DNA of 64,000 nucleotides. Origin: Allorhodopirellula solitaria. GTDB taxonomy: Bacteria; Planctomycetota; Planctomycetia; Pirellulales; Pirellulaceae. The translations under genes were made by a program, and so were the position numbers. The notes under the pieces were generated by a model. The model had not been told where the DNA came from and did not search any database. It saw nothing but the letters and a program-made list of their open reading frames with translations. This document shows, in pieces, positions 1 to 64,000 of this stretch; positions within the stretch are counted from its first letter, which is position 1; each line of letters begins with the position of its first letter. The stretch covers positions 186,001 to 250,000 of the forward strand of contig NZ_SJPK01000001.1 of assembly GCF_007859855.1 (NCBI RefSeq). The letters are read 5' to 3'.

Positions 1-1526
1 CCCATCGCGAGCATGCCTTGCGAATCCCCGAATGGAAAGGCGATGTTGAATCCACCAAAGCGCTCGTTGGCGTCACTGCGGCGGGCGACGACAAGTTGCA
101 AATCGTACTCAGCGGGCACGTCGTGCGGCAGTTCCAACACCGCGCGGAGCCCGCGTTTGAAGTCGGGCGTTAATAGTTGTCCCGCTTCAACTCGCCACTG
201 ACCAACGATGCTGTCCCGGACTGCATCAATCTTCTCGATCGCATCGACGTGTTGGTTCTCTTGCCCTGATTCCGGTAGCGTTAATCGTAGCATTGGCGAG
301 GCAGGATCGCCAAATTGTGTCGACTGAAATAGCAAAGATCCAAGTTTCGTTGACTGGAAAAACCAAGCATCGATAAGCAACAGCAGTACGATGAAGCTGC
401 TTGCCAACAAGGTCGCTGTCAGCAAACGCCCGAGCCAAAATGGGCGTTGCCGGTTCTCGGAGATATCGGAATTCTTGCTCGCCGTTTTGATGTTCTGATC
501 GATGGCGATGAATGGAGTCAATACTCCGATCACTTCACTGGGCGTTTGAAAGCGATCCGCGGGGTCTGGAGACATCATCCGCTTGATGACGTCTCGCAGG
601 GCGTTCGGTACCTTGTCTTGATCGACCCCATTTTGGGGTGAATCATTCTTGTCTTGTCTACTTTGAACGTCTGTCGTTTCTTTTAGCTCCCGAGGCGGTC
701 GACCATGCAACAGAAACTTCAGTGTCGATCCGAGTGAATAAATATCGCTGCGAATGTCGGCTTGGCGTGCATCCTGTGCCTGTTCCGGTGCCACGTAATC
801 TGGCGTTCCCATGAACGTTCCAATCGCGGTGATGCTATGGTCCGCGGTCTGCTCGTTCTCATCCGAATCGCCTTGCATGGCAAATGAAGCCAAACCAAAA
901 TCGAGAATCTTGACCGTGACGCCAGATAACTCCACTGAACTTTCGAGTGGGCGGTTCTTCGAGTCTAACATCAACATCAAATTTTGGGGTTTAATGTCGC
1001 GGTGGACCATGCCGTTTTCAAACGCATGCTGCAAGCCGGCAGCAACTTGCGATATGCACCCGCAGGCAACCGGAACTGACAAAGGCCCTCGCTGCTTCAC
1101 CAGTTCACCCAGGTTGATTCCATCGACATACTCCATGACCAACAAATGCAGTTCACCGACCTGTTCGGCGTCGAAGGCCGTCACGATGTTCGGATGGGCC
1201 AACCGAGCCGCAGCCTTGACTTCTCGTTGGAAGCGTTGCACCGTTTTCGCGTTTCGGATCAACTCGGGTTTGATCACTTTGATCGCTACCGAGCGATCCA
1301 TCAGGCGATGTCGAGCTTTGTAGACACTGCCCATACCGCCTTGTCCGATTGCCTGAAGCACTTCGTAACGCGGATGAGTGGCAAGTTCAGCGGACACTGA
1401 GGACAACTGCGAAGAACCTTCGCCAGCGATTGAAAAACCTGACTCACCACCGACCGCTTGGTTTTCGTCAGCCGTTTCCCGATCGCCAATGTGTTCAGGG
1501 TCCGAATGCGGAGAGGGGTCGGTCAT
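1..1526 (-). CDS. Ser/Thr protein kinase with transmembrane segment (3' end beyond window)
   Basis: This is a membrane-anchored Hanks-type Ser/Thr kinase. The translation from the ATG at 1526 starts MTDPSPHSDPEH and has a glycine loop (IGQGGMGSVY), a VAIKVIK lysine, the catalytic HRDIKPQN loop near 997-1010, a DFG motif and an APE-like segment (YVAPEQ). The kinase domain is followed by a hydrophobic stretch (LLASSFIVLLLLIDAWFF) near 360-420, then an extracytoplasmic part that runs off the left edge, so the C-terminus is not seen. The ECF sigma factor at 2056-2661 is on the same strand upstream. Sigma factor/kinase pairs are common in planctomycetes, and the two may form one signalling unit. 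The substrate is unknown. A GTG codon directly before the ATG is an alternative start. Confidence 0.9.
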   Translation of the reverse strand, partial: MTDPSPHSDPEHIGDRETADENQAVGGESGFSIAGEGSSQLSSVSAELATHPRYEVLQAIGQGGMGSVYKARHRLMDRSVAIKVIKPELIRNAKTVQRFQREVKAAARLAHPNIVTAFDAEQVGELHLLVMEYVDGINLGELVKQRGPLSVPVACGCISQVAAGLQHAFENGMVHRDIKPQNLMLMLDSKNRPLESSVELSGVTVKILDFGLASFAMQGDSDENEQTADHSITAIGTFMGTPDYVAPEQAQDARQADIRSDIYSLGSTLKFLLHGRPPRELKETTDVQSRQDKNDSPQNGVDQDKVPNALRDVIKRMMSPDPADRFQTPSEVIGVLTPFIAIDQNIKTASKNSDISENRQRPFWLGRLLTATLLASSFIVLLLLIDAWFFQSTKLGSLLFQSTQFGDPASPMLRLTLPESGQENQHVDAIEKIDAVRDSIVGQWRVEAGQLLTPDFKRGLRAVLELPHDVPAEYDLQLVVARRSDANERFGGFNIAFPFGDSQGMLAM

Positions 1527-2055
1527 CACAAATTTCGGAAATAAGCAGCCATGCGTCGGGAGTATCCCCTGTCAAGACTCGATAATAGCCGATCTTGAGT
1601 TGCTTTGCTGGCTCCGGCTAGAACCAGGAATGAAGGGCAGTGTCGGTGTGGTCGTCATGCACGCTTGTTTCATCTCCACCCACCCGAAAAAACGTGCTTT
1701 TTGGTTGCCGGACCCGATGTTTGACAAAACCGCAGAAGTCTCTGAAGTGCTCGCACGAACCCCCGAAGAACGGCAATTTGACAAGAACCGGGCGAAGGTT
1801 CCCAGCGAGGAGAGAGGCCGAAGAACGGGCAATCGGTTGAAATCGCGCCGATGCGAGCCTCAATCAATCGTGGAACACGACGCCAGCCGGCAACCGGCAG
1901 AAGTTTTCCGAGAACTCGGTGGTCCCAAGCCGCGTTTGCGGTCCGGCGCACCAGTTGACCGCTGCGGTTGGAAAGACGCTTCACAAAAGCGGACAGCAAC
2001 GGAGGGGTGCCAAGTGAGACGAAGGTACCTCAAGCCAGCAAGTGTTGCGCGTCGG
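1527..2055. other. Intergenic stretch, no supported gene
   Basis: About 530 bases lie between the sigma factor and the kinase. Open frames exist on both strands (for example minus 1670-1999), but they are arginine- and serine-rich, resemble no family I know and overlap one another. I see no clear terminator or RNA. Confidence 0.4.
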
Positions 2056-2661
2056 TCAATCGATCCGATAGCCAGATCCCAATTTTTGCTCCAACGTCGC
2101 GTGACCCTGTGTGCGAGCGTATCGAACTTGGTCGTACGTCAATTCGAGGCGATCTGCGATTTCACGCAGCGATAATCCGCCGCAGTCGAGAAACAGAATT
2201 GTTCGAAAGGGCTCATCAAGGCCGTCGATCGCCGTGCGGACGTCGATACGCTGCTCGATTATCTCAATGCGCTCCCCTGGAGGATCAAGTTCAAGGGGAA
2301 GGTCGCGACCATGGCGTCGGCGTTGAGAACGGATTGCCTCATGGCACTGACGAAACGGGATTGTTCTCAACCAGTTCCCGAATTGCTCTGGCGGACGATC
2401 GAACTGATAGCCCAGGTCGGATCGCCTTTGCAGTTGGCGAGCCAGCAGCAACATCGCGTCGTGAGCCACATCGTCTGCCCAGCCGAAGGGCGCGCCGGTT
2501 TCGATGACCGAAATTTCGGCACATCCCCACAGTTGCGATCTATAGAATTCGTTGCCGGCAAAAAGTTGCCAAACCTCGAGCCATGAGTGCGCGTGTTGCA
2601 ACGCGTCGACGAACTCGGATCGAAGGTCCTCCCAAAGCTCGTCTGTTTCCCAACCACTCAT
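2056..2661 (-). CDS. ECF-type RNA polymerase sigma factor
   Basis: This is a sigma-70 family factor of about 201 residues, starting at MSGWETDELW. The N-terminal half reads as sigma region 2. The C-terminal part has a region-4 helix-turn-helix (LDEPFRTILFLDCGGLSL, then REIADRLELTYDQVRYARTQ). I chose the ATG at 2661 because an upstream in-frame ATG at 2856 would only add an arginine/lysine-rich extension with no domain. The protein kinase at 1-1526 lies downstream on the same strand after a gap of about 530 bases. Planctomycete ECF factors are often coupled to kinases, and the fused version at 5633-7156 suggests the same logic. No anti-sigma gene is visible next to it. Target promoters are unknown. 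Confidence 0.8.
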   Translation of the reverse strand: MSGWETDELWEDLRSEFVDALQHAHSWLEVWQLFAGNEFYRSQLWGCAEISVIETGAPFGWADDVAHDAMLLLARQLQRRSDLGYQFDRPPEQFGNWLRTIPFRQCHEAIRSQRRRHGRDLPLELDPPGERIEIIEQRIDVRTAIDGLDEPFRTILFLDCGGLSLREIADRLELTYDQVRYARTQGHATLEQKLGSGYRID

Positions 2662-3187
2662 CAATCGGCCCCGCTGAAGGATTCCTGGGTCAGCGACGGA
2701 CGAGGAGCGAAAAGATTGCTTTGGCCGCCGAACCAGTCCTATGCTCTGGTCCCGTAGCCAATGGGAAAGATTCGCCGCAAGAGCAAATTGTTTTCTTCGT
2801 TTGCGGATTGGCGGCATCCTGGGACGACGCTTTTTGAGTTTTGAATCGAAATGCAAATTTAAAGACGTCGCTCATCGGCATCTCGAAACAACAATTCGCT
2901 GCCACGCGGTTGGGTGGATTGATCTTTGACTGCGGAGTTTTAAACGCCGGATACTCCACATTTCCCAGCAGATTTGCTTGTCGCCCGGTACGTCGCGTCG
3001 AATCTTGAAAACCCTCAGGATTGCGTGCCACGATCGGGAGACTCGACGCATAGAGAGTAACGAACAAGCAGCCAATCGAGATCGCCTTCGTAGCCGTTGC
3101 TCAATGGCGGGCGGCATCAACGAATGGTCAGTAAACAGTGGCGAGACATCGCCATCAGCCCCGGCAAATTGAGGATCGAACAAACTG
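2662..3187. other. Intergenic stretch between divergent genes
   Basis: This stretch separates the divergent sigma factor (minus) and glycosyltransferase (plus). It probably holds both promoters, but I cannot point to convincing -35/-10 pairs. Short open frames on both strands look like chance. Confidence 0.4.
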
Positions 3188-3826
3188 ATGAATCCAATCC
3201 ACGAAGGTTCATTCGATCAACCAGACGAAGGCATTCTGTACGTTGCAATCGGATGGCGAATGCGACGGCCGCTCGAGCGATCAATCGCGTCGGTTCGCAA
3301 ATTTTTGAACCTGCCGATTACCGTCATCACCGACCTCGATGGAATCCATCACGTCGATGTTGTCAAAAAAGTGAAGTGGAATCGAACGCCAGGGTATGCA
3401 GTTAAGCCGGCATTCATTCCGCAGCTTCCCTACGCGCGAACGATGGTTCTCGATACGGACACGATCATCCTGCGTTCCGACGCCGCAGCACCCATGCGGC
3501 TGATCACTGATCAATATGGCTATCATGCGGCTGCCGTTCAATCGCTCAATGGACGCACCGATGAGGTCCGGGTTCTGTCCTGCACGCCGAGTTGCAATTC
3601 CGGTGTGCTATTTCTGCGACGGTCCCCGCGTGTGAGAAAGGCAATGAAGCTCTGGAGGCAATATTATCCAGGAAAAGGAAGTGAAGAGGTTTTTCTGACA
3701 AGGGCACTGCTGACCGCGGCGGTTCCCACGTTTTGGCTTCCTCGCGAGTGGAATGATCGCGGACGCGGCAACCAGTCACAGCGAAAGGTTCGTATTTCGC
3801 ATCCCAAGCCGATAAAAAGTCGATGA
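3188..3826 (+). CDS. Putative nucleotide-sugar glycosyltransferase (GT-A fold)
   Basis: A protein of 212 residues that reads as a small GT-A type glycosyltransferase. It has a beta-strand and DxD motif (MVLDTDTIIL, residues 87-95) of the kind that binds a metal and the nucleotide sugar. Before it come ITVITDLDG (45-52) and a lysine-containing KPAFIPQLPYARTMVLDTD segment typical of GT8-like or capsular sugar transferases. CNSGVLFLRRS follows at about 135, where GT8 enzymes have their N-S-G motif. There is no signal peptide or membrane segment. The C-terminus is short and ends in a basic tail. The methyltransferase-like gene at 3949 follows on the same strand after 122 bases, so the pair may modify a surface glycan, though this is inference. 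The donor and acceptor sugars cannot be read from the sequence. Confidence 0.65.
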   Translation: MNPIHEGSFDQPDEGILYVAIGWRMRRPLERSIASVRKFLNLPITVITDLDGIHHVDVVKKVKWNRTPGYAVKPAFIPQLPYARTMVLDTDTIILRSDAAAPMRLITDQYGYHAAAVQSLNGRTDEVRVLSCTPSCNSGVLFLRRSPRVRKAMKLWRQYYPGKGSEEVFLTRALLTAAVPTFWLPREWNDRGRGNQSQRKVRISHPKPIKSR

Positions 3827-3948
3827 GGCAGGTGTATCGCCGACGGCAGCTTGGCCAGCGTTGGGTAATCTGGCTGGCGATCAATTTCAAATCGCAGTGT
3901 TTGCCGAGCAATCGCCGCGAATAAAAGTCGAGAGAGAGAATTGATTCA

Positions 3949-4437
3949 ATGAAACATCTTCGCATCATTCCTACGCCAGAGCCTGCGGTCGAGTTGACTC
4001 CGTGGATGACCTGCTTAGAAATTGAGGCGATTGAAAGGCTGCTCCACTCGGACTGGCACGTTTTGGAATACGGTTCAGGCGGTTCGACAACATGGCTCTC
4101 CGCGAGGGTCGATCGAGTTACCTCTATCGAACACGATCAAAACTGGGGAGGGGATATCCATCAAGTCGCATCAAACGTGGACCTGCGATTGGTTCCGCCC
4201 GAATGGCCTCTGAAGAAAAGATTTGGCCCGGCGGAGCCTGGACAGTTTGAATCCTACGTCGCAGCCGCGGATGATATCTCGCCAAACCTAGTGATCGTTG
4301 ACGGTCGTGATCGTGTCAGATGTGCCGAACGATGGACACGCAAATCCCTTGTTCTGCTTCACGATGCAAACCGAAGACGCTATCAATCCTTGAATTTGCA
4401 ATTCATTTGCGAATCTCTCGCAATCGTCAAACCGTAG
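3949..4437 (+). CDS. Class I SAM-dependent methyltransferase-like protein
   Basis: A small protein of 162 residues with a Rossmann-type start. The sequence VLEYGSGGSTTWLS (38-51) matches SAM-binding motif I, SIEHDQNW follows as the acidic end of strand 2, and LVIVDGRDRVRCAE resembles the motif of strand 4. Proteins of this pattern often sit beside glycosyltransferases in polysaccharide clusters, as here, where it follows the GT-A gene. The length is short for a full methyltransferase (usually over 200 residues), so it may be a minimal version or lack the last strands. No substrate can be named. An XRE regulator gene converges on it 21 bases downstream. Confidence 0.6.
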   Translation: MKHLRIIPTPEPAVELTPWMTCLEIEAIERLLHSDWHVLEYGSGGSTTWLSARVDRVTSIEHDQNWGGDIHQVASNVDLRLVPPEWPLKKRFGPAEPGQFESYVAAADDISPNLVIVDGRDRVRCAERWTRKSLVLLHDANRRRYQSLNLQFICESLAIVKP

Positions 4438-4458
4438 TCAGCATCCCGTCGACGATGC

Positions 4459-4839
4459 TCATCTCGATTGACTCCCGACAAGGGTGCGTGATTCGTTGCA
4501 GCGTACTTGCACCTCACTGATTGCGTCCATCAGCTCATCATCCGAGAGCTGACCCGCGATACGAATCAGCGCAGGCATGGTGGTTGGGTGCCGGCGAATG
4601 ATTGGCTCCAGATCTTCAGGAATTCGGTCTGCCAAACCGATCCAGTAATCAGGATCGTCGCCAAGAATCTCAGCGATTCTGGCCGCCCGACTCGCCGTCA
4701 CCGGGGCGTACCTCTGCTGCTCAACCTGCGAAAGATACGTCGAGCTGACGCCAATTAACTCCGCAAACTTCCGCAACGAATACCCATGATTCAGTCGCTC
4801 TTTTCGGAGACGGCCTCCAAACCCATGTTTTTCAAACAC
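4459..4839 (-). CDS. XRE-family helix-turn-helix regulator
   Basis: A protein of 126 residues with an N-terminal cro/C1-type helix-turn-helix: FGGRLRKERLNHGYSLRKFA, then ELIGVSSTYLSQVEQQRYAP (residues about 8-47), continuing into ARIAEILGDDPDYWIGLADR, which is usual for XRE proteins related to antitoxins or phage-type repressors. The C-terminal half is helical and acidic. No toxin gene sits beside it in either direction: downstream it converges on the methyltransferase-like gene, and upstream is a gene-poor stretch. A set of inverted repeats lies about 140-215 bases upstream of the start (4978-5055) and could hold operators, though the distance is large. Function beyond DNA binding is unknown. 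Confidence 0.8.
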   Translation of the reverse strand: MFEKHGFGGRLRKERLNHGYSLRKFAELIGVSSTYLSQVEQQRYAPVTASRAARIAEILGDDPDYWIGLADRIPEDLEPIIRRHPTTMPALIRIAGQLSDDELMDAISEVQVRCNESRTLVGSQSR

Positions 4840-5276
4840 TGCAATTCCCTCATTGGATCACGCAATCTCGAACAACGCGGACGGCCAATCCTACCGCGTC
4901 AGCAACGCCCGAATGCTATCCATTGCCCGTGACACGTTTGGTCGCACCCGCCCCGAAATTCATCGAAAAGCTCGAACAGCGAATAACCCAGAGCCGAAAA
5001 CACGCACACTCCCGCTGGGTTATTCGCTAAACTGGTCATTCGCTCATAACCCAGCCGCCGAGACCATCCGATGCCTTCCGCAAGCCGTCTTGACCACTCA
5101 ATTTTTTAGTCGCCTTTCGCTTCGCGAAAGCAGCGTCTTCCAGAATAAGCCGACGTTGGTCCCACGGACCGACGCCGGCTTTTTTCGTGCCCTACCGCTT
5201 ATCTGGCAAAGACTTACGTCAACGTTGCCGGCTTCAATCTAGATCTACAACACGGCTCTCGTTCGGATAGAACCAG
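4840..5276. other. Intergenic stretch with inverted repeats
   Basis: No convincing gene is present between the XRE regulator and the ferredoxin. A plus-strand open frame at 4853-5242 has no recognisable domain. The stretch contains the inverted repeat set at 4978-5055. Confidence 0.5.
4978..5055. repeat. Inverted repeat with 14-base arms and a third partial copy
   Basis: AGCGAATAACCCAG (4978-4991) is mirrored exactly by CTGGGTTATTCGCT (5015-5028), with a 23-base loop. A third, imperfect version (ATTCGCTCATAACCCAGC) follows at 5038-5055. There is no T-run, so a terminator is unlikely. It may be an operator or a dispersed palindrome. Confidence 0.7.
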
Positions 5277-5537
5277 CTACTCGTGTGCAGACGGGCATTC
5301 CTGTGATATCTTAGCGTTGGTTTTGATGAATCCTTTCCATTGGTCCGGCACATCGTCTTCATAGAAAATTGCTTCGGTCGGGCATTCAGGCACGCAAGCT
5401 CCGCAGTCGATGCACTCATCGGGGTCAATGTAAACCATGGGCTCGTCTTCGCTCGTGGAAAAGCACTCGACCGGGCAAACCGGTAGGCAGGCTTTGTCTT
5501 TGCACCCGATGCAGGGCTGCGTAACGACCATCGTCAT
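5277..5537 (-). CDS. 7Fe-type ferredoxin (3Fe-4S/4Fe-4S)
   Basis: A small electron carrier of 86 residues. Two cluster motifs are visible near the N-terminus: CIGCKDKACLPVCP (spacing C-x2-C-x4-C-x3-CP, as in 7Fe ferredoxins such as Azotobacter FdI) and CIDCGACVPECP (C-x2-C-x2-C-x3-CP). The acidic patch between them is usual. I chose the ATG at 5537 (MTMVVTQPC) because a GGAGA element lies just upstream and because family members start at this point. A longer reading to 5618 would only translate dispersed repeats. It is divergent from the sigma-kinase fusion gene with about 95 bases between the starts. The electron donors and acceptors are not evident from the neighbours. Confidence 0.9.
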   Translation of the reverse strand: MTMVVTQPCIGCKDKACLPVCPVECFSTSEDEPMVYIDPDECIDCGACVPECPTEAIFYEDDVPDQWKGFIKTNAKISQECPSAHE

Positions 5538-5552
5538 TTTCGTGTCTCCAGA

Positions 5553-5612
5553 AGTAGGATAGGCTTCTAGCCTGTCGGTAATTTCCATCACAGGCAGGAT
5601 GCCCATGCCACT
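5553..5612. repeat. Pair of dispersed repeat fragments in divergent promoter region
   Basis: The stretch at 5553-5576 (AGTAGGATAGGCTTCTAGCC and onward) and the stretch at 5592-5612 (AGGCAGGATGCCCATGCCAC and onward) look like halves of dispersed palindromes of planctomycete type. They lie between the ferredoxin and sigma-kinase starts, so they may overlap promoters. Assignment to a family rests on recollection. Confidence 0.45.
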
Positions 5613-5632
5613 TAGCAAGTGAGAAAGCGAGT

Positions 5633-7156
5633 TTGGAACCGGACACCAGCCACGAAGAAAAGGCGAAAGTTTCCGATTCGATCACGGATCGGCCGGATGG
5701 CTGGTTGCTGCGCGAGTGGAAATCAGGCAACGAACGGGCTGCCGAAGTCCTCCTCGACCGCTACGCGATCCGCTTGGTGGCCTTGGTCGCCAGTCGCCTG
5801 AACCGTCGCTACCAGGCCTCGATTGATCCGAGCGAAGTCGTTCAGTCGGCGATGGGTAGCTTCTTCGATGCCGCCCGGCACAGTCGCATTCAGGTCAGTG
5901 GCAGTGTTTCGCTGTGGCGACTGCTCGCGACATTCGCTCGCCGAAAGATGGCTCGCTCGATTGAACGTCAATCTGCGATCAAACGGGGCGGCGATCAGAT
6001 CCAGCACTCACTTTCCGTTGTGGACGAGGCGACGAGTCCATACTCACTTTCCGTACTGGACGAGGCCACGAGTCCACACAGTCTCGATACCCAGGGACTC
6101 GTCGCCTCGTCCACTACCACACAAGATGAGGCGGACGCATTTCTCACGACGTTGAGGACAGAACTGACCGACGATCTGTTTGCGATCGTCGAGGGGTTGC
6201 TATTGGGCCAGACGCAGCGGGAGCTAGCCGAATCGCTGGGGATCGCCGAACGAACCGTTCGTCGCCGCCTGTCGCGAATACGCAGACTGCTCGCTCCAAA
6301 ATCCGCAATCGCCGAAGTGACCGCACTCGCGGCGGAAAGCCTGCCGGCGTTGCCTCGCGTCAACTACAACGAGTTTGTACTTGGCAAATTGATCGGTAGC
6401 GGCGGATTTGGCAAAGTCTATCTTGCCAGAATGCAATCCGACGGCCGAACGGTAGCTGTCAAATTCCTTCGCAAAGCGTTCTGGCAAATCGAAGAAGCTC
6501 GCCAGTCGTTCCTGCGCGAGATCAATATCGCGTCGCAGATCAGTCATCCCGGTATCATTCGCTATCTCGGATACGGTGAGTCCCCACACGGCGGTCCGTA
6601 CGTCATTAGCAAGTGGATTGATGGGCAATCACTTCAAAATGCCTCTGACGCGGAAGAGCAACAGTGGATCAGTTGGCTCGTGCAAATCTGCGAGGCGATC
6701 CAAGCAGTACATCAAGTAGGCCTGATCCACGGCGACCTGACGCCGAACAACATTCTCGTCGATGCTCAAGATCGAATCACAATCACCGACTTTGGGTTTT
6801 CCCAAGCGTCCGCTAAATCGGCTTTGCCAGTACTCGGCGGAACGCTTGGATTCGCGGCACCCGAGCAAATTACCCCAGCTTTCGGATCCATCAGTTTCAA
6901 AACCGACATCTACGCCATCGGCGGGCTTCTTCATTGGGTTCTATTTAGACAACCACCCAACGCAGGTCAAAGCTTCGAGGATACGCTTACGCAAACGCTC
7001 TCGCCTCAGCATCCTCGAGTGTCAACCTTCGACGCTATTCTCCCAGCATTTCGCAAAATCCTGATTGCCACGCTTCGCAAGCCACCCGCCGACCGATCAA
7101 TGGGCCTGACTGATATCATTCAAGCGTTGTTAGAGACGACAAGGAAAGCCAGGTGA
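5633..7156 (+). CDS. ECF sigma factor fused to Ser/Thr protein kinase
   Basis: A two-part regulator of 507 residues. Residues about 25-115 are sigma region 2 (LLDRYAIRLVALVASRLNRR, then DPSEVVQSAMGSFF). Residues about 165-222 are region 4 with its helix-turn-helix (LLLGQTQRELAESLGIAERT, then VRRRLSRIRRLL). From about 246 comes a Hanks-type kinase: glycine loop GSGGFG (255-260), lysine in VAVKFL (K277), HGDLTPNN catalytic loop (D368, N373) and DFG (386-388), all key residues present. The start is TTG at 5633 because a stop lies 12 bases upstream in frame and no ATG follows before region 2. The linker at about 126-163 is encoded by palindromic repeats (see 6018-6117). No membrane segment is present, so this is a soluble one-piece sigma-kinase in which phosphorylation may control promoter binding. 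Confidence 0.88.
   Translation: MEPDTSHEEKAKVSDSITDRPDGWLLREWKSGNERAAEVLLDRYAIRLVALVASRLNRRYQASIDPSEVVQSAMGSFFDAARHSRIQVSGSVSLWRLLATFARRKMARSIERQSAIKRGGDQIQHSLSVVDEATSPYSLSVLDEATSPHSLDTQGLVASSTTTQDEADAFLTTLRTELTDDLFAIVEGLLLGQTQRELAESLGIAERTVRRRLSRIRRLLAPKSAIAEVTALAAESLPALPRVNYNEFVLGKLIGSGGFGKVYLARMQSDGRTVAVKFLRKAFWQIEEARQSFLREINIASQISHPGIIRYLGYGESPHGGPYVISKWIDGQSLQNASDAEEQQWISWLVQICEAIQAVHQVGLIHGDLTPNNILVDAQDRITITDFGFSQASAKSALPVLGGTLGFAAPEQITPAFGSISFKTDIYAIGGLLHWVLFRQPPNAGQSFEDTLTQTLSPQHPRVSTFDAILPAFRKILIATLRKPPADRSMGLTDIIQALLETTRKAR
6018..6117. repeat. Palindromic repeat (DEATSP/LVASST type) inserted in frame
   Basis: TGGACGAGGCGACGAGTCCA (6021-6040) and TGGACGAGGCCACGAGTCCA (6057-6076) are direct copies. 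GGACTCGTCGCCTCGTCCAC at 6095-6114 is the inverted copy. They translate as VVDEATSP, VLDEATSP and GLVASSTTT in the sigma region 2 to region 4 linker. The same palindrome occurs in noncoding DNA at 54524-54587 inside a MITE-like element, which shows that it is a dispersed repeat and not a protein motif. Confidence 0.85.
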
Positions 7157-7180
7157 TTCGTCATGTGCATGGGGGGCTAA

Positions 7181-7630
7181 CGCAGCCACAATGCGAACGA
7201 GCGAGGCAACCAGCTATCGCTCGAACTGCTGCACGAAGTCGTCGCCACAAACGACAAGAAACGTTTCGCACTCAGCGACGACGGCCTACGGATTCGAGCC
7301 AGCCAAGGTCACTCGGTATCCGGTGTCGACTTGAAACTTGATGAGCAAACGCCGCCCGACACGCTCTACCACGGAACCGTCGCCTCATTCATCGAGAGTA
7401 TTCGCGCCGACGGACTTCGGAAGCGATCGCGCAACCACGTCCACCTATCCCCTGACGAAACAACTGCAACCAAAGTCGGTTCACGACGAGGCACCCCAGT
7501 TGTCCTCCGAGTCGACGCGGCGACGATGCACCAACAAGGCCACCGTTTCTTTGTTTCGGCTAATGGAGTCTGGCTGGTCGATGCTGTGCCGACGGCGTTC
7601 TTGACGTTCCCAGCCGAGAAGATCGAGTGA
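7181..7630 (+). pseudogene. kptA: RNA 2'-phosphotransferase (Tpt1/KptA), N-terminus missing
   Basis: The frame reads LLHEVVATNDKKRFALSDDG, then LRIRASQGHSV, VDLKL, LYHGT, LRKRSRNHVHLS, and RRGTPVVLRVDAATM to the end. This is the C-terminal two-thirds of KptA, the enzyme that moves a 2'-phosphate from RNA to NAD. The usual first 40 or so residues (the SKFLSYVLRH region) are absent: a stop codon lies at 7178-7180 and no ATG occurs at the right place, the first possible start being TTG at 7331. The catalytic region with H-G-T is present. It is followed after 7 bases by a decayed ADP-ribosylglycohydrolase, so the pair appears to be dying. A functional short form starting internally cannot be excluded but is unlikely because the first lobe is lost. 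Confidence 0.75.
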
Positions 7631-7637
7631 GTCACCA

Positions 7638-7948
7638 ATGAGCGGCAAGGTCATCACTGGATGCATTTTAGGAACCGCCGTTGGCGATGCGTTGGGATTG
7701 CCGTACGAAGGCGTCTCGCCGCTACGGGCACCGCCGTCCTTGGAGCCGCGATCGACGATGTGCCGAGAATGCTGGACTGGACTTCGTCCGAGCGTCACCG
7801 CGACTCACGCACACGGACCCGAAAGCCGAGTGCAAAGCAGTCGATGTCGCGTTGTCGGCAAAGCATTCGCGAGATCCTGGATGCGAACCTTTGGCGCGAT
7901 CACATTGTCGATGCGATCGGTGACGAGGGAATTGAAGTGAGGGATTGA
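7638..7948 (+). pseudogene. ADP-ribosylglycohydrolase (DraG-type) remnant
   Basis: The reading frame from 7638 starts [30 protein letters not shown], which is the N-terminus of ADP-ribosylglycohydrolases. After about 30 residues the homology breaks off. A second frame contains [20 protein letters not shown] (about 7798-7860), which matches the internal THTDP segment of the family. Large internal deletions and a frame change therefore split what should be a protein of about 300 residues into fragments. The enzyme removes ADP-ribose from proteins or RNA. Next to kptA it would suit NAD-linked RNA repair, but both genes are broken here. Confidence 0.65.
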
Positions 7949-8545
7949 TTGCAAATTGCAAATTATTCATTGCAAATTGTATATTGAGGGATGGAATCGA
8001 AACGAGTCATTCAATTTGGAGTGATCCAATGAAGCCTGACGATCTGTCCGAACGACTACTCGTGCTTGCGGTGCGTATTGGGAAAGTGGTCGATGCGTTG
8101 CCTGAAACGAGGCTTGGAAAGCACATTGCGGGACAATTGGTTCGCAGCGGAACCTCTCCAGCGCCAAATTACGAAGAGGCGTGTGCGGCAGAAAGTCGCC
8201 GTGACTTCATCCACAAGGTTCGAATCGCACTGAAAGAACTTCGCGAGACGCGATGTTGGGTCAGGCTTATCATGCGTTCGGATCTGCTTCCCGAAGCACG
8301 CATGACCGAGATCGCAAACGAGACCGACGAACTGTGCAAGATCCTCGGTCAATCCTTGGTCACCGCACGTCGAAACGAAGATCACGCCAAAGCAATCGCT
8401 CGCAAACCGTCCCCGAAATGAATATCGTCTAATTGCCAATTTGCACCGTTCAACCTACAAAAGTGTCATTGTCGCGTGTAGGCAAAAGCAACCCTGAATA
8501 ACATTGATCAATTTGAAATGTTCAATTTGCCATTTGCAATCTTCC
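7945..8545. repeat. AT-rich flanks around the four-helix-bundle gene
   Basis: Short runs of the type TTGCAAATT occur on both sides of the gene at 8029: several copies at 7946-7982 and again at 8431-8440 and 8502-8541 (CAATTTG, TTTGCAAT). They are unlike the GC-rich surroundings and could mark the edges of a small mobile unit carrying the gene. Confidence 0.45.
8029..8421 (+). CDS. Four helix bundle protein (S23/IVS type)
   Basis: A small helical protein of 130 residues. The sequence LSERLLVLAVRIGKVVDALP, GKHIAGQLVRSGTSPAPNYEE, ACAAESRRDFIHKVRIALKE, LRETRCWVRLIMRS is the pattern of the 23S rRNA intervening-sequence protein family (TIGR02436-like). Members were first seen inside 23S rRNA insertions but often stand alone, and their role is not known. 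The ATG at 8029 has GGAG eight bases upstream and the family's usual N-terminal start. The gene sits between a decayed ADP-ribosylglycohydrolase and an M28 peptidase, with AT-rich short repeats on both sides, so it may have arrived as a small insertion. Confidence 0.85.
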   Translation: MKPDDLSERLLVLAVRIGKVVDALPETRLGKHIAGQLVRSGTSPAPNYEEACAAESRRDFIHKVRIALKELRETRCWVRLIMRSDLLPEARMTEIANETDELCKILGQSLVTARRNEDHAKAIARKPSPK

Positions 8546-8559
8546 CGCCCGCCATTCTG

Positions 8560-9465
8560 ATGCCCACGGAACCAAACACCGTCGACCGCGACACGATCGA
8601 AGCGAACCTTCGCCTGCATGTCGACCGACTTGCCGGGTTGATCGGCCCACGCACGTTGAAAAAACCGAGAACAATCGAAGCGACAATCGGTTACCTCGAA
8701 GGCCAGTGGTCTGAGATGGGCTATTCCAACGATCGCGAGTGTTACGATGCACTCGGCGACGAAGCGATGAACCTCATCGTCGAGCAGCCGGGATCAAAAC
8801 GAGCCGACGAAATCGTGCTGCTCGGCGCCCACTACGACACCGTTTCGGCCACACCCGGAGCGGACGACAACTCATCCGCCGTCGCCGTGTTGCTCGAAGT
8901 CAGTCGCCTGCTTCGCGAGCACACCGGTCGCCGATCCGCGCGCTACGTCGCCTTTGCCTGTGAAGAACCACCGTACTTCAACCTCGATTCGATGGGCAGC
9001 CAGCACCACGCTCGCGAGTCCCGCCGCCGCGGCGACAAGATCGTCGGCATGTTGTGCTTGGAAATGGTCGGCTACTACGCGTTGCACAAAGGCTCGCAAA
9101 CCGTCCCACCCGCGATCCCCAAGTTCCTGCATCGCTTCTTCCCGCAACGCGGCAATTTCCTGGCCGCCGTCGGCAACATGCCATCCTGGAAACTCAACTG
9201 GCAATTCCGCCGAGGTTTCAAACGCGGCACCCAGCGGATGTCCCTGTTCTCAATCTGCTTGCCCGAAAAGATCAACGAAATCCGCCTCAGCGACAACAGC
9301 TCGTTCTGGGACCAGGGCTATCCCGCCCTGATGCTGACCGACACAAGTTTCCTCCGCAATCCACATTACCACCAAGCCACCGACACGCCGGAAACTCTTG
9401 ACTACCCGAGAATGACCGAAGTCACCCTCGGCGTCGCCTCAGCCATGCGGCGATTACTGGGGTAA
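8560..9465 (+). CDS. M28-family zinc metallopeptidase
   Basis: A peptidase of 301 residues with the two-zinc aminopeptidase signature. The zinc ligands are readable: GAHYDTV (H91, D93), PGADDNSSAV (D102) and FACEEPPYF (E135 as catalytic base, E136 as ligand). Later CLEMVGY contributes the next acidic ligand, and TSFLRNPHYHQATDTPETLD carries the final histidines. No clear signal peptide is present at the chosen ATG (8560, MPTEPNTVDR). An upstream ATG at 8518 would add a hydrophobic FNLPFAIFPPAIL segment but lies in the AT-rich repeat flank. The likely reaction is removal of N-terminal residues from peptides. It appears monocistronic. Confidence 0.85.
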   Translation: MPTEPNTVDRDTIEANLRLHVDRLAGLIGPRTLKKPRTIEATIGYLEGQWSEMGYSNDRECYDALGDEAMNLIVEQPGSKRADEIVLLGAHYDTVSATPGADDNSSAVAVLLEVSRLLREHTGRRSARYVAFACEEPPYFNLDSMGSQHHARESRRRGDKIVGMLCLEMVGYYALHKGSQTVPPAIPKFLHRFFPQRGNFLAAVGNMPSWKLNWQFRRGFKRGTQRMSLFSICLPEKINEIRLSDNSSFWDQGYPALMLTDTSFLRNPHYHQATDTPETLDYPRMTEVTLGVASAMRRLLG

Positions 9466-9813
9466 TCGAAAGCTGGATCGCCAGCGCGCGACCATCTTTT
9501 CACCCTTCACATTGGCAGCCTTTCAAGACGATCCAGCAAAAGGACTGCATCGCCGATCCCAAGCTGATTTGCATCGACCGGCAACCGCCCGGAACCCGCC
9601 AAGCAACTGGGCCGACAACGGGGCGAGACGACAACGGTGTTTTGAACATCGGCGACTTCAGTAGCGCCGTGTTCAGCGTCGTCTCATCCATCGTTCCCAG
9701 AAAACGACGCATCCCGCTTCGTCCGCGAAGTCGAATCCGTCGAACTGTAAGTCGAAAGACGAACAAAACCGAAACGCCCGCGGAGGAGCAATCCCCCGCG
9801 GGCGTTTTTATGG
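9466..9813. other. Intergenic stretch between peptidase and defence island
   Basis: No gene is supported. A plus-strand frame near 9640 reads DDNGVLNIGDFS, which recalls a dockerin fragment, but it is too short to claim. A strong hairpin terminator closes the stretch at 9774-9809. Confidence 0.5.
9774..9809. terminator. Rho-independent terminator, probably bidirectional
   Basis: ACGCCCGCGG (9774-9783) pairs fully with CCGCGGGCGT (9796-9805), with a 12-base loop and TTTTT after it on the plus strand. An AAA lies before it, giving a short T-run on the minus strand, so it may also end the ariBA transcript. Confidence 0.85.
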
Positions 9814-10743
9814 TCAAGTTAAGTTTGCTACAAACATACGGAGGCATCGTGGCGTCGAAGCGTACTGACTTAGTTCTGAAACAATGTTCTCTCTCGATAG
9901 CCCAAGCTTGACTCTTCGTTTCCCGGCAAAGTATTGTGGACTTGTTGAGACGCGGTCAGTCTTTAGCACTTCCAGCGCTTTTCGCAGGAACTCTGCGAGG
10001 TACTTTCCTCGAAACGCGTCAATTCGATTGCTATATCGAAACCATTCTTCGTATCTTCGTATCTCATCACGAGGTAATATATGGGCATCGGGGAAAAGCT
10101 CAGGTAGTGTCGTTTCATCGTAGAGTCGGACGACGGTGTCGTGCCTGACAAGGAACAACTTCGCAAACGCGACATTCTTGAGATTGAGCGTAGAACTTTG
10201 ACCACTTATCTGCTCGTGTTTCCGCTGCAGGAAGATCCACGCGTTCAATAGTGTCGCTGCGTCTAAAAACGATTCCAGCAATACTTGAAAATGCTGCAAA
10301 GCGACAGTCTCACCAGCTGGACCATCGAGTGATGTGTTGAATTCGTTTTCTAGAATCGCAGACAAGACCTCTTTCCTCATATAGAGGTTCTCAATCGAGT
10401 AGCATGGCGTTACGTAGTGCCAGCCAGCAAGTCGATTTTGTCCGCGAGCGTCAAAGTCTCGATCAATAAAGAACATGCTCCGTTCCGCGTGCGTTCGCTC
10501 AAACCCCTTCTGGCACCATAGTGAATTTACCCTTTTGACTTCTCGCTTTCCGCCGCAACTCAGTGAGCGAATGCGTCTGTCGTCACCCAGTAGCGTCTTG
10601 AGTCTGATTTCGTAGTATTTTGAGTCTTCTCCTTCAAAGAAGCAGAATACTTTACTGGAATCGGAGCCCTGCTCTATGAGAAAGCAACGCCAAGCCACGG
10701 CGTAGGAATCACGTGAGGCTCGAAGTGCATCAGCACGTGTCAT
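9814..10743 (-). CDS. ariB: PARIS effector AriB-like, DUF4435/TOPRIM nuclease
   Basis: A protein of 309 residues with the DUF4435 layout. VFCFFEGEDSKYYEIRLK (32-49) carries the TOPRIM-type glutamate (E37), and MFFIDRDFD (90-98) supplies the metal-binding D94-x-D96. The sequence YVTPCYSIENLYM follows, as in other DUF4435 proteins. The start overlaps the stop of the ATPase gene upstream by 4 bases (ATGA), so the two are co-translated. In known PARIS systems AriB is held by the AriA ATPase and released on sensing a phage anti-restriction protein; the E. coli version then cuts host tRNA-Lys. Whether the same target holds here is unknown. The two genes are visibly poorer in G+C than their surroundings, consistent with transfer. 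Confidence 0.75.
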   Translation of the reverse strand: MTRADALRASRDSYAVAWRCFLIEQGSDSSKVFCFFEGEDSKYYEIRLKTLLGDDRRIRSLSCGGKREVKRVNSLWCQKGFERTHAERSMFFIDRDFDARGQNRLAGWHYVTPCYSIENLYMRKEVLSAILENEFNTSLDGPAGETVALQHFQVLLESFLDAATLLNAWIFLQRKHEQISGQSSTLNLKNVAFAKLFLVRHDTVVRLYDETTLPELFPDAHILPRDEIRRYEEWFRYSNRIDAFRGKYLAEFLRKALEVLKTDRVSTSPQYFAGKRRVKLGLSRENIVSELSQYASTPRCLRMFVANLT

Positions 10744-12062
10744 TGATCCCCTCCATGAAAACTTACTGAAAGCGTTGTCGCGTGAAGATCGAGGTCGTTC
10801 TCGTAAATGAATGGAGAGTGTGTCGCAGCAAGTACGAATTTACATGTATCGGACTGGTAGATATCCGCTAGCAACTGTCGCTGCCATTCTATGGAGAGCG
10901 AAAGCTCTGGTTCATCGAAAAATACTCCAACATCTCGGTCTTCATTTAGATGAAGCCGAGAGAAAATTGATACTACCTGTTTCTCCCCTGACGACAAATG
11001 CTGAAATTCAACGAGATTGCCAGTCCGAGTATTTCTTATTTGCAGCGATACCTTGCTTTCGTTGTAGATCACCTCCTTTTCATTCAGGTATCGATTCACC
11101 ACAGTTGCGAATCTCTTGATCGCCTCATCCTTCTCTCTTTGCTCTCGATATACGGCCATCAAATTCCCCACGAAGTAAACCAGAGGTTTGAAATGGGCCG
11201 CTTGGATTTTGTCAGACCTAACAAGATCGAGAAGCTTTGATTTGTCTTCTTTAGATATGTTCTCGCCCAAACGCTCCAAGACAATCTCGATGTACTCTGA
11301 ACTTGCCAATTCCGCGATATCGTCTGGCTCGACATGAATTCCGTCAATCAGCTGCGTCAGCATCTGCCCGCTGATTCTGGCATAAGATTCCACGAAAGAT
11401 GAGCGAATGTCTGATGTGACTCTTTGGACTTGAGAGGAGACATCGTTCATCCCGAAGTGGATCGACATGTCGTCACTGCCTCGCTCGTCATCATCATCTT
11501 CGACAAGAGAAAGTGCAGCCTCTACTCGTCGATAGGTCGGAAAGTAGATCGTCTCAAGCGGATAGCTTTCGTCTAGGGTCTCTTCATGCCGCGCAAAGTT
11601 GCTTGGTACCGTTTCCTCGAACAACAATTGCTGCTGCCGAGGTGAGTGGACAAGGAAATTGCGGAATTGCGACCTTGACATCCCGACGTATCGCTGCGCT
11701 CGGCGAGTAAGATTGCTCTCTTCGCCGCGCAATAAGGTGTTTCGCAAATAGTTGATTTCAGCTTTAGAAAACTGGGCGGCTATCTTCTCCGACATGGATG
11801 CATTCTCGAGATACTCTTCGCACTCACTGCGTTCCACCCGGAGAGCCTTTCCATTGTGGAACACTACTTCAGCTGCTTCAAATGGAATCTGCGAAAGCTG
11901 TACCCATCTACGAGTGAGTATCAATACTAAGGCCCTGATGAACGTGGTTTTTCCTGACCCGTTTGGGTCAACCAAAATGGCTACGTTTGAATCAAAGTCC
12001 AGTCCAATATCTCTGTCCGAAAAAAGCTTTTCGATCCGAAAACTCTTGATTGGAGAATGCAT
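10740..12062 (-). CDS. ariA: PARIS sensor AriA-like, ABC/SMC-type AAA ATPase
   Basis: An ATPase of 440 residues of the OLD/SMC-like AAA_15/AAA_21 class. Walker A is VDPNGSGKTT (31-40), with Asp replacing the usual first Gly. The ABC signature is LSSGEKQ (356-362), Walker B is GVFFDEPELSLS (D383, E384), and the H-loop is AATHSPF (H415). The central part is helical (about 120-300), as expected for the insertion that builds the AriA scaffold. It precedes and overlaps the DUF4435 gene, the order seen in two-gene PARIS systems. It begins 96 bases after brxHI on the same strand. Other ATPase/TOPRIM pairs (OLD, Gabija) are less likely because the TOPRIM is a separate DUF4435 protein and no UvrD helicase is present. 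Confidence 0.78.
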   Translation of the reverse strand: MHSPIKSFRIEKLFSDRDIGLDFDSNVAILVDPNGSGKTTFIRALVLILTRRWVQLSQIPFEAAEVVFHNGKALRVERSECEEYLENASMSEKIAAQFSKAEINYLRNTLLRGEESNLTRRAQRYVGMSRSQFRNFLVHSPRQQQLLFEETVPSNFARHEETLDESYPLETIYFPTYRRVEAALSLVEDDDDERGSDDMSIHFGMNDVSSQVQRVTSDIRSSFVESYARISGQMLTQLIDGIHVEPDDIAELASSEYIEIVLERLGENISKEDKSKLLDLVRSDKIQAAHFKPLVYFVGNLMAVYREQREKDEAIKRFATVVNRYLNEKEVIYNESKVSLQIRNTRTGNLVEFQHLSSGEKQVVSIFSRLHLNEDRDVGVFFDEPELSLSIEWQRQLLADIYQSDTCKFVLAATHSPFIYENDLDLHATTLSVSFHGGDQ

Positions 12063-12158
12063 TCGATTACTTTCCTAAATGTTTCTGCATCTGGTTATTA
12101 AAAAATGTGTTTCTAAGACTAAAACGGACTGCCACAAATGTATCACGGGTTGCGGCAT

Positions 12159-14279
12159 TCAAGCCTGACAGATGGTGTTCAACCATTGTCTTGTTTTCTT
12201 GTTAGCTAGGAGATAGCGACTCACTGTTTCACGCTCAACCCAGTCTGGCATGAGAGGCTGGAACTTCGTTAGGCGGTAGTTGGGGATGGCGGCGGTGATG
12301 GAGGCGTGGAGTGCCTCGTTGGACCAGAAGTCGTCTATGGAGATTTGGGCGATGGCTTCGCCTAGCCATGCGGATGTTGGGCTGTCGCCGCGGATCTTGA
12401 TGGCGTAGTTGTCGGGGGTGAACGTCCAGGTTGGCTCTAGGAATGCCAAGGCGTCGCGGAGTGTTGAATTGATCCGGCCGCCAGCGAAGGTCCACCAACG
12501 GAGTTCCACGGTGTCGCCGTCGATGCCGCCACGTTCCGAGTCGAGGAAGCCGCCCAAGTTTCGGCGTTCTTCTTGCAGAACTTCGCGTGATTCGGTTTCG
12601 AGATACGGATAGTCTTCCGCTGAGGTGAGGACCTGGAGGACTTGTTGGCATAGGTCGTAGCTGAGGAATTGCGGCAAGAAGCCGCCCCAAGATGGCTGGC
12701 GACCCATTGAGGTCGGGATGACGAAGATTCGGCGATCGTCATGGTTGATTTGGTGCACTGCCCAGGCTCGGCCACCGAGCAGGAAGCTGCTGACATCTTC
12801 GACGAGTCGATCGACGTAATCTTGGGTCAGTGAACCGACCGGCTGGCCAGCAATCGTCATCACGGCGTAGGTCTTTGGTGTTGAGAAGACCGCAAAAAGT
12901 TCCATGAAGTTGCGACGGCCGAAACGACGCTCTGCCGTTGGACCAAGAGAAAGCAGGCCACTAGAGAGCACCATCGAGCCGTCTTGGATCATCCAGGCGA
13001 TCAGTCGATCGAATTCGTCACGCTGAATGCCGCAGAAGTCCGGTAACCGAGATAGGTGTTCCCATGCCTGCTCTGGACGCAGTCCGCCGGTGGACAGGGA
13101 CATCGCGAGCAACTGATGGATCAGCACTGGCCAGCAGCGATCGTTGACTTCGATGCTTTCGACCCAGCCGGTTTTCGCCAGCTCGATGATCGCGATCGCT
13201 TGTAGAACGCCTTCGCTTGTTTCGCAATAGAACGTTGTGTTGGCCGGTGTGTCGCCTCGTCGGCCTGTTCGTCCCATCCGTTGCATGAAGGAACTGACGG
13301 TATCGGGAGCCTCGGATTGCAGAACGTAGTCCAAGTCTCCGACGTCGATCCCGAGTTCAAGCGTTGAGGTACAAACGATGCAGGCATCACTTCCACTGTG
13401 GAACTGTTCTTCCGCGAATTGACGTTCTTCCTTGGAAACTGCGCTGTGGTGAACGAATACTTCGGTGCCTTCACGCCTCATCTGTTCGGCGACCGCTTCG
13501 GACGTCGCACGCGATTGACAAAAGAACAAACTCTTGTAACCGCGAGCTTTTCGAGAAGCTTCATTTGCGGTCGAAGCCAACCCAGCACGGTGGAATACTT
13601 GCAACTGGCGTCTTGATGGTTTCTTGGGCGGATCCACGACGACGCCTTCTCGCTGTGAACTCCCCTTCAACCAGGTAAGTATCGCTTCGGGGTTTCCGAC
13701 CGTCGCACTAAGCCCGATGCGTTGCAGATCGTGCTTGGAATACTTTGCGATTCGCTCCATCACGCTCATCAAGTGCGCACCCCGATCGCTTCCCGCGATG
13801 GCGTGGACCTCATCGATGATGACATAACGCAGCTCGCGAAATAGCGTCTGTTCATCAACGCTTTGCGAAACCAACATCACCTCCAACGACTCGGGCGTCG
13901 TCATCAGCAACTCGGCCGGCTCCTTCTTGAACTTGTTGCGTTCGTTAGTTGGCGTATCACCGTGCCATACGAATCGGCGCAGTCCGACCATTTCAGTGTA
14001 TTGGTCCAACCGATGAGACTGGTTGTTCAGTAGCGCCTTGATCGGAGCGATATAAATTGCGCCAACGCCGTCGATCGGATCACTGACAAGGCCCGAAAGT
14101 GTTGGAAAGATCGAGGCCTCCGTTTTACCGCCCGCCGTGGGAGCAAGCACGACTGCGTTCTTACCAGCAAGGATTGCCTCGCCGGCCAGTTCTTGAACAG
14201 GACGGAGGCTCGTGAATCCGAGACGTGAAACGATGGCCTCTTGCAATCGAGGGGCAAACTGAGAAAAGACGCTCACCAA
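12159..14279 (-). CDS. brxHI: BREX Lhr-like helicase BrxHI
   Basis: A superfamily 2 helicase of 706 residues. The motifs in order are LRPVQELAGEA (Q-like), Walker A APTAGGKTEAS (about 46-56), TTPES, DEVH in VIIDEVHAIAG, SAT in IGLSATVGN, and motif VI QRMGRTGRRG. The domain arrangement and length are those of the Lhr-like DEAD/DEAH proteins that end type 2 and type 6 BREX operons (BrxHI). It overlaps brxD by 7 bases upstream, so it is translated with it. It probably remodels DNA during BREX action, but its exact role is not known in the family. It is followed by the PARIS-like pair. Confidence 0.85.
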   Translation of the reverse strand: MVSVFSQFAPRLQEAIVSRLGFTSLRPVQELAGEAILAGKNAVVLAPTAGGKTEASIFPTLSGLVSDPIDGVGAIYIAPIKALLNNQSHRLDQYTEMVGLRRFVWHGDTPTNERNKFKKEPAELLMTTPESLEVMLVSQSVDEQTLFRELRYVIIDEVHAIAGSDRGAHLMSVMERIAKYSKHDLQRIGLSATVGNPEAILTWLKGSSQREGVVVDPPKKPSRRQLQVFHRAGLASTANEASRKARGYKSLFFCQSRATSEAVAEQMRREGTEVFVHHSAVSKEERQFAEEQFHSGSDACIVCTSTLELGIDVGDLDYVLQSEAPDTVSSFMQRMGRTGRRGDTPANTTFYCETSEGVLQAIAIIELAKTGWVESIEVNDRCWPVLIHQLLAMSLSTGGLRPEQAWEHLSRLPDFCGIQRDEFDRLIAWMIQDGSMVLSSGLLSLGPTAERRFGRRNFMELFAVFSTPKTYAVMTIAGQPVGSLTQDYVDRLVEDVSSFLLGGRAWAVHQINHDDRRIFVIPTSMGRQPSWGGFLPQFLSYDLCQQVLQVLTSAEDYPYLETESREVLQEERRNLGGFLDSERGGIDGDTVELRWWTFAGGRINSTLRDALAFLEPTWTFTPDNYAIKIRGDSPTSAWLGEAIAQISIDDFWSNEALHASITAAIPNYRLTKFQPLMPDWVERETVSRYLLANKKTRQWLNTICQA

Positions 14280-15601
14280 ATATCCTCAGCAACGGGCGGT
14301 TCGCCATCGTCGTCTCCGTCGCCCTGAGTGAGCGCCGCACCACTGATCGCCAACTGTTCCTCTGATGAAAGATCTTGCGGCTCGAACCCGTACTCCGTCA
14401 TCGGATCGTAATCCTCGTTCTCGTCCACCAAGTCCAACTGCGTCACAAACTGGCGAAGGAACTGTCGTGGAACAACGCCGACGTCTCCCTTGAAGCCCTT
14501 CGTTACCTCATCGACCAATCGGTCGATGAATTCGATGCTGACCTTGCTGTCGATACGAGATTGATCGTTGGTTGGATACAATTCGCGAAGCTTGACGGCG
14601 ACGCTGCGCAGTCTTTCAGCATCAAACGGCGTCAATTCCAATTGAGCTTGCCGAAGGCTGGCAAACCGTCCTTGTTTCATGAACTGAATTCGGTCGTGTA
14701 GCGGAGCAAGTCCGGCAACGCCCTGACGCGAATCAAAGAAGTCCGGCGTTCCAGTGAACACCCATAACATTTTCGGGTAGGAGCCTGCGGCATCGGCAAT
14801 CTGTCGGATCCCATTGAGCGACTTGTGACGCGAGTCCTTCCGCATGCGAAGGATGGTTTCCGCTTCATCAATCACGATCACCAAACCTTTGTAGCCGGCC
14901 GCCTTGACGATCTCCAGTACACCACGAAGGTAGTCCAACGCGTCGCGACTGGTGATGTCACCCTTGATACCGGCAGCCTTCTTGGCCGACGCAGCCACGT
15001 TGCCGCTGCCACAGAGCCAAGAGATCAATGAGCCGGCTTCGGCAGCATTGCCCTGTTGTTTGAGATCAAAGATTGTTTGGATGACGCGAATGAAATCTTG
15101 AGGTGCCTGTCCGCCTGTCATCGACGCCAGGTCGTCGTCAAGTCGCTTGCGGACCTTGGCATCGAAATCGTCCGCGTTCTCGTCTTCGCCGGACGCGATC
15201 AATGCGTCTTCCACCTTTCCGATCCAGCGGTCCAGAATGTCACCCATCGCACCACGCGGACAAACGTTCGTGCCAAGTTCGATCATCACCTTTCGGTACA
15301 CATCATCGAAGCGATGGAAACGCAGATCGTTATCGGAGACGACAACAAAGCTAGTCGCGAACCCGTGGGTCTGGGCATCCAGCAGGGACAGCCGGGCCAT
15401 GAACGTCTTACCACACCCGTAGCCGCCACGGAGAAACTTGATTGTGCCCTCGCCGCCTTCCGCCAATTCCAATTGGCGTTCCATCTCGCCGCGAAGCTTC
15501 TCGATGCCAACTGCAAAAGCGTCGATGCCACGTTCGGGAACCAATCCCTTCCGGAGGGACTCGAAGATGTGCTGAATATCTCGATTGGTCATTGCCGTCA
15601 T
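14273..15601 (-). CDS. brxD: BREX ATP-binding protein BrxD
   Basis: A protein of 442 residues matching the BREX ATPase BrxD (DUF2791). It starts with MTNRDIQHIFESLRKGLVPE, followed by GIDAFAVG, Walker A FLRGGYGCGKTFMARL (about 56-71) and Walker B GLVIVIDEAETILRM. The arginine-containing WVFTGTPDFFDSRQGVAG segment is the sensor region and is highly typical of BrxD. Its ATG overlaps the pglZ stop by 4 bases and its end overlaps brxHI by 7 bases, so the three genes are one operon. It is intact in length. Confidence 0.87.
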   Translation of the reverse strand: MTAMTNRDIQHIFESLRKGLVPERGIDAFAVGIEKLRGEMERQLELAEGGEGTIKFLRGGYGCGKTFMARLSLLDAQTHGFATSFVVVSDNDLRFHRFDDVYRKVMIELGTNVCPRGAMGDILDRWIGKVEDALIASGEDENADDFDAKVRKRLDDDLASMTGGQAPQDFIRVIQTIFDLKQQGNAAEAGSLISWLCGSGNVAASAKKAAGIKGDITSRDALDYLRGVLEIVKAAGYKGLVIVIDEAETILRMRKDSRHKSLNGIRQIADAAGSYPKMLWVFTGTPDFFDSRQGVAGLAPLHDRIQFMKQGRFASLRQAQLELTPFDAERLRSVAVKLRELYPTNDQSRIDSKVSIEFIDRLVDEVTKGFKGDVGVVPRQFLRQFVTQLDLVDENEDYDPMTEYGFEPQDLSSEEQLAISGAALTQGDGDDDGEPPVAEDIW

Positions 15602-18570
15602 GGTGCTTCTGTATCCTTGATAATCTTGTACTCCGTCTCATGTTCACGGACATATCGCTTGATCCCGCCGACGACGTCAATGCGAGCCTCGAAAGGAGCT
15701 TTTGCAGCGAAAGCCTCAAACTTCGATGAGAATCGGCGTGCCTGTCGCGCACCGCCCAACAAAGACGCGGCTTCCTCTTCGGTCACAGTACCGTGCTTTT
15801 CCAAATGATTGAAGAACTGGCGAACCTGGTCGTTCTCTAATTCGTGAAGCCAGGATCCATCCTCGATTTCATCAACAACAGATTTAGGCGGCGTTTTTTC
15901 GCTCTCTGGTTCGGCCTTTGCCCCCGCACCGCCAACCACCGTCACAGTAAACCGATCGGGGAGCGGCAGCGGCGAGACATCGGCGTCGGCGGCAGGGTGG
16001 TAAAGCTCGACACGCACGCGACCGTCCGATTTACCTTTCAAACGAAAGAACACCTCGAAGGGCGTCCCCACCGTGGCCTCGATCGTGCCACTCTTCAGTT
16101 TCGCACCTCCACCTCGCACTTGGACCAATTCCAGCGACACATCATCGGCTTCCAGTGGTCGTAGTGCAGCGGTCAATTTCAAACCCTCCGAAAATCCCAA
16201 CGAAGCTTGCTCGCTCATGTGAGTCAGGGTCGCCGTGACGCAGTGCATTTCAGCCACCGCTTCTTCCCGCTTTACATCCGTGAACCCGTATCGTTCATTC
16301 TGTCCACCGACGGCAGCGCGGTGGCTGATCGTGACAACCGGGATCAATCGCTCCTGCAACGAGTTCCCACCATGCAAATAGTTCAGCGACTTATTGCCAA
16401 TATCAAACGCCGCCGTCCCCAATGGAAAGAATAAATGTTGGTCACAGCTTTCGTAACCAAGGTCCGAAAGCGGCACGCGAACTTCGCCGTCGTGGTCCGC
16501 CGAAGGTGGACGCAGCACATGTCGGCGTCTCGGATCGACTTTTCGTCCGTGCGATTGAACTTCCGACAATCCGTCGCGAAGCAGGAACCCATGATCGGCG
16601 GTCAACACGAACTGCTTGACGCCCGCCTCACGCAACAATTGCCAAGCCGCACGGATACTTTGCATCGCGTAGTCGAAAACAACTGGCCCCAGATCCTTTT
16701 CACCAGCATCGTCAATCTCTTGGCTGTGCACATAGATCAGCTTCGCACCTGCGATCTTTCGACGAAGCTGCTTGCCATCCAATCCACTGATCTCTTGCAA
16801 CGTCAACATCGGACACGTCCGGCCGCCGACCTTTTCGTGCATCGCCCGTTTTCGGCTGGCCGGATCCTTCACTTGAAACTGACCGGAATGGAAACTGCGC
16901 ACCGAACCGTTCTTCACGTCCGGTTTCATCTTTCCCTTCTGATTCACCGGGGCAAGTGCATTCATGCCCACCGACGTCACCGTAGGTAGCTCCGCCAGCC
17001 GGCCATTCAAGTGGACCGTCGTTGCCTTGGCCGACTCAAACTCGTCCATCAATTCCGTCGCCATTTCAAAGCGAAACGCATCAACAGCAAAGACCGCCAC
17101 GGCATCACCGTCCTTGCACAACGGCACTACCACATCGTCAAAGAAATCGCGTTGACGAAACTCAGGTTTCGGCAAGAACCCGTGGGATTGGCAGAACTGA
17201 TTGAACTCAATCGCCCACGCGTCCGCCCAGTCACGCCACAGCAAACGCATCGCGTCGAGCGGTTGACGAACATCGTAGTAACGCGGCAAGCTGGGGAATA
17301 GCAAGCTCCGTCGCTGTTGTTCCATTTGACGATGGGCGCGATCAACGGCTGCACCCTTGGCAATGTAGATGTCCATCGCCTCGGTCAGGCTATGGAGCTC
17401 GCCAAGGGTCGCTCCCGCCTTCTCGATCGACTCCCCTAGAACCGCTGCCGACAGCAGCAATCGCCACGAGCTTTCCCGTTGTGGGTCTTCCTGCAACCAA
17501 AACGATTCGCCGCTCAGCCGACGATCCGCCCAAGTTCGAGCCACCTCCCATTTCTCTTCCTTGATGGCTTCCAACGTGCCCTCAAAAATCTTTTGCTCTT
17601 CAAACTCAAACGTATCGACTTTACCCAAGTCCTCCGCGCGGGCAGCTATCTTCTCGACTTCTAGGAAGTTCTCCGCATCGTTTGACGTTCGCAGATAGAA
17701 CTTCACATGATTTGTGCGTAAGTAGCAGGCTAGCGAACGGCACGCTTGTTTCAGTGGCGTAGCTAACGTAGACGCATCATTCAATCTTGGATCCACGGGA
17801 TCACGATCCAAGTCATCGACGTACTCGACTGCCATTGCCCACGCAGCGGCAACGAAAGCGATGTCCTTAGGCCCGATCTGGGACTCGTCGCGTTGGCTTT
17901 CGCGAAGCAGATCAGTTCGCCAGTCGCCGGGCAGTCCTAAGGTCGCTCCCAAGCGATTCCAGATCGGTTTTAAATCCGCACCGTCATCCACTCGGTCGGC
18001 GACGGAATCCGGCATCGGGTTCGCGCTCAGCAGATCATCCAGCAACGCTTCCGCCGACAAAGCATGCAATTGGCCAGCGACCGAATTGCCCCCCGATCGC
18101 AACATGTCACAAAACCACTCGTCGGCGGCGACCAGCGATTTCTCGCCTTCAGTCAAGAACGCTTTGATTTGTTCAGGCGTTACTTTTCCCGTTGCAGTTT
18201 CCGTCACCAAGGTCGAATAGCGCTTTTCAAAACGGCGGCCGGCCAGACACAGTTCCAAGATCGGAGTCTGCTTCACCGATTCCTGGTTGAATCCCGGCAT
18301 GTGAATGACCATCGGATGGCGACTGGGCGAGCTGCTGACCATTCGCAGGTCAAACAGCAATTGCAAATGGCTGCCTCGGAAAGCATGCACTACATACGGC
18401 AACTTGCCATCGGCCTGCATCTGCGTGAGCGAGTCGACAAAGTCGGTGTAGATGCTGCCGGCGTCCAACCAAATAACAATGTCATGTTGGACTATCAATG
18501 CGCGCAACTCCGACTCCAGAGCTTTGGAGACGGGGCCGTGACGTCGCGCGGTTGTGAGTGTATCCGTCAT
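15598..18570 (-). CDS. pglZ: BREX alkaline-phosphatase-fold protein PglZ
   Basis: A protein of 990 residues. In the N-terminal part VIWLDAGSIYTDFVDSL resembles the start of BREX PglZ proteins. The alkaline phosphatase fold metal motifs are in the middle: VAVFAVDAFRFEMATEL (catalytic Asp) and FVLTADHGFLLRDG (DHG). The C-terminus is a long beta/helical extension ending in an acidic tail. I chose the ATG at 18570 because it forms a 4-base ATGA overlap with the stop of the pglX stump; an in-frame ATG at 18594 would lie deeper inside pglX. Length and order (pglX-pglZ-brxD-brxHI, no pglY between) fit BREX type 6 better than type 2. The partner methyltransferase is truncated. Confidence 0.87.
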   Translation of the reverse strand: MTDTLTTARRHGPVSKALESELRALIVQHDIVIWLDAGSIYTDFVDSLTQMQADGKLPYVVHAFRGSHLQLLFDLRMVSSSPSRHPMVIHMPGFNQESVKQTPILELCLAGRRFEKRYSTLVTETATGKVTPEQIKAFLTEGEKSLVAADEWFCDMLRSGGNSVAGQLHALSAEALLDDLLSANPMPDSVADRVDDGADLKPIWNRLGATLGLPGDWRTDLLRESQRDESQIGPKDIAFVAAAWAMAVEYVDDLDRDPVDPRLNDASTLATPLKQACRSLACYLRTNHVKFYLRTSNDAENFLEVEKIAARAEDLGKVDTFEFEEQKIFEGTLEAIKEEKWEVARTWADRRLSGESFWLQEDPQRESSWRLLLSAAVLGESIEKAGATLGELHSLTEAMDIYIAKGAAVDRAHRQMEQQRRSLLFPSLPRYYDVRQPLDAMRLLWRDWADAWAIEFNQFCQSHGFLPKPEFRQRDFFDDVVVPLCKDGDAVAVFAVDAFRFEMATELMDEFESAKATTVHLNGRLAELPTVTSVGMNALAPVNQKGKMKPDVKNGSVRSFHSGQFQVKDPASRKRAMHEKVGGRTCPMLTLQEISGLDGKQLRRKIAGAKLIYVHSQEIDDAGEKDLGPVVFDYAMQSIRAAWQLLREAGVKQFVLTADHGFLLRDGLSEVQSHGRKVDPRRRHVLRPPSADHDGEVRVPLSDLGYESCDQHLFFPLGTAAFDIGNKSLNYLHGGNSLQERLIPVVTISHRAAVGGQNERYGFTDVKREEAVAEMHCVTATLTHMSEQASLGFSEGLKLTAALRPLEADDVSLELVQVRGGGAKLKSGTIEATVGTPFEVFFRLKGKSDGRVRVELYHPAADADVSPLPLPDRFTVTVVGGAGAKAEPESEKTPPKSVVDEIEDGSWLHELENDQVRQFFNHLEKHGTVTEEEAASLLGGARQARRFSSKFEAFAAKAPFEARIDVVGGIKRYVREHETEYKIIKDTEAP

Positions 18571-19412
18571 GCTTCCTCGACCGCCTCCTGCCATCCGACC
18601 AAGTAGCCCGAGTCGCCGCCGCGGTTTTGGAGCAGCTTGTTGCGGCCCGTGGCTTTTTGAGGAGTTCCTTTCAGCAGCGCAGCGCGGGCGGCTTCTTCGT
18701 CGGGGGCGATCAGGCGGAAGCCGAATTCTTGTTTCTTGATGATGCGGGTTTCCATGTCCCAGCAGGCTTCAGCCTCGACGGACCAGAGACCGGGTTCGAG
18801 GATCGTCAGTTCGCGGAGAATTTTTCCTTCGGTGTCTTTGCGGCGGCGGTGAATTTCTTTCTCGATCGCCGCGATGGCTTCGAGTGGTTCGTCCCGGAGG
18901 TAGGCGGCGCGATGTTCGGTGTCGCCTCCGTCGCCACGGTAGGGAGTCTCTTCGATGCGGAAGTCGGGGGCGATTTCATCTTGCAGACGCAGTTCCCATG
19001 CCCAGGCTCGGGCCGGGTGGTATTTCCAGAAGCAACCGTGTGCGACGCCCAGGGATGGATCCTCTTGGCATTTCTCGTCGACGCGCGTCGGCCAATATCG
19101 CATCGCCAAATGCGACCAGTCGTAATCCTTGTTGCCTTTGGGATTGGCCAGGGCGAGTTGCTTCCACCACTTCTTGGGATCTTTCCATTGCGGATCGAGC
19201 AGCGGCCACAGGGCGGCGCTGTTGATCATCACACCGTCGTCCAGATCGGGATCGTAGCGGGCGTCAACATCACGCTTCGGGCATGCTTCGTCGGTAGGCG
19301 GCGGACCTTGTTCGCTGCACTGCTTCACCATGGCGATAAACTCATCGAGTTCTTCTTTCCACGCCTTCACCTTGGCGAAGCGGGCGTCAGTATCCTTGGT
19401 TCTTCTCGGAAT
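18567..19412 (-). pseudogene. pglX: BREX methyltransferase PglX, C-terminal stump
   Basis: An open frame without its own start covers the last 280 or so residues of PglX. Readable segments are ARFAKVKAWKEELDEFI, DLDDGVMINSAALWPLLDPQ, DYDWSHLAMRYWPTRVDEKC and LGVAHGCFWKYHPARAWAWE, all at the C-terminal end of the family. The usual 800-900 residues before this, including the adenine methyltransferase motifs (NPPY), are absent. The frame closes upstream at a stop at 19413-19415, just where IS-like sequence begins. A GTG at 19370 could start a fragment but there is no catalytic domain. Without a full PglX elsewhere, this BREX system cannot modify its own DNA. Confidence 0.8.
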
Positions 19413-19458
19413 TTAGTGGCAGATAGCCGATTTTAGCTGGTTTTTGTAAACTGGTGGG

Positions 19459-19545
19459 ATGAACAGTCTCAACGAACATTACCGTGATCTTCTTGGCCTC
19501 GATGATTCTTGGACAGTGTCCAAGGGGCTGGCTCAGCAGCGAAGT
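19459..19545 (+). mobile_element. Fragment of an ISL3-like transposase start
   Basis: An ATG at 19459 opens MNSLNEHYRDLLGLDDSWTV, which resembles the N-terminus of ISL3-type transposases. The similarity ends near 19530, and the following sequence belongs to a different IS. The frame then stops before any catalytic domain. No terminal inverted repeat could be identified with confidence. Confidence 0.45.
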
Positions 19546-20155
19546 GCAATCACGTCGAGCCAAAGATCAGAAGTTGATTGTCTTGATGGATGGGCAGGAG
19601 GCATTGTGGGACACCTCAGCGATGCACTTTTGTGATGAACAAACCGTCGAGATACTCGATTTTTTGCACGTAGCGGTTTACGTTTGGGCAGCCGCAGCGT
19701 TGTTTCACCAGAGCAGTGAGATGAAAGAGGCTTTCACCTACGATCGTCTGGCACGGTTACTTGCTGGCGACGTCAAGGGCGTCATCCGAGGCTTGCGTCG
19801 CATGGGTTCGCTCCACACGCTCGCCGGAGAATCCGCAGAGGATTGCGCACGAATCACGGGGTATCTTGAAAAGCACGCTGCGAGAATGAAGTACGATGAG
19901 TACCTCGCAATGGGCTACCCCATTTGCTCTGGCGTGATTGAAGGCGCGTGTCGGCACTTAGTGAAAGATCGAATGGAACGCAGTGGGATGCGTTGGTCTC
20001 TTGAGGGTGCTCGAAGCATGCTGCATGTTCGAGCCGCATATCAAAGCGATTACTGGAACCAATTCCATGACGAACGCAAAGCAAAGATCATAGACCGCAC
20101 ACACACCAACCGATCTCTTGTCGCACCCTACAGACCGCCGGCACTCGCGTGTTGA
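19546..20155 (+). mobile_element. ISKra4-like transposase, C-terminal remnant
   Basis: The frame reads QKLIVLMDGQEALWDTSAMH, EILDFLHVAVYVWAAAALFH, YPICSGVIEGACRHLVKDRM and ERSGMRWSLEGARSMLHVRA, ending RSLVAPYRPPALAC. This is the C-terminal half of an ISKra4-type DDE transposase. The first half is missing, with the frame opened by foreign sequence (19484-19545), so it is not active. It marks the break between the BREX genes and the type I operon. A palindrome (GACCGGCGGAACGCCGGTC, 20154-20172) just after the stop may be part of the IS end. Confidence 0.8.
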
Positions 20156-20601
20156 CCGGCGGAACGCCGGTCACACCCTTTGGTCTGTCATGATGAGGGT
20201 GCTCAATGCCGAAGGATTGTGGACCCTCTCATGATAGAAAACCAGCAAAATTTTGGCAGTCCACGACTCGCCACAATCATGGCGAAGTGCTAGCAAATGC
20301 CGACCCCGCAAAACACGGCGTTTTTAACGCCGCCGGGAATCGCTGGCCTTTTGCTGAGTCATATCAAGCACCCAGTGGAGGGGCTGTTGTCACCGGTCCG
20401 GTCATTGCAGCAGTTGCTCTCACCGCTCCTCACGACCACCGAAGCGTGTGCCAGTTTTACTCATTGCCAATCTGGGAGCGAATGCCACCCAGCTACGTTG
20501 CCGCCCAGTAGCCACAGATCGATTCTGCCTTGCGCTAGCACATGTTTGGAGTTTCGCGACTTGGAGATCCAGCGGGCAACCTGCCACGCCTCTCCGCTCG
20601 C
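20156..20601. other. Intergenic stretch after IS remnant
   Basis: No gene is supported. The stretch contains a hairpin near 20310-20333 (AACACGGCGTTTTTAACGCC region) and otherwise nothing I can name. It probably includes old IS or island debris. Confidence 0.4.
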
Positions 20602-23600
20602 TCAGGCTCCCTTGGCCAACAACAAATCGAAAATCACTCGCTGGAACTTCGCGGCTAGCTCCGGATTGTTGAGGTACTGGGTCATCTGGTTCTGGTGCGC
20701 CTCGCTGCTGCTCATCACCGCGTCGTCGAGTGCTTCGGCGAAATCGCCCAGCAATGCTTGTTCGGGCGAGTTGTTGGCGATCTGATCCATGACTCGGTCG
20801 TTCTCTCGGACTTTGTCGCGGATGGTGTATGCGTAGTTGATGATGTCTTGATCCGTGAGACCGTCGGTGATGAACAATTCGTTCAGCCGAGCAATGATCT
20901 CAGAGAGCCAAAGTTCTTCCTTCGACTTCGACTTGCCCGACCCGATGTCGGTGCCAACCTGCAGGCCCTCGGCACCCTCTTTGACCAGTTGCAGGTCCTG
21001 CTGCTTGATCTTTGAGAGGCGATAGTGGGTCATGTCGACGGAGGTTAGGTCGATGGGCTCGTCGCTAGGGGCCTCTTCGCGAAGGAGGGGGGCGAGGTGG
21101 CGGGCGTACAGGTTCAGCTTTTCCAAGTCGGTGCTGTCGTAGTCGACGATTTGCGACATGAACTCGTAGTATCGAGTGAACGAGATGAGATCGGCGCGGA
21201 AGATCCCTAGCTCGTCGAGCCTCTTCTTGGCCTCCTTCATTTCGGTTTCAGCGTTCGCGATGAAAGTGGGGTCGCCGAGTTTCTTGGCGTGCCCAAACAG
21301 TTTCCGGTGTTTCTCAAAATCGGCTCTCGCTGCCTGGGATCTCGACTGCCACCGATCCACTGCCGGGCGGCACACGTTACTGATCGCGGCATTGCTCTTG
21401 CTCTTGACGAAGTAGACCTCGCTGAATTGGCAGACCTCGGTCCAAAGGAAAATGCCCGTTGCTCGTAGTTTGTTGTATAAATCCCAGATCAGATTGGGAT
21501 CAGAGACATCGAGCAGCGAGGCGGTTTCGTAGTACTCTTGAAACGCTGCGAGGACATCGGCGGGTTCGTTGTAGAAGTCGAGAACGTACGTGTCTTGTTT
21601 ACCGGGGAAGGTGCGGTTGAGACGCGATAGGGTTTGCACGCACTCCAGTCCGCCGAGTTTCTTGTCGACGTACATGGCACAGAGTTTGGGTTGATCGAAA
21701 CCGGTTTGGAACTTCTTGGCGACGATCATCACGTGGTACTCGCCAGTATCGAATGCCTTGCGGAGATCGCGCCCCTTCAAGTCCGGGTTCATGCTGCCCT
21801 CGGTGAACTTCTCGCCGAGCAGTCCTGCCGCGTTGGGATCATCAGTGTGGAACTCGACTTCGCCTGAGAACGCGACCAGTGCCGCCAAGTGGCTGTACTT
21901 CTTCTTTTTGATGTACTTATCGAACTCGACCTTGTACCTCACCGCTTCCTTTCGTGAGCCCGTGACGACCATCGCTTTGGCGTGCCCGTTGAGCAGCCCC
22001 ATCACGGTTTGCCGGTAGTGCTCGACGATCGCCTTGACCTTCTGCGCGATGTTATGATCGTGCAGGCGGACCCATTGGCCGAGTCGAACTTTGGCTTTCT
22101 TGGCGTCGACCTCGTAGTCGGGCTTGGCAACTTTCTGCGCCAGGTTATAGGCGACCTTGTAACTGGTGTAGTTCTTCAGCACGTCCAGGATATAGCCCTC
22201 CTCGATCGCCTGTCGCATGCTGTAGACGTGGAACGCCTTGGGCTTGTTTCGCTTCGACGGCGGTTCGTCTGGTTTGGGAAGGCGACCGAATAACTCCAGC
22301 GTCTTGCTCTTGGGGGTCGCCGTGAATGCGTAGTAGCTGAGGTTGGCCGAACCCTTGCGAGCTTCCACACTGGCGATCACGGCATCTTCGCAGGTGATCT
22401 CGACGTCTTCATCCGACGCCTCGGTCATCAGCACTTCCTTCAGCTTGCCCGCCGTGCGGCCAGACTGCGAGCTGTGGGCTTCGTCGGCGATGATGGCGTA
22501 GTTCCGCTCTTTCAGGCTGACGCTGTTCTCGATCGCCTTGAGCACGTGAGGGAATGTCTGAATCGTCACGATCACGATGGGCTGACTACTCTCCAGAGCA
22601 GCTGCCAGCTTCTCAGACTTGCTGCCTTGTCCCTCTTGTCGGTTGATCCGACCGACAACGCCGTCGGCATGTTCAAACTGATAGATCGTATCCTGCAGCT
22701 GATCGTCTAGTACCGTGCGATCGGTGACGACGATCACGCTGTGGAAAACCTTCTCGCCAGCGTCATCGTAAAGTGACGACAACTGGTGCGCCGTCCACGC
22801 GATGCTGTTGGACTTGCCGCTGCCGGCACTGTGCTGGACCAAGTACTTGTGACCGGGACCTTCGTCGTGGCTGGAGCGGATCAGGCGGCGGACAAGATCC
22901 CACTGGTGATAGCGAGGGAAGATCAGCTTTTCTTTCTTCGACTTCCGACCGTCCCATGCTTCCTCGGTGTCGATTTCCAGGTGGATGAACCTGCCAATGA
23001 TCTGTAGCAGGTTTTCCGGTGCCAGCACTTCGTTCCACAAATAGCCGGTGGCGTACGCGTCAACGTCCTCGGGCGTGTCATTGCCTGAGCCACCCTCCTT
23101 GGTCCCCTTGTTGAATGGCAGGAACGTGGTTGCGTCACCCTGCAGCCGCGTCGTCATGGCGGCTTCGTACTGGCTGACGGCAAAGTGGACCAACGCACCG
23201 CGTTTGAATGTCAGCAGCGGTTCGGGCTTGTTCGTTTCCGGATCTTTGGGAAGTCGGGTTTTGCGGTACTGTTTCTTGGCATTCTCGATCGCCTGCTTGA
23301 ACTCACTCTTCAGCTCCATCGTGGCCACGGGAATGCCGTTGACGAACAGCGTCAAATCGATTCGCCACTTTTTGGCTTGTTTAGCGTCATCATGGTAACC
23401 CGACGCGTGAGCGAGGGACTTGTGACCGTCATCATGGTAACCCGACGCATGAGCGAGGGACTCGTGACCGTCATCATCGCAACCCGACGCGTGAGCGAGG
23501 GGCTCGTCGGTGGATACCCCGTCGGCTGGTTCTATCCCTCGCTTACGCATCGGGTTACCATTGCTAGCTGTCCACGGGCTGTAAACCAGCTCGGGAACGA

Positions 23601-24003
23601 CTCTCAGAATATTGCCCTCGTACATGGCGAGCGTATCGGGGTTCAGTCCGTGCTCCGGTTTGAACTGGCACATCTTGAACGAAGCCGATTTGTCACGCAG
23701 TTCGTGCCTCAGCACACCGAGGGTGCCGTAGGTGCGAAGCGATTTATCGCTGGCATGCGGATCGGCTTTGGAGAGCTGAGCAGCGAGCTTGTCGATGAAG
23801 GCCTGCTCGGCACCGCTGGGGTACAATTGCTCGTACTTCTCCCAGGCCTTGGACTGGGTCGACTTGACGTACTCCAGGCAATCCTCGATGTAGAGAGCCA
23901 GCTTGCGATCGTACTTTGCCGGGTCTCCGAGTTTCCAACCGCCCGACACCATCTGGTCAATGATGTCCTGCTGGAAAGCGGCTTCTTTGGCGTCAGCGTT
24001 CAT
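20602..24003 (-). CDS. hsdR: Type I restriction enzyme, R subunit HsdR
   Basis: A protein of 1133 residues. After an N-terminal part comes the nuclease core, where WRIDLTLFVNG (D216) and VATMELK (E230, K232) form the PD-(D/E)xK site. Walker A is VQHSAGSGKSNSIAW, the DEAH motif is AIIADEAHSSQ, and the motif VI region is FQTGFDQPKLCAMYVDKKLG with SRLNRTFPGK. The C-terminus is helical. The ATG at 24003 is preferred over 24051 because MNADAKEAAF is the natural start. Residues about 149-205 (NPMRKRG, then three SLAHASG-type units) are an in-frame insertion made of palindromic repeats, just before the nuclease core. It is the last gene of the operon hsdM-hsdS-RAYT-hsdR. Whether the insertion affects activity is not known. 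Confidence 0.9.
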   Translation of the reverse strand: MNADAKEAAFQQDIIDQMVSGGWKLGDPAKYDRKLALYIEDCLEYVKSTQSKAWEKYEQLYPSGAEQAFIDKLAAQLSKADPHASDKSLRTYGTLGVLRHELRDKSASFKMCQFKPEHGLNPDTLAMYEGNILRVVPELVYSPWTASNGNPMRKRGIEPADGVSTDEPLAHASGCDDDGHESLAHASGYHDDGHKSLAHASGYHDDAKQAKKWRIDLTLFVNGIPVATMELKSEFKQAIENAKKQYRKTRLPKDPETNKPEPLLTFKRGALVHFAVSQYEAAMTTRLQGDATTFLPFNKGTKEGGSGNDTPEDVDAYATGYLWNEVLAPENLLQIIGRFIHLEIDTEEAWDGRKSKKEKLIFPRYHQWDLVRRLIRSSHDEGPGHKYLVQHSAGSGKSNSIAWTAHQLSSLYDDAGEKVFHSVIVVTDRTVLDDQLQDTIYQFEHADGVVGRINRQEGQGSKSEKLAAALESSQPIVIVTIQTFPHVLKAIENSVSLKERNYAIIADEAHSSQSGRTAGKLKEVLMTEASDEDVEITCEDAVIASVEARKGSANLSYYAFTATPKSKTLELFGRLPKPDEPPSKRNKPKAFHVYSMRQAIEEGYILDVLKNYTSYKVAYNLAQKVAKPDYEVDAKKAKVRLGQWVRLHDHNIAQKVKAIVEHYRQTVMGLLNGHAKAMVVTGSRKEAVRYKVEFDKYIKKKKYSHLAALVAFSGEVEFHTDDPNAAGLLGEKFTEGSMNPDLKGRDLRKAFDTGEYHVMIVAKKFQTGFDQPKLCAMYVDKKLGGLECVQTLSRLNRTFPGKQDTYVLDFYNEPADVLAAFQEYYETASLLDVSDPNLIWDLYNKLRATGIFLWTEVCQFSEVYFVKSKSNAAISNVCRPAVDRWQSRSQAARADFEKHRKLFGHAKKLGDPTFIANAETEMKEAKKRLDELGIFRADLISFTRYYEFMSQIVDYDSTDLEKLNLYARHLAPLLREEAPSDEPIDLTSVDMTHYRLSKIKQQDLQLVKEGAEGLQVGTDIGSGKSKSKEELWLSEIIARLNELFITDGLTDQDIINYAYTIRDKVRENDRVMDQIANNSPEQALLGDFAEALDDAVMSSSEAHQNQMTQYLNNPELAAKFQRVIFDLLLAKGA
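23394..23561. repeat. REP-like palindromes inserted in hsdR
   Basis: Three direct copies of the motif that starts GGTAACCCGACGCGTGAGCG lie at 23394-23416, 23436-23458 (GCATGAG variant) and 23479-23500 (GCAACCC variant), followed by one inverted copy at 23537-23560. Spacing between direct copies is about 42 bases. They are in frame with hsdR and give SLAHASGY-type peptides, and NPMRKRG for the inverted one. Confidence 0.92.
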
Positions 24004-24463
24004 TCCGCTCTTCGGTTGGTTAGGGTGGTGCGTGGGGCGGCTGACAGCCAATGGCTAATCTTTCGCCGGGTTTTGCAATTCACTTGACGTTGATCGTCCG
24101 ATGACCGATACTCAGGTTGACCCTGTCGCTCTCGAAGGCTCAAGTTCCACTTGGGGCACGCCGCAAGGCATAGTGAGTACGGGGTTTTTTTCTGCGCCGA
24201 TCGTGCTCATGGTTTCGTCCGGGTCATGTCGCGTCCATGGTAACCCGCAGCGTGAGCAAGGATTCCCATGTAAGCAGGACGGCAAAAATTATTTCCGCAG
24301 AATGAATCGCAATGCTTTCTGGTAACCCGACGCGTCAGCGAGGATTCACGCCGAGTTCCTCGCTCACGCGTCGGGTTACCATCAGATGTTCCGCAGAATA
24401 AATTGGCCATACCTGCTTAACCCGCAGCGTGAGCAAGGATTCCCAGACGAGTCTGTTCCTCGC
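24004..24463. repeat. REP/BIME cluster between hsdR and the RAYT-like gene
   Basis: This noncoding stretch holds a variant unit at 24239-24261 (GGTAACCCGCAGCGTGAGCA), a perfect inverted pair at 24321-24343 and 24358-24380, a further variant at 24418-24440, and an inverted copy at about 24460-24482 that reaches the end of the RAYT-like gene. The inverted pair can fold into a hairpin with a loop of 14 bases. No other gene is present. Confidence 0.85.
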
Positions 24464-24940
24464 TTACGCGTCGGGCTCCCAGTCTTGTCCATCGAGTGTG
24501 TAGCAGACGACTTGGCTGAGCCCTTCGTTGTCAAACACCCAGCGAATGCTACCACGATCAGCCCACCAATTCTCCGTGGCTTGTGGCATCGAGTTCTCTT
24601 TCAGACGACGCGTACACCACGCTTTCAAATCGCCTCTCACTTTCTTCGGTGGAGTCTCAAACGCACCGATGACCGCATGCATGTGGTTTGTCCGACAATT
24701 GACGGCGTGACAAACCCACTTGCGATGGACGCACGTTTCGCGGACCTGAGACTCGACAATTTGACGTTGGTCATCATGGAGGATTTTTGCGTCTTCCGTC
24801 ATTTTCGCTGCGGCTTCAAGTTCCCGCACAGGATCCGGCAATTGCCAACCTTTGTGATATTCGACCCAACCACGTTGATCCCCTGGAAGCCAAGTCCCGT
24901 AGGTTGCTACGGTGATAAAGAACGCAATCGGACTATCCAT
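24464..24940 (-). CDS. RAYT-like HUH protein (REP-associated transposase family)
   Basis: A protein of 158 residues that reads as a member of the IS200/TnpA_REP-like (Y1) family. It starts with PIAFFITVATYGTWLPGDQR, a pattern I associate with planctomycete RAYT relatives. The HUH motif is NCRTNHMHAVIGAF (H-M-H). The region where the catalytic tyrosine should stand reads DLKAWCTRRLKENS, with no Tyr at the usual place. It ends in VVCYTLDGQDWEPDA. The ATG at 24940 was chosen; a TTG lies one codon upstream. It sits between hsdS and hsdR on the same strand, with REP-like palindromes on both sides (24239-24482 and 24955-25092), the typical gene-plus-REP arrangement. It may copy or spread those repeats, or be a domesticated relative. 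Confidence 0.75.
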   Translation of the reverse strand: MDSPIAFFITVATYGTWLPGDQRGWVEYHKGWQLPDPVRELEAAAKMTEDAKILHDDQRQIVESQVRETCVHRKWVCHAVNCRTNHMHAVIGAFETPPKKVRGDLKAWCTRRLKENSMPQATENWWADRGSIRWVFDNEGLSQVVCYTLDGQDWEPDA

Positions 24941-24954
24941 CAACCATTTCCCCT

Positions 24955-25092
24955 GGTACCTCGACGCGTAAGCGAGGCGGGCTTCATGGTAACCCGACGC
25001 GTGAGCGAGGCGGCCTTCATGGTAACCCGACGCGTGAGCGAGGCGGGCATGGGATCGATGTCGGTAGATCCTCGCTGACGCGTCGGGTTACC
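24955..25092. repeat. REP/BIME cluster between the RAYT-like gene and hsdS
   Basis: Units at 24955-24977 (variant with GGTACCTCGACGCGTAAGCG), 24989-25011 and 25020-25042 are in direct order. An inverted unit at 25070-25092 closes the cluster. The spacing of the last two direct units is 31 bases. Together with 24239-24482, this brackets the RAYT-like gene. Confidence 0.9.
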
Positions 25093-25100
25093 ATTAGCGT

Positions 25101-26495
25101 TCATGCGACCTCCGGTTTAGTTGCTTGTATCGGGTCGGTTGAAGGCGGCTGCCAATCTCGCACGTCGATCTTGCCGGTGACAGCTGCGGAGATGAGGGCG
25201 GTACGGCGTTCATTCAGAAGTGCCAATTGATCGCATACGCTATTGATAACGTCATCGATCCCTGTGGTTCTTTTTGCCAGGTCAAGCAAGATCGCTGTCT
25301 GTTCCTTCAACGGTGGAACCGCCAGCAGCAAGTTTCCAACAACAGCAGAATTTAGTCCCGGCAGAATCGCGCCGCGCCGATTCAAGTCGATCTGCACCGA
25401 AACGTAGTGTGCATCGTGCATGAGCTTCGCGAGAAACTTCGGGTCGAGCTTCCCGGAATGAGTTCTGATGCGAATTGTATCTGAGTCTATGATTCCTTCC
25501 GGCACATCCTTCGGAACAACTCGACAATTTCCTAAGCTCCCTTTTCGTGTCAAAACGATGTCGTCCGGCACAAGCTTGTAGTGTGCTAGCCCACGGAAGA
25601 TCGCCGCTGGCAACCAACGCGATACATTTATGAAATTGCCCGATATCGTGTTCGCTTGTCCATACACACAGTAAGCTGCGGGTTCGCGCAAAACATTAAC
25701 CAGCGATGTTCCAAACGGCCCCATCTGTATTCCGCCATCACGGACATTGTGTTTTAGTCGGCACACCTCCCAATGCTCCGGCACTTCCCCCAGCCACTCG
25801 ACCCCGGAATCTCGCATGGGGGCGTCGGGGTTCAAGCCTTTGGTGACCGCATGACTGATGACGGCCTGACGTTTCTCCCCGAGCAACGCGATGAGCTGCT
25901 GCTGCTTCTCAATCAACGCATCAATCTTCGCCGTCTCGTAGTCCAGAAACGCAAGTATCTGTTTTTGTTCACATTCCGGTGGAACGGCGACTTCAATTTT
26001 CTTGAAGTCATCCCAGTAAAGTCGCAATCGAAAGTCTGTGATTCCGCGCGAGAAGCGTTTCAGTTCAGTGACTGCAGTCGGCGTTCGCAATAGCAGCTCG
26101 AAAAACCGAGATGGAAGCGACGTTCTCGGCTTGCAGACAACGTATGCAGGGCTGATCAAGCCGTTGACCTGTGCTGCTCCAAAACCACCTTGCCATGCAC
26201 GCATCATGTTGTACGCGAGATCGTTTTCCTCAACGACTTTGTAGAGAGAACGATCATCGCTTCGCGTGATTTTGCGATCCAGTTCTTCTTCATTCATCTC
26301 CTTGTCGGAAATCCCATCATGGATGGATACACTGAGAATTGGATAGCCAAGCTCAGTGCGTGTTGAGGCTCTTCGCGAACTCTCGCGAAAGAGTCGTCCA
26401 AGATGTTGAATCTCCCAGTGGCCTGGCGTCATCTCGGCCCACTCGACACTCGACGAAATCATGTTGGCGTAGTGCTGCTGCAAAACGGCGTTCAC
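25101..26495 (-). CDS. hsdS: Type I restriction-modification specificity subunit HsdS
   Basis: A protein of 464 residues with two target recognition domains and two conserved helical spacers. TRD1 begins near residue 22 ([18 protein letters not shown]) and ends with [43 protein letters not shown]2 begins with [20 protein letters not shown] and ends with [20 protein letters not shown] and [20 protein letters not shown]. Each half would read one half of a bipartite DNA site, which cannot be predicted from sequence alone. The start overlaps the hsdM stop by 4 bases. Unlike hsdM and hsdR, it carries no repeat insertion that I can see. Confidence 0.92.
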
Positions 26496-28957
26496 GAGTG
26501 TACCTCTTGCAACATCTGCATGATCTCTCCACTCAGTTCATCCAACTCGGCGTCGATCTCCTGCAATGGCCGTGGTGGTTCGTACTCGTAGAAGTGACGG
26601 TTGAAGGGGATCTCGTACCCGACGATGCCGACTTGCCCGTCCTTCGAGTCGCACTTGCCCGCGTCGATCCAGGCGTCGGGGACGTGCGGGGCAACCTCCC
26701 CGAGAAAGTACGTTTCATTGACAGCGTCGACATTGGCTCCGCGAGCGGTCTCAGCGGTGAGGGGGACGTCTTCGCTGTCTCGCAAATCGCTGTCGGGCTG
26801 GAGCTGAACGATTTGGCCTCCGTACTCGAACGTGCCGTAGGTTGGATTGGCTTGGTAACCCGACGCGTGAGCGAGGCTGGTTTCGGGTGTAGACCCTCGC
26901 TTACGCGTCGGGTTTCCAAGTACCTTCTTGATGACCGGCTCGGCGTCGGGGTTGGTCCAGCTGACGGCCGCGATGATTTGTTTCTTCTGCTTCGCATCGA
27001 GCGTGACTTCGGCGGTCTTGATCGCTTCTTTCAGCGTGGTCTCGAACTCATTGAAGTCGTCGTGCTGCTCGGTTCCGATAGCCGCCTGCAGATGGGTGGC
27101 GATGTCGAGCAGCTGTTTTTGGTTGGTCCAAGTTTTGACGGCTAGCAAGTCTTTGATCTGCTTCTCTTTTAGGTCGGCGAAGTCAGCTTTGACCATCGCT
27201 CGAACCTCCGTTTCGACTTCCGTCAGGTTGCCGTATGACTTGCCGGACAGCCCCTCACCCCCAGCCCCTCTCCCCGAAACGGGGCGAGGGGAGCCAGAAT
27301 CGGAGAAGGATTCAGGGAACTGTTCGTAGACCTTCTGCATGGCCGCGTTGAGTTTGCCGGGCTGGAAACGAAGTGTTTCGATTCGCTCGTCGGAGAACTG
27401 GACCGATAGCCGCAGTGGTCGCTCGATCGTGATCCGGCGATAGCCAAACTCGTGGCTGGCAAAGATCTTGCTGCCGAAGGTTTTCTTCGCGGCTTTCTTT
27501 TTCGATCCTCGCTGACGCTTCGGGTTACCATTCTCGTCGGGTTCCTTGTCGAGACGGTAGCTCTCGATCGCTTCAAAGCCGCCAAAGGCTCGCGTGATCA
27601 ACCGGACGTCATCCTCGCCGATTTCCTGCCGCTTACTGCCGAGGCTCTTGCGCATCTTTTGATAGAGATGGACAGCGTTGATCAGTTGGACCTTGCCCCT
27701 GCGTTGCTGCTCTTTCTTGTTGGACAGAATCCAGATGTAGGTTGCGATGCCGGTGTTGTAAAACATGTCCGTGGGGAGCGCGACGATGGCTTCGAGCAGA
27801 TCGCTCTCCAGGATATACCGCCGGATCTCGCTTTCACCGCTGCCTGCTCCGCCGGTGAACAAGGGCGACCCGTTGAGGATGATGCCGATCCGGCCGCCGT
27901 TGTTTTGTGTTCCTCGCTTACGGGTCGGGTTCCCATCGTAGTCCCGCATCTTGCTGATCAGGTGCATCAGGAACAGTAGCGACCCATCGCTGACTCGGGG
28001 CAGCCCCGGCCCGAATCGCCCGTCAAACCCCTTCAGCGTGTGCTCGTCTTTGACGGTGCCCTCGACCTTCTTCCAATCCACGCCGAATGGCGGATTGGAT
28101 AGCATGTAATCAAAATTCTCCGCATACAGCTGGTCGTCATTGAGCGTATTGCCCAGCTTGATACGGCTGACGTCCTGGCCCTTGATCAGCATGTCGCCTT
28201 TGCAGATGGCGTAGCTTTCGGGGTTCAATTCCTGGCCAAAGGCACGCATCACGGCTGCCGGGTTCAATTCGTGGACGTATTCCATCCCGCTGGACAGAAA
28301 CCCCCCCGTTCCCGCTGTGGGGTCGTAGATGGTGCGAATGATGCCGGAGTCGGTCAGGGCGTCGTCGTCTTCCATGAAGACCAGCGAGGTGGTCAAGCGG
28401 ACGATGTCACGCGGCGTAAAGTGCTCCCCAGCGGTTTCGTTGCTGGATTCGGCAAATCGCCGGATGAGTTCCTCGAAGACTAGCCCCATGTCGTGGTTGC
28501 TGATCGCAGCGGGGCTGAGGTCGGTCAGGGCGACTTTCTGCACGACCTTGTACAGCAAATTGGCGTCCTGGAGTTGGCCGACGAACTCGGCGAACTTGAA
28601 GTGCTCGAAGATCTCGCGGGCGTCAGGGGAGAAACTGTCGATGTACGAGAGCAGGTTCGACTTGATGTCCGCACTGCCCATTTTCGACAGATCCATTGCG
28701 GAGGTATTGTAGAACGACTGCTTGGCCGCTTTTCGTAGGAACTTGTCGCGGGCTTCGGATTCCAGGCCCGTCATCGCCTCCAGCTTCTCGACCTGCTCCA
28801 GCACCTTGGGTTTGCTTCTCTGCAGCACGCACTCCAGTCGCCGCAGGAGCGTGAACGGGAGGATGACGCGGCCGTACTGGGATTGCTTGAAATCACCGCG
28901 AAGCAGATCGGCAAGTGACCAGATATAGGCCGCTGTCTGAGAGAAATTGCTCGTCAT
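26492..28957 (-). CDS. hsdM: Type I DNA methyltransferase subunit HsdM with repeat insertions
   Basis: A protein of 821 residues, long for HsdM. The N-terminal helical part (HsdM_N) precedes the adenine methyltransferase domain: motif I is DPTAGTGGF (212-220) and motif IV is NPPF (288-291). I chose the ATG at 28957 ([13 protein letters not shown]) because the upstream reading to 29170 only translates palindromic repeats. At least four in-frame insertions are visible: NPTRKRG at 27912-27934, NPKRQRG at 27507-27529, [14 protein letters not shown] at 27251-27293 (a different palindrome), and NPTRKRG with SLAHASGY at 26854-26917. All lie outside motifs I and IV. It leads the operon with hsdS, RAYT and hsdR. 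The unit should methylate adenine in the host site. Confidence 0.9.
26854..26917. repeat. REP-like inverted pair in hsdM
   Basis: A direct unit (26854-26876) and an inverted unit (26894-26917) are separated by 17 bases and can form a hairpin. On the coding strand they read NPTRKRG then SLAHASGY. Confidence 0.92.
27251..27293. repeat. Second palindrome family in hsdM
   Basis: CCCCTCTCCCCGAAACGGGG and its flanks form a GC-rich palindrome unlike the GGTAACCC family. It is in frame with hsdM and encodes [14 protein letters not shown]. Similar CCCTCACCCC-type repeats are widespread in bacteria (recollection). Confidence 0.8.
27507..27529. repeat. Single REP-like unit in hsdM
   Basis: A lone inverted-orientation unit with GCTTCG instead of GCGTCG encodes NPKRQRG on the hsdM strand. 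Confidence 0.85.
27912..27934. repeat. Single REP-like unit in hsdM
   Basis: A lone inverted-orientation unit with GGGTCG and GGTTCCC changes encodes NPTRKRG on the hsdM strand, between MRDYDG and TQNNGG. Confidence 0.85.
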
Positions 28958-29071
28958 GAAACATCTTGTTTCGGTGTTGGTAAGAAGATTGGCCCGGGTC
29001 GAACTGGACGACTCGTAGAGTATACGTGTCAGAACGAAGCGCATGTATAAGAGAAGAACGCAGCGGCACTC

Positions 29072-29550
29072 GAGACTGCGGAGCAGGTTTGGCAACCCGC
29101 CGCGTGAGCGAGGACCATCCGCTCGCCACGCAAAAGCTGCTTCTTCCTCGCTGACGCAGCGGGTTACCAATCGAGCGATGCGGCGAACGAGATACCGGTC
29201 GCGTTAGCCCTGCCGACTCCAATGAGAAAAGGACAGCGATACCCGAGCCTGCGGAGTAGGCTTGGTAACCCGACGCGTGAGCGAGGACCATCCGCTCGCC
29301 ACGCAAAAGCTGCTTCTTCCTCGCTGACGCAGCGGGTTACCAATCGAGCGATGCGGCGAACGAGATACCGGTCGCGTTAGCCCTGCCGACCCCAATGAGA
29401 AAAGGACAGCGATACCCGAGCCTGCGGAGTAGGCTTGGTAACCCGACGCGTGAGCGAGGATCATCCGCGCGCGACGCAAAGCACTGCTTCTTCCTCGCTG
29501 ACGCAGCGGGTTACCAATCGAGCGATGCCCCGAACGAGATACCCGCCGCG
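29072..29550. repeat. Tandem array of about 173-base units, each with a REP-like pair
   Basis: Three head-to-tail units begin near 29072, 29245 and 29418. The copies of CAATCGAGCGATG at 29168, 29341 and 29515 fix the period at 173-174 bases. Each unit has a direct palindrome (variant with GCCGCGTGAG in the first) and an inverted one with GCTGACGCAGCGGG. The third unit is diverged. The array fills the gap between hsdM and the tRNA genes. Confidence 0.92.
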
Positions 29551-29588
29551 TTATCGGTGCCAATTCCGAGCATCCAGAGCGATTCAGC

Positions 29589-29629
29589 CACAAAAAAAGC
29601 CGTGTTTCGCAAGCGAAGCACGGCTTTTG
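29589..29629 (-). terminator. Terminator downstream of tRNA-Lys
   Basis: Read on the minus strand, AAAAGCCGTGCTTCGC pairs with a complementary arm over at least 10 perfect base pairs and is followed by a run of seven T. It lies just past the tRNA-Lys gene and should end that transcript. Confidence 0.85.
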
Positions 29630-29635
29630 GTGGAG

Positions 29636-29708
29636 TGCCCCCGCTAGGGCTCGAACCTAGGACCCACGGATTAAGAGTCCGTTGCTCTACCAACTGAGCT
29701 ACAAGGGC
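29636..29708 (-). tRNA. tRNA-Lys (anticodon CTT)
   Basis: The 73-base cloverleaf folds: acceptor GCCCTTG pairs with CGGGGGC (with G-U pairs), the anticodon stem ACGGA/TCCGT holds the loop CTCTTAA with anticodon CTT, and the T-arm reads GGTTCGAGCCC. The discriminator is A. CCA is not encoded. It is next to the island end, a position often used for integration. Confidence 0.95.
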
Positions 29709-29829
29709 GGCGGGCGACGGATCGTCGCCTCGTTTTGCTGGGCAAGAGCCTGGAGGGTTCTTGCGGTCAGCGAGATTTCATTGTGTGTCGACTGGATTGT
29801 TTGGTCAATCCGAGACAACAGCAAAAAAG

Positions 29830-29902
29830 AGGCGACGGTCGGATTCGAACCGACGAATAAAGGATTTGCAATCCTTCGCCTTAGCCACTTGGCCACGTCG
29901 CC
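29830..29902 (-). tRNA. tRNA-Cys (anticodon GCA)
   Basis: The 73-base cloverleaf has acceptor GGCGACG with CGTCGCC, the anticodon stem AAGGA/TCCTT with loop TTGCAAA (anticodon GCA), a T-arm reading GTCGGTTCGAATCCGAC and the U73 discriminator usual for Cys. It lies 121 bases upstream of tRNA-Lys on the same strand, so the two may be cotranscribed. Confidence 0.95.
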
Positions 29903-30113
29903 CTGTCAATCACCTCTGTCCACCAGCAAATTTCTCTGCGGTAAAACGTTCTCGTGGAGAACGTTGGAGGTCCTGATTAACTTCGCAGAAATTGCTCCGG
30001 TTAGGAAGGCCAGGCAAGCCTGTTTTTTTCTTCCTGATGCGTCAATTTCGTTGCTACCCGTTCCTTCGACTATTTCGCTGGGGAACTTGAGGGCTCCCAG
30101 CAGAAAAATCAAT
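29903..30113. other. Short intergenic stretch
   Basis: This stretch lies between trxA and tRNA-Cys, all on the minus strand. A GGAGAACGTT-type inverted motif occurs near 29945-29967 (AACGTTCTCGTGGAGAACGTT), perhaps a hairpin. Nothing else is visible. Confidence 0.4.
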
Positions 30114-30437
30114 TCAGACCGCTGAGATGGCTTCCTGCAGTGCTGCTTTGGGGCGAACACCGACGAAGCTTTCGGAGATCTCGCCATCCTTGAAGAGCAG
30201 CAGAGTCGGGATGCTGTTGATACCGAACTTCTGCGCCACGCCTGGGTTCTCGTCGATATTGATCTTGCCGATCGAGACGCTCGGATTCTCGCTAGCGAGT
30301 TCTTCGATCATGGGGGCGATTTGCCGGCAGGGGCCGCACCAAGGTGCCCAGAAGTCGACGAGCACGGCGGCATCGTTGTTAAGGACTTCCGCGTCGAAGT
30401 TGTCGTCAGTGAATTCTTTTACCGCATCGGAGGCCAT
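30114..30437 (-). CDS. trxA: Thioredoxin
   Basis: A complete thioredoxin of 107 residues. The redox site is FWAPWCGPCRQIAP (W33-C34-G35-P36-C37), and the cis-proline is in INSIPTLLLFKDGE. Other hallmarks are VDFWAPW and KINIDENPGVAQKFGI. It has no signal peptide, so it acts in the cytoplasm, reducing disulfides in proteins such as ribonucleotide reductase. Length equals the family norm. The start ATG (30437) is preceded by a purine-rich AGGAATC element. The adjacent NUDIX gene on the same strand ends 45 bases before the trxA start. Confidence 0.97.
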   Translation of the reverse strand: MASDAVKEFTDDNFDAEVLNNDAAVLVDFWAPWCGPCRQIAPMIEELASENPSVSIGKINIDENPGVAQKFGINSIPTLLLFKDGEISESFVGVRPKAALQEAISAV

Positions 30438-30482
30438 GAGTGATTCCTGCTAAAAAGGAGAGTTGAGTAGGATAGACACAAT

Positions 30483-31235
30483 TTACCGGGAAGGGGTTCG
30501 TATACCAGTGGCCTCGGCTGTGTCAAAACAGCGAATCGGCCAACTTGGCAGATTCGTTCGCTCGGAGGAGCTAGCTGGAACAGGCAGCAAACACTGGGCC
30601 AACTGGTCCAAGATCACTGCCGTGGCGCCCCAAATTCGCATCGATTGGTAAATGAACGCGGGTGCTCGAAAGCGAAACTGGGCCACGTCGGTTTGCGGTT
30701 CCGCCGCCGCTTGGACGGCCCGCTGGTGCCAAATCGAGTTCACAGGGGCTTGTTGGCATGGGACCTGAAAAGGCAGATGGATCACTTCGTCGACTTCGCC
30801 CGGGTCGGGTCGCCAGGGCACAGTGGGTTTGCGCAGCACACAGACAACGGGGGTCACCAAGTTGTCGCTGGCGTAGACGAACTGGCGGGGCAACTCGCCA
30901 CATATCTCGATCACATCGGCGGGGATCCCCAGTTCCTCCTCGAACTCTCGCAGGGCGGCCTGAACGGGCGTTTCGCCGGGCTCGATACGGCCGCCGGGAA
31001 AGCAGATTTGGCCGCCATGGTGCCGCAGCGCGTGGGGCCGCCGGGTGAGCGGCACAATCCAGCCCTGTTCGGGATCTTCGTAAATCCCGACCGCCACAGC
31101 GGCTTGCCGCGATTTCATGCGAGCGGGGCCCCGATGCCGGCCATAGGCCAGTTGCGGCGTCATGTTCCACTGCAACGGCTGCTGCGATGGGCTGGTCTGC
31201 AATTGTGATAAACGCGCCGATAGACGACGGGCCAT
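30483..31235 (-). CDS. NUDIX hydrolase, CoA pyrophosphatase type
   Basis: A protein of 250 residues with a full NUDIX box: GGRIEPGETPVQAALREFEE followed by ELGI, matching Gx5Ex7REUxEExGU. The segment just before it (GGQICFPGG) and the N-terminal RQAAVAVGIYEDPEQGWIVP, LTRRPHAL are those of CoA pyrophosphatase-like NUDIX proteins (NudL/YeaB group). It would split CoA or a related nucleotide into two phosphorylated parts. I prefer the ATG at 31235 (MARRLSARL) over 31418 because the extra 61 residues are rich in Arg and Pro and are encoded by repeated palindromes. It ends 45 bases before trxA starts, on the same strand. Confidence 0.82.
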   Translation of the reverse strand: MARRLSARLSQLQTSPSQQPLQWNMTPQLAYGRHRGPARMKSRQAAVAVGIYEDPEQGWIVPLTRRPHALRHHGGQICFPGGRIEPGETPVQAALREFEEELGIPADVIEICGELPRQFVYASDNLVTPVVCVLRKPTVPWRPDPGEVDEVIHLPFQVPCQQAPVNSIWHQRAVQAAAEPQTDVAQFRFRAPAFIYQSMRIWGATAVILDQLAQCLLPVPASSSERTNLPSWPIRCFDTAEATGIRTPSR

Positions 31236-31428
31236 CGCCTCGGAGCTGTGGGCGACGCTATCCCGCTGCGATGCAAGTTGCGGTATTGGAGGGATTGCCT
31301 GCTCAGATTGGCCGGGTGGTCTGGCTGGGTTCTCTCGCTCGGACCGGCGGGGCGGTCTTGCTGTGTTTTTTAGCTCGGACCGGCGGAGCGGTCCGGCTAC
31401 TTTTGGGGTGCCAGTCACGGTGGATACC
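31236..31428. repeat. Third palindrome family upstream of the NUDIX gene
   Basis: GCTCGGACCGGCGGGGCGGT (31337-31356) and GCTCGGACCGGCGGAGCGGT (31373-31392) are direct copies with a 36-base period, each a near-palindrome around CCGGCGG. They sit in the leader of the NUDIX gene, between it and the isomerase-like gene, and also read through in frame. Confidence 0.75.
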
Positions 31429-32208
31429 TTAGATCAGGGACTCCAGGAGGCGGCGTAGTTTGCGCAGTTCCACACGATGGTCGTGTTCTGGCATGGGTGA
31501 CATGTCGACCGTCAGCGCTCGGTTGTACTTTTCCCGTTCGAGCTGGGTGACGATCTTGCCATAGTCGATCTCCCCTTGTCCCACGCTGACTTGGAATTCG
31601 TCCTTGCTGGTGTCACGGAGCTGCACGTTGGTGACGAATTTCAGCAATTGGTCGAAGCCCTTGCCGGCGGCCATGGCTTTGGCGACGGCCGGGTTACCCG
31701 CCGACGCGACCAGCGCGACGCTGGGGTCCAGAGCAACGCCCAGGCCATCGATATTGTTGCAGAGGACGAGCAGCGTATCGGGATCTTCGCTGAGGCAACC
31801 GAGCATGCACCGCACGCTCAACCGCACCCCTTCGCCTTCGGCGATCGCGACAAGCCGCTTGAGGTGCTCGACCTCTTCATTAAAGGGCGTGCCTTTTTCG
31901 GCCGATGGAACGGAAATGTTGACGACTTTCGTTGCCTTGGCGATCCGGCACATCGCGTGAAACTGCTCGTAGTGTTCCTCACCCGTGGTGGCCAGTTCCA
32001 AGCGATAGCCGCTGATGTCCATCCGGTGGCTGGCCCGCAGGACTTGGACGGCGCGGGTTTCGTCGTGCAGCAGGTCACCCGGTTTGGCTGGCCCGACGGA
32101 TTCTTGGATGGCGATTTCAACGGCGGTGAAATCGAGGTCCTGGAGCAACTCAATTGCAGCCTGGAGTTCCATATCGGGCCAACATAAAGTCGAAGCGGCA
32201 ACAAACAC
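31429..32208 (-). CDS. Sugar phosphate isomerase/epimerase-like TIM barrel
   Basis: A protein of 259 residues of the xylose-isomerase-like TIM barrel class (AP-endonuclease family 2). It starts VFVAASTLCWPDMELQAAIE, a typical first strand, and has TAVEIAI, KVVNISVPS, VRLSVRCMLGCLSEDPDTLL, VALDPSVALVASAGNP and VQLRDTSKDEFQVSVGQGEID, where the acidic and histidine-type metal ligands of the fold would be. GTG at 32208 is favoured over ATG at 32238 because AGGAAGGA lies 9 bases upstream of the GTG. The substrate is unknown. It is divergent from the GH32-like gene at 32369, so the two may work on the same sugars, though that is inference. Confidence 0.72.
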   Translation of the reverse strand: MFVAASTLCWPDMELQAAIELLQDLDFTAVEIAIQESVGPAKPGDLLHDETRAVQVLRASHRMDISGYRLELATTGEEHYEQFHAMCRIAKATKVVNISVPSAEKGTPFNEEVEHLKRLVAIAEGEGVRLSVRCMLGCLSEDPDTLLVLCNNIDGLGVALDPSVALVASAGNPAVAKAMAAGKGFDQLLKFVTNVQLRDTSKDEFQVSVGQGEIDYGKIVTQLEREKYNRALTVDMSPMPEHDHRVELRKLRRLLESLI

Positions 32209-32368
32209 GCGGCGTGTCCTTCCTGAGTGGATATACAAAAAATCGGTGTATCATGGGAACCTGCTCACTCTAGCGTTCTCGTGGCGGCGAAGTCCAGTCG
32301 AGTCGAGCGTTTCTTCGTGGCCGCCATTGGCGGCGGATATTTTCACTCTCAAATGGATTGGATGACGC

Positions 32369-33961
32369 ATGTTTTCCGAGATCACTGGCAGCCGGAAAAC
32401 CATCGGTGACGTCGATGTGCTGTATCACGATGGGCTATATCACCTGTTTCACTTGGTGCTGCCCAATCACGATTTCATCGCTCACGCGGTGAGCACCGAC
32501 GCGTTGAACTGGCGGCGGGTGAACAACGCCTTGTTCATCGGAAATCCCGGTAGCTGGGACGATCTGATGCTGTGGACGATGCACGTTTCGCCAGACCCAC
32601 ACCAAGAGGGACGATGGCGGATGTTCTACACGGGGCTGTCGCGCCGCGACCAAGGCGACTACCAGCGGATTGGGTTGGCGCTCAGCGACGACCTTTTTCA
32701 CTGGAGAAAGGTGCCCGTCCACTGGGAGGATAACCGGGGGCCGCACGACCCCGAAGGCGTCAAGCGGGCCCGGCAGATCAGCCAGCAACAGAGCATGCCG
32801 GCAGCCGACGCGGCATTCGACCGCGAGAGCTGTTTTCCGCTCGAACCGGATCCGACCTACTACGAAGCTTCGCTCGAGGAAGGACGGCGTTGGATCAGTT
32901 TCCGCGATCCCTTCTATTTCCACGACGGCCAAGACGGCTGGCTGCTGGCGTCGGCGCGGGCCAACCATGGGCCCGTCGTTCGCCGCGGATGCGTGGCATT
33001 GATGAAAGAGGTCGCACCGCACCGCTTCGTCGCCCAAAAACCGCTGCACCACCCACGCATGTACGACGACATCGAAGTCCCCAACCTGATCCGTTTGGGC
33101 GAGGATCATTACCTGATCGGCAGCATTCGTGAAGACGCCAAAATCCGGTACTGGCACGCCGACGCCCTGCGGGAACATTGGCAGAGCTATCACGACAACG
33201 TATTGCTCGCCCAGGGCAACTACGCCGGCCGTGTCTGCCATGATGAGAAGGGCTGGCTATTGTGGAACTTCTATTCCATGCACAGTATCGACCGGACCCA
33301 AGAAAACCTAATGCCGCCGCCCAAACGGTTGGTCCAAAACGAATCAGGCTTGATCCGTGCGGTCACCTTTGAGGGGATCAGCGATTACCGTCGTGAGTCG
33401 ATCGATGTACGCTGCGTCAATCCGCTGATCGAGGATGTCGGCCGGAGCGAACAGGTTTGCCGACTCGATCAGGGGCACTTAGAACTCGCCTGCCAAAGCG
33501 GCTTTCAGGCCTTCGTGTTCGATGGCGAACTGGAGAATTTCTGCTTCCAAGCTAAATTAGACATGCAGGGCCGGGGCAAGTGCGGGCTCGTTTTCCGGAT
33601 TGATCCGGACACCCGTGATGGCTACTACCTCTCGCTCGACCTGCACAAGGGAGTCGCTCAGCTACGGGCGTGGGGAACCAATCCCGATGCCACCGGTGAT
33701 CAGATGATGGAATTCGAGAGCTTGCAGGCCGCCTTTTGGCAGGACGACACGCCGGGACAAGCGGAGTTCAAACTGATCACGTTCGGCAGCTACATCGAAC
33801 TCAGCATCAATGGCCGTGTTGTCCTGTCGTTGGCTGACCAGCATTTTCAGCGTGGGCATGTCGGCGTTTACCTCGAGACGGCTGTCCTCCAGCTCGACGA
33901 GATCGAGTTGGTGCGTCTGGCATCACCGAGTCAAAGCGACGAGCACCTGGCGAGTGGATGA
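32369..33961 (+). CDS. GH32/GH43-like five-bladed propeller glycosidase with C-terminal lectin-like domain
   Basis: A protein of 530 residues. The N-terminal part is a five-bladed beta-propeller: [20 protein letters not shown] (14-33) is where GH32 enzymes have the first acidic residue, [11 protein letters not shown] (177-187) holds the R-D-P motif, and [20 protein letters not shown] (about 235-254) has the glutamate of the third motif. From about residue 375 a concanavalin-like beta-sandwich follows ([57 protein letters not shown]). No signal peptide is visible at the ATG. The classical WMNDPNG start is absent, so the substrate may not be fructan. It is divergent from the isomerase-like gene. 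Exact family placement is uncertain. Confidence 0.65.
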
Positions 33962-34289
33962 CACCTGGCGAGTGGGTCAACCGATCGAAGTGGACAAATG
34001 GGAGCCGCCAGCGGCCCAGGAGTCGTTCGTCACCGAGTCCGTCGCAGCGGCTCAGACGGAGCAGGTTCGGAAGAATCGAACGCTCGATCCGAGGATCGAT
34101 TTCGCCCTCATTTCCTTGGATTTCCGTGCGAGCGGCGACAAGCTGGCATTGACGTCGGCAGTCGCGAATACCTACCACGGGTCAAACTTTGCGAAATTGG
34201 CTCGATATTTGTGATTGGAACGGTCGATCGGAATGGATAGGACGTCCCAGATATCAGTAGTACCCCGCTCCCTTCTTAAGGATGCGACG

Positions 34290-35456
34290 ATGAAGCGAAC
34301 GGAAATCGCCGAAACCACCGTCTCTCACTCTGTTCTCCGGTGCCGCCGCGCTGCCCGAGCTGCGTTGGCAGCTTGTGTGATCGCGACGCTGCCAGCGACT
34401 GGCTGCCGCACGGGCAAGTCGAGCTGGAACCTGTTCAGTCGCAGTGAGCCTTCCGCTGAGGTCCTCGCCGGCTCAGGCCCGACGACCACGTATCCGTCGC
34501 CGCCGTCAGCGCACGCCACGCCGGAGGCCATTGCATCGGTTGCCGCGGGCACGTCCACCGCCAAGCCACCGACCGGATCGGAAACACCAGAGACCGGGGC
34601 CGCCAACCCCTACGCCTTGGCAGGCAAAAAGTCGACGGCTGCTCCACGCGACGTGCCGACTGGGTTCCCAACCGGTTCGGTACCGCCGACGGTATCAACC
34701 AGCCTCGCGGCCAACGAAAACGCCGCCCCGCCAGCCTACGCGTTGCCAGGACGCACGAGCAAGCCTGCCGCGAGCGGCCCGTCGTCTGCCAATCCAACGG
34801 CAAGCGACTTGGCGGCGAGCGCCAATGGCTACAGCGGCGTGCCCGCTGCCTCACCGACGAAGCCGCCAGCTGCACAGGGGCTGCCCTCGGGTTATCAGCT
34901 CGGCAAGGAGCCTGTTGCCGATCCCCAGGCGGCCCTCGCCAGCTCATCGCCGAATGTGCCAGCGACTTCCAGTTCCGCTGGATCGAGCTTCTCGATGCCG
35001 CCTCTGAATGGTTCGGCCACCCCCGACGCAGCAGCCACCGCGCAAGCAGCACCCCCCAAGACCGGTGGATTCGCCTTGCCGAGCGATATGCCTCTTCCAG
35101 CAACCGAGACAGTGGCGGCAGCGACGCCTGCGGCCCCACCGGCCGAACCGGCATCCAAGGCAGGAATGTCCGCCCCGCCGGAATCGGCGCCTGCGGCCAA
35201 CGCCACGGCCGTCGCAGCATTGGGACTGCCTCCAGCAAAGAGCACTCCGGTGAACGATGCCGCCCCCACCGAGAGCTTCCCCGGCGGTACGGCGGATTCG
35301 CCTGAGTACAAGACGGCCGCCGCGACAAAGAGCGCCCCAGCGACGGAGAAGTCGGCAGCGTCCGGGGAATCATCTCCGAACGCGAGTGGCATCCAGCCTG
35401 CTGGCTACATGCCGGGCAGCACCGGGCAATCATCGGCTTATCCGCTGATGCGTTAG
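34290..35456 (+). CDS. Ala/Pro-rich putative lipoprotein
   Basis: A protein of 388 residues with no recognised domain. An N-terminal hydrophobic segment (ARAALAACVIATLPATGC) ends in a possible lipobox (A-T-G-C), so it may be anchored to a membrane. The rest is low-complexity, rich in Ala, Pro, Ser and Thr, with TPEAIAS, KSTAAPRDV, and many AP/PA pairs, typical of an extended or disordered linker. The ATG at 34290 has AAGGA six bases upstream; an earlier one at 34215 would add residues without a Shine-Dalgarno site. Function is not known. Confidence 0.7.
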   Translation: MKRTEIAETTVSHSVLRCRRAARAALAACVIATLPATGCRTGKSSWNLFSRSEPSAEVLAGSGPTTTYPSPPSAHATPEAIASVAAGTSTAKPPTGSETPETGAANPYALAGKKSTAAPRDVPTGFPTGSVPPTVSTSLAANENAAPPAYALPGRTSKPAASGPSSANPTASDLAASANGYSGVPAASPTKPPAAQGLPSGYQLGKEPVADPQAALASSSPNVPATSSSAGSSFSMPPLNGSATPDAAATAQAAPPKTGGFALPSDMPLPATETVAAATPAAPPAEPASKAGMSAPPESAPAANATAVAALGLPPAKSTPVNDAAPTESFPGGTADSPEYKTAAATKSAPATEKSAASGESSPNASGIQPAGYMPGSTGQSSAYPLMR

Positions 35457-35642
35457 AACCGGCATCTTCGCAACAGTCCACGAGAATCCCGCGGCCAGGG
35501 CGTCGCGGCTGAACTTTTCACGCTCGATCGCGCGCCCGCTGGGCAGCGGGTGATTAGTTTGGGGAAGTTGCGTCGGTGATCCAGCGTGCAGTTTCGCGTC
35601 GAGGATGCGAGCGTGGGTCACGGCGTCTGTTGATGAACGTCG

Positions 35643-35686
35643 ATTTTGAGATCACAATCGTACGATTCTGAGATCACGATCGTACG
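35643..35686. repeat. Two tandem 22-base repeats upstream of the UbiB-like gene
   Basis: The unit ends in TGAGATCAC(A/G)ATCGTACG and repeats exactly once (35643-35664, 35665-35686) with two base changes. Each copy ends in the palindrome CGTACG. It lies about 75 bases before the start at 35760 and could be a regulator binding site. Confidence 0.7.
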
Positions 35687-35759
35687 TTGATCGCTCGCCC
35701 CCGCCATGTCCTGCCGAGCTGCGGCCCCTGCCGCCGGGCAGGCCTTTTCGATTCTCGTC

Positions 35760-37511
35760 ATGAAGCTGACGTCGATACCGAGCCTATATCGCAATCTGCG
35801 TCGCGGACGTGAGATTCTCGCGGTGCTGCGCCGCTACGGCTTAGCCGATTGGCTCAGCCGTTCGCCCCGGTTGCCGTTTCGCAACTGGATCACCGATGGT
35901 TCGGGCGTGCCCTTGACGCAGTACACCCGGCCGGAGCGAATCCGGATGGCAATCACAGAGCTCGGCCCCACGTTCATCAAGGTGGGCCAGGTGCTCGCTT
36001 CACGAGCGGACCTGGTCGGCATCGAATTGGCTGAGGAGCTCAAGGGGCTGCGCGGCCGGGTCGAGCCGGACAGTGCGGAGCAGGTTCGCGCGACACTCCG
36101 CAGCGAATTGGGCGACGACTTTGAAGAGCAGTTCGCGTCGTTTGATTTCGAGCCGCTCGCCACCGCTTCGATCGGCCAGGTCCACCGCGCCGTGCTGCCC
36201 GATGGGCGCCGCGTCGTCGCCAAGGTCCAGCGGGCTGGGATCGATCGGCTGATGCGACAGGACCTGGAGGTCCTCGATGGGCTCGCTCAGCTCGCCACGC
36301 GAGTCGACACGCTTGCTGTGTGGGGACCAACGGACATGGTCCGCCAACTGCGCCCCATGATTCTGCATGAACTCGACTTCAACCGAGAGCGTGGAAATTT
36401 AAAACAGTTCGCCGAGATGCTCGCCGACAACCGCTCGCAAGTGGTCGTACCGAGCGTCGTCGATTGGCTGTGCAGTCGCCGCGTGTTGGTGATGGAAGAG
36501 CTCGAGGGCGTCACCCTCGCCAGCTTGTTTGCGGGCGATGCGACCGACGCGGCCAGCGGACGGAACAGCGGCGCCGGTCAGGGGCCACTGGAGCCGCAGC
36601 CACGCCAGCTCAGCAAGGCGAATCTGCCGCCAGGGTTTGGCAAGCGCTTGGCAAAGATCTATTTGAAGATGGTGTTTGACGACGGCTTCTTCCACGCCGA
36701 TCCCCACCCCGGGAATCTGTTTTGGCTGGCCGACGGGCGGCTGGGAATCCTTGACTTCGGGATGACGGGGCGGATTGATGAAACGCTGCGAGAATCGATC
36801 GAGGAGATGCTCTTCGCGATCCACGCGGGCGATTGCCGGCGGTTGACGCGATTGATTCGCCGGGTGGGTAACCCGCGGGTGGACCTGGACCAAGCATCGC
36901 TGGAGATCGATGTTGCCGATTTTGTCGACACGTTCGGACGCCAGTCGCTCGATCGCTTCGATCTCGGCGGTTCCTTGAATCAACTGACCGAGATACTGCA
37001 CCGGCACGGCATCACCCTGCCGAACCAGTCGGCGTTGCTGATCAAAATGCTGATTTCGCTCGAGGGCACGATGCGCGAGCTCGGAGTCGGTTTCGATTCC
37101 CTCGAAATCGTCCAGCAATACATGCGGCGGGTGATGTGGCGACGACTCTCACCCCGCCGTCGCTTGCGACAGGCACGCCGTATCTACCTGGAGAATGAAG
37201 CGTTCCTGGAAGAGGCGCCCGAACAGGTGCTCGCGGTTCTCAACCAAGCCCGGTTGGGACAGCTGCAATTGCGTCTTGACCCCAAGCGAATCACGCCCGC
37301 AGTCAATCGCTTGGTCGTCGGGTTGATGGCTAGCGCGGTCTTCCTGGGGTCATCGCTGATGTTGGCCTACGAAGTCCCCCCTGTGCTCTTTGCCAACGCA
37401 TCGATGACAGGACTTCGCCGGCTGAGCATCCTGGGGCTCCTCGGCACGCTGGCGAGCATGTCGGTGATGACAGCGTTATGCCTTTCGATTTGGCGCAGTG
37501 ACCGCGAGTAG
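35760..37511 (+). CDS. UbiB/ABC1-family atypical kinase
   Basis: A protein of 583 residues of the UbiB/ADCK/AarF class. Conserved features are KxGQ (FIKVGQVLASRAD), ATASIGQVHRAVLPDGRRVV, AKVQRAG with the kinase lysine, ELDFNRERGNLKQF, VMEELEGVTL, FFHADPHPGNLFWLADGRLG and ILDFGMTGR, where the D-F-G is the metal site. The C-terminus has two hydrophobic segments (LVVGLMASAVFLGSSLMLAY and LSILGLLGTLASMSVMTALC) as in membrane-bound members. Family members are atypical ATPases linked to isoprenoid-quinone supply. I chose the ATG at 35760 over 35706, as the extra residues look like leader. Two tandem 22-base repeats lie upstream. It runs toward the pseudokinase gene on the other strand. Confidence 0.88.
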   Translation: MKLTSIPSLYRNLRRGREILAVLRRYGLADWLSRSPRLPFRNWITDGSGVPLTQYTRPERIRMAITELGPTFIKVGQVLASRADLVGIELAEELKGLRGRVEPDSAEQVRATLRSELGDDFEEQFASFDFEPLATASIGQVHRAVLPDGRRVVAKVQRAGIDRLMRQDLEVLDGLAQLATRVDTLAVWGPTDMVRQLRPMILHELDFNRERGNLKQFAEMLADNRSQVVVPSVVDWLCSRRVLVMEELEGVTLASLFAGDATDAASGRNSGAGQGPLEPQPRQLSKANLPPGFGKRLAKIYLKMVFDDGFFHADPHPGNLFWLADGRLGILDFGMTGRIDETLRESIEEMLFAIHAGDCRRLTRLIRRVGNPRVDLDQASLEIDVADFVDTFGRQSLDRFDLGGSLNQLTEILHRHGITLPNQSALLIKMLISLEGTMRELGVGFDSLEIVQQYMRRVMWRRLSPRRRLRQARRIYLENEAFLEEAPEQVLAVLNQARLGQLQLRLDPKRITPAVNRLVVGLMASAVFLGSSLMLAYEVPPVLFANASMTGLRRLSILGLLGTLASMSVMTALCLSIWRSDRE

Positions 37512-37612
37512 CCCGGGGCATCCACAGAGCGGAAGAAAACTGGCGCAAGCAATCATCGATTCCATCCCAGACTTTGGACAGCCCAACGCAGCCCCACCGA
37601 CGGTGTTTCTGC

Positions 37613-38479
37613 TTAGGCCGCGATGGCGCGAGCGGGCAGTACCGGGCCGATGTGTTCGCCAAGCGTATCGATTTCCAGGGCCAGCAGCCGCTGGACGACT
37701 TCCCCGATCGCGGGGCGCTGCTGAGGGTCGTCGGCTACCATCCGCTCGATCAGTTCGGCGACCGGTTCAATCACTGCTGGGGCCACCGGTGCGGTGGCGG
37801 CGAGGTTGCCCCAGAGCAAGCGGCCGAGGGCGAACGTGTCCATCGCGGGCAGGGCGGCCGTGCCGCCAGTCGCTAGCTCGGGGGAAGCGTAATTGGGTGT
37901 GCCCCGAAAGGTCCGGTGCAGAGGTGTGTGGATGCGAGCGGAGAAGCCGAGATCGATCAGTGTCGCATGCCCCTTGGCGTCAACGAGTACATTGCCGGGC
38001 GTGACATTGCCGTGAACCCAACCAGCCGAATGAAGTTTCTCGAGTGCTTGAGCGACCTGGCGGGTCCACCAGAGAGCCACGGGGAGGGCAAAGTGTTCGA
38101 TTTGACGAATTCGCTCGTCCATCGTGACCGTGTCGAGCCGGGGCATCACGAGATATGGCGCATGAGACGCATCCGAGGCATCGAGCACTGCGATCAGATT
38201 CGGGTGAGTGACGCCCGCCACCTCGATCGACTGCATGATTCGCCGCTGGGCCTCGCGAGTATCTTGGGGGGCCGGTAAACCCACACTGGCCTCGGGGGCG
38301 GGCTGCCTGACGGACTTCAGCACATAGTCAAACCGGGGATTGCCCCGGCTGTCGGCGGGCTGCGCAAGCGACAGTTCGGAACCACAACCCTGTGCGAAAC
38401 GCTGGCCCAGTCGCCAGATTCCCACAATTTGCTCGCGGGTCGATGAGGAAGAGGGGCAGACGGCAGTGTGATTGGGCAT
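37613..38479 (-). CDS. Protein kinase-like protein, probable pseudokinase
   Basis: A protein of 288 residues with a Hanks kinase fold. The lysine is present (YVLKSVRQ, K55), the catalytic loop reads HGNVTPGNVL (156-165), and the metal motif is DLGF (176-179). The catalytic Asp of HRD/HGD is replaced by Asn at position 158, so phosphotransfer should be weak or absent. The fold may still bind nucleotide or a partner. The glycine-rich loop is weak. ATG at 38479 is preferred to 38569, which adds an unrelated hydrophobic stretch. The kinase with HGDLTPNN in the sigma fusion shows the intact version of the same loop. Its role may be scaffold or allosteric control. Confidence 0.75.
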   Translation of the reverse strand: MPNHTAVCPSSSSTREQIVGIWRLGQRFAQGCGSELSLAQPADSRGNPRFDYVLKSVRQPAPEASVGLPAPQDTREAQRRIMQSIEVAGVTHPNLIAVLDASDASHAPYLVMPRLDTVTMDERIRQIEHFALPVALWWTRQVAQALEKLHSAGWVHGNVTPGNVLVDAKGHATLIDLGFSARIHTPLHRTFRGTPNYASPELATGGTAALPAMDTFALGRLLWGNLAATAPVAPAVIEPVAELIERMVADDPQQRPAIGEVVQRLLALEIDTLGEHIGPVLPARAIAA

Positions 38480-38913
38480 CGTGACTCTCGTGGGCGATTC
38501 AATGAAAAGCAGGCATCCAAAGGAGGCTCCGACTAGACTTATCGTCCGATGCGGCACAATCAGACACATCGACCGTGTTCAATCCCGATAACCGGTACAG
38601 TCGGTAAATTTTCACCACGGCTCAGTTTGAGCGCTGGCAGCGACCGAAAACTTCAACGGGCCCGAGACGCGAAATACCAGTGTTTTGGGTTCCGGATGTA
38701 GCGATTAAGTCCGGCGCGGTTACCAAAGCTGGGAACTTTGTCGATCACAATCGCGTCGTAAGGATTGCATTTCGTTGACAGTCCGATGTGTCGAATTAGA
38801 CTCGCTCGTCAGCGCGTGTATATTTGCAAGAATTTCGCATTGATTTGCGTCGTCGCTGCTAACACAACTTTTCCTGTTCTGGTCCCACGGACCCCCTCCG
38901 CCAGAGACCCTCG
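38480..38913. other. Intergenic stretch between divergent genes
   Basis: This stretch separates the pseudokinase-like gene (minus) and the giant secreted protein (plus). No gene is supported. It should contain the promoters of both. I found no clear -35/-10 pair and no strong hairpin. Confidence 0.45.
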
Positions 38914-41900
38914 ATGATTCATCGCCAGCCTTCCCAACCGTCGTCGGATTGGTCGTCTTCCTCGCAGTCTTCGGACGCCACCGACTCCGCCCGCAGCCGG
39001 CGTTCTCGTCGCCGCGAAAAATTGAAAAATCGGCGTAAAGCATCCCGCCGCTTGACAATGGAAGGTCTGGAAAGTCGGCAGTTGCTCGCCGCGAACCCTC
39101 TCGGCCCCATTCCAGGTGCCGAAGATTACGACGGGCCCCGCAACGTCGGGCAGGTTTCGTCGTTCAAGTACAACGAGCAGGAATCGGCTCAAATCCGGGG
39201 GCTCAACGACACGTATCTCGACGCCGAATTTGTTCCCTTGGGCAACCTCAGCGGTCAACGCGACACGATCGACATCAGTGGCGCCGTTAGTTTCCAACAG
39301 GTTGGAGGTCGATTCGTCACCGACATCGATTACTACAGCGTCGATTTAAAAGCGGGCGACATTCTTGATATCGCCACCATCGGTGCCGCCACCTCGTTCG
39401 ACGTCTCCTTGCCCAGTCTGAGCGATCCGAGCCAGGCGAGTAGCAATATTTGGTTTGCCCAGGATGCCCCGCCGCCGGACCAGCCGCTGCCGGATCTCTA
39501 CCCGATCGATTCCCCTCTGCAGACGCTAGGCAATGCCTATGCGGCCCAGGTCGTACCGCGTGACGGTCGCTATACCATTTCGGTGTCGGCTACCACGGGT
39601 TTCACCAATTACACCTTGGGGCTGCGGACGTATCGCCCGGTCACTGAGAGTTTGCCAATCGGCGGACAGCAAATTGTCTTCTTGGACTTCGACGGTGGCA
39701 GTTTTGCTCGTGATGAATTCAACCAGAACTTTGCCGAGCCAGGCCTTCCGGTCGGTGGCCGGTTCCGCGTTCCCGATATCAGCCAAACGCTGACGTTGGC
39801 CGGGGTTGAAGTGGCCTCACCAGCGGAATACACGCAAATTGCCCGGCAGATCACGCAAACGGTCGAGAACCAATTCGCCGACCTCGGCAACTACGGTGCC
39901 AATGGTGACTACAGCGCCACCGGAGTCCCCGGCCAATACGGCATCACGATTCTCAACAGTATCGACCATCCCGATCCCGGTAACAATCCTCTCGTCACGC
40001 GGGTCGTTTTCGGTTCGGTGGCTTCTTTCCCTGAATTTGTCGTGCCACCCCTGGGGATTGCTCAGTCGATTGACGTCGGCAACTTCGATCCCTCCGAGAC
40101 CGCATTGATTTGGGTCGACAACGAGGTCGACTTCGTGGCCACGGTCCCGACGGGAGCTTCGATCAGCCAAGCAGATATCTTGGGCTTGGAACTCGGCTCG
40201 ACGACTTCACACGAACTCGCCCACACCTTTGGTTTGTATCACACCGATGGCACCAACGCCGTTCCCTCGCTGATTGACGGGGGCGGAACGCTCAACGCAC
40301 AAAATGGTCTCGGCGTCGGCCCCGACGGTATCCTGGGAACCGCCGATGACGTCCTGGTTCGTTACCGCACCGACTCGGTCGACCCAGCGGGCGTGATCAC
40401 GTTTGGAACCCTGTTCAGTGCCGAAAGCATGTCGTTGACCCTGGCGACAGGGAAAGGCAACACCAGCGACAATGGCGGCACGGCGGGCACGTTGACCGGC
40501 GAGGTTTTCTTTGATCTCAACGGTGATGGGAGCGGCTCGGGAGATCCGGGACTGGCGGGCGCCCGCGTCTATTTGGACGTCAACCAGAACGGCCAGCTCG
40601 ACGCTTCCGAACCCAGTGGCGTTAGCGACGCCGATGGAACTTACTCCATTTTTGCTGCTCCGGGCACGTACACGGCGATCGCCATGGGGCCCGCTGAGGC
40701 GACGAGCACGGAATTGGTCACCGTGGGTCTCAACGGCGTGCTGACTAACAGCGGAACGCAGCAGCCCCTGGTGCCTGGATCGACGGTCTTTCTCGACTAC
40801 GACGGCGACGGGGCGCAAGATTTCAACGAGCCATCGACCAGTGTCGACAGCGATGGTGACTATGTCATCACCGGTGCGACGCCTGGCGTGCAAACGCTGC
40901 AGATCGAGTCGCCGAGCAACTATGCGGCGACAACGCCTGTTTCCCAGTCGGTCACCGTTGGTACTGGTGGCGGAGTGGGACCGACATTCGGATTCGCGCA
41001 AGTCAACCCTGACGTCACGGGTAGGAAATTTGCGGATCTCAATGGTGACGGCGTCCTGGACGCGGGCGAGCCCGGAATCGCGGGTGGCTATATCTATGCC
41101 GACTTGGACGGGGACAACCGCCCCGACCTCGGCGAGCCTTTCGACATCACCGATGAAAACGGATACTACAAACTCGACCTGCCCATTCTCGGTCGCCCCT
41201 TTGCGATTCGCGAAGTCGCCGAACCCGGCTACGAACCGACCGTGCCCAACAATGCTGAGCACGAATATATCGTCAACTTTACCGGAGCTCCGCTGGGCAG
41301 CCACTTCGACTTCGGCGGCCTGCCATCGCGTGATTACGGAGATGCACCGGACTCCTACATGACCACCGTCGACGCGGGCGGGCCGAGCCATGGGGTGACC
41401 GACGGCCTGACGCTCGGTACCCAGGTCGACCGAGAGGTTGACGGCCAACCCAATGCGAGCGCCACCGGCGACGACCTCGTCGACCCGACGTTCGACCAAA
41501 TCGACGATGAAGATGGCGTGGTCGTGACCAGTGCACTGCGTGTCGGTGGCACCGGCACGATCGAAGTGACGGTGACCAATACCAACAGCAGCCCCGGCTA
41601 CCTGCAAGCTTGGATCGATTTCAACGCCGATGGTGACTTCCTGGATTCTGGAGAACAGATCCGCAGCGATGCGGTCCTCGGAACAGGAACGCACAACATT
41701 GACATCACGCTGCCGACCTCGTTCGACATCAATGCCGACGGGACGGATGACGGCGTGCTCGACACGTTCAGCCGGTTCCGATACAGCCACACGGCGGGAC
41801 TCGGAGTCGGCGGCCCCGCCGATACGGGCGAAGTCGAAGATCATGCGATCCGCATTCTCGGCGCTGGCAACAACGGCGGCTTGGCAACGAACGATATCGT

Positions 41901-44352
41901 CACCGTCCCCCAAAATGCCAATGCCTTCGCGATTGATGTGCTTCGCAACGACGCGAACTTGGCCAGCAATCCGTTGACGATTTCGAATGTAGACGCCCGC
42001 AGTGCCGCCGGTGCAATCGTCACCATCCGGCCGGGTGATCCTGGCGAACAAGTCGTACTCTACTCGCCCCCGTCGAACTTCACCGGTTCGGACTCGTTCG
42101 AATACGAAGTCACCGATAGCTTTGGGAACACGGGCACCGCGACAGTGCAGGTCACTGTTCAATTCGCCACCGCGAACCCGATCGCCGTGGACGACACCTT
42201 TGAGATTTCGAGCAGCGAGAAGAACGTTCCTCTGAATGTGCTCGACAACGACATCGCCTCAGTGGGCGGTGGATTGACGATCACGCAGGTCTCCCAGGGA
42301 ACCCAAGGCGGCCAGCTGACGATCGATTCGGCAGGCCGCGGCGTGCGTTACACGCCTGCCGATGGGTTCACGGGCACCGAACAGTTCTCTTACACGATCA
42401 GCGATGCGTCGGGCCAGGTCTCCGAGATGGCCCGTGTCACGGTCGTGCTCACCCCCCAATCCTTTGACAACGACAAGGCCGAGTTCAAGATCGAGTTGCT
42501 CGATGCGAACAACGACACGCCGCTGCTGAGTTTGCAAGCCGGACAGGAATTCCACCTCCGTGTCTCCGTCGATGATATTTCGCAACCCGATTCGGTCGCG
42601 ATCCAAGGTTTGCAGTCGGCCTTCACGGACCTGCTGTACACTTCGGAACTGGTGACGCCAGTGGCGAGCCAAACGGGCAGCTTCCCATTCGAAATCACGT
42701 TTGGCCCCCAATTCGAAACACCTACCTTCCAACTCGGCAACACGCTCACCCCGGGAATCGTCGATGAAGTCGGCTCGGTTCAGTCGCCGAGTGACCTGGC
42801 AACGATTGGCAGCACCAGCGACCGCGCGTCGTTCACGGGCTTTGCCGAGCTCTTTACGATCACCATGAAGGCAACCGGCGCTGGATTGGCGACGTTCAAG
42901 ACCGACCCGGCTGATGCCGACGTCAGTGAAACGACGCTGATCACGGACGCTGGCCCGGTGGTCCTCAACTACGACGAGATCAAGTTTGATTCGACGCAGA
43001 TTGAAATCTCACCCGCCGGGGACAACTTCCCCGTCGCCCTGGATGATTCCTTCCCCGTCGGCATCGACTCGCAAGGACAGACGATTGCTCCGGGCAGCGT
43101 CGCTCGATTGGATGTTCTCGCCAATGATTTGATCAGTCCCGGTGACACAGTCACGGCATTGACGATTAAACAAGCTCCCGGCAACGGCTCGGTTGTCCGC
43201 GTGGACGTCGGCAGCGATGGAGACCTATCCAATGACTACCTGGCCTACACACCGGGTATCGGAGCGAGCGGCTTTGATAGTTTCACTTACATCCTGACCG
43301 TCGAGAGCCCACAATTCGGCACTGTCAGTAGCGTCGCAGAAGTCTCCATGACCGTGGGCGCCGTCGATGACCCTCAAGTCAATTACGACTTCACCTTCGT
43401 CGACGAAGCCGGCAATCCGATTTCCTCGGTGCCCGTCGGGCAACGCTTCGGTCTCCGGATCGATGCGGTTGATCTCGGATCGGGCCGGCCCCCGACCGAA
43501 GCCGTCTTTGCTGGTTTCTTGGATGTGCTTTACAACCGAGACTTCCTCTCGACGATCCCCGTCGACAACGGTGGTGACCCGAACACGTTTGACTTCGACG
43601 TTGAATTCGATCCGCAGTTCCTGCTCGATGCTGCCGTTGGGATCAACGATCGCGCCGGATTGATTGACGAGTTCGGATCCAACCAACAAGACTTGGGCGG
43701 CTCGGGAACGACGTTGGCAACGATCTACTTCCGCGGCCAACGCGCTGGCACGACGACCGTGACGGGTTCTCCTGCAGACCGGTTCCCATTCCAGAGCACG
43801 TTGATCGATCAGAACGATTCGCCTGTCCCGATCGAGAACATTCAGTACGATTCGGAAACGATCACGATCACCGGATCGCCTGAACCGCTACATAACGCGT
43901 CGCTGCCGACGGATGTCAACGACGACAATCTCGTCACGGCGATTGACGCACTGATTGTCATCAACGCCATGACACGCCTGGAGGCTGCGGGAGAGCAGGC
44001 TGCCAGCGATAACGGTAGCTTCTACCCTGACGTCAACGGCGATGGATTCATCACCGCAGTCGACGCCTTGCAAGTCATCAACCAGCTGAATCAGTCGACT
44101 CAATCGGCGAACGAGCCAGTTGTTCCGCAGGCTGTCGATGCCGCCACACCGGAGACGGAGGAGGCAGACAGGTTCACCGATCAGGTGATCACGGAACTGG
44201 CCGGTGAAGCCAAGGACGAGAGTCAGGCGGATGTGTCCGGTGCGTCGGAAGTCGCTCCCTCCGTGGAAGTGGCATCCTCCGACGAGGATGATTCCGACGA
44301 CGATGACCTCATGGCACTGTTGGCTGACGACGTTGCCAGCCAGTGGAGCTGA
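38914..44352 (+). CDS. Giant secreted metzincin/SdrD-B-like/dockerin protein
   Basis: A protein of 1812 residues. Its N-terminus is rich in Ser and Arg and carries the planctomycete export motif RLTMEGLESRQLLAANP (46-62). A zinc protease-like segment has TTSHELAHTFGLYHTD, that is HExxHxxGxxH with H433, E434, H437 and H443. Then come SdrD B-like repeats (FFDLNGDGSGSGDPGLAGAR and KFADLNGDGVLDAGEPGIAG), a GEVEDH-type beta domain, cadherin-like domains, and a C-terminal dockerin pair (DVNDDNLVTAIDALIVINAM and DVNGDGFITAVDALQVINQL, about 1665-1725), followed by an acidic tail. It is probably a cell-surface or extracellular scaffold, with the dockerin binding a cohesin if one exists. Whether the metzincin site is active is not known. 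No neighbour shares its strand nearby. Confidence 0.88.
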   Translation: MIHRQPSQPSSDWSSSSQSSDATDSARSRRSRRREKLKNRRKASRRLTMEGLESRQLLAANPLGPIPGAEDYDGPRNVGQVSSFKYNEQESAQIRGLNDTYLDAEFVPLGNLSGQRDTIDISGAVSFQQVGGRFVTDIDYYSVDLKAGDILDIATIGAATSFDVSLPSLSDPSQASSNIWFAQDAPPPDQPLPDLYPIDSPLQTLGNAYAAQVVPRDGRYTISVSATTGFTNYTLGLRTYRPVTESLPIGGQQIVFLDFDGGSFARDEFNQNFAEPGLPVGGRFRVPDISQTLTLAGVEVASPAEYTQIARQITQTVENQFADLGNYGANGDYSATGVPGQYGITILNSIDHPDPGNNPLVTRVVFGSVASFPEFVVPPLGIAQSIDVGNFDPSETALIWVDNEVDFVATVPTGASISQADILGLELGSTTSHELAHTFGLYHTDGTNAVPSLIDGGGTLNAQNGLGVGPDGILGTADDVLVRYRTDSVDPAGVITFGTLFSAESMSLTLATGKGNTSDNGGTAGTLTGEVFFDLNGDGSGSGDPGLAGARVYLDVNQNGQLDASEPSGVSDADGTYSIFAAPGTYTAIAMGPAEATSTELVTVGLNGVLTNSGTQQPLVPGSTVFLDYDGDGAQDFNEPSTSVDSDGDYVITGATPGVQTLQIESPSNYAATTPVSQSVTVGTGGGVGPTFGFAQVNPDVTGRKFADLNGDGVLDAGEPGIAGGYIYADLDGDNRPDLGEPFDITDENGYYKLDLPILGRPFAIREVAEPGYEPTVPNNAEHEYIVNFTGAPLGSHFDFGGLPSRDYGDAPDSYMTTVDAGGPSHGVTDGLTLGTQVDREVDGQPNASATGDDLVDPTFDQIDDEDGVVVTSALRVGGTGTIEVTVTNTNSSPGYLQAWIDFNADGDFLDSGEQIRSDAVLGTGTHNIDITLPTSFDINADGTDDGVLDTFSRFRYSHTAGLGVGGPADTGEVEDHAIRILGAGNNGGLATNDIVTVPQNANAFAIDVLRNDANLASNPLTISNVDARSAAGAIVTIRPGDPGEQVVLYSPPSNFTGSDSFEYEVTDSFGNTGTATVQVTVQFATANPIAVDDTFEISSSEKNVPLNVLDNDIASVGGGLTITQVSQGTQGGQLTIDSAGRGVRYTPADGFTGTEQFSYTISDASGQVSEMARVTVVLTPQSFDNDKAEFKIELLDANNDTPLLSLQAGQEFHLRVSVDDISQPDSVAIQGLQSAFTDLLYTSELVTPVASQTGSFPFEITFGPQFETPTFQLGNTLTPGIVDEVGSVQSPSDLATIGSTSDRASFTGFAELFTITMKATGAGLATFKTDPADADVSETTLITDAGPVVLNYDEIKFDSTQIEISPAGDNFPVALDDSFPVGIDSQGQTIAPGSVARLDVLANDLISPGDTVTALTIKQAPGNGSVVRVDVGSDGDLSNDYLAYTPGIGASGFDSFTYILTVESPQFGTVSSVAEVSMTVGAVDDPQVNYDFTFVDEAGNPISSVPVGQRFGLRIDAVDLGSGRPPTEAVFAGFLDVLYNRDFLSTIPVDNGGDPNTFDFDVEFDPQFLLDAAVGINDRAGLIDEFGSNQQDLGGSGTTLATIYFRGQRAGTTTVTGSPADRFPFQSTLIDQNDSPVPIENIQYDSETITITGSPEPLHNASLPTDVNDDNLVTAIDALIVINAMTRLEAAGEQAASDNGSFYPDVNGDGFITAVDALQVINQLNQSTQSANEPVVPQAVDAATPETEEADRFTDQVITELAGEAKDESQADVSGASEVAPSVEVASSDEDDSDDDDLMALLADDVASQWS

Positions 44353-44407
44353 GGCAGTACGAGCGGCGACGCACGCGTTCGAGTGAGGACGCGTAGCGAC
44401 GGGGCTA

Positions 44408-44432
44408 CGAACCGGCGATTATCGCCGGTTCG
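44408..44432. terminator. Hairpin between convergent genes
   Basis: CGAACCGGCGAT pairs with ATCGCCGGTTCG around a single T, a near-perfect palindrome between the giant gene and mgtE. No T-run follows, so it may be a dual-direction stop or just a palindrome. Confidence 0.6.
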
Positions 44433-44435
44433 TGA

Positions 44436-45845
44436 TTAGATCAGATGCTCGAGCATCGCGGTCGCAGTCCCCAAGACGAGGAAGAATCCGCACATGTCGG
44501 TGACCGTAGTCAGCAGCGGTCCGCTGGCGACGGCGGGATCGAACCCGAATCGTTTGAGCACCAATGGCACGGTGCCGCCGATCGATACCGCGATGAGTGT
44601 GTTGAAGAACAGCGACACGCCAACGACGAGCCCGAGGTAGGGGTTGCCGTCCCAGACCACCGCGACGATGGCCACGAGCAAGCCCAAGGCGGCGCCGTTG
44701 ACCAATCCCACCGAGGCTTCCTTCAGCCACACCCGCATCATTTCGGTCGGGCGCACCAAACCGAGCGATAGTTCCCGCATACTCACTGCGACAGCTTGGT
44801 TGCCACTGCACCCGCTCATGTCGCTGATGATGGGCAAGAAAACAGCCAGGGCGATCACTTGAGCCAGCGTATCTTGATACATGGCGATCACAGCGGCCGC
44901 ACCGATATTGAGAACGATGTTGATACTCAACCAACTCAGCCGGCGCCGGGCGCGTTGGAGCAACGGCATCGTGCGTAGCTCCTCACCCCCGATAATCCCT
45001 TGGCTCTTCAGAAAATCACTCTCGGCAGCCCGTGTCGCTTCGTAATCCACGGCATTGCGGTGGACCACACCGAGCAACCTGCCATCGGCGTCCACGATGG
45101 GGACGCCGAGAAAATGGTGGATATCGAAAAACTCAATCAGATCATCGAGTGGAGTCGAATCCAATAGCGCCAGTGGGTTCGCGATCATGATGTCGTCGAC
45201 AGGATCGCTACGCCGTGCGAACAGCAGGTTCCGCATCGGCAGGACGCCGACGAGCCGATCGTTATCATCGGTGAGGTAAGCATATTGCACGTCGTAATCC
45301 CGAAACTCGTCCGCATTCTCCGAGAGAGTCGTGATCACATCGGCGACTGTCGTCGAGCGGTTGAAACGCAGGATTTCACGGACCAGCAACCCGCCCGCCT
45401 CGTCGTCACTGTAGGCAGCGAGCTCGCGAGCGGCCGTGGCGTCGGCGCGCGGCAACGCCTCGAGAATCGCCGCGGCTTGGTTGTCATCGAGATCGCCCAG
45501 CAAGTCAGCTTGCTCATCGCTGGGCATTTCACAAACAATCGCGGCTGCTTCTGCCGCTGGCAGAGATTCCACGAGTTCCGCGGCTTGACTCTCGCTCAGG
45601 TGACGGAGCAATTCGGCTGCGTCCTCGACCGCGAGCGTGGTCAGCACGAGTTGGTGGTGAATCTCGTCGGTGCGGCTCAGCGCGAGCGCTTGATCGCCCG
45701 CTGAAAGGCTATCGAGATACTCCGCGAGCGTTTCGGCGTCGCCGGCATCGGCGAGTTGCTCGAGCCGTTGCCATGGTCGGTCACTGTCTCGCGGCGAGGC
45801 GGCCTCGTTCGGCTCAAGATCGGCAGGGGATGGGAATTCGCTCAT
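44436..45845 (-). CDS. mgtE: Magnesium transporter MgtE
   Basis: A protein of 469 residues with the standard MgtE order: an N-terminal domain of short helices (ELLRHLSESQAAELVESLPA, CEMPSDEQADLLGDLDDNQA), a pair of CBS domains (YAYLTDDNDRLVGVLPMRNL and PIVDADGRLLGVVHRNAV), then five transmembrane helices from about 300 with the FLPIISDMSGCSGNQAVAV pore segment. The family imports magnesium (or cobalt) down the potential, gated by cytosolic magnesium at the CBS/N domains. It shares a 4-base overlap with the QueD-like gene upstream. No magnesium riboswitch is evident upstream, since the previous gene abuts it. Confidence 0.94.
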   Translation of the reverse strand: MSEFPSPADLEPNEAASPRDSDRPWQRLEQLADAGDAETLAEYLDSLSAGDQALALSRTDEIHHQLVLTTLAVEDAAELLRHLSESQAAELVESLPAAEAAAIVCEMPSDEQADLLGDLDDNQAAAILEALPRADATAARELAAYSDDEAGGLLVREILRFNRSTTVADVITTLSENADEFRDYDVQYAYLTDDNDRLVGVLPMRNLLFARRSDPVDDIMIANPLALLDSTPLDDLIEFFDIHHFLGVPIVDADGRLLGVVHRNAVDYEATRAAESDFLKSQGIIGGEELRTMPLLQRARRRLSWLSINIVLNIGAAAVIAMYQDTLAQVIALAVFLPIISDMSGCSGNQAVAVSMRELSLGLVRPTEMMRVWLKEASVGLVNGAALGLLVAIVAVVWDGNPYLGLVVGVSLFFNTLIAVSIGGTVPLVLKRFGFDPAVASGPLLTTVTDMCGFFLVLGTATAMLEHLI

Positions 45846-46282
45846 GATCCGCTCAATGCGACCTCAGCGTAGGTTTCTTCGCTCTCCCACAACCGGACCT
45901 TGAAGGCAGCTGCCCCACTATCGCCGAGGATGTCAGGGCATACCACCTCGAGAAAATGCTTGGCCATGTTCTCGGCGGTCGGGTTGCAGTCGAGCTCATA
46001 GATGCGGTGCGGTTGTGAGCTTCGAATGGCGTCGAGTCCGTTCTGGTCTTGATCCCACAGCACGAAGGCATGGTCCCAGTGTTCGTCGATCCAGTTCTTG
46101 CAGCGCAGCTTCAATTGCTTGAAATCGAGAATACGACCGACGGCATCCTGCTCTTGACCGGTCACGTAGACCTCGAGCACGTAGTTGTGGCCGTGTAGGT
46201 TTTGACATTTACCTTCGTGGCCGACGAGCCGATGGCCCGCGCAGAAGGTAAAGCGACGCATGATGGAAATCGACACAGGCAC
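45842..46282 (-). CDS. 6-pyruvoyl-tetrahydropterin synthase / QueD family
   Basis: A protein of 146 residues of the PTPS/QueD fold. The zinc ligands are in FCAGHRLVGHEGKCQNLHGHNYVLEV (spread over H16, H30 and H32), with the catalytic Cys between them. DEHWDHAFVLWDQD and NPTAENMAKHFLEVVCPDIL are also typical, and the last acidic segment LWESEETYAEV ends the fold. It may make carboxytetrahydropterin for queuosine or handle a pterin, and I cannot tell which from sequence. It overlaps mgtE by 4 bases and precedes it, but a shared function is not obvious. ATG at 46261 (MRRFTF) is an alternative start. Confidence 0.87.
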   Translation of the reverse strand: MPVSISIMRRFTFCAGHRLVGHEGKCQNLHGHNYVLEVYVTGQEQDAVGRILDFKQLKLRCKNWIDEHWDHAFVLWDQDQNGLDAIRSSQPHRIYELDCNPTAENMAKHFLEVVCPDILGDSGAAAFKVRLWESEETYAEVALSGS

Positions 46283-46408
46283 GGGGCTCCGGTTGGGAAG
46301 GGCTCGATGGGGGTATCCAATAGTGCCATTGGGCTGCTGCTAATCTAACGAGTCCGCATTACAGCGCAAGGTGGTTCGAGTTTGTCGACGGGTTTTCCGT
46401 AACTATCC

Positions 46409-47464
46409 TTGGCGAATGGTCTTTGGGCTGCCATACTGTTGCCCCGCCTCGCAGCGAAATGCGCGCGAAATCTCCCCTTTTTTGAGTTCGTTTGGAGACC
46501 CCACTCGGTGGCCAAAATATTACTGCTCCCGCTTCGTCTGGCCGTAGGCTACGGGCTCTCCCCGCGGATCCTGGGATACCTGGCGATCGCCATGTTGGTT
46601 CTCTTGCGGATCACGATTGGATTTCACTTCCTCAGCGAAGGGTCGGAGAAATTCCGCGATGATAATTGGTCGGCAAAGCCCTTCTTTGCTAACGCCAAAG
46701 GACCATTTGCCAACGATTTCCGTCAGATGGTCTGGGATTATGACGGAGCGACGCGGCTGGATAAAAATCAGACCCAAATCGTATGGGCGACTTACCGCAA
46801 TCAAATTGCTGACCACTTTGGCTTCGATGAGAAGCAACAGGCAGCCGCTCAAGACAACTACATCAAAGCAGTCGATCAGTACGATTATGTTATCGAGCTC
46901 AATGCCAACGCGGTCCAGGAGTACCGTCTCGGCCTCGATCGAATCGCGAAACTCGATGCAGACCCTGTTCGAGACGGCGTCACCTCCTTGGGCGGGCAGC
47001 GAGAAATGGTCCGCAAAGAACTTCGAGACCTGATTTCCGCGACGCTGTCTCAGATCGATTTGATCTGGGAAAATTACGAAACCGCCCAAAATCAGCTGGC
47101 TACCGACGAACAGCTGGCCAGTCGTCCTCCGTACAAACTGGTGCGACCTCGTCTAGCGATGATGGACACGAGCGTGATCGACCGCATAGTCCCCTATTTT
47201 GATGTGATCATGGGGTGGTGCTTGATCGTGGGACTGTTCACCCCTGTCGCAGCGTTGGCAGTCGGTGCGTTCCTGTTCTCGGTGTTTTTGAGCCAGTACC
47301 CACCGACGACGGGGCCGGGCTCGTCGAACTACCAATTGATCGAGAGTTTGGCGTGTTTCGTATTGGCGGCTACCGGTGCCGGGCGATTTGCAGGCCTCGA
47401 TTTCTTCCTCCACCTCATCGTGCGAAAAGTCTACAGCCCCGGCGAAGCGGCACGGACTGTTTAG
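46409..47464 (+). CDS. DoxX-like membrane protein
   Basis: A protein of up to 351 residues. Hydrophobic segments are LGYLAIAMLVLLRITIGFHF, DVIMGWCLIVGLFTPVAALA, VGAFLFSVFLSQYPPT and LIESLACFVLAATGAGRFAG. The pattern RITIGFHFLSEGSEKF and the C-terminal transmembrane part are DoxX-like, with a long helical extracytoplasmic domain inserted between the first and second segments (about 75-255). A GTG start at 46508 with GGAG upstream is an alternative to the ATG at 46409, as the first 33 residues look untypical. The Gfo/Idh gene follows 48 bases later on the same strand, so cotranscription is likely. Confidence 0.72.
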   Translation: MANGLWAAILLPRLAAKCARNLPFFEFVWRPHSVAKILLLPLRLAVGYGLSPRILGYLAIAMLVLLRITIGFHFLSEGSEKFRDDNWSAKPFFANAKGPFANDFRQMVWDYDGATRLDKNQTQIVWATYRNQIADHFGFDEKQQAAAQDNYIKAVDQYDYVIELNANAVQEYRLGLDRIAKLDADPVRDGVTSLGGQREMVRKELRDLISATLSQIDLIWENYETAQNQLATDEQLASRPPYKLVRPRLAMMDTSVIDRIVPYFDVIMGWCLIVGLFTPVAALAVGAFLFSVFLSQYPPTTGPGSSNYQLIESLACFVLAATGAGRFAGLDFFLHLIVRKVYSPGEAARTV

Positions 47465-47512
47465 ACCCTCCTCCCCCACCTCTAGCAACACTCCCACGGG
47501 ACCTTTACTGCC

Positions 47513-49378
47513 ATGGTTGACAAGCTCTCTCAAGACCAACGTGACGTTGGCGAATCGAATTATTACAACGCCGTGGGCAGTTACTACGACGTCAACCGTC
47601 GAGACTTCTTACGCGGCGTCGTGGCGGCGGGTGCCGTCGGCGGTGCCGGAGTCGGAGCAGCCTATTTCGGCTACGAAAAGATTGCCGACCCCGTGCGTGT
47701 CGCGGTCATCGGTACTGGTGATGAGGGCAACGTTTTGATTGGCGGGTGCAACCCCGAGTACATCGACGTCAAAGCCATCTGCGACATCCGCCCCTTCGGT
47801 CAGCATCGCGCCTTTCACGGCGATTGGTCCAGCTCATCGGCTCTCAAACGGCGGCCGGGACTGATCAATATCGCCGGCTACAAAGACGAAGCCGAAGCCA
47901 GGAGGAACGTGAAGGTTTACGATGGCAGCACCACCGGCGGCATCACGGAGTGCTTGGACGATCCAGATATCGAAGCGGTCATCATTGCGTTGCCGCTGTG
48001 GTTGCACGCCCCTGTCGCTGCCCAAGCGATGGAGCGTGGTCTGCACGTGCTGACAGAGAAACTGATGGCCCGCAACGTGGCCCAGTGCAAGGTGATGTCG
48101 CGGATGGCAGCCGAGCTCAAGGACAAAAACGGCAACCCGCTGCATTTGGCCACCGGTCACCAGCGTCACTACAACATCAAGTACGAAAACGCGGTCAACC
48201 TGATCCGCTGGGGTTTGCTAGGACAACTGCACCACATTCGCGCCCAGTGGCACCGCGGCAACCTGCCGGGTGCTGACAGCTGGTCGATGCCGATTCCCGG
48301 TGGTGAGGAAATGGCGGGCAACCGGGGCACTTTCGATCGCATCGCCAGCGATCTGAGGTACCGCCAAAACGCTCTCAAGGAAGCGAAGGATCCCGATGAA
48401 ATCGTGCGTCTGCAGCAAGAGGTCGCGCTGTTCAGCGCCTGGGACGCAGACAAGAGCGTCGATCCGAGGGAATTCGGTTACCAGGACTTCTCGGTCGGCG
48501 ACAAAATGTTTTCAGCCGAGGAAGAACTCCACCGCTGGCGATTGTTCCAACGCACCGGCGCCGGCCTGATGGCCGAACTGGGATCACACCAACTCGATGC
48601 AGTCAGCATCTTCCTCAGCTCGCTGCGTGACGATGGCAAAAAAGTCCATCCGTTGACCGTGCACGCCGTCGGTGGCCGGGAGATCATGCCGCTCGATCGT
48701 GAGGTCCGCGATCATGTGTACTGCATGTATGAATTCCCTGGACCTGAGTACCCCGCATCCTTCGACGTTGGGTACTACGACCGAGTCGAAGACTATCCGA
48801 AGTCGAAGAAGGTCAAGAACGGCTACGAACAGCTCGAACCGATTCCGGGCTACCAGTCCGATCCAAACAAAAAGATCGTTGTGACTTATTCATCGATCAA
48901 TGGAAACGGTTTCGGCGGGTGGGGCGAGGTCGTGATGGGGTCCAAAGGGACTTTGGTCATGGACAAGGAAACCGACGTTTACCTGTACCGCGATAGCGAC
49001 ACGAGCAGCAAAGCCGGCGTCTCCAAGAAAACCGGTGGCTACGCCCTCGATACTTCCGCCTCAGGTGATTTCGCCGCCCCCGTCGCTCAGGCCGCAACGT
49101 CGGGCCCGGTCAGCCGGGGCTATCAAGAAGAAATCGAGCACTGGGCATACTGCATCCGCAACCCAGACCCGGAAAATCACCCCCGCTGCTATCCCGCTGT
49201 GGCCATGGGCGATGCTGTTATCGCACTGGGAACGAACGTCGCCTTTGCCCGCGCCGATCGGGGCGAAAGCGGCTACATGAAGTTCGAAGAGGAGTGGTTT
49301 GACGTCGATCACGACGCCACTCCCGATGACAGCGACATCGCTGCGGAAACGGAATTCATGAAGAAGCCGGTCGCCTAG
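47513..49378 (+). CDS. Tat-exported Gfo/Idh/MocA-family oxidoreductase
   Basis: A protein of 621 residues. A twin-arginine signal is visible (VNRRDFLRGVVAAGAVGGAG, about 24-43). The Rossmann fold then starts with VRVAVIGTGDEGNVLIGGCN, which binds NAD(P). AVIIALPLWLHAPVAAQAME, GLHVLTEKLMARNVAQCK (the EKP-type lysine region, here EKLMARN) and LATGHQRHYN (His) follow, as in Gfo/Idh oxidoreductases of planctomycetes. It should oxidise or reduce a sugar or polyol outside the cytoplasm. The stop overlaps the convergent MscS-type gene by 4 bases. Substrate is unknown. Confidence 0.88.
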   Translation: MVDKLSQDQRDVGESNYYNAVGSYYDVNRRDFLRGVVAAGAVGGAGVGAAYFGYEKIADPVRVAVIGTGDEGNVLIGGCNPEYIDVKAICDIRPFGQHRAFHGDWSSSSALKRRPGLINIAGYKDEAEARRNVKVYDGSTTGGITECLDDPDIEAVIIALPLWLHAPVAAQAMERGLHVLTEKLMARNVAQCKVMSRMAAELKDKNGNPLHLATGHQRHYNIKYENAVNLIRWGLLGQLHHIRAQWHRGNLPGADSWSMPIPGGEEMAGNRGTFDRIASDLRYRQNALKEAKDPDEIVRLQQEVALFSAWDADKSVDPREFGYQDFSVGDKMFSAEEELHRWRLFQRTGAGLMAELGSHQLDAVSIFLSSLRDDGKKVHPLTVHAVGGREIMPLDREVRDHVYCMYEFPGPEYPASFDVGYYDRVEDYPKSKKVKNGYEQLEPIPGYQSDPNKKIVVTYSSINGNGFGGWGEVVMGSKGTLVMDKETDVYLYRDSDTSSKAGVSKKTGGYALDTSASGDFAAPVAQAATSGPVSRGYQEEIEHWAYCIRNPDPENHPRCYPAVAMGDAVIALGTNVAFARADRGESGYMKFEEEWFDVDHDATPDDSDIAAETEFMKKPVA

Positions 49379-52300
49379 GCTTGCGAAGTCCCGTTGAGCA
49401 GTGCCTTCGTCAATTCCGGAGGCATTGATCGGAGGTGCAAGTCTCGCTGAGGGAATGCGATCTCGATTCCCTCGGCTTGGAACGTTTGATTGATCAGAGT
49501 GTGCAACTCGTGGATCGAGTTCAAGCGGTTCTCCAGGTCGGCGAGGTAGCACCGGAGAACAAGATTGAGGGACGAGTCGCCGAAACCTTCGAACGTCACG
49601 ACTGGCTCAGGATCTTTGGAGATCAGTTCGCTCTCGCGGCAGACCTGGTGGAGCAATTCGCAGGCATGCTCGGTATTGCTACCATAGGCAACGCCGACGT
49701 CGATCACGATGCGGTTGGTGGTATCGGTCAATGTCCAATTGATCAAACGCCCCGTGATTAGGTCTTTGTTGGGGATGATGAGTTCCTGGCGGTCCCAGTT
49801 GGTAACGGTCGTTGCCCGCATTTGAATGCGGGCGACCACGCCTGTCGTGTCGCCCAGCGTCACGACGTCGCCGACGCGGATGGGTTGCTCAAACAGGAGA
49901 ATCAAACCGCTGACGAAGTTCGCGAAGATCTCCTGCAAGCCGAAGCCCAAGCCCACTCCGAGAGCGGCCACGAGCCACTGAATATTGTCCCATCGCAGCC
50001 CGAGAGTCTTCGCGGCCATCGTCAAACCGATGAACATCAGCAGATACGTCCCCAGTGTGGTGATGGCGTATCGCACCGGTTTCTCGATCGGCAGTCGCTC
50101 CAATAACACTCCTTCAATCAGACCCGGGAGGTTTCGGACCGACGCCCAAGTCAGCACGACGATGGGAATCGTTTTGACAAGGTCGGCGAGGGTGATGTAG
50201 CTGATTTCTCCTTTGGCATCAACGCTCCCCCACAAGTGAATCGCGTCGAGGTATCCCACCACAGGCAGGACGGGCGACCAAATCCACGCAACGCCGAAGA
50301 GGGTCCCAATAGCGAGAAACGTGCTGATCAGATGCGTCGTTTGCGCATTGATTTCAGAGGCTTCCAGACTCGCCAAGGGCTCCACATCCACACCGGTCTG
50401 GCCGAGCCGCTCGGACTGTTCCAATCGCTCGCGATGGATCGCCCAGGCGAGGCGGCGTCGTTGGGTCAATAACCATCGGCGCATCGCACCGCTCATGAAG
50501 TACGTTGTCATTACGAGACAGAACGTGAGATAGAACTGCCGGATCAGAACCTCGGCGGCACTGCCAAAGCCCATGATAGAAACGATCGCAAACACGATCG
50601 GTGTCCACACGATGGGTAGGAACCAAATGTTCTTCAATCGCGCTAACCAACCATTGGGCTTGTCCCGGATTGCGACCGAGAAGATTCCTCTTTCAGGCTC
50701 CAGCGTTCGCCATAGCACGACACTGAGCAGCACCATGCCGGCCATCAGCGTCACGCGGCTGAGCGCTTCGGTGAGTTGGTAGCGTCCCAAATGCGATGCC
50801 GTGACATAGAGCACCAGCAGTGGGAGGCCGATGTCGATCAGAATTCTTAGCCACCGCCGCAGGCCGGAAATGGAATCGGCATCGGTTTGGAAGTGGGCGA
50901 TGGCGAGCCCTTCGGGACGCAGCCATTGGCGTAGCAGTTCAATCGGCGCCACCGCGATTGCTGCGATTGCGAGGGCATGTGAGACCGCGCGGACAATCGG
51001 TTCGCCCCGCGGCGATTTCGCCAGAGCCTCGCTGCCGACCCATAGCAACACGACGATGGGTAACATCAGTACGAACGACCACAGCAACGTGGCGAACGTC
51101 GGGCGAAGCGAAAGGTTTTGGCGACTGGACGCCTTCTTGCCCAGTTCGATGATGCGTCGCCGCAATCGAGTCCCGAGAAAGGTAGCCGTTGCTAACGCAA
51201 ACAGGGCGATCAGGATAAGCTGAGGGTAATACCAGAAGCCCTCTCCCATCCTCGTCGACAGCAAGCGGATGTACTGAGGCCGGACCATCCAACGAAATGC
51301 TTTCCACGCCAATGGGATATCGGCGAAGCGGAAGACAGCTTCGTTCCGAATCCAAATCACATGAGAATCGATCAACTGGCTGAGTTCGGTGACCGCCTCT
51401 CGGAGGCTCTCGAGTTCACGGCGTCGTTCCGCAAGTTTATTGAGATGCGTCTGCAGATCGCCAATGAACTTCTCTAAGAGTGCCGACTCGGCACTCGGCA
51501 GGTGCTTGAATCCCCGATCGTTGCCGAGCAGGACGCGATCGGAGAAGAACTCCATCGGCAACTCTCCGGCCAGCGAATTGTCGGTGCCTTGAAGCGTGAG
51601 TTCGAGTTGTCGCTGCAGGACCCGGCGTTCCTCAATCAGCTTGTCGATTGCTTCGATGCGGGCGAGAATACTCGTGAGCGAGGGTAACTGACTGTCCATC
51701 AACTGGAGCTGCAGCCCCATGCTGTTTGTGAAACGTTCGCCACTGCGTTTGGCTTGGGCGATTTGAGACTCGGTCTCAGCGAGTTGTGCGGACCATTTGT
51801 CGGTTTCGAGTTTCTCCTTGGCCAAACTCCGATCGGCTTGATCGGTGTCACCAATGATTTCCACCCAAAGATCTCCCTGACGCAGCACCTGGGAAGAGTT
51901 AGGATCGCCGCCTGCGTCGTTAATGGACTTTTCGTACTGCTGCAGGTCCTGTTTGATTTGACTCTGGCGACGATCCTTCAACAGGCTCGACCACAGATCG
52001 TAGATCACCTCCGCCTGCCGCACCCTGCGTTGGCCCGCCGTTCTCTGCAGTGGCAGCAGGTCAGCCTGAGCCTCCACGAGCAGTTTTTCTTGCAGCAATA
52101 GGGTGAGTCGCTCTTTGGACGTAGCCAGCTTGGCGTCGCGCAGTGATTCATGCACCGCACGCAGTTGACCGTCCGGGTCGTCATTGAATTTGCCGACAGA
52201 TGACGCCTCTAAGGTCTCGATCTCGCGCCGCAGCGCTGAAATATCGATCGCTAGTTTTTCCAGTCGTGTCGTCCGCGATGCCAGAGCGGCGTCGATTTTT

Positions 52301-52842
52301 TGTAACCGCTCGCGAGCCTCGGTCAAGCTGGTGGTCGCCTGCAGTTCGCTTTGCTTGACCTCTTCAATCGAGAGGTACCGATCATTGATCGGTTCGAGCT
52401 CGTCCAGCGGTTTTTCGGATTCGCGTTGGGCAGTCTGTTTGTCGGTCTCAATATTCTCAAGCGACTTCTGGACACCTGCCAAAGCATTGGCGACCACGCG
52501 TTGGTCCGCGTAGACCGCAGCCAGGTCCTGGAGTGCGGCGAGCAGGAGTTCGCGTTGGTGAGGATCAATCGAACTGTCGCTGTTGATTCGTTCGATCTCT
52601 GCCGCGACCGCTTTAGCATTCCTCAACGGCGTCTGTTTGGTGTCGGCTGGATTTGTATCGGCCGCCTCGGCATCGGAAGTCTGCGTGTCGTCGTCCTCCT
52701 CCACGGCAACGAAGGGCGGAGGTTGCCCGGTGGAACTCTGCGCCGAGGGTTGCGGTTGCCCCGGCGACTGGGACAGCGCATCGCCACCGCTGCAGCACAG
52801 AAGCAGGAGCAGGGAAACGGCCGTGCAGTGGAGTGACTTCAT
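49375..52842 (-). CDS. Large MscS-family mechanosensitive channel (MscK/KefA-like)
   Basis: A protein of 1155 residues. It begins with a signal peptide (MKSLHCTAVSLLLLLCCSGG), then a long periplasmic coiled-coil part rich in Glu, Gln and Arg, followed by many transmembrane segments, and ends with the MscS core: LVAALGVGLGFGLQEIFANF, VSGLILLFEQPIRVGDVVTL and VTNWDRQELIIPNKDLITGR. That is the layout of MscK/KefA-type channels, which let solutes out on osmotic down-shock. It converges on the Gfo/Idh gene, with the two stops overlapping by 4 bases. The start ATG at 52842 fits the signal peptide well. Confidence 0.9.
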   Translation of the reverse strand: MKSLHCTAVSLLLLLCCSGGDALSQSPGQPQPSAQSSTGQPPPFVAVEEDDDTQTSDAEAADTNPADTKQTPLRNAKAVAAEIERINSDSSIDPHQRELLLAALQDLAAVYADQRVVANALAGVQKSLENIETDKQTAQRESEKPLDELEPINDRYLSIEEVKQSELQATTSLTEARERLQKIDAALASRTTRLEKLAIDISALRREIETLEASSVGKFNDDPDGQLRAVHESLRDAKLATSKERLTLLLQEKLLVEAQADLLPLQRTAGQRRVRQAEVIYDLWSSLLKDRRQSQIKQDLQQYEKSINDAGGDPNSSQVLRQGDLWVEIIGDTDQADRSLAKEKLETDKWSAQLAETESQIAQAKRSGERFTNSMGLQLQLMDSQLPSLTSILARIEAIDKLIEERRVLQRQLELTLQGTDNSLAGELPMEFFSDRVLLGNDRGFKHLPSAESALLEKFIGDLQTHLNKLAERRRELESLREAVTELSQLIDSHVIWIRNEAVFRFADIPLAWKAFRWMVRPQYIRLLSTRMGEGFWYYPQLILIALFALATATFLGTRLRRRIIELGKKASSRQNLSLRPTFATLLWSFVLMLPIVVLLWVGSEALAKSPRGEPIVRAVSHALAIAAIAVAPIELLRQWLRPEGLAIAHFQTDADSISGLRRWLRILIDIGLPLLVLYVTASHLGRYQLTEALSRVTLMAGMVLLSVVLWRTLEPERGIFSVAIRDKPNGWLARLKNIWFLPIVWTPIVFAIVSIMGFGSAAEVLIRQFYLTFCLVMTTYFMSGAMRRWLLTQRRRLAWAIHRERLEQSERLGQTGVDVEPLASLEASEINAQTTHLISTFLAIGTLFGVAWIWSPVLPVVGYLDAIHLWGSVDAKGEISYITLADLVKTIPIVVLTWASVRNLPGLIEGVLLERLPIEKPVRYAITTLGTYLLMFIGLTMAAKTLGLRWDNIQWLVAALGVGLGFGLQEIFANFVSGLILLFEQPIRVGDVVTLGDTTGVVARIQMRATTVTNWDRQELIIPNKDLITGRLINWTLTDTTNRIVIDVGVAYGSNTEHACELLHQVCRESELISKDPEPVVTFEGFGDSSLNLVLRCYLADLENRLNSIHELHTLINQTFQAEGIEIAFPQRDLHLRSMPPELTKALLNGTSQA

Positions 52843-53112
52843 GGAATCGGTGTATGGGCGACGATCGAGGCCTGCGCCGCAAACTACCTGCGGACTCAGG
52901 CCGTCGGGGTGCGACGCAAAAGGGAGGCGACAGGATTTCCTGGCAAAGGATTTCCTCGAGTGGCTCTATGTCGGTGAGTGTCCGATATCGAGCCAGCTGG
53001 TCGAAAGATCAAATGCAGCCGGATCGCTATTGATTCTGGTGCGCTGCATCTGGTAGCCGTTCTCAGCATGGGCAAGTCCTTCGTTTCCTACCGTTCCTCC
53101 ACTGAATTCTCC

Positions 53113-54450
53113 ATGCTGAATCATCGCTGCTGCCTCGGCATCGCTCTATGCATGGGGTTCTGCTTTTGGGGCTGGAACCGCGTGTCGGCCCAACCGGCCT
53201 CGCCCAGCGGTCCTCAAACTCAGTACGTTCTGCTCGACAACGCTCACGTGCTGACGGGCACCGTGTTTCGCCAAGGCCAATCCGTTATCCTGCGGCGGGG
53301 CAACGAAGCTGAGCTAACCCTTCGTTCGTCCCAGGTCATCGCTGTCGCCGACGACATGCCCAGTCTCTATCAGGCTAGAATTCGGTCTCAACATCGACGC
53401 TCGCCAGCGACGGTTTCGCAACGAATCGACGACGTTCGGTGGTGCATCGACAATGACATGCCAGCCCACGCGACCGAGGCGCTGATGAGCGTTTATGCGG
53501 TCGTCCCCGACCATCCGATTGCGATCCAGCTAGAGAATCGCTTACGCCGTTTACTCGAGCAATCACCAGAGTCGACGCAGACGCCCGTCCACTCGGTCGC
53601 GACAGCAGGCATGGAAAGTCCAGCGGATCGCGGCATCGAACTGCAGAGCGTCAGTCATACCGAACTGGCGACGGGCGATTTGCCGACGGGCAATTTGGAA
53701 ACGAGTCATGTTTCCAGCGCTTCGTACACAGAGCCTCGGATCCACGCGTCATCGGTTCCCGTAGCACTGCACCCCTTCACAGCCAAAGTTCAACCCATCC
53801 TGATGGCGCGCTGCTCCCAGTGCCATCATGCCCAGTCTGGCGTGGAAACGTCCTGGCACCTCGTCTTGCCGCCCGGTGGCGCCGTGCGAGTCACCCAGCC
53901 TGGTAGCTTGGCCAACTTCCATGCGACCGTACCACTGTGCGAGCCCGATGCTCCCATGCAAAGCCGATTGATCCAAATGGCGACCACTGCACATGGCGGT
54001 GCGGCGCCCGGAAAACCACCCATCGCCGAATACGAAGGCTCCTTGGTAGAAACACTTAGCCAATGGATTGCCACGGTGGACGATCGTTCGCAGGAGGCGT
54101 CCGAAGCGACCACCCCAGCACTCGAGGAAACATCCGATTTCTCAACGAAGGCTGGCTCGCCGCTCCCGACGCTCAACCCGATCCACCCCGCCCACGTCGC
54201 ATCCTCGCTCGCCAGCCCGAAGTCAAATTACTTCTCTACGGAAGTTCAAGAAGCGCATCGAACCGAAGTCTCGGATTCCGTGCAGGCCCCGAAAGCGACC
54301 GAGCCAGCTGCTGATGATGGGTCCCGACCTCGTCGCCCCGCCCGATTGCCGACCGTGGCAAATCCGAACGACGTGCAGCACTTCAATCGAGAAACCCGAC
54401 TGCGACGCTTACTGCGTAGCGGCACGCCCCCAGACTCTCAGGGGCAATGA
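53113..54450 (+). CDS. Secreted CxxCH protein (c-type cytochrome-like, planctomycete)
   Basis: A protein of 445 residues. An N-terminal signal peptide (MLNHRCCLGIALCMGFCFWG) ends near RVSAQPA. The middle part is low-complexity. One heme-type motif, CSQCHHA (in VQPILMARCSQCHHA), lies near residue 235 and is followed by SGVETSWHL, PGGAVRVTQPGSLANFHATV, QSRLIQMATTAHGGAAPGKP, an arrangement like that of planctomycete cytochrome C domains. The C-terminus is helical/acidic. The ATG at 53113 is preferred to 52978, which would add 45 residues before the signal. Heme binding is likely but not proven. It begins 271 bases from the divergent channel gene. Confidence 0.75.
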   Translation: MLNHRCCLGIALCMGFCFWGWNRVSAQPASPSGPQTQYVLLDNAHVLTGTVFRQGQSVILRRGNEAELTLRSSQVIAVADDMPSLYQARIRSQHRRSPATVSQRIDDVRWCIDNDMPAHATEALMSVYAVVPDHPIAIQLENRLRRLLEQSPESTQTPVHSVATAGMESPADRGIELQSVSHTELATGDLPTGNLETSHVSSASYTEPRIHASSVPVALHPFTAKVQPILMARCSQCHHAQSGVETSWHLVLPPGGAVRVTQPGSLANFHATVPLCEPDAPMQSRLIQMATTAHGGAAPGKPPIAEYEGSLVETLSQWIATVDDRSQEASEATTPALEETSDFSTKAGSPLPTLNPIHPAHVASSLASPKSNYFSTEVQEAHRTEVSDSVQAPKATEPAADDGSRPRRPARLPTVANPNDVQHFNRETRLRRLLRSGTPPDSQGQ

Positions 54451-54489
54451 TTGCCCGCACCTCGAGAAATCAGATCATCGGGAAACTAA

Positions 54490-54612
54490 TGGTCTGTCAC
54501 AGTTAAAAGTTAGGGTTGATCGTAGTGGACGAGGCGACGAGTCCTTGGATTTGACGCCAGTTCAGGACTCGTCGCCTCGTCCACTACCCTAAGAATAAGT
54601 CGTGACAGACCA
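54490..54612. mobile_element. MITE-like palindromic element
   Basis: An element of 123 bases whose ends are exact inverted repeats: TGGTCTGTCAC (54490-54500) and GTGACAGACCA (54602-54612). Inside, GTGGACGAGGCGACGAGTCC (54525-54544) is mirrored by GGACTCGTCGCCTCGTCCAC (54565-54584). The flanks read CTAA before and CTAG after, which would fit a small target duplication (TA). There is no transposase, so it is non-autonomous. Its inner palindrome recurs inside the sigma-kinase gene. Confidence 0.75.
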
Positions 54613-54817
54613 CTAGGCCCTCGAGAAATCAGGCCCTCTGGACCTCAGCCCATCGCTTGGTTCGACAATCGAACTTGCGAGATCGCGAGGAAACCTGCTA
54701 TGAGTGCAACCGCCGAATCGTTGACTCGGCCGATCGTCGGCGATGGGATCCTGGCAGGACCGTGACGACGATCGCTCACCCCGATTTTCCGCGAGAGAGT
54801 GAACTGCTGCCGTTCAC

Positions 54818-55732
54818 GTGCCACCCGTGCGTCTGCATCCAACTGTCCCATTATCTTGCTGTGAAAACGAACTCGCCCGCCAAGGCGTGTTTTCACTGCT
54901 GCTATCGTTGCTGATAGTCGCACTGGTGGGCTGTGGGACGACGAATGAGCAGTTGGCCACCCAACAGTTATTGCTATCCGACGCGGTCGACCGCAGCGTT
55001 TCGACGATCGATTTCCGGCCGCTGAGCAGACAGAAGGTGTTTCTCGATACGAGCTACCTGAAATCGGTCAAAGGTGACCTGTTCGTCAATGCGGACTACG
55101 TCACCAGTTCGCTGCGACAGCAGATCATGGCCGCTGGATGCTTGATGCAGGATAAGAAAGAGGATGCGGACATAATCATCGAGGCTCGGATCGGCACCCT
55201 CGGAGCTGATGACCACCGTGTGACCTACGGCATCCCGGAAAACAATGCACTCGGTACTGCCGCCAGCTTGGTGCCGGGAACACCGAGCCTTCCACCGCTA
55301 CCGGAGATCGCACTCGCACGCCGTGACAATCGGGAAAGCGCCGCTAAGATTGCGGCATTCGCTTACAATCGCGAAACACGTCACGCCGTCTGGCAATCGG
55401 GAATCAGCCAGTCACGCTCGACCGCGCGGGATACCTGGGTGATGGGAGTCGGACCATTCCAAGCAGGCTCGATTCGCAATGAAACCCGGTTGGCGGGCAG
55501 CAACCTGGTGCATTTTGGTCGTAGCGAAACTGGCTCACCGCCGGAATCCTTTGAACGTCCGCCGGTCGACTACACCGCTGAGACCCGATTTGACGCTGGA
55601 TGGCCAGTGTTGGAAGCCTCTGAGAGTCCGAGTCGCGGGATGATCCCCGGAACCGGATTGGTGCCTGGCGACGAACTGCCGCCGATGATCGCAAGCGAGA
55701 TGGCAGAGCCATCCGAATCGGCCTCACGCTGA
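54818..55732 (+). CDS. DUF6655-like lipoprotein
   Basis: A protein of 304 residues from GTG at 54818. A hydrophobic segment ends in a lipobox (SLLLSLLIVALVGCGTTNEQ), so the mature protein starts at the Cys and should be lipid-anchored. The mature part reads LATQQLLLSDAVDRSVSTID, FRPLSRQKVFLDTSYLKSVK and GYLMQDKK-like segments, similar to DUF6655-family proteins as I recall them. The C-terminal part is low-complexity. A GTG at 54887 would give a shorter signal without a positive charge. It is monocistronic as far as visible. Function is unknown. Confidence 0.7.
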   Translation: MPPVRLHPTVPLSCCENELARQGVFSLLLSLLIVALVGCGTTNEQLATQQLLLSDAVDRSVSTIDFRPLSRQKVFLDTSYLKSVKGDLFVNADYVTSSLRQQIMAAGCLMQDKKEDADIIIEARIGTLGADDHRVTYGIPENNALGTAASLVPGTPSLPPLPEIALARRDNRESAAKIAAFAYNRETRHAVWQSGISQSRSTARDTWVMGVGPFQAGSIRNETRLAGSNLVHFGRSETGSPPESFERPPVDYTAETRFDAGWPVLEASESPSRGMIPGTGLVPGDELPPMIASEMAEPSESASR

Positions 55733-56096
55733 AGCCAGCGCACATCGGCGTCCGCGGCAACCCTCCAGCCACCAACGCCGCGATTCTCCGCAACCCATCG
55801 AACCCCACGCCGTGGTCGCGGTTTGCTCGACGACCTGTATTGCTGAGAGTGCTTTGGCAGACGGCGGCTCGGCGGCTGAAAGCTGCTCCCGGCAGAGGGG
55901 CTACCGGTCGATGGCGAGGGGCCACGGGTAGTAAAATCGGTGGCGTTTTGCGGTGGTGGGATGGCGTTGCGGCGTGGTTAAACTAGGATACGCCTGAGCG
56001 TACGTACGCGATCGCTCCCTTGCGAGCACGTGAAGGCTTTCGCTTTCACGCGCCTCATATTCACCCTCCCACCTCAATAATTCGCTGGAGTCCTCG
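55733..56096. other. Intergenic stretch
   Basis: This stretch lies between the DUF6655-like and DUF1080 genes, both plus strand. No gene is supported. A CTACCGGTCG-type GC-rich part precedes an AT-leaning stretch near 55975-56000 that may include the promoter of the DUF1080 gene. Confidence 0.4.
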
Positions 56097-56828
56097 ATGA
56101 TTCGTGAAATCAGTCTTGCCGGTTTCTTGCTTCTGTTTGCCGCAGCCCCCGTTCTCGCCGATGGACCAACGGCAACAACGCCCTCGTCGGACGCCCAATC
56201 GATCTTCAACGGGGAAGACCTCGAAGGCTGGAGCGGTGACGAGCGGCTGTGGTCGGTTCGCGACGGCGTCATCCACGGCGAAACCACGGCCGAAAACAAA
56301 GCCAGCGGCAATACGTTCTTGATCTGGCAAGGCGGCAATACCGCCGATTTTGAGCTGCAACTGTCCTTCCGCTGCAACGCCACAAACAACTCCGGAATTC
56401 AGTATCGGTCGACGCACAACACGAGCAAGAATGCTCGGAACAAGTGGTCGCTCAAGGGCTATCAACATGAAATCCGCAACGAAATCAATTTCCCCAACGT
56501 GTCGGGATTCATCTACGGCGAGGGGCTCGGACGCGGCCGGATCTGTTTGGTCGGTGAGAAAGCCGTTCAGGAAGATGGCAAGAAAAAAGTGCTCGAAACT
56601 TTGATCACAGCGGATGAGTTCAAGGAACTCTTCCATTTGAACGATTGGAATGAGGTGCGAATCGTTGCCAAGGGTCGCCATATTCAACACTACCTCAACG
56701 GGCGTTTGATCCTCGACTTCACCGATTCGCCCGAGCAAGCCCTGAGCGATGGCGTATTGGGCTTGCAGCTGCACGCGGGCAAAGCGATGTGGGCGGAATA
56801 CAAAGACATCCGCTTCCGTTCGCTGTAG
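56097..56828 (+). CDS. DUF1080 protein (3-keto-disaccharide hydrolase-like), exported
   Basis: A protein of 243 residues with a signal peptide (MIREISLAGFLLLFAAAPVL, ADG). The mature part is a concanavalin-like beta sandwich: IFNGEDLEGWSGDERLWSVR, DGVIHGETTAENKASGN, DFELQLSFRCNATNNSGIQY, RSTHN, KGYQHEIRNE and WNEVRIVAKGRHIQHYLNGR, ending VLGLQLHAGKAMWAEYKDIR. This is the DUF1080 pattern common in planctomycetes, some members of which hydrolyse 3-keto-disaccharides. The UbiD gene begins 5 bases after its stop. Confidence 0.9.
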   Translation: MIREISLAGFLLLFAAAPVLADGPTATTPSSDAQSIFNGEDLEGWSGDERLWSVRDGVIHGETTAENKASGNTFLIWQGGNTADFELQLSFRCNATNNSGIQYRSTHNTSKNARNKWSLKGYQHEIRNEINFPNVSGFIYGEGLGRGRICLVGEKAVQEDGKKKVLETLITADEFKELFHLNDWNEVRIVAKGRHIQHYLNGRLILDFTDSPEQALSDGVLGLQLHAGKAMWAEYKDIRFRSL

Positions 56829-56832
56829 TCCG

Positions 56833-58665
56833 TTGAAGCATCGTAGCACCCGAGACGTTGTCGAAGACTTGCGTCGTGACCATCGATTGATCGAGGTCAC
56901 CGACGAAGTGGACCCGCATCTGGAGATCGCTGAGATCCAGCGGCGTGTTTACTCCAACGGCGGCCCTGGGCTGCTGTTTACCAACGTGCGTGGCTGTCGG
57001 TTTCCGATGGCGTCGAACCTCTTCGGTTCACTCGATCAGGCGCGTTATCTCTTTCGCAGCACCCTCGAGGCAGTACGGCGTCTGATCGAAGTGAAGCTCG
57101 ATCCCGCGGCACTCCCGAAACATCCGCTGCGATATGCGGGGATTCCCTCCACGGCGATGCGGATGCTTCCCAAACGGGTGCGTCGTGGTGCCGTGATGGC
57201 CAATTCGTGTTCGCTGCCGGATCTGCCGCAGCTGAAATGTTGGCCCGAGGATGGTGGCGCGTTCGTCACCTTGCCGCAGGTCCTCACGACGGATCCGGGA
57301 GACCGGGACAACTTGATGCGTGCGAACCTGGGCATGTACCGGGTGCAATTGTCGGGCAACGAATATGACCCGCAGTCCCAGGTGGGGCTGCACTATCAGA
57401 TTCACCGGGGTATCGGAGTGCATCATCGCGAGGCGATCGCACGCGGTGAGGAACTGCCCGTGGCGATCACCGTCGGCGGCCCGCCGGCAATGACGTTGGC
57501 CGCTGTGATGCCGCTGCCCGAGGGGCTCACCGAGCTGACCTTTGCCGGAGCATTGGCAGGTCGTCGGATGCGGATGGTACAGGGCGATCACGCCCCCGTT
57601 GCCGCCGATGCCGATTTTGCCATCGTCGGCCGGATCGACCCGCGGGCGACGATGCCCGAAGGCCCATTCGGCGATCACCTGGGCTATTACTCGCTGCAAC
57701 ACCCCTTTCCGTTCATGAAAGTGGAACATGTCTGGCATCGTGATGACGCGGTGTGGCCGTTCACCGTCGTCGGCCGACCGCCGCAGGAGGACACGACGTT
57801 TGGACAACTGATCCACGAGTTGACCGATCCGATTATCCCGACGGTGATCCCAGGCGTCCGAGCGGTACACGCGGTCGATGCCGCGGGCGTGCACCCGTTG
57901 CTCTTGGCCATTGGCAGCGAGCGATACATGCCCTACCTCGACGCCCAAGAACCGCAGGAGTTACTTACACAGGCCAATGCGATTCTCGGCAATGGACAAC
58001 TGTCGTTGGCGAAGTACTTGTGGATCACCGACGACCCCGGCGGTGAGCTCGACATCCACGAGATTGGCCAGTTCCTGCAGCACATGCTCCGACGAGTGGA
58101 TTGGCGGCGGGATCTGCATTTCCAAACACGCACGACGATCGATACGCTCGACTATTCGGGCACTGGCCTCAATCAAGGTTCGAAAGCTGTGATCGCCGCG
58201 ACCGGCCGTCCGCGGCGTGACTTACCGACCGAATTACCGGCGAACCTCCGCCTACCCGACGGATTTACGGGCGCAAAAATCGTGATGCCCGGCGTGCTCG
58301 CCATCACTGCACCTGCCTTTGATCGGCCCGAGCGCGGCGGCGACCGCAGCGAACTGAGTACCGCTCTTTCGTCTCAACCCGACACCCAAACGTTCCCCTT
58401 GATCACGCTGTGCGATGACGCGGAGTTCGCAGCGGCCGATTTGAAGAATTGGTTATGGACCACCTTCACTCGCAGCAACCCGGCGATGGACGTGGGAGGT
58501 GTCGATGAGTTCGTCCTCGACAAGCACTGGGGATGTCGCGGGCCACTATTGATCGATGCTCGTGTCAAACCGCACCATGCGCCGCCATTGATCGAAGATC
58601 GGCAAACGACCGCCAAGGTGGATGCGCGAGCGACACGTGGCGACGCGTTGGCCAAGTATCTGTAG
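56833..58665 (+). CDS. UbiD-family decarboxylase
   Basis: A protein of 610 residues. It has VVEDLRRDHRLIEVTDEVDP near the N-terminus, GGPGLLFTNVRGCRFPMASN, NLMRANLGMYRVQLSGNEYD, QVGLHYQIHRGIGVHHREAI and EGPFGDHLGYY, which holds the conserved Glu of the prenyl-FMN site. This is a typical UbiD-type non-oxidative decarboxylase, possibly for menaquinone or another aromatic acid. A TTG at 56833 is the likely start, since a longer reading begins inside the upstream gene. It needs prenylated FMN from a UbiX, which is not in the window. The GMC gene starts 11 bases after its stop. Confidence 0.85.
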   Translation: MKHRSTRDVVEDLRRDHRLIEVTDEVDPHLEIAEIQRRVYSNGGPGLLFTNVRGCRFPMASNLFGSLDQARYLFRSTLEAVRRLIEVKLDPAALPKHPLRYAGIPSTAMRMLPKRVRRGAVMANSCSLPDLPQLKCWPEDGGAFVTLPQVLTTDPGDRDNLMRANLGMYRVQLSGNEYDPQSQVGLHYQIHRGIGVHHREAIARGEELPVAITVGGPPAMTLAAVMPLPEGLTELTFAGALAGRRMRMVQGDHAPVAADADFAIVGRIDPRATMPEGPFGDHLGYYSLQHPFPFMKVEHVWHRDDAVWPFTVVGRPPQEDTTFGQLIHELTDPIIPTVIPGVRAVHAVDAAGVHPLLLAIGSERYMPYLDAQEPQELLTQANAILGNGQLSLAKYLWITDDPGGELDIHEIGQFLQHMLRRVDWRRDLHFQTRTTIDTLDYSGTGLNQGSKAVIAATGRPRRDLPTELPANLRLPDGFTGAKIVMPGVLAITAPAFDRPERGGDRSELSTALSSQPDTQTFPLITLCDDAEFAAADLKNWLWTTFTRSNPAMDVGGVDEFVLDKHWGCRGPLLIDARVKPHHAPPLIEDRQTTAKVDARATRGDALAKYL

Positions 58666-58675
58666 GACGCGAAGG

Positions 58676-60226
58676 ATGCACGACAAGATTGACGCCACTG
58701 CACTGGCTGATGCCCCCGACCACTTCGATGGCGATGTGATTTTGGGCGGCGGTGTATGCGGCTGCTTGCTCGCGCACGAATTGTTGCAACGCGGCGACCG
58801 TCCGGTCTGGATCATCGAAGCGGGAGGGCGCCAGGACGAGAATGCGATCGACCGCAGCCAGCCTGCTCGGTGGCTGCACCTGCTGGGCTCGACGGACGAT
58901 GACTCGCACATCACGATGCCCAACTCTGGCCTCGCTGGTCGGGCCATCACCTGGCCGCGCGGTCGCGGGCTCGGTGGCAGCGGACGGATCAACGCCATGA
59001 TTTGGGTACCACCGCACGCTGACGACTTCCAAAGCTTGACGCTCGCGGGTTTACAGCCGGATCGTTTGGAGAACGCGTGGCAGCGGGCGAGCGAATTGAT
59101 CGCAGTGGAGTCGCCGCGATACCTCAGCCCGCCCTCGCAGCAGGTCCTCGCAGCGCTGCGTGATCGCCGAGACCTCGGTGAGTTCTCAGCCTATCGACGG
59201 ATCAATCGCAACGGCCGCCGCTGGACGACCGAGCAACTGCTCATCGATGCTCTGCAGAACCATTTTGAGCATGCAGCGCGGCTGAACTGCGTCCGAGCGG
59301 CGGCAGCAAGTGTCGCGGTCGAGCGTGAGCGAGTGCGGAGCGTGACGTTGCACGACGGTCGCGATCGTCGCACGGTGAGGTTGGGTGACGACGCGCGATT
59401 GATCAGTTGTCTCGGAGCACTAGCATCCCCCGCGCTTTTGATGCGGAGTGGGATTGGCTCCCCCGAGTTGCTCGCCGAGGCCGGGGTGGCTCCGCGGATC
59501 GCGTCCATGCAAGTGGGGCGAAACCTGCACGACCACTTGATCATGCCCGTGATCTATGACCGTGAATCGCCCGCGTTTTTGCCGGGGGCACCGCAGGCAG
59601 GCGAGGTGGAGCAGTGGGAACGAGAGGGCACGGGACCACTGGCATCGAACATCGCCGAGTGCGGTGGTTTCGACCCTGATGCAAAGTTTCAACTGCACGT
59701 GACACCAACGGACTACCTTCGCTATCCGCAGGGCACCGCTGCGTCTGCGGTCACGCTCGGCGTGCAGCTGACCCGCCCCCTTTCGCGTGGATGGATTGCA
59801 CCCCATCGCGATGCGCCCGACGCGCCGATGGATCTACATAGCAATTACATGAGCGATCCAGCCGACGTGGCGTCGCTGCCCGACGGGGTGCGGTGGGCAC
59901 GCCAGATCGCTCAGGCCGGAGGATGGGATGCCGAACGGGTTCCTGGCAAACGGCGGCTAGACGACGCGCGAATTCTCGCAGCGATCGCCCGCTACGCCCA
60001 GACGCTCTACCATCCCGGCGGGACATGTGCACTGGGTCATGAGATCAGTCACGCCGTCACCAGTCCTGAGTTTCAGGTGCACGGGGTCGACGGGCTGTCA
60101 ATCGTCGACGCCTCACTCCTCCCCTGTCCAACGGTTGGCAACCCGACCGCCGTGCTAGCAACGATCGCCTGTTATGCGGGTGAGCGGTTGAGCACTTCTA
60201 ACATCGATTCTCGGATACGTGCCTGA
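58676..60226 (+). CDS. GMC-family FAD-dependent oxidoreductase
   Basis: A protein of 516 residues. The FAD-binding site is VILGGGVCGCLLAHELLQRG, with the acidic residue at WIIEAGG. A second motif is GRAITWPRGRGLGGSGRINA, a GMC signature. The conserved C-terminal segment reads YHPGGTCALGHEISHAVTSP, with TVGNPTAVLATIACYAGERL near the end, where the catalytic His pair of GMC enzymes lies. It should oxidise an alcohol or sugar. The stop lies 55 bases past the convergent glnD stop, so their 3' ends overlap by that much. It follows the UbiD gene by 11 bases. Confidence 0.87.
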   Translation: MHDKIDATALADAPDHFDGDVILGGGVCGCLLAHELLQRGDRPVWIIEAGGRQDENAIDRSQPARWLHLLGSTDDDSHITMPNSGLAGRAITWPRGRGLGGSGRINAMIWVPPHADDFQSLTLAGLQPDRLENAWQRASELIAVESPRYLSPPSQQVLAALRDRRDLGEFSAYRRINRNGRRWTTEQLLIDALQNHFEHAARLNCVRAAAASVAVERERVRSVTLHDGRDRRTVRLGDDARLISCLGALASPALLMRSGIGSPELLAEAGVAPRIASMQVGRNLHDHLIMPVIYDRESPAFLPGAPQAGEVEQWEREGTGPLASNIAECGGFDPDAKFQLHVTPTDYLRYPQGTAASAVTLGVQLTRPLSRGWIAPHRDAPDAPMDLHSNYMSDPADVASLPDGVRWARQIAQAGGWDAERVPGKRRLDDARILAAIARYAQTLYHPGGTCALGHEISHAVTSPEFQVHGVDGLSIVDASLLPCPTVGNPTAVLATIACYAGERLSTSNIDSRIRA

Positions 60227-62823
60227 TACTCGCCATCGAGGATAGGCTCGGACGCGGCATTGGTGATATAGAACACGTCGGCAATTTGATCGAGGTGGGT
60301 ATCGATTTTGGCGAACTGAATAGAAACGTCTTCGGCAGCCAAAACGGTGGTGACGTCAGCGAGCAGACCAGGACGATCGTAGGTGAATAACGAGAGAATC
60401 GTTTGGTGATCGAAGGTATCGTTGTCGAAGACAATTTTGGTCGGCAACAACAACACGCTCTCTGGTTCGCTATCGTCCTTCGTCATCCAGACCTTACGAG
60501 CCGTGCGAATAGGAGTGTCGGGGCGGTCGAGCGCCTCACAAATTACCCGGCATACTTGATCGATGCGATTGGGTGGCGGGTCGTTGGCGTAATCGGGGTC
60601 GCTGACCCAGAATGAATCCCACAGCAGGTCTTCACCGACCGTCTCGATACTGGCTCGATAGATCGCCAAGCCACAGGAATACAGGGCGCTGGTGATTCGC
60701 GCGAACGTACCAATGCGGCGTTCACCCTGCCTGACAACGACGTTGTAGCGAACCTCGTTTCCTTCGGGCGCCACCAAGCAGGCGCAGTAGCAACCCTTGT
60801 CCTCACCGAGCCACTTGCCGACCTCGATCAGTTCCCCAGCGATCTCTTCACTGCTGCGGTGGCGAAGAAGGGATAGCGGCAGATCGCGGGCGAGTTCCAT
60901 CGCTGAGTCACCGTCGCTGCTCGCTTGCACCAAGTCGATGATCTCGTCGCGGTGCGAATCCAGTTCAGGATCGTTCTCGCCCGGCAGGTTCCCGGTTTCA
61001 AAGTAGCGCCGCGTGCGAATATACAGATCCTCGATGAGATTCATCTTCCAGTCTGTTAGCACATCTGGGCCGACCGCAATCAGGTCAGCAACGCTATGGA
61101 CGAGCAGAAGTTCAAGGCGTCGAACCGACCCAACCTCCGCTGCAAAACCATGGACGACATCGGGGTCATTCAGGTCGTGTCGAAAAGCGACAGTGGTCAT
61201 CAGGAGATGCCGATGGATGAGCCACTGCAGGGTTTCCTTTTGACTTGGCTGAAGCTCAAACGCGTCGGCGACCTCCCCGGCGATCCGAAATCCTACCTCG
61301 CTATGGTCTTCGTCGTACCCTTTGCCGAGATCGTGAATCAGCAGCGCGAGGTGTAGCAGTGTTTTGTCTTTGATCCGGCGATAACGCCGCCCCATCACAC
61401 TATCTTGATCGGCGAAATCCGTGGCCGCCTCGACGGCTCCGATGCAATGGGCATCCACCGTGAACTTGTGGTAAGCGTTGAACTGCAGCAGACCGCGACA
61501 CCGCCGCATCGCGGGGATCAGTTGTTCGATAATTCGCAGTTCATGAAGCCGGCGGAGCAGATGCGCCAACCGACCGGGTTGACTGAGCAGCCCCAGAAAT
61601 GCCTTCACACTGGTCGGATCCGGCGGACTTGGCGGGCGTTCGAGCATCGTTTGCCGAATCGCCTGCCAGGTGGGGTGTGCGATCCAGCGTTGGTTTTCAT
61701 TGGCGAGCTGCATCAAGCGCAGCACATCAGGAAGGCTCGCCGCGAACTCATCTAGGTTTTTGGAGTCGACCCAGACCTGAGTGGGTCCGATGCGAATTCG
61801 ATCTTCGACCCGATGCGATAACATCCGTTCGACCGCCATGGCGGCCCGTGATTGAGCCCGATGATCGGCGTCGAAAAACCCGGAGACATATCGCACCGAG
61901 CGGGTGTGCTCAAAGTAGTCCTGCATGAAGTCTTCTACGGGCAGGACGCCCGTCCGGCCGTAGTATCCCCAGTCGCGAGCGATCTCCATCTGCGTCGGTC
62001 GGTCCAATACATCCTGGCTGCGTTTGGTCCGGAAATGCAGTTCGTGCCGCAGCCGCAGGAGGAACCCATGTGCCCGCAGAAGTGTTTGCAGGTCCTCACT
62101 CGAGAGTGCCCCGAGTCGATGCAGTTGGGTGAGATCGGTTTGGCCGTGGGTAGCGAAACCGAGCCAGCGCACGAGCTGGATGTCTCGGAGGCCGCCCCGC
62201 GAGCGTTTCACGTTCGGGCGGAGCAAATAGATCGTCTCGCCCCAGCGGTGGCGTTCTTCCATTCGCGCCTGGATCACTTTCTTGTTGAGTGATTTCCAGC
62301 GTCGCTTCGCACCGCTGCGAAACCGCTCGAAAAAGCTGCCGAACGTGGACTCACTACCGCAGAGTAGACGGGACTCGGTCAGCGAAGAGTAAATCTTCGG
62401 ATCCGCCCAAGCCAGAGACAGGGCTTCGGCGGGCGTCCGCACCGAAAACCCCACATCCATGCTGGCGTCGGTCAGATCTCGCACCAAGCTACCCGCCACC
62501 GGTGCTGCCGCCGCAGTGGCCACACGCGGGGTGAGCAACATCAAATCGGCGTCACTGTAAGGTGAAAGATCGCGTCGGCCGTAACCCCCATGAGCCACCA
62601 ACGCGAACCGCTTGAGATACCGCGGGTTCACCCCGCTCGTCTCGGCCTGCTGGAGAGATTGAGCGAAAATTTTCGATACGATCTGGTCATACAGATCGCT
62701 GAGCGCCGTCGACGTTTGCACGCTTGGCAGACCGGCATGAAATCGAGTGTCTAGGCGAGCACGCCCTTCACTGAGCTGATCCCGATATCGAATCGCCGAT
62801 GAAAACGAATCAGGATTCGTCAC
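60172..62823 (-). CDS. glnD: [PII] uridylyltransferase / uridylyl-removing enzyme
   Basis: A protein of 883 residues with the GlnD layout. The nucleotidyltransferase domain shows HGGYGRRDLSPYSDADLMLL (78-97), with G-G...D-x-D as the metal site. A central helical part precedes the HD domain (LIHDLGKGYDEDHSEVGFRI), and two ACT domains end the protein (RIGTFARITSALYSCGLAIY and RPGLLADVTTVLAAEDVSIQ). It adds or removes UMP on PII protein according to glutamine level. The GTG at 62823 is the likely start because a longer ATG reading at 63090 overlaps the glnB gene. The preceding gene is glnB on the same strand, so the two form an operon. Its 3' end overlaps the convergent GMC gene by 55 bases. Confidence 0.92.
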   Translation of the reverse strand: MTNPDSFSSAIRYRDQLSEGRARLDTRFHAGLPSVQTSTALSDLYDQIVSKIFAQSLQQAETSGVNPRYLKRFALVAHGGYGRRDLSPYSDADLMLLTPRVATAAAAPVAGSLVRDLTDASMDVGFSVRTPAEALSLAWADPKIYSSLTESRLLCGSESTFGSFFERFRSGAKRRWKSLNKKVIQARMEERHRWGETIYLLRPNVKRSRGGLRDIQLVRWLGFATHGQTDLTQLHRLGALSSEDLQTLLRAHGFLLRLRHELHFRTKRSQDVLDRPTQMEIARDWGYYGRTGVLPVEDFMQDYFEHTRSVRYVSGFFDADHRAQSRAAMAVERMLSHRVEDRIRIGPTQVWVDSKNLDEFAASLPDVLRLMQLANENQRWIAHPTWQAIRQTMLERPPSPPDPTSVKAFLGLLSQPGRLAHLLRRLHELRIIEQLIPAMRRCRGLLQFNAYHKFTVDAHCIGAVEAATDFADQDSVMGRRYRRIKDKTLLHLALLIHDLGKGYDEDHSEVGFRIAGEVADAFELQPSQKETLQWLIHRHLLMTTVAFRHDLNDPDVVHGFAAEVGSVRRLELLLVHSVADLIAVGPDVLTDWKMNLIEDLYIRTRRYFETGNLPGENDPELDSHRDEIIDLVQASSDGDSAMELARDLPLSLLRHRSSEEIAGELIEVGKWLGEDKGCYCACLVAPEGNEVRYNVVVRQGERRIGTFARITSALYSCGLAIYRASIETVGEDLLWDSFWVSDPDYANDPPPNRIDQVCRVICEALDRPDTPIRTARKVWMTKDDSEPESVLLLPTKIVFDNDTFDHQTILSLFTYDRPGLLADVTTVLAAEDVSIQFAKIDTHLDQIADVFYITNAASEPILDGEYQARIRESMLEVLNRSPA

Positions 62824-62842
62824 AGATTGGATCTCAGACAGT

Positions 62843-63253
<411 letters not shown>

Positions 63254-63348
63254 CTACACGCTCGGTAGGGAAATTGGGTAGCAGGCATGAGCGACTTCCA
63301 ATCCTACGAGGATGTTGGATTCAGAGAAACAGGATACTCCCATTTGCG

Positions 63349-64000
63349 CTACACCGACGTAGCGTCTTTCGCGTTCCCTGCGACCTGCGGTTTTACCCAG
63401 GGCTGATCGGGCCGTCCGAGCACTCGGTTGATGTCCCGGGAAACCACAAAGAACCAGTCGCTCAGCCGGTTCAAATAAACAATCAAACTAACGCGGACGG
63501 GTGCTTCCGCGGCGGTCGTCTCGGCCAAAGTAATCACGCGTCGTTCACTGCGTCGACAAACCGCACGGGCGACGTGGACGTGCGACGCGAGTGCGGAACC
63601 GCCGGGCAGGATGAATTGTTTCAGCGGGGCCAGTCGACTCTCGGATTCATCGATCCAACCCTCCAGTCGCTCAATCTGTGCCTCCCCGATCACTTGCAAG
63701 TCGAATTCGGCCGGGCGTGGGGACGCCAATTCGGCGCCGAGCGAAAACAGTTCGTGCTGGATGAGGGAAAAACAAGCGTCGAAATGTGTCAGCGCGGCAA
63801 CAGTCTCCGCCACCCCGTCGGCCCCAGCCGCTCCATCATTCTCCGCCCGCGTGGCATCCAAGACGCTCCGAATGCAGCCTAGGATCGCGTTGAGTTCGTC
63901 GACGGTCCCGTAGGCTTCGATCCGCGCATCATCCTTCCGAACTCGGGGGCCGCCGAACAGCCCCGTCGTGCCGCCATCTCCGCTGCGTGTGTATATTTTC
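63349..64000 (-). CDS. Cob(I)alamin adenosyltransferase, PduO type (start beyond window)
   Basis: The frame is open to the right edge, so its first residues are not seen. It reads KIYTRSGDGGTTGLFGGPRV, RKDDARIEAYGTVDELNAIL, GCIRSVL, RRSERRVI and LSDWFFVVSRDINRVLG, the blocks of PduO-type adenosyltransferases, with the T-x-x-G-D-G-G-x-T motif (ATP site) near the N-terminus. The enzyme transfers adenosine from ATP to cobalamin. A preceding gene on the minus strand is outside the window. It lies 167 bases from glnB. Confidence 0.9.
   Translation of the reverse strand, partial: KIYTRSGDGGTTGLFGGPRVRKDDARIEAYGTVDELNAILGCIRSVLDATRAENDGAAGADGVAETVAALTHFDACFSLIQHELFSLGAELASPRPAEFDLQVIGEAQIERLEGWIDESESRLAPLKQFILPGGSALASHVHVARAVCRRSERRVITLAETTAAEAPVRVSLIVYLNRLSDWFFVVSRDINRVLGRPDQPWVKPQVAGNAKDATSV

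Follow-up and report, generated by a model that had tools for sequence, protein, structure and literature searches.

The REPIN/RAYT system of Pseudomonas reportedly consists of dispersed, inverted pairs of REP units held at a fixed spacing, together with a transposase gene. According to the main text of Di Nocera et al. (2013, PMC3733652), the GTAG/CGTC REPs and their REPtrons are mostly intergenic, with some copies in ORFs, where clusters encode 43-82 amino acids; the list of intragenic cases given there stresses genes for DNA synthesis and repair, and the word "restriction" is absent from that main text. Planctomycetes carry the class 3 TnpA_Y1 transposases, described by Quentin et al. (2018, PMC6006769) as REPtron-like, with a Y----Q motif, NHVH in the table, flanking hairpins with a 5' CnGA foot, and high copy number; the terms "intragenic", "in frame", and "coding region" do not occur in the main text of that paper. 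Finally, the Rickettsia palindromic elements, of ~150 bp, are inserted in frame in many unrelated genes, as outlined in a review (PMC10969869). In-frame REPs have already been published, and what looks new in the locus described here is their concentration in restriction-modification (R-M) genes; no description of R-M genes as REP hosts was found in the titles and abstract openings of the open-licence papers listed.

The locus lies in the draft genome of Allorhodopirellula solitaria (6.8 Mb, 62 contigs), in a stretch of 64,000 nucleotides that was analysed as a whole and is called the window below (G000:C1:186001-250000). A type I R-M operon is read on its minus strand in the order hsdM-hsdS-HUH-hsdR (Table 1). 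In and around these genes, 23 units of a palindromic repeat of GGTAACCCGACGCGTGAGCGAGG type, here called REP1, are found, all within 23394-29515 (head included). A scan with the 19-nt REP1 core at ≤3 mismatches yields zero further units in the rest of the 64-kb window and none inside hsdS, and mononucleotide shuffles of the sequence (n=20) yield 0.1 units on average. Tandem duplication, with periods of 42 and 173 nt, also raises the density of units in this locus. The 173-nt array is situated near the genes for tRNA-Lys (29635-29708) and tRNA-Cys (29829-29902).

Table 1. The hsd operon, its HUH gene, and the palindromic repeats in and around them (positions in the window).
Feature	Position	Strand	Remarks
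hsdR, type I restriction subunit, 1133 aa	20602..24003	-	Pfam HSDR_N, SWI2_SNF2, ResIII, T1R_D3-like
193-nt stretch in hsdR, residues ~147-203, four REP1 units	23383..23575	-	counterpart in G213 is 34 nt
REP1 unit in hsdR	23394..23416	+	gene strand reads SLAHASGY
REP1 unit in hsdR, tandem copy (period 42)	23436..23458	+	SLAHASGY
REP1 unit in hsdR, tandem copy (period 42)	23478..23500	+	PLAHASGC
REP1 unit in hsdR	23537..23559	-	GNPMRKRG
Five REP1-type units downstream of HUH gene	24239..24480		24239+, 24321+, 24358-, 24416+, 24458-
Y1 HUH transposase (predicted), 159 aa, candidate REP1 mobiliser	24464..24943	-	motifs NHMH, YxxxxQ
Four REP1 units upstream of HUH gene	24955..25092		24955+, 24988+, 25021+, 25070-
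hsdS, specificity subunit, 464 aa	25101..26495	-	Pfam Methylase_S
hsdM, type I N6-adenine methyltransferase, 821 aa	26492..28957	-	Pfam N6_Mtase, HsdM_N
Inverted REP1 pair in hsdM, residues ~682-700	26854..26917
Second palindrome family, P2, in hsdM	27251..27272	-	9 genome places, ≤3 mismatches
REP1 unit in hsdM, residue ~478	27507..27529	-	GNPKRQRG; G213 also with unit at site
REP1 unit in hsdM, residue ~343	27912..27934	-	GNPTRKRG
Three tandem copies of ~173 nt, REP1 inverted pair in each	29051..29567		between hsdM and tRNA-Lys

REP1 is a REP/REPIN family made up mostly of inverted pairs. Its foot, CCGA, is followed by the hairpin CGC-GTGA-GCG, which is weak alone (-3.2 kcal/mol), and in 34 aligned pairs the conserved ends are GGTAACCC and GCGAGG, giving GTAA rather than GTAG. 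Outside the window, 37 of 56 clusters are +- pairs. The spacing of pairs elsewhere in the genome is 52 nt in 34 of 37 cases, and the pairs in hsdR and hsdM, spaced 55 and 37 nt, depart from this standard form. As in the GTAG/CGTC REPs, as far as their published description goes, small palindromes in inverted pairs lie mostly between genes, occur in some ORFs, and flank a transposase gene in the manner of a REPtron; the GTAG or CGTC tag at one end is, however, absent from REP1. The dispersed inverted pairs, their fixed spacing, and the presence of a transposase gene likewise recall the REPIN/RAYT system, from which REP1 differs in its class 3-like transposase, in having no GTAG tag, and in its in-frame copies beside the transposase gene.

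Eight REP1 units lie within genes, four in hsdR and four in hsdM, and all eight are in frame, which confirms the count of at least eight made in a sequence-only reading of this DNA. In hsdR, three units run opposite to the gene and one in its direction; in hsdM, one is opposite and three run with the gene. All units in gene direction translate as GNP(T/M/K)R(K/Q)RG (4/4) and all opposite units as LAHASG(Y/C) (4/4), such that the eight are confined to two reading phases, and the NPTRKRG and SLAHASGY peptides of that reading are borne out, variants included. It had also held that a single one of the six frames of the unit is closed by a stop: five frames are indeed open, and the sixth contains TGA in addition to the TAA that was named. 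The description of the two genes as essential holds for restriction-modification itself and in no wider sense. A 42-nt tandem repeat accounts for three of the units in hsdR, so that the eight intragenic units represent about four insertion events, one in hsdR and three in hsdM; this number is too small to establish a frame preference.

The 159-aa ORF between hsdS and hsdR possesses the HUH motif, the catalytic tyrosine, and the predicted fold of a Y1 HUH transposase. In an alignment of 24 HUH sequences, 13 columns are invariant, among them N86, H87, H89, and Y148; Q153, with four residues between it and Y148, is conserved in at least 90% of the sequences. The start, of the form MD(S/D)PIAF, is conserved too. 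Pfam returns Y1_Tnp at E 0.0014 only, which is below the curated cut-off, and nothing above it. The AF2 model (pLDDT 85.7) is matched by Foldseek to the ISDra2 and IS608 transposases and to the RAYT-REP hairpin complex 4er8, with E values of 5.6e-05 (2xma) and 1.0e-04 (4er8). The ORF is thus a predicted Y1 HUH transposase that fits the description of class 3 in its Y----Q motif, its NHMH (NHVH in PMC6006769), its flanking units, their CCGA foot, and the 108 copies in the genome, an assignment made by features described for the class. Named records that carry relatives of the protein are three environmental MAGs, labelled Pirellulaceae, Pirellula staleyi, and Granulosicoccaceae.

The REP1-type unit at 24458 runs across the 3' end of the HUH gene and provides its stop codon. 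Among loci with an HUH protein at least 51% identical to this one, all 14 (own locus included) have at least one unit nearby at ≤4 mismatches, versus 3 of 19 loci in which identity is ≤48%; L012 and L013, which belong to the same HUH clade, have only one unit nearby each. Likewise, REP1 copies are more numerous in genomes with the REP1-associated HUH clade, with a median of 68 (n=11) versus 4 and 0.5 (n=17 and 32; p=3e-5, kinship ignored). The 159-aa protein is likely the mobiliser of REP1. Three genomes, G020, G037, and G058, hold 301, 72, and 69 REP1-like units, respectively, yet no HUH relative was found in these assemblies, which may be incomplete; their mobiliser may be lost, unassembled, or different.

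Dense clusters of units also surround the HUH gene in relatives, for example 28 units in 3.5 kb in G010 and 18 in G002, and no hsd genes were found within ~8 kb of it in either genome. Because such clusters occur without hsd genes nearby, the local build-up of units can be assigned to the REPtron, and landing in genes is a trait of this operon; in 12 loci around other HUH genes, none of 33 clusters lies inside a gene. In L033, the HUH gene is positioned between hsdS and a DUF3800 gene that precedes hsdR, and in G001 it adjoins remnants of hsdM and hsdR. The gene has accordingly kept its place by this operon in three genomes without being tied to it: the HUH gene of L034 (82% identical) has unrelated neighbours within the 5.9-kb extent of that locus.

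It is fairly probable that REP1 is moved, mostly over short distances, by the class 3-like HUH transposase of the same operon, and that selection keeps the frame-preserving inserts that fall in tolerant loops of the R-M proteins. Structural relatives of the HUH protein cut and join single-stranded units, and by analogy this protein would do the same with single-stranded REP units, placing them mostly nearby if the clustering alone is taken as a guide. Insertions that shift the frame or strike the folded core would be lost by selection, and a few in-frame copies in linkers of hsdR and hsdM would survive, as accessory genes may tolerate longer linkers. The NPTRKRG- and SLAHASGY-type peptides are most likely without function. 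In the window locus, four of seven clusters are inside genes, versus one of 56 outside it (Fisher p=3e-4, for a locus chosen for this very feature).

A less expected finding is that in-frame palindromes from several unrelated families recur in HsdM genes. Besides REP1, the hsdM gene of the window contains a unit of a second family, P2; neither this unit, nor the recurrence of palindromes in other HsdM genes, nor the HUH gene between hsdS and hsdR had figured in the sequence-only reading. Of the nine places of P2 (GAGAGGGGCTGGGGGTGAGGGG) in its own genome (≤3 mismatches), three are intragenic; each of these is in frame and falls in a different gene that Pfam identifies as HsdM, namely that of the window and those at C2:3401-5080 (P2 at C2:3809) and C2:296853-298562 (P2 at C2:298091) (L256 and L257). 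Three more places are located 0.5-1.3 kb from another HsdR gene. Both C2 genes hold P2 at one loop (WFL...LFIDAR), which in other genomes is occupied by P2 (in G107), by two inverted units of another family, P4 (in G331), or by a unit of yet another, P5 (in G023 and G192). The HsdM of L033 carries P2 and P5 together, and P5 is read in different frames, as GERQGASRRSG in L270 and as VSGKALAAGSS in L033. No associated HUH gene was identified for P2, P4, or P5 in HsdM.

Because P4 and P5 were found by inspecting HsdM loops, their copies in HsdM are not independent support. With the discovery sites left out, none of 23 further P4 sites in G331 is inside a gene (loci for 26 of 33 places); for P5 in G023, where loci were at hand for 13 of 105 places, one of nine sites is inside a gene, a 657-aa ORF, and three more are at an edge, and in G192 none of four is inside a gene and one is at an edge. 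P2 is a fairer test of a preference for HsdM, and beyond the window copy both of its intragenic copies (2/2) are in HsdM. In two other HsdM genes of the own genome, at C13 and at C2:708 kb, units of REP1 and P2 are absent, as are long hairpins.

Side observations on these genes and families may be recorded here. In the HsdM of L257 (a 570-aa call), a third palindrome of ~77 nt with 25-nt arms follows from codon ~218, in frame and in the same gene as P2. In L033, a MAG, the HsdM carries a GIY-YIG catalytic domain in frame at ~3033-3235 (PF01541, E 1.1e-9, residues 765-831). A further palindrome family, GTGGACGAGGCGACGAGTCC (≤3 mismatches), is common in the own genome, with 62 places in 1.24 Mb, for example C1:192020 and C3:33759, and five of the 62 are inside predicted genes.

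A second explanation is possible though less than probable: the inserts may have been gained in earlier hosts and carried along by horizontally moving hsd operons, in which case they would record past REP systems and not the present activity of the HUH gene. G213 (7.8 Mb), a genome of the same family and another genus, has a single P4 match (≤3 mismatches), in frame within HsdM, versus 33 in G331, and this match fits R-M genes that carry remains from hosts with other REP systems. The positions of P2, with a third of its nine places in HsdM genes and another third close to an HsdR gene, point the same way, but the occurrence of P2 at the same loop of two HsdM genes could be due to gene conversion. 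REP1, moreover, has an HUH gene and more than 100 copies in its own genome and thus needs no foreign source. Local movement by the HUH transposase followed by selection against disruptive inserts is preferred for REP1. Applied to R-M genes as they move among hosts that differ in their REP families, this filter would also account for the recurrent in-frame palindromes of unrelated families in HsdM genes.

It is unlikely that the inserts are themselves selected, as longer charged loops in HsdM and HsdR that alter assembly, regulation, or sensitivity to anti-restriction proteins. Such a role would account for an enrichment in R-M genes that exceeds chance. Across 1.24 Mb surveyed in the own genome, eight of 817 predicted genes carry a unit of REP1, P2, P4, P5, or P6, and four of these eight are type I R-M subunits, of which the survey holds seven (p=1.3e-7); with the window genes left out, the figures are two of six unit-bearing genes and five of 815 (p=4.5e-4). 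The other four unit-bearing genes are ORFs of 967, 508, and 861 aa, the last probably with its start called too early, and one of ~53 codons; partial REP1-like pieces inside other genes, of 18 nt at C3:369465 and 15 nt at C2:374672, are below the cut and uncounted. The two reading phases shared by all eight units of hsdR and hsdM would also agree with selection, but about four events are too few for a frame preference, and the families, the frames of P5, and the loops all differ. A survey of hairpins gave 0.210 per kb over 62 kb of HsdM, 0.225 per kb over 89 kb of HsdR, and 0.121 per kb over 165 kb of control sequence (110 genes); these rates were set aside and only the few longest arms were used, as the controls all belong to a single genome and the R-M genes to many.

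Homologues free of the inserts are, furthermore, common. G213 has an hsd operon whose HsdR and HsdM are ~84-88% identical to those of the window over the matched parts. Against its hsdR orthologue (L096), the 193-nt stretch has a net excess of 159 nt, or 53 codons; the sequence-only reading had put the gain at ~57 residues. At this site L033 resembles G213, and the loop is shorter still in all 14 further HsdR homologues that cover it (three others are without coverage). In hsdM, the sequences at ~343 and ~682-700 are different in G213 and L033, and the unit at ~478 is common to the window and G213. The inserts are thus missing or replaced in homologues, as had been supposed, except at ~478, where the insertion is probably older because G213 carries a unit there too.

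Two of the hsdM sites, at ~343 and ~478, are consistent with tolerant loops. About ten residues separate the end of the hsdR insert from the strand RIDLTLF; at a very weak score, this strand aligns with the nuclease strand of a type I HsdR of solved structure. The hsdM insert at 343 appears as a gap against the solved HsdM 7vru. AlphaFold models HsdM with a mean pLDDT of 64; residues 344-351 and 477-490 have pLDDT <50 within a confident core, and the tail at 678-803 has low pLDDT throughout, the third site (~682-700) included.

A Rickettsia-type element, adapted to in-frame life in protein genes generally, is very unlikely. The likeness is that palindromic repeats are read as peptides inside proteins (PMC10969869, PMC3733652); the differences, as far as these accounts go, are that REP1 consists of 23-nt units or pairs and that within coding sequence it is nearly confined to R-M genes. 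The openness of five of the six frames, the eight in-frame units in two genes, and a pair read in the same phases in one further ORF would suit such an element. The count over the genome does not. REP1 has 55 forward and 53 reverse matches at ≤2 mismatches (108 in all; reversed control 2), and 53 stretches cover the outside-window places among the matches listed (100 of 108, window included). Of the 56 clusters in these stretches, 54 are intergenic, one is at a gene edge, and one is inside a gene according to our own gene caller, by which 73% of the sequence is called coding; the one intragenic cluster is in the weakly scoring 967-aa ORF, which has no Pfam match and supplies the pair just mentioned. 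Likewise, among the first 30 matching loci of each of three relatives, clusters inside genes number 0/18 in G010, 0/30 in G029, and 0/31 in G002 (0/79 together).

The gene caller, built for this analysis, was a periodic Markov model of order 3 that had been trained on 391 kb of the own genome and was applied unchanged to G002, G010, G029, G331, G023, G192, and G213. It skipped hsdS, recognised no more than part of the HUH gene, and sets some starts too far upstream, for example at C3:33685, where the true start probably lies downstream of the repeat pair. Since some real genes escape the caller, a model-free check was added: open frames of ≥900 nt span five of the 56 clusters, versus 182 of 280 random positions, and frames of ≥600 nt span nine, versus 211 of 280. 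At most about five to nine of the 56 clusters outside the locus would therefore be inside genes. On the genome-wide count and the open-frame check, a general in-frame element of the Rickettsia kind was rejected for this genome. The sequence-only reading had drawn the Rickettsia parallel in principle and called the sequence a different one: the difference stands, and the parallel extends to in-frame presence in hsdR and hsdM (8/8 where intragenic in the window) and not to many unrelated genes (1/56), units being rarely intragenic in this genome and in the samples from three relatives.

An artefact of assembly or annotation, or decay of the hsd genes into pseudogenes, is scarcely credible, having in its favour the draft state of the assembly alone, and against it full-length open genes with coding signal, which in hsdR runs across the 193-nt insert, a dN well below dS, and in-frame palindromes in the HsdM of G213, L033, G107, and G331; both pseudogenes and sequencing error were rejected on these grounds. 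Against G213, dN and dS are 0.094 and 1.74 for hsdR and 0.115 and 1.10 for hsdM, and dN is also well below dS for the HUH gene; because of this, all three look like working genes, judged by their sequences.

Known intragenic REPs are scattered over many kinds of gene, and here the transposase, the repeats, and the decorated genes share one operon, with independent repeat families in the same kind of gene, HsdM, across several genomes. It is tempting, and at present rather speculative, to suggest that the type I R-M systems of Planctomycetes are a preferred coding home of palindromic mobile DNA, in which HsdM loops would take up at least four unrelated REP families, one HUH gene would have become a lasting fourth hsd gene (here, in L033, and beside the remnants in G001), and R-M enzymes would grow REP loops that record their former hosts. 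If this is true, in-frame palindromes could be used to trace R-M operons from host to host and would put loop growth in large enzymes to a natural test, and the locus would offer a compact system for asking whether the little-studied class 3 HUH transposases move repeats locally. A last observation concerns L154 (G001:C14), where, at 7368-8460, an HUH gene without internal stop is flanked by short hsdM and hsdR remnants; here the R-M operon has decayed and the transposase gene has been kept.
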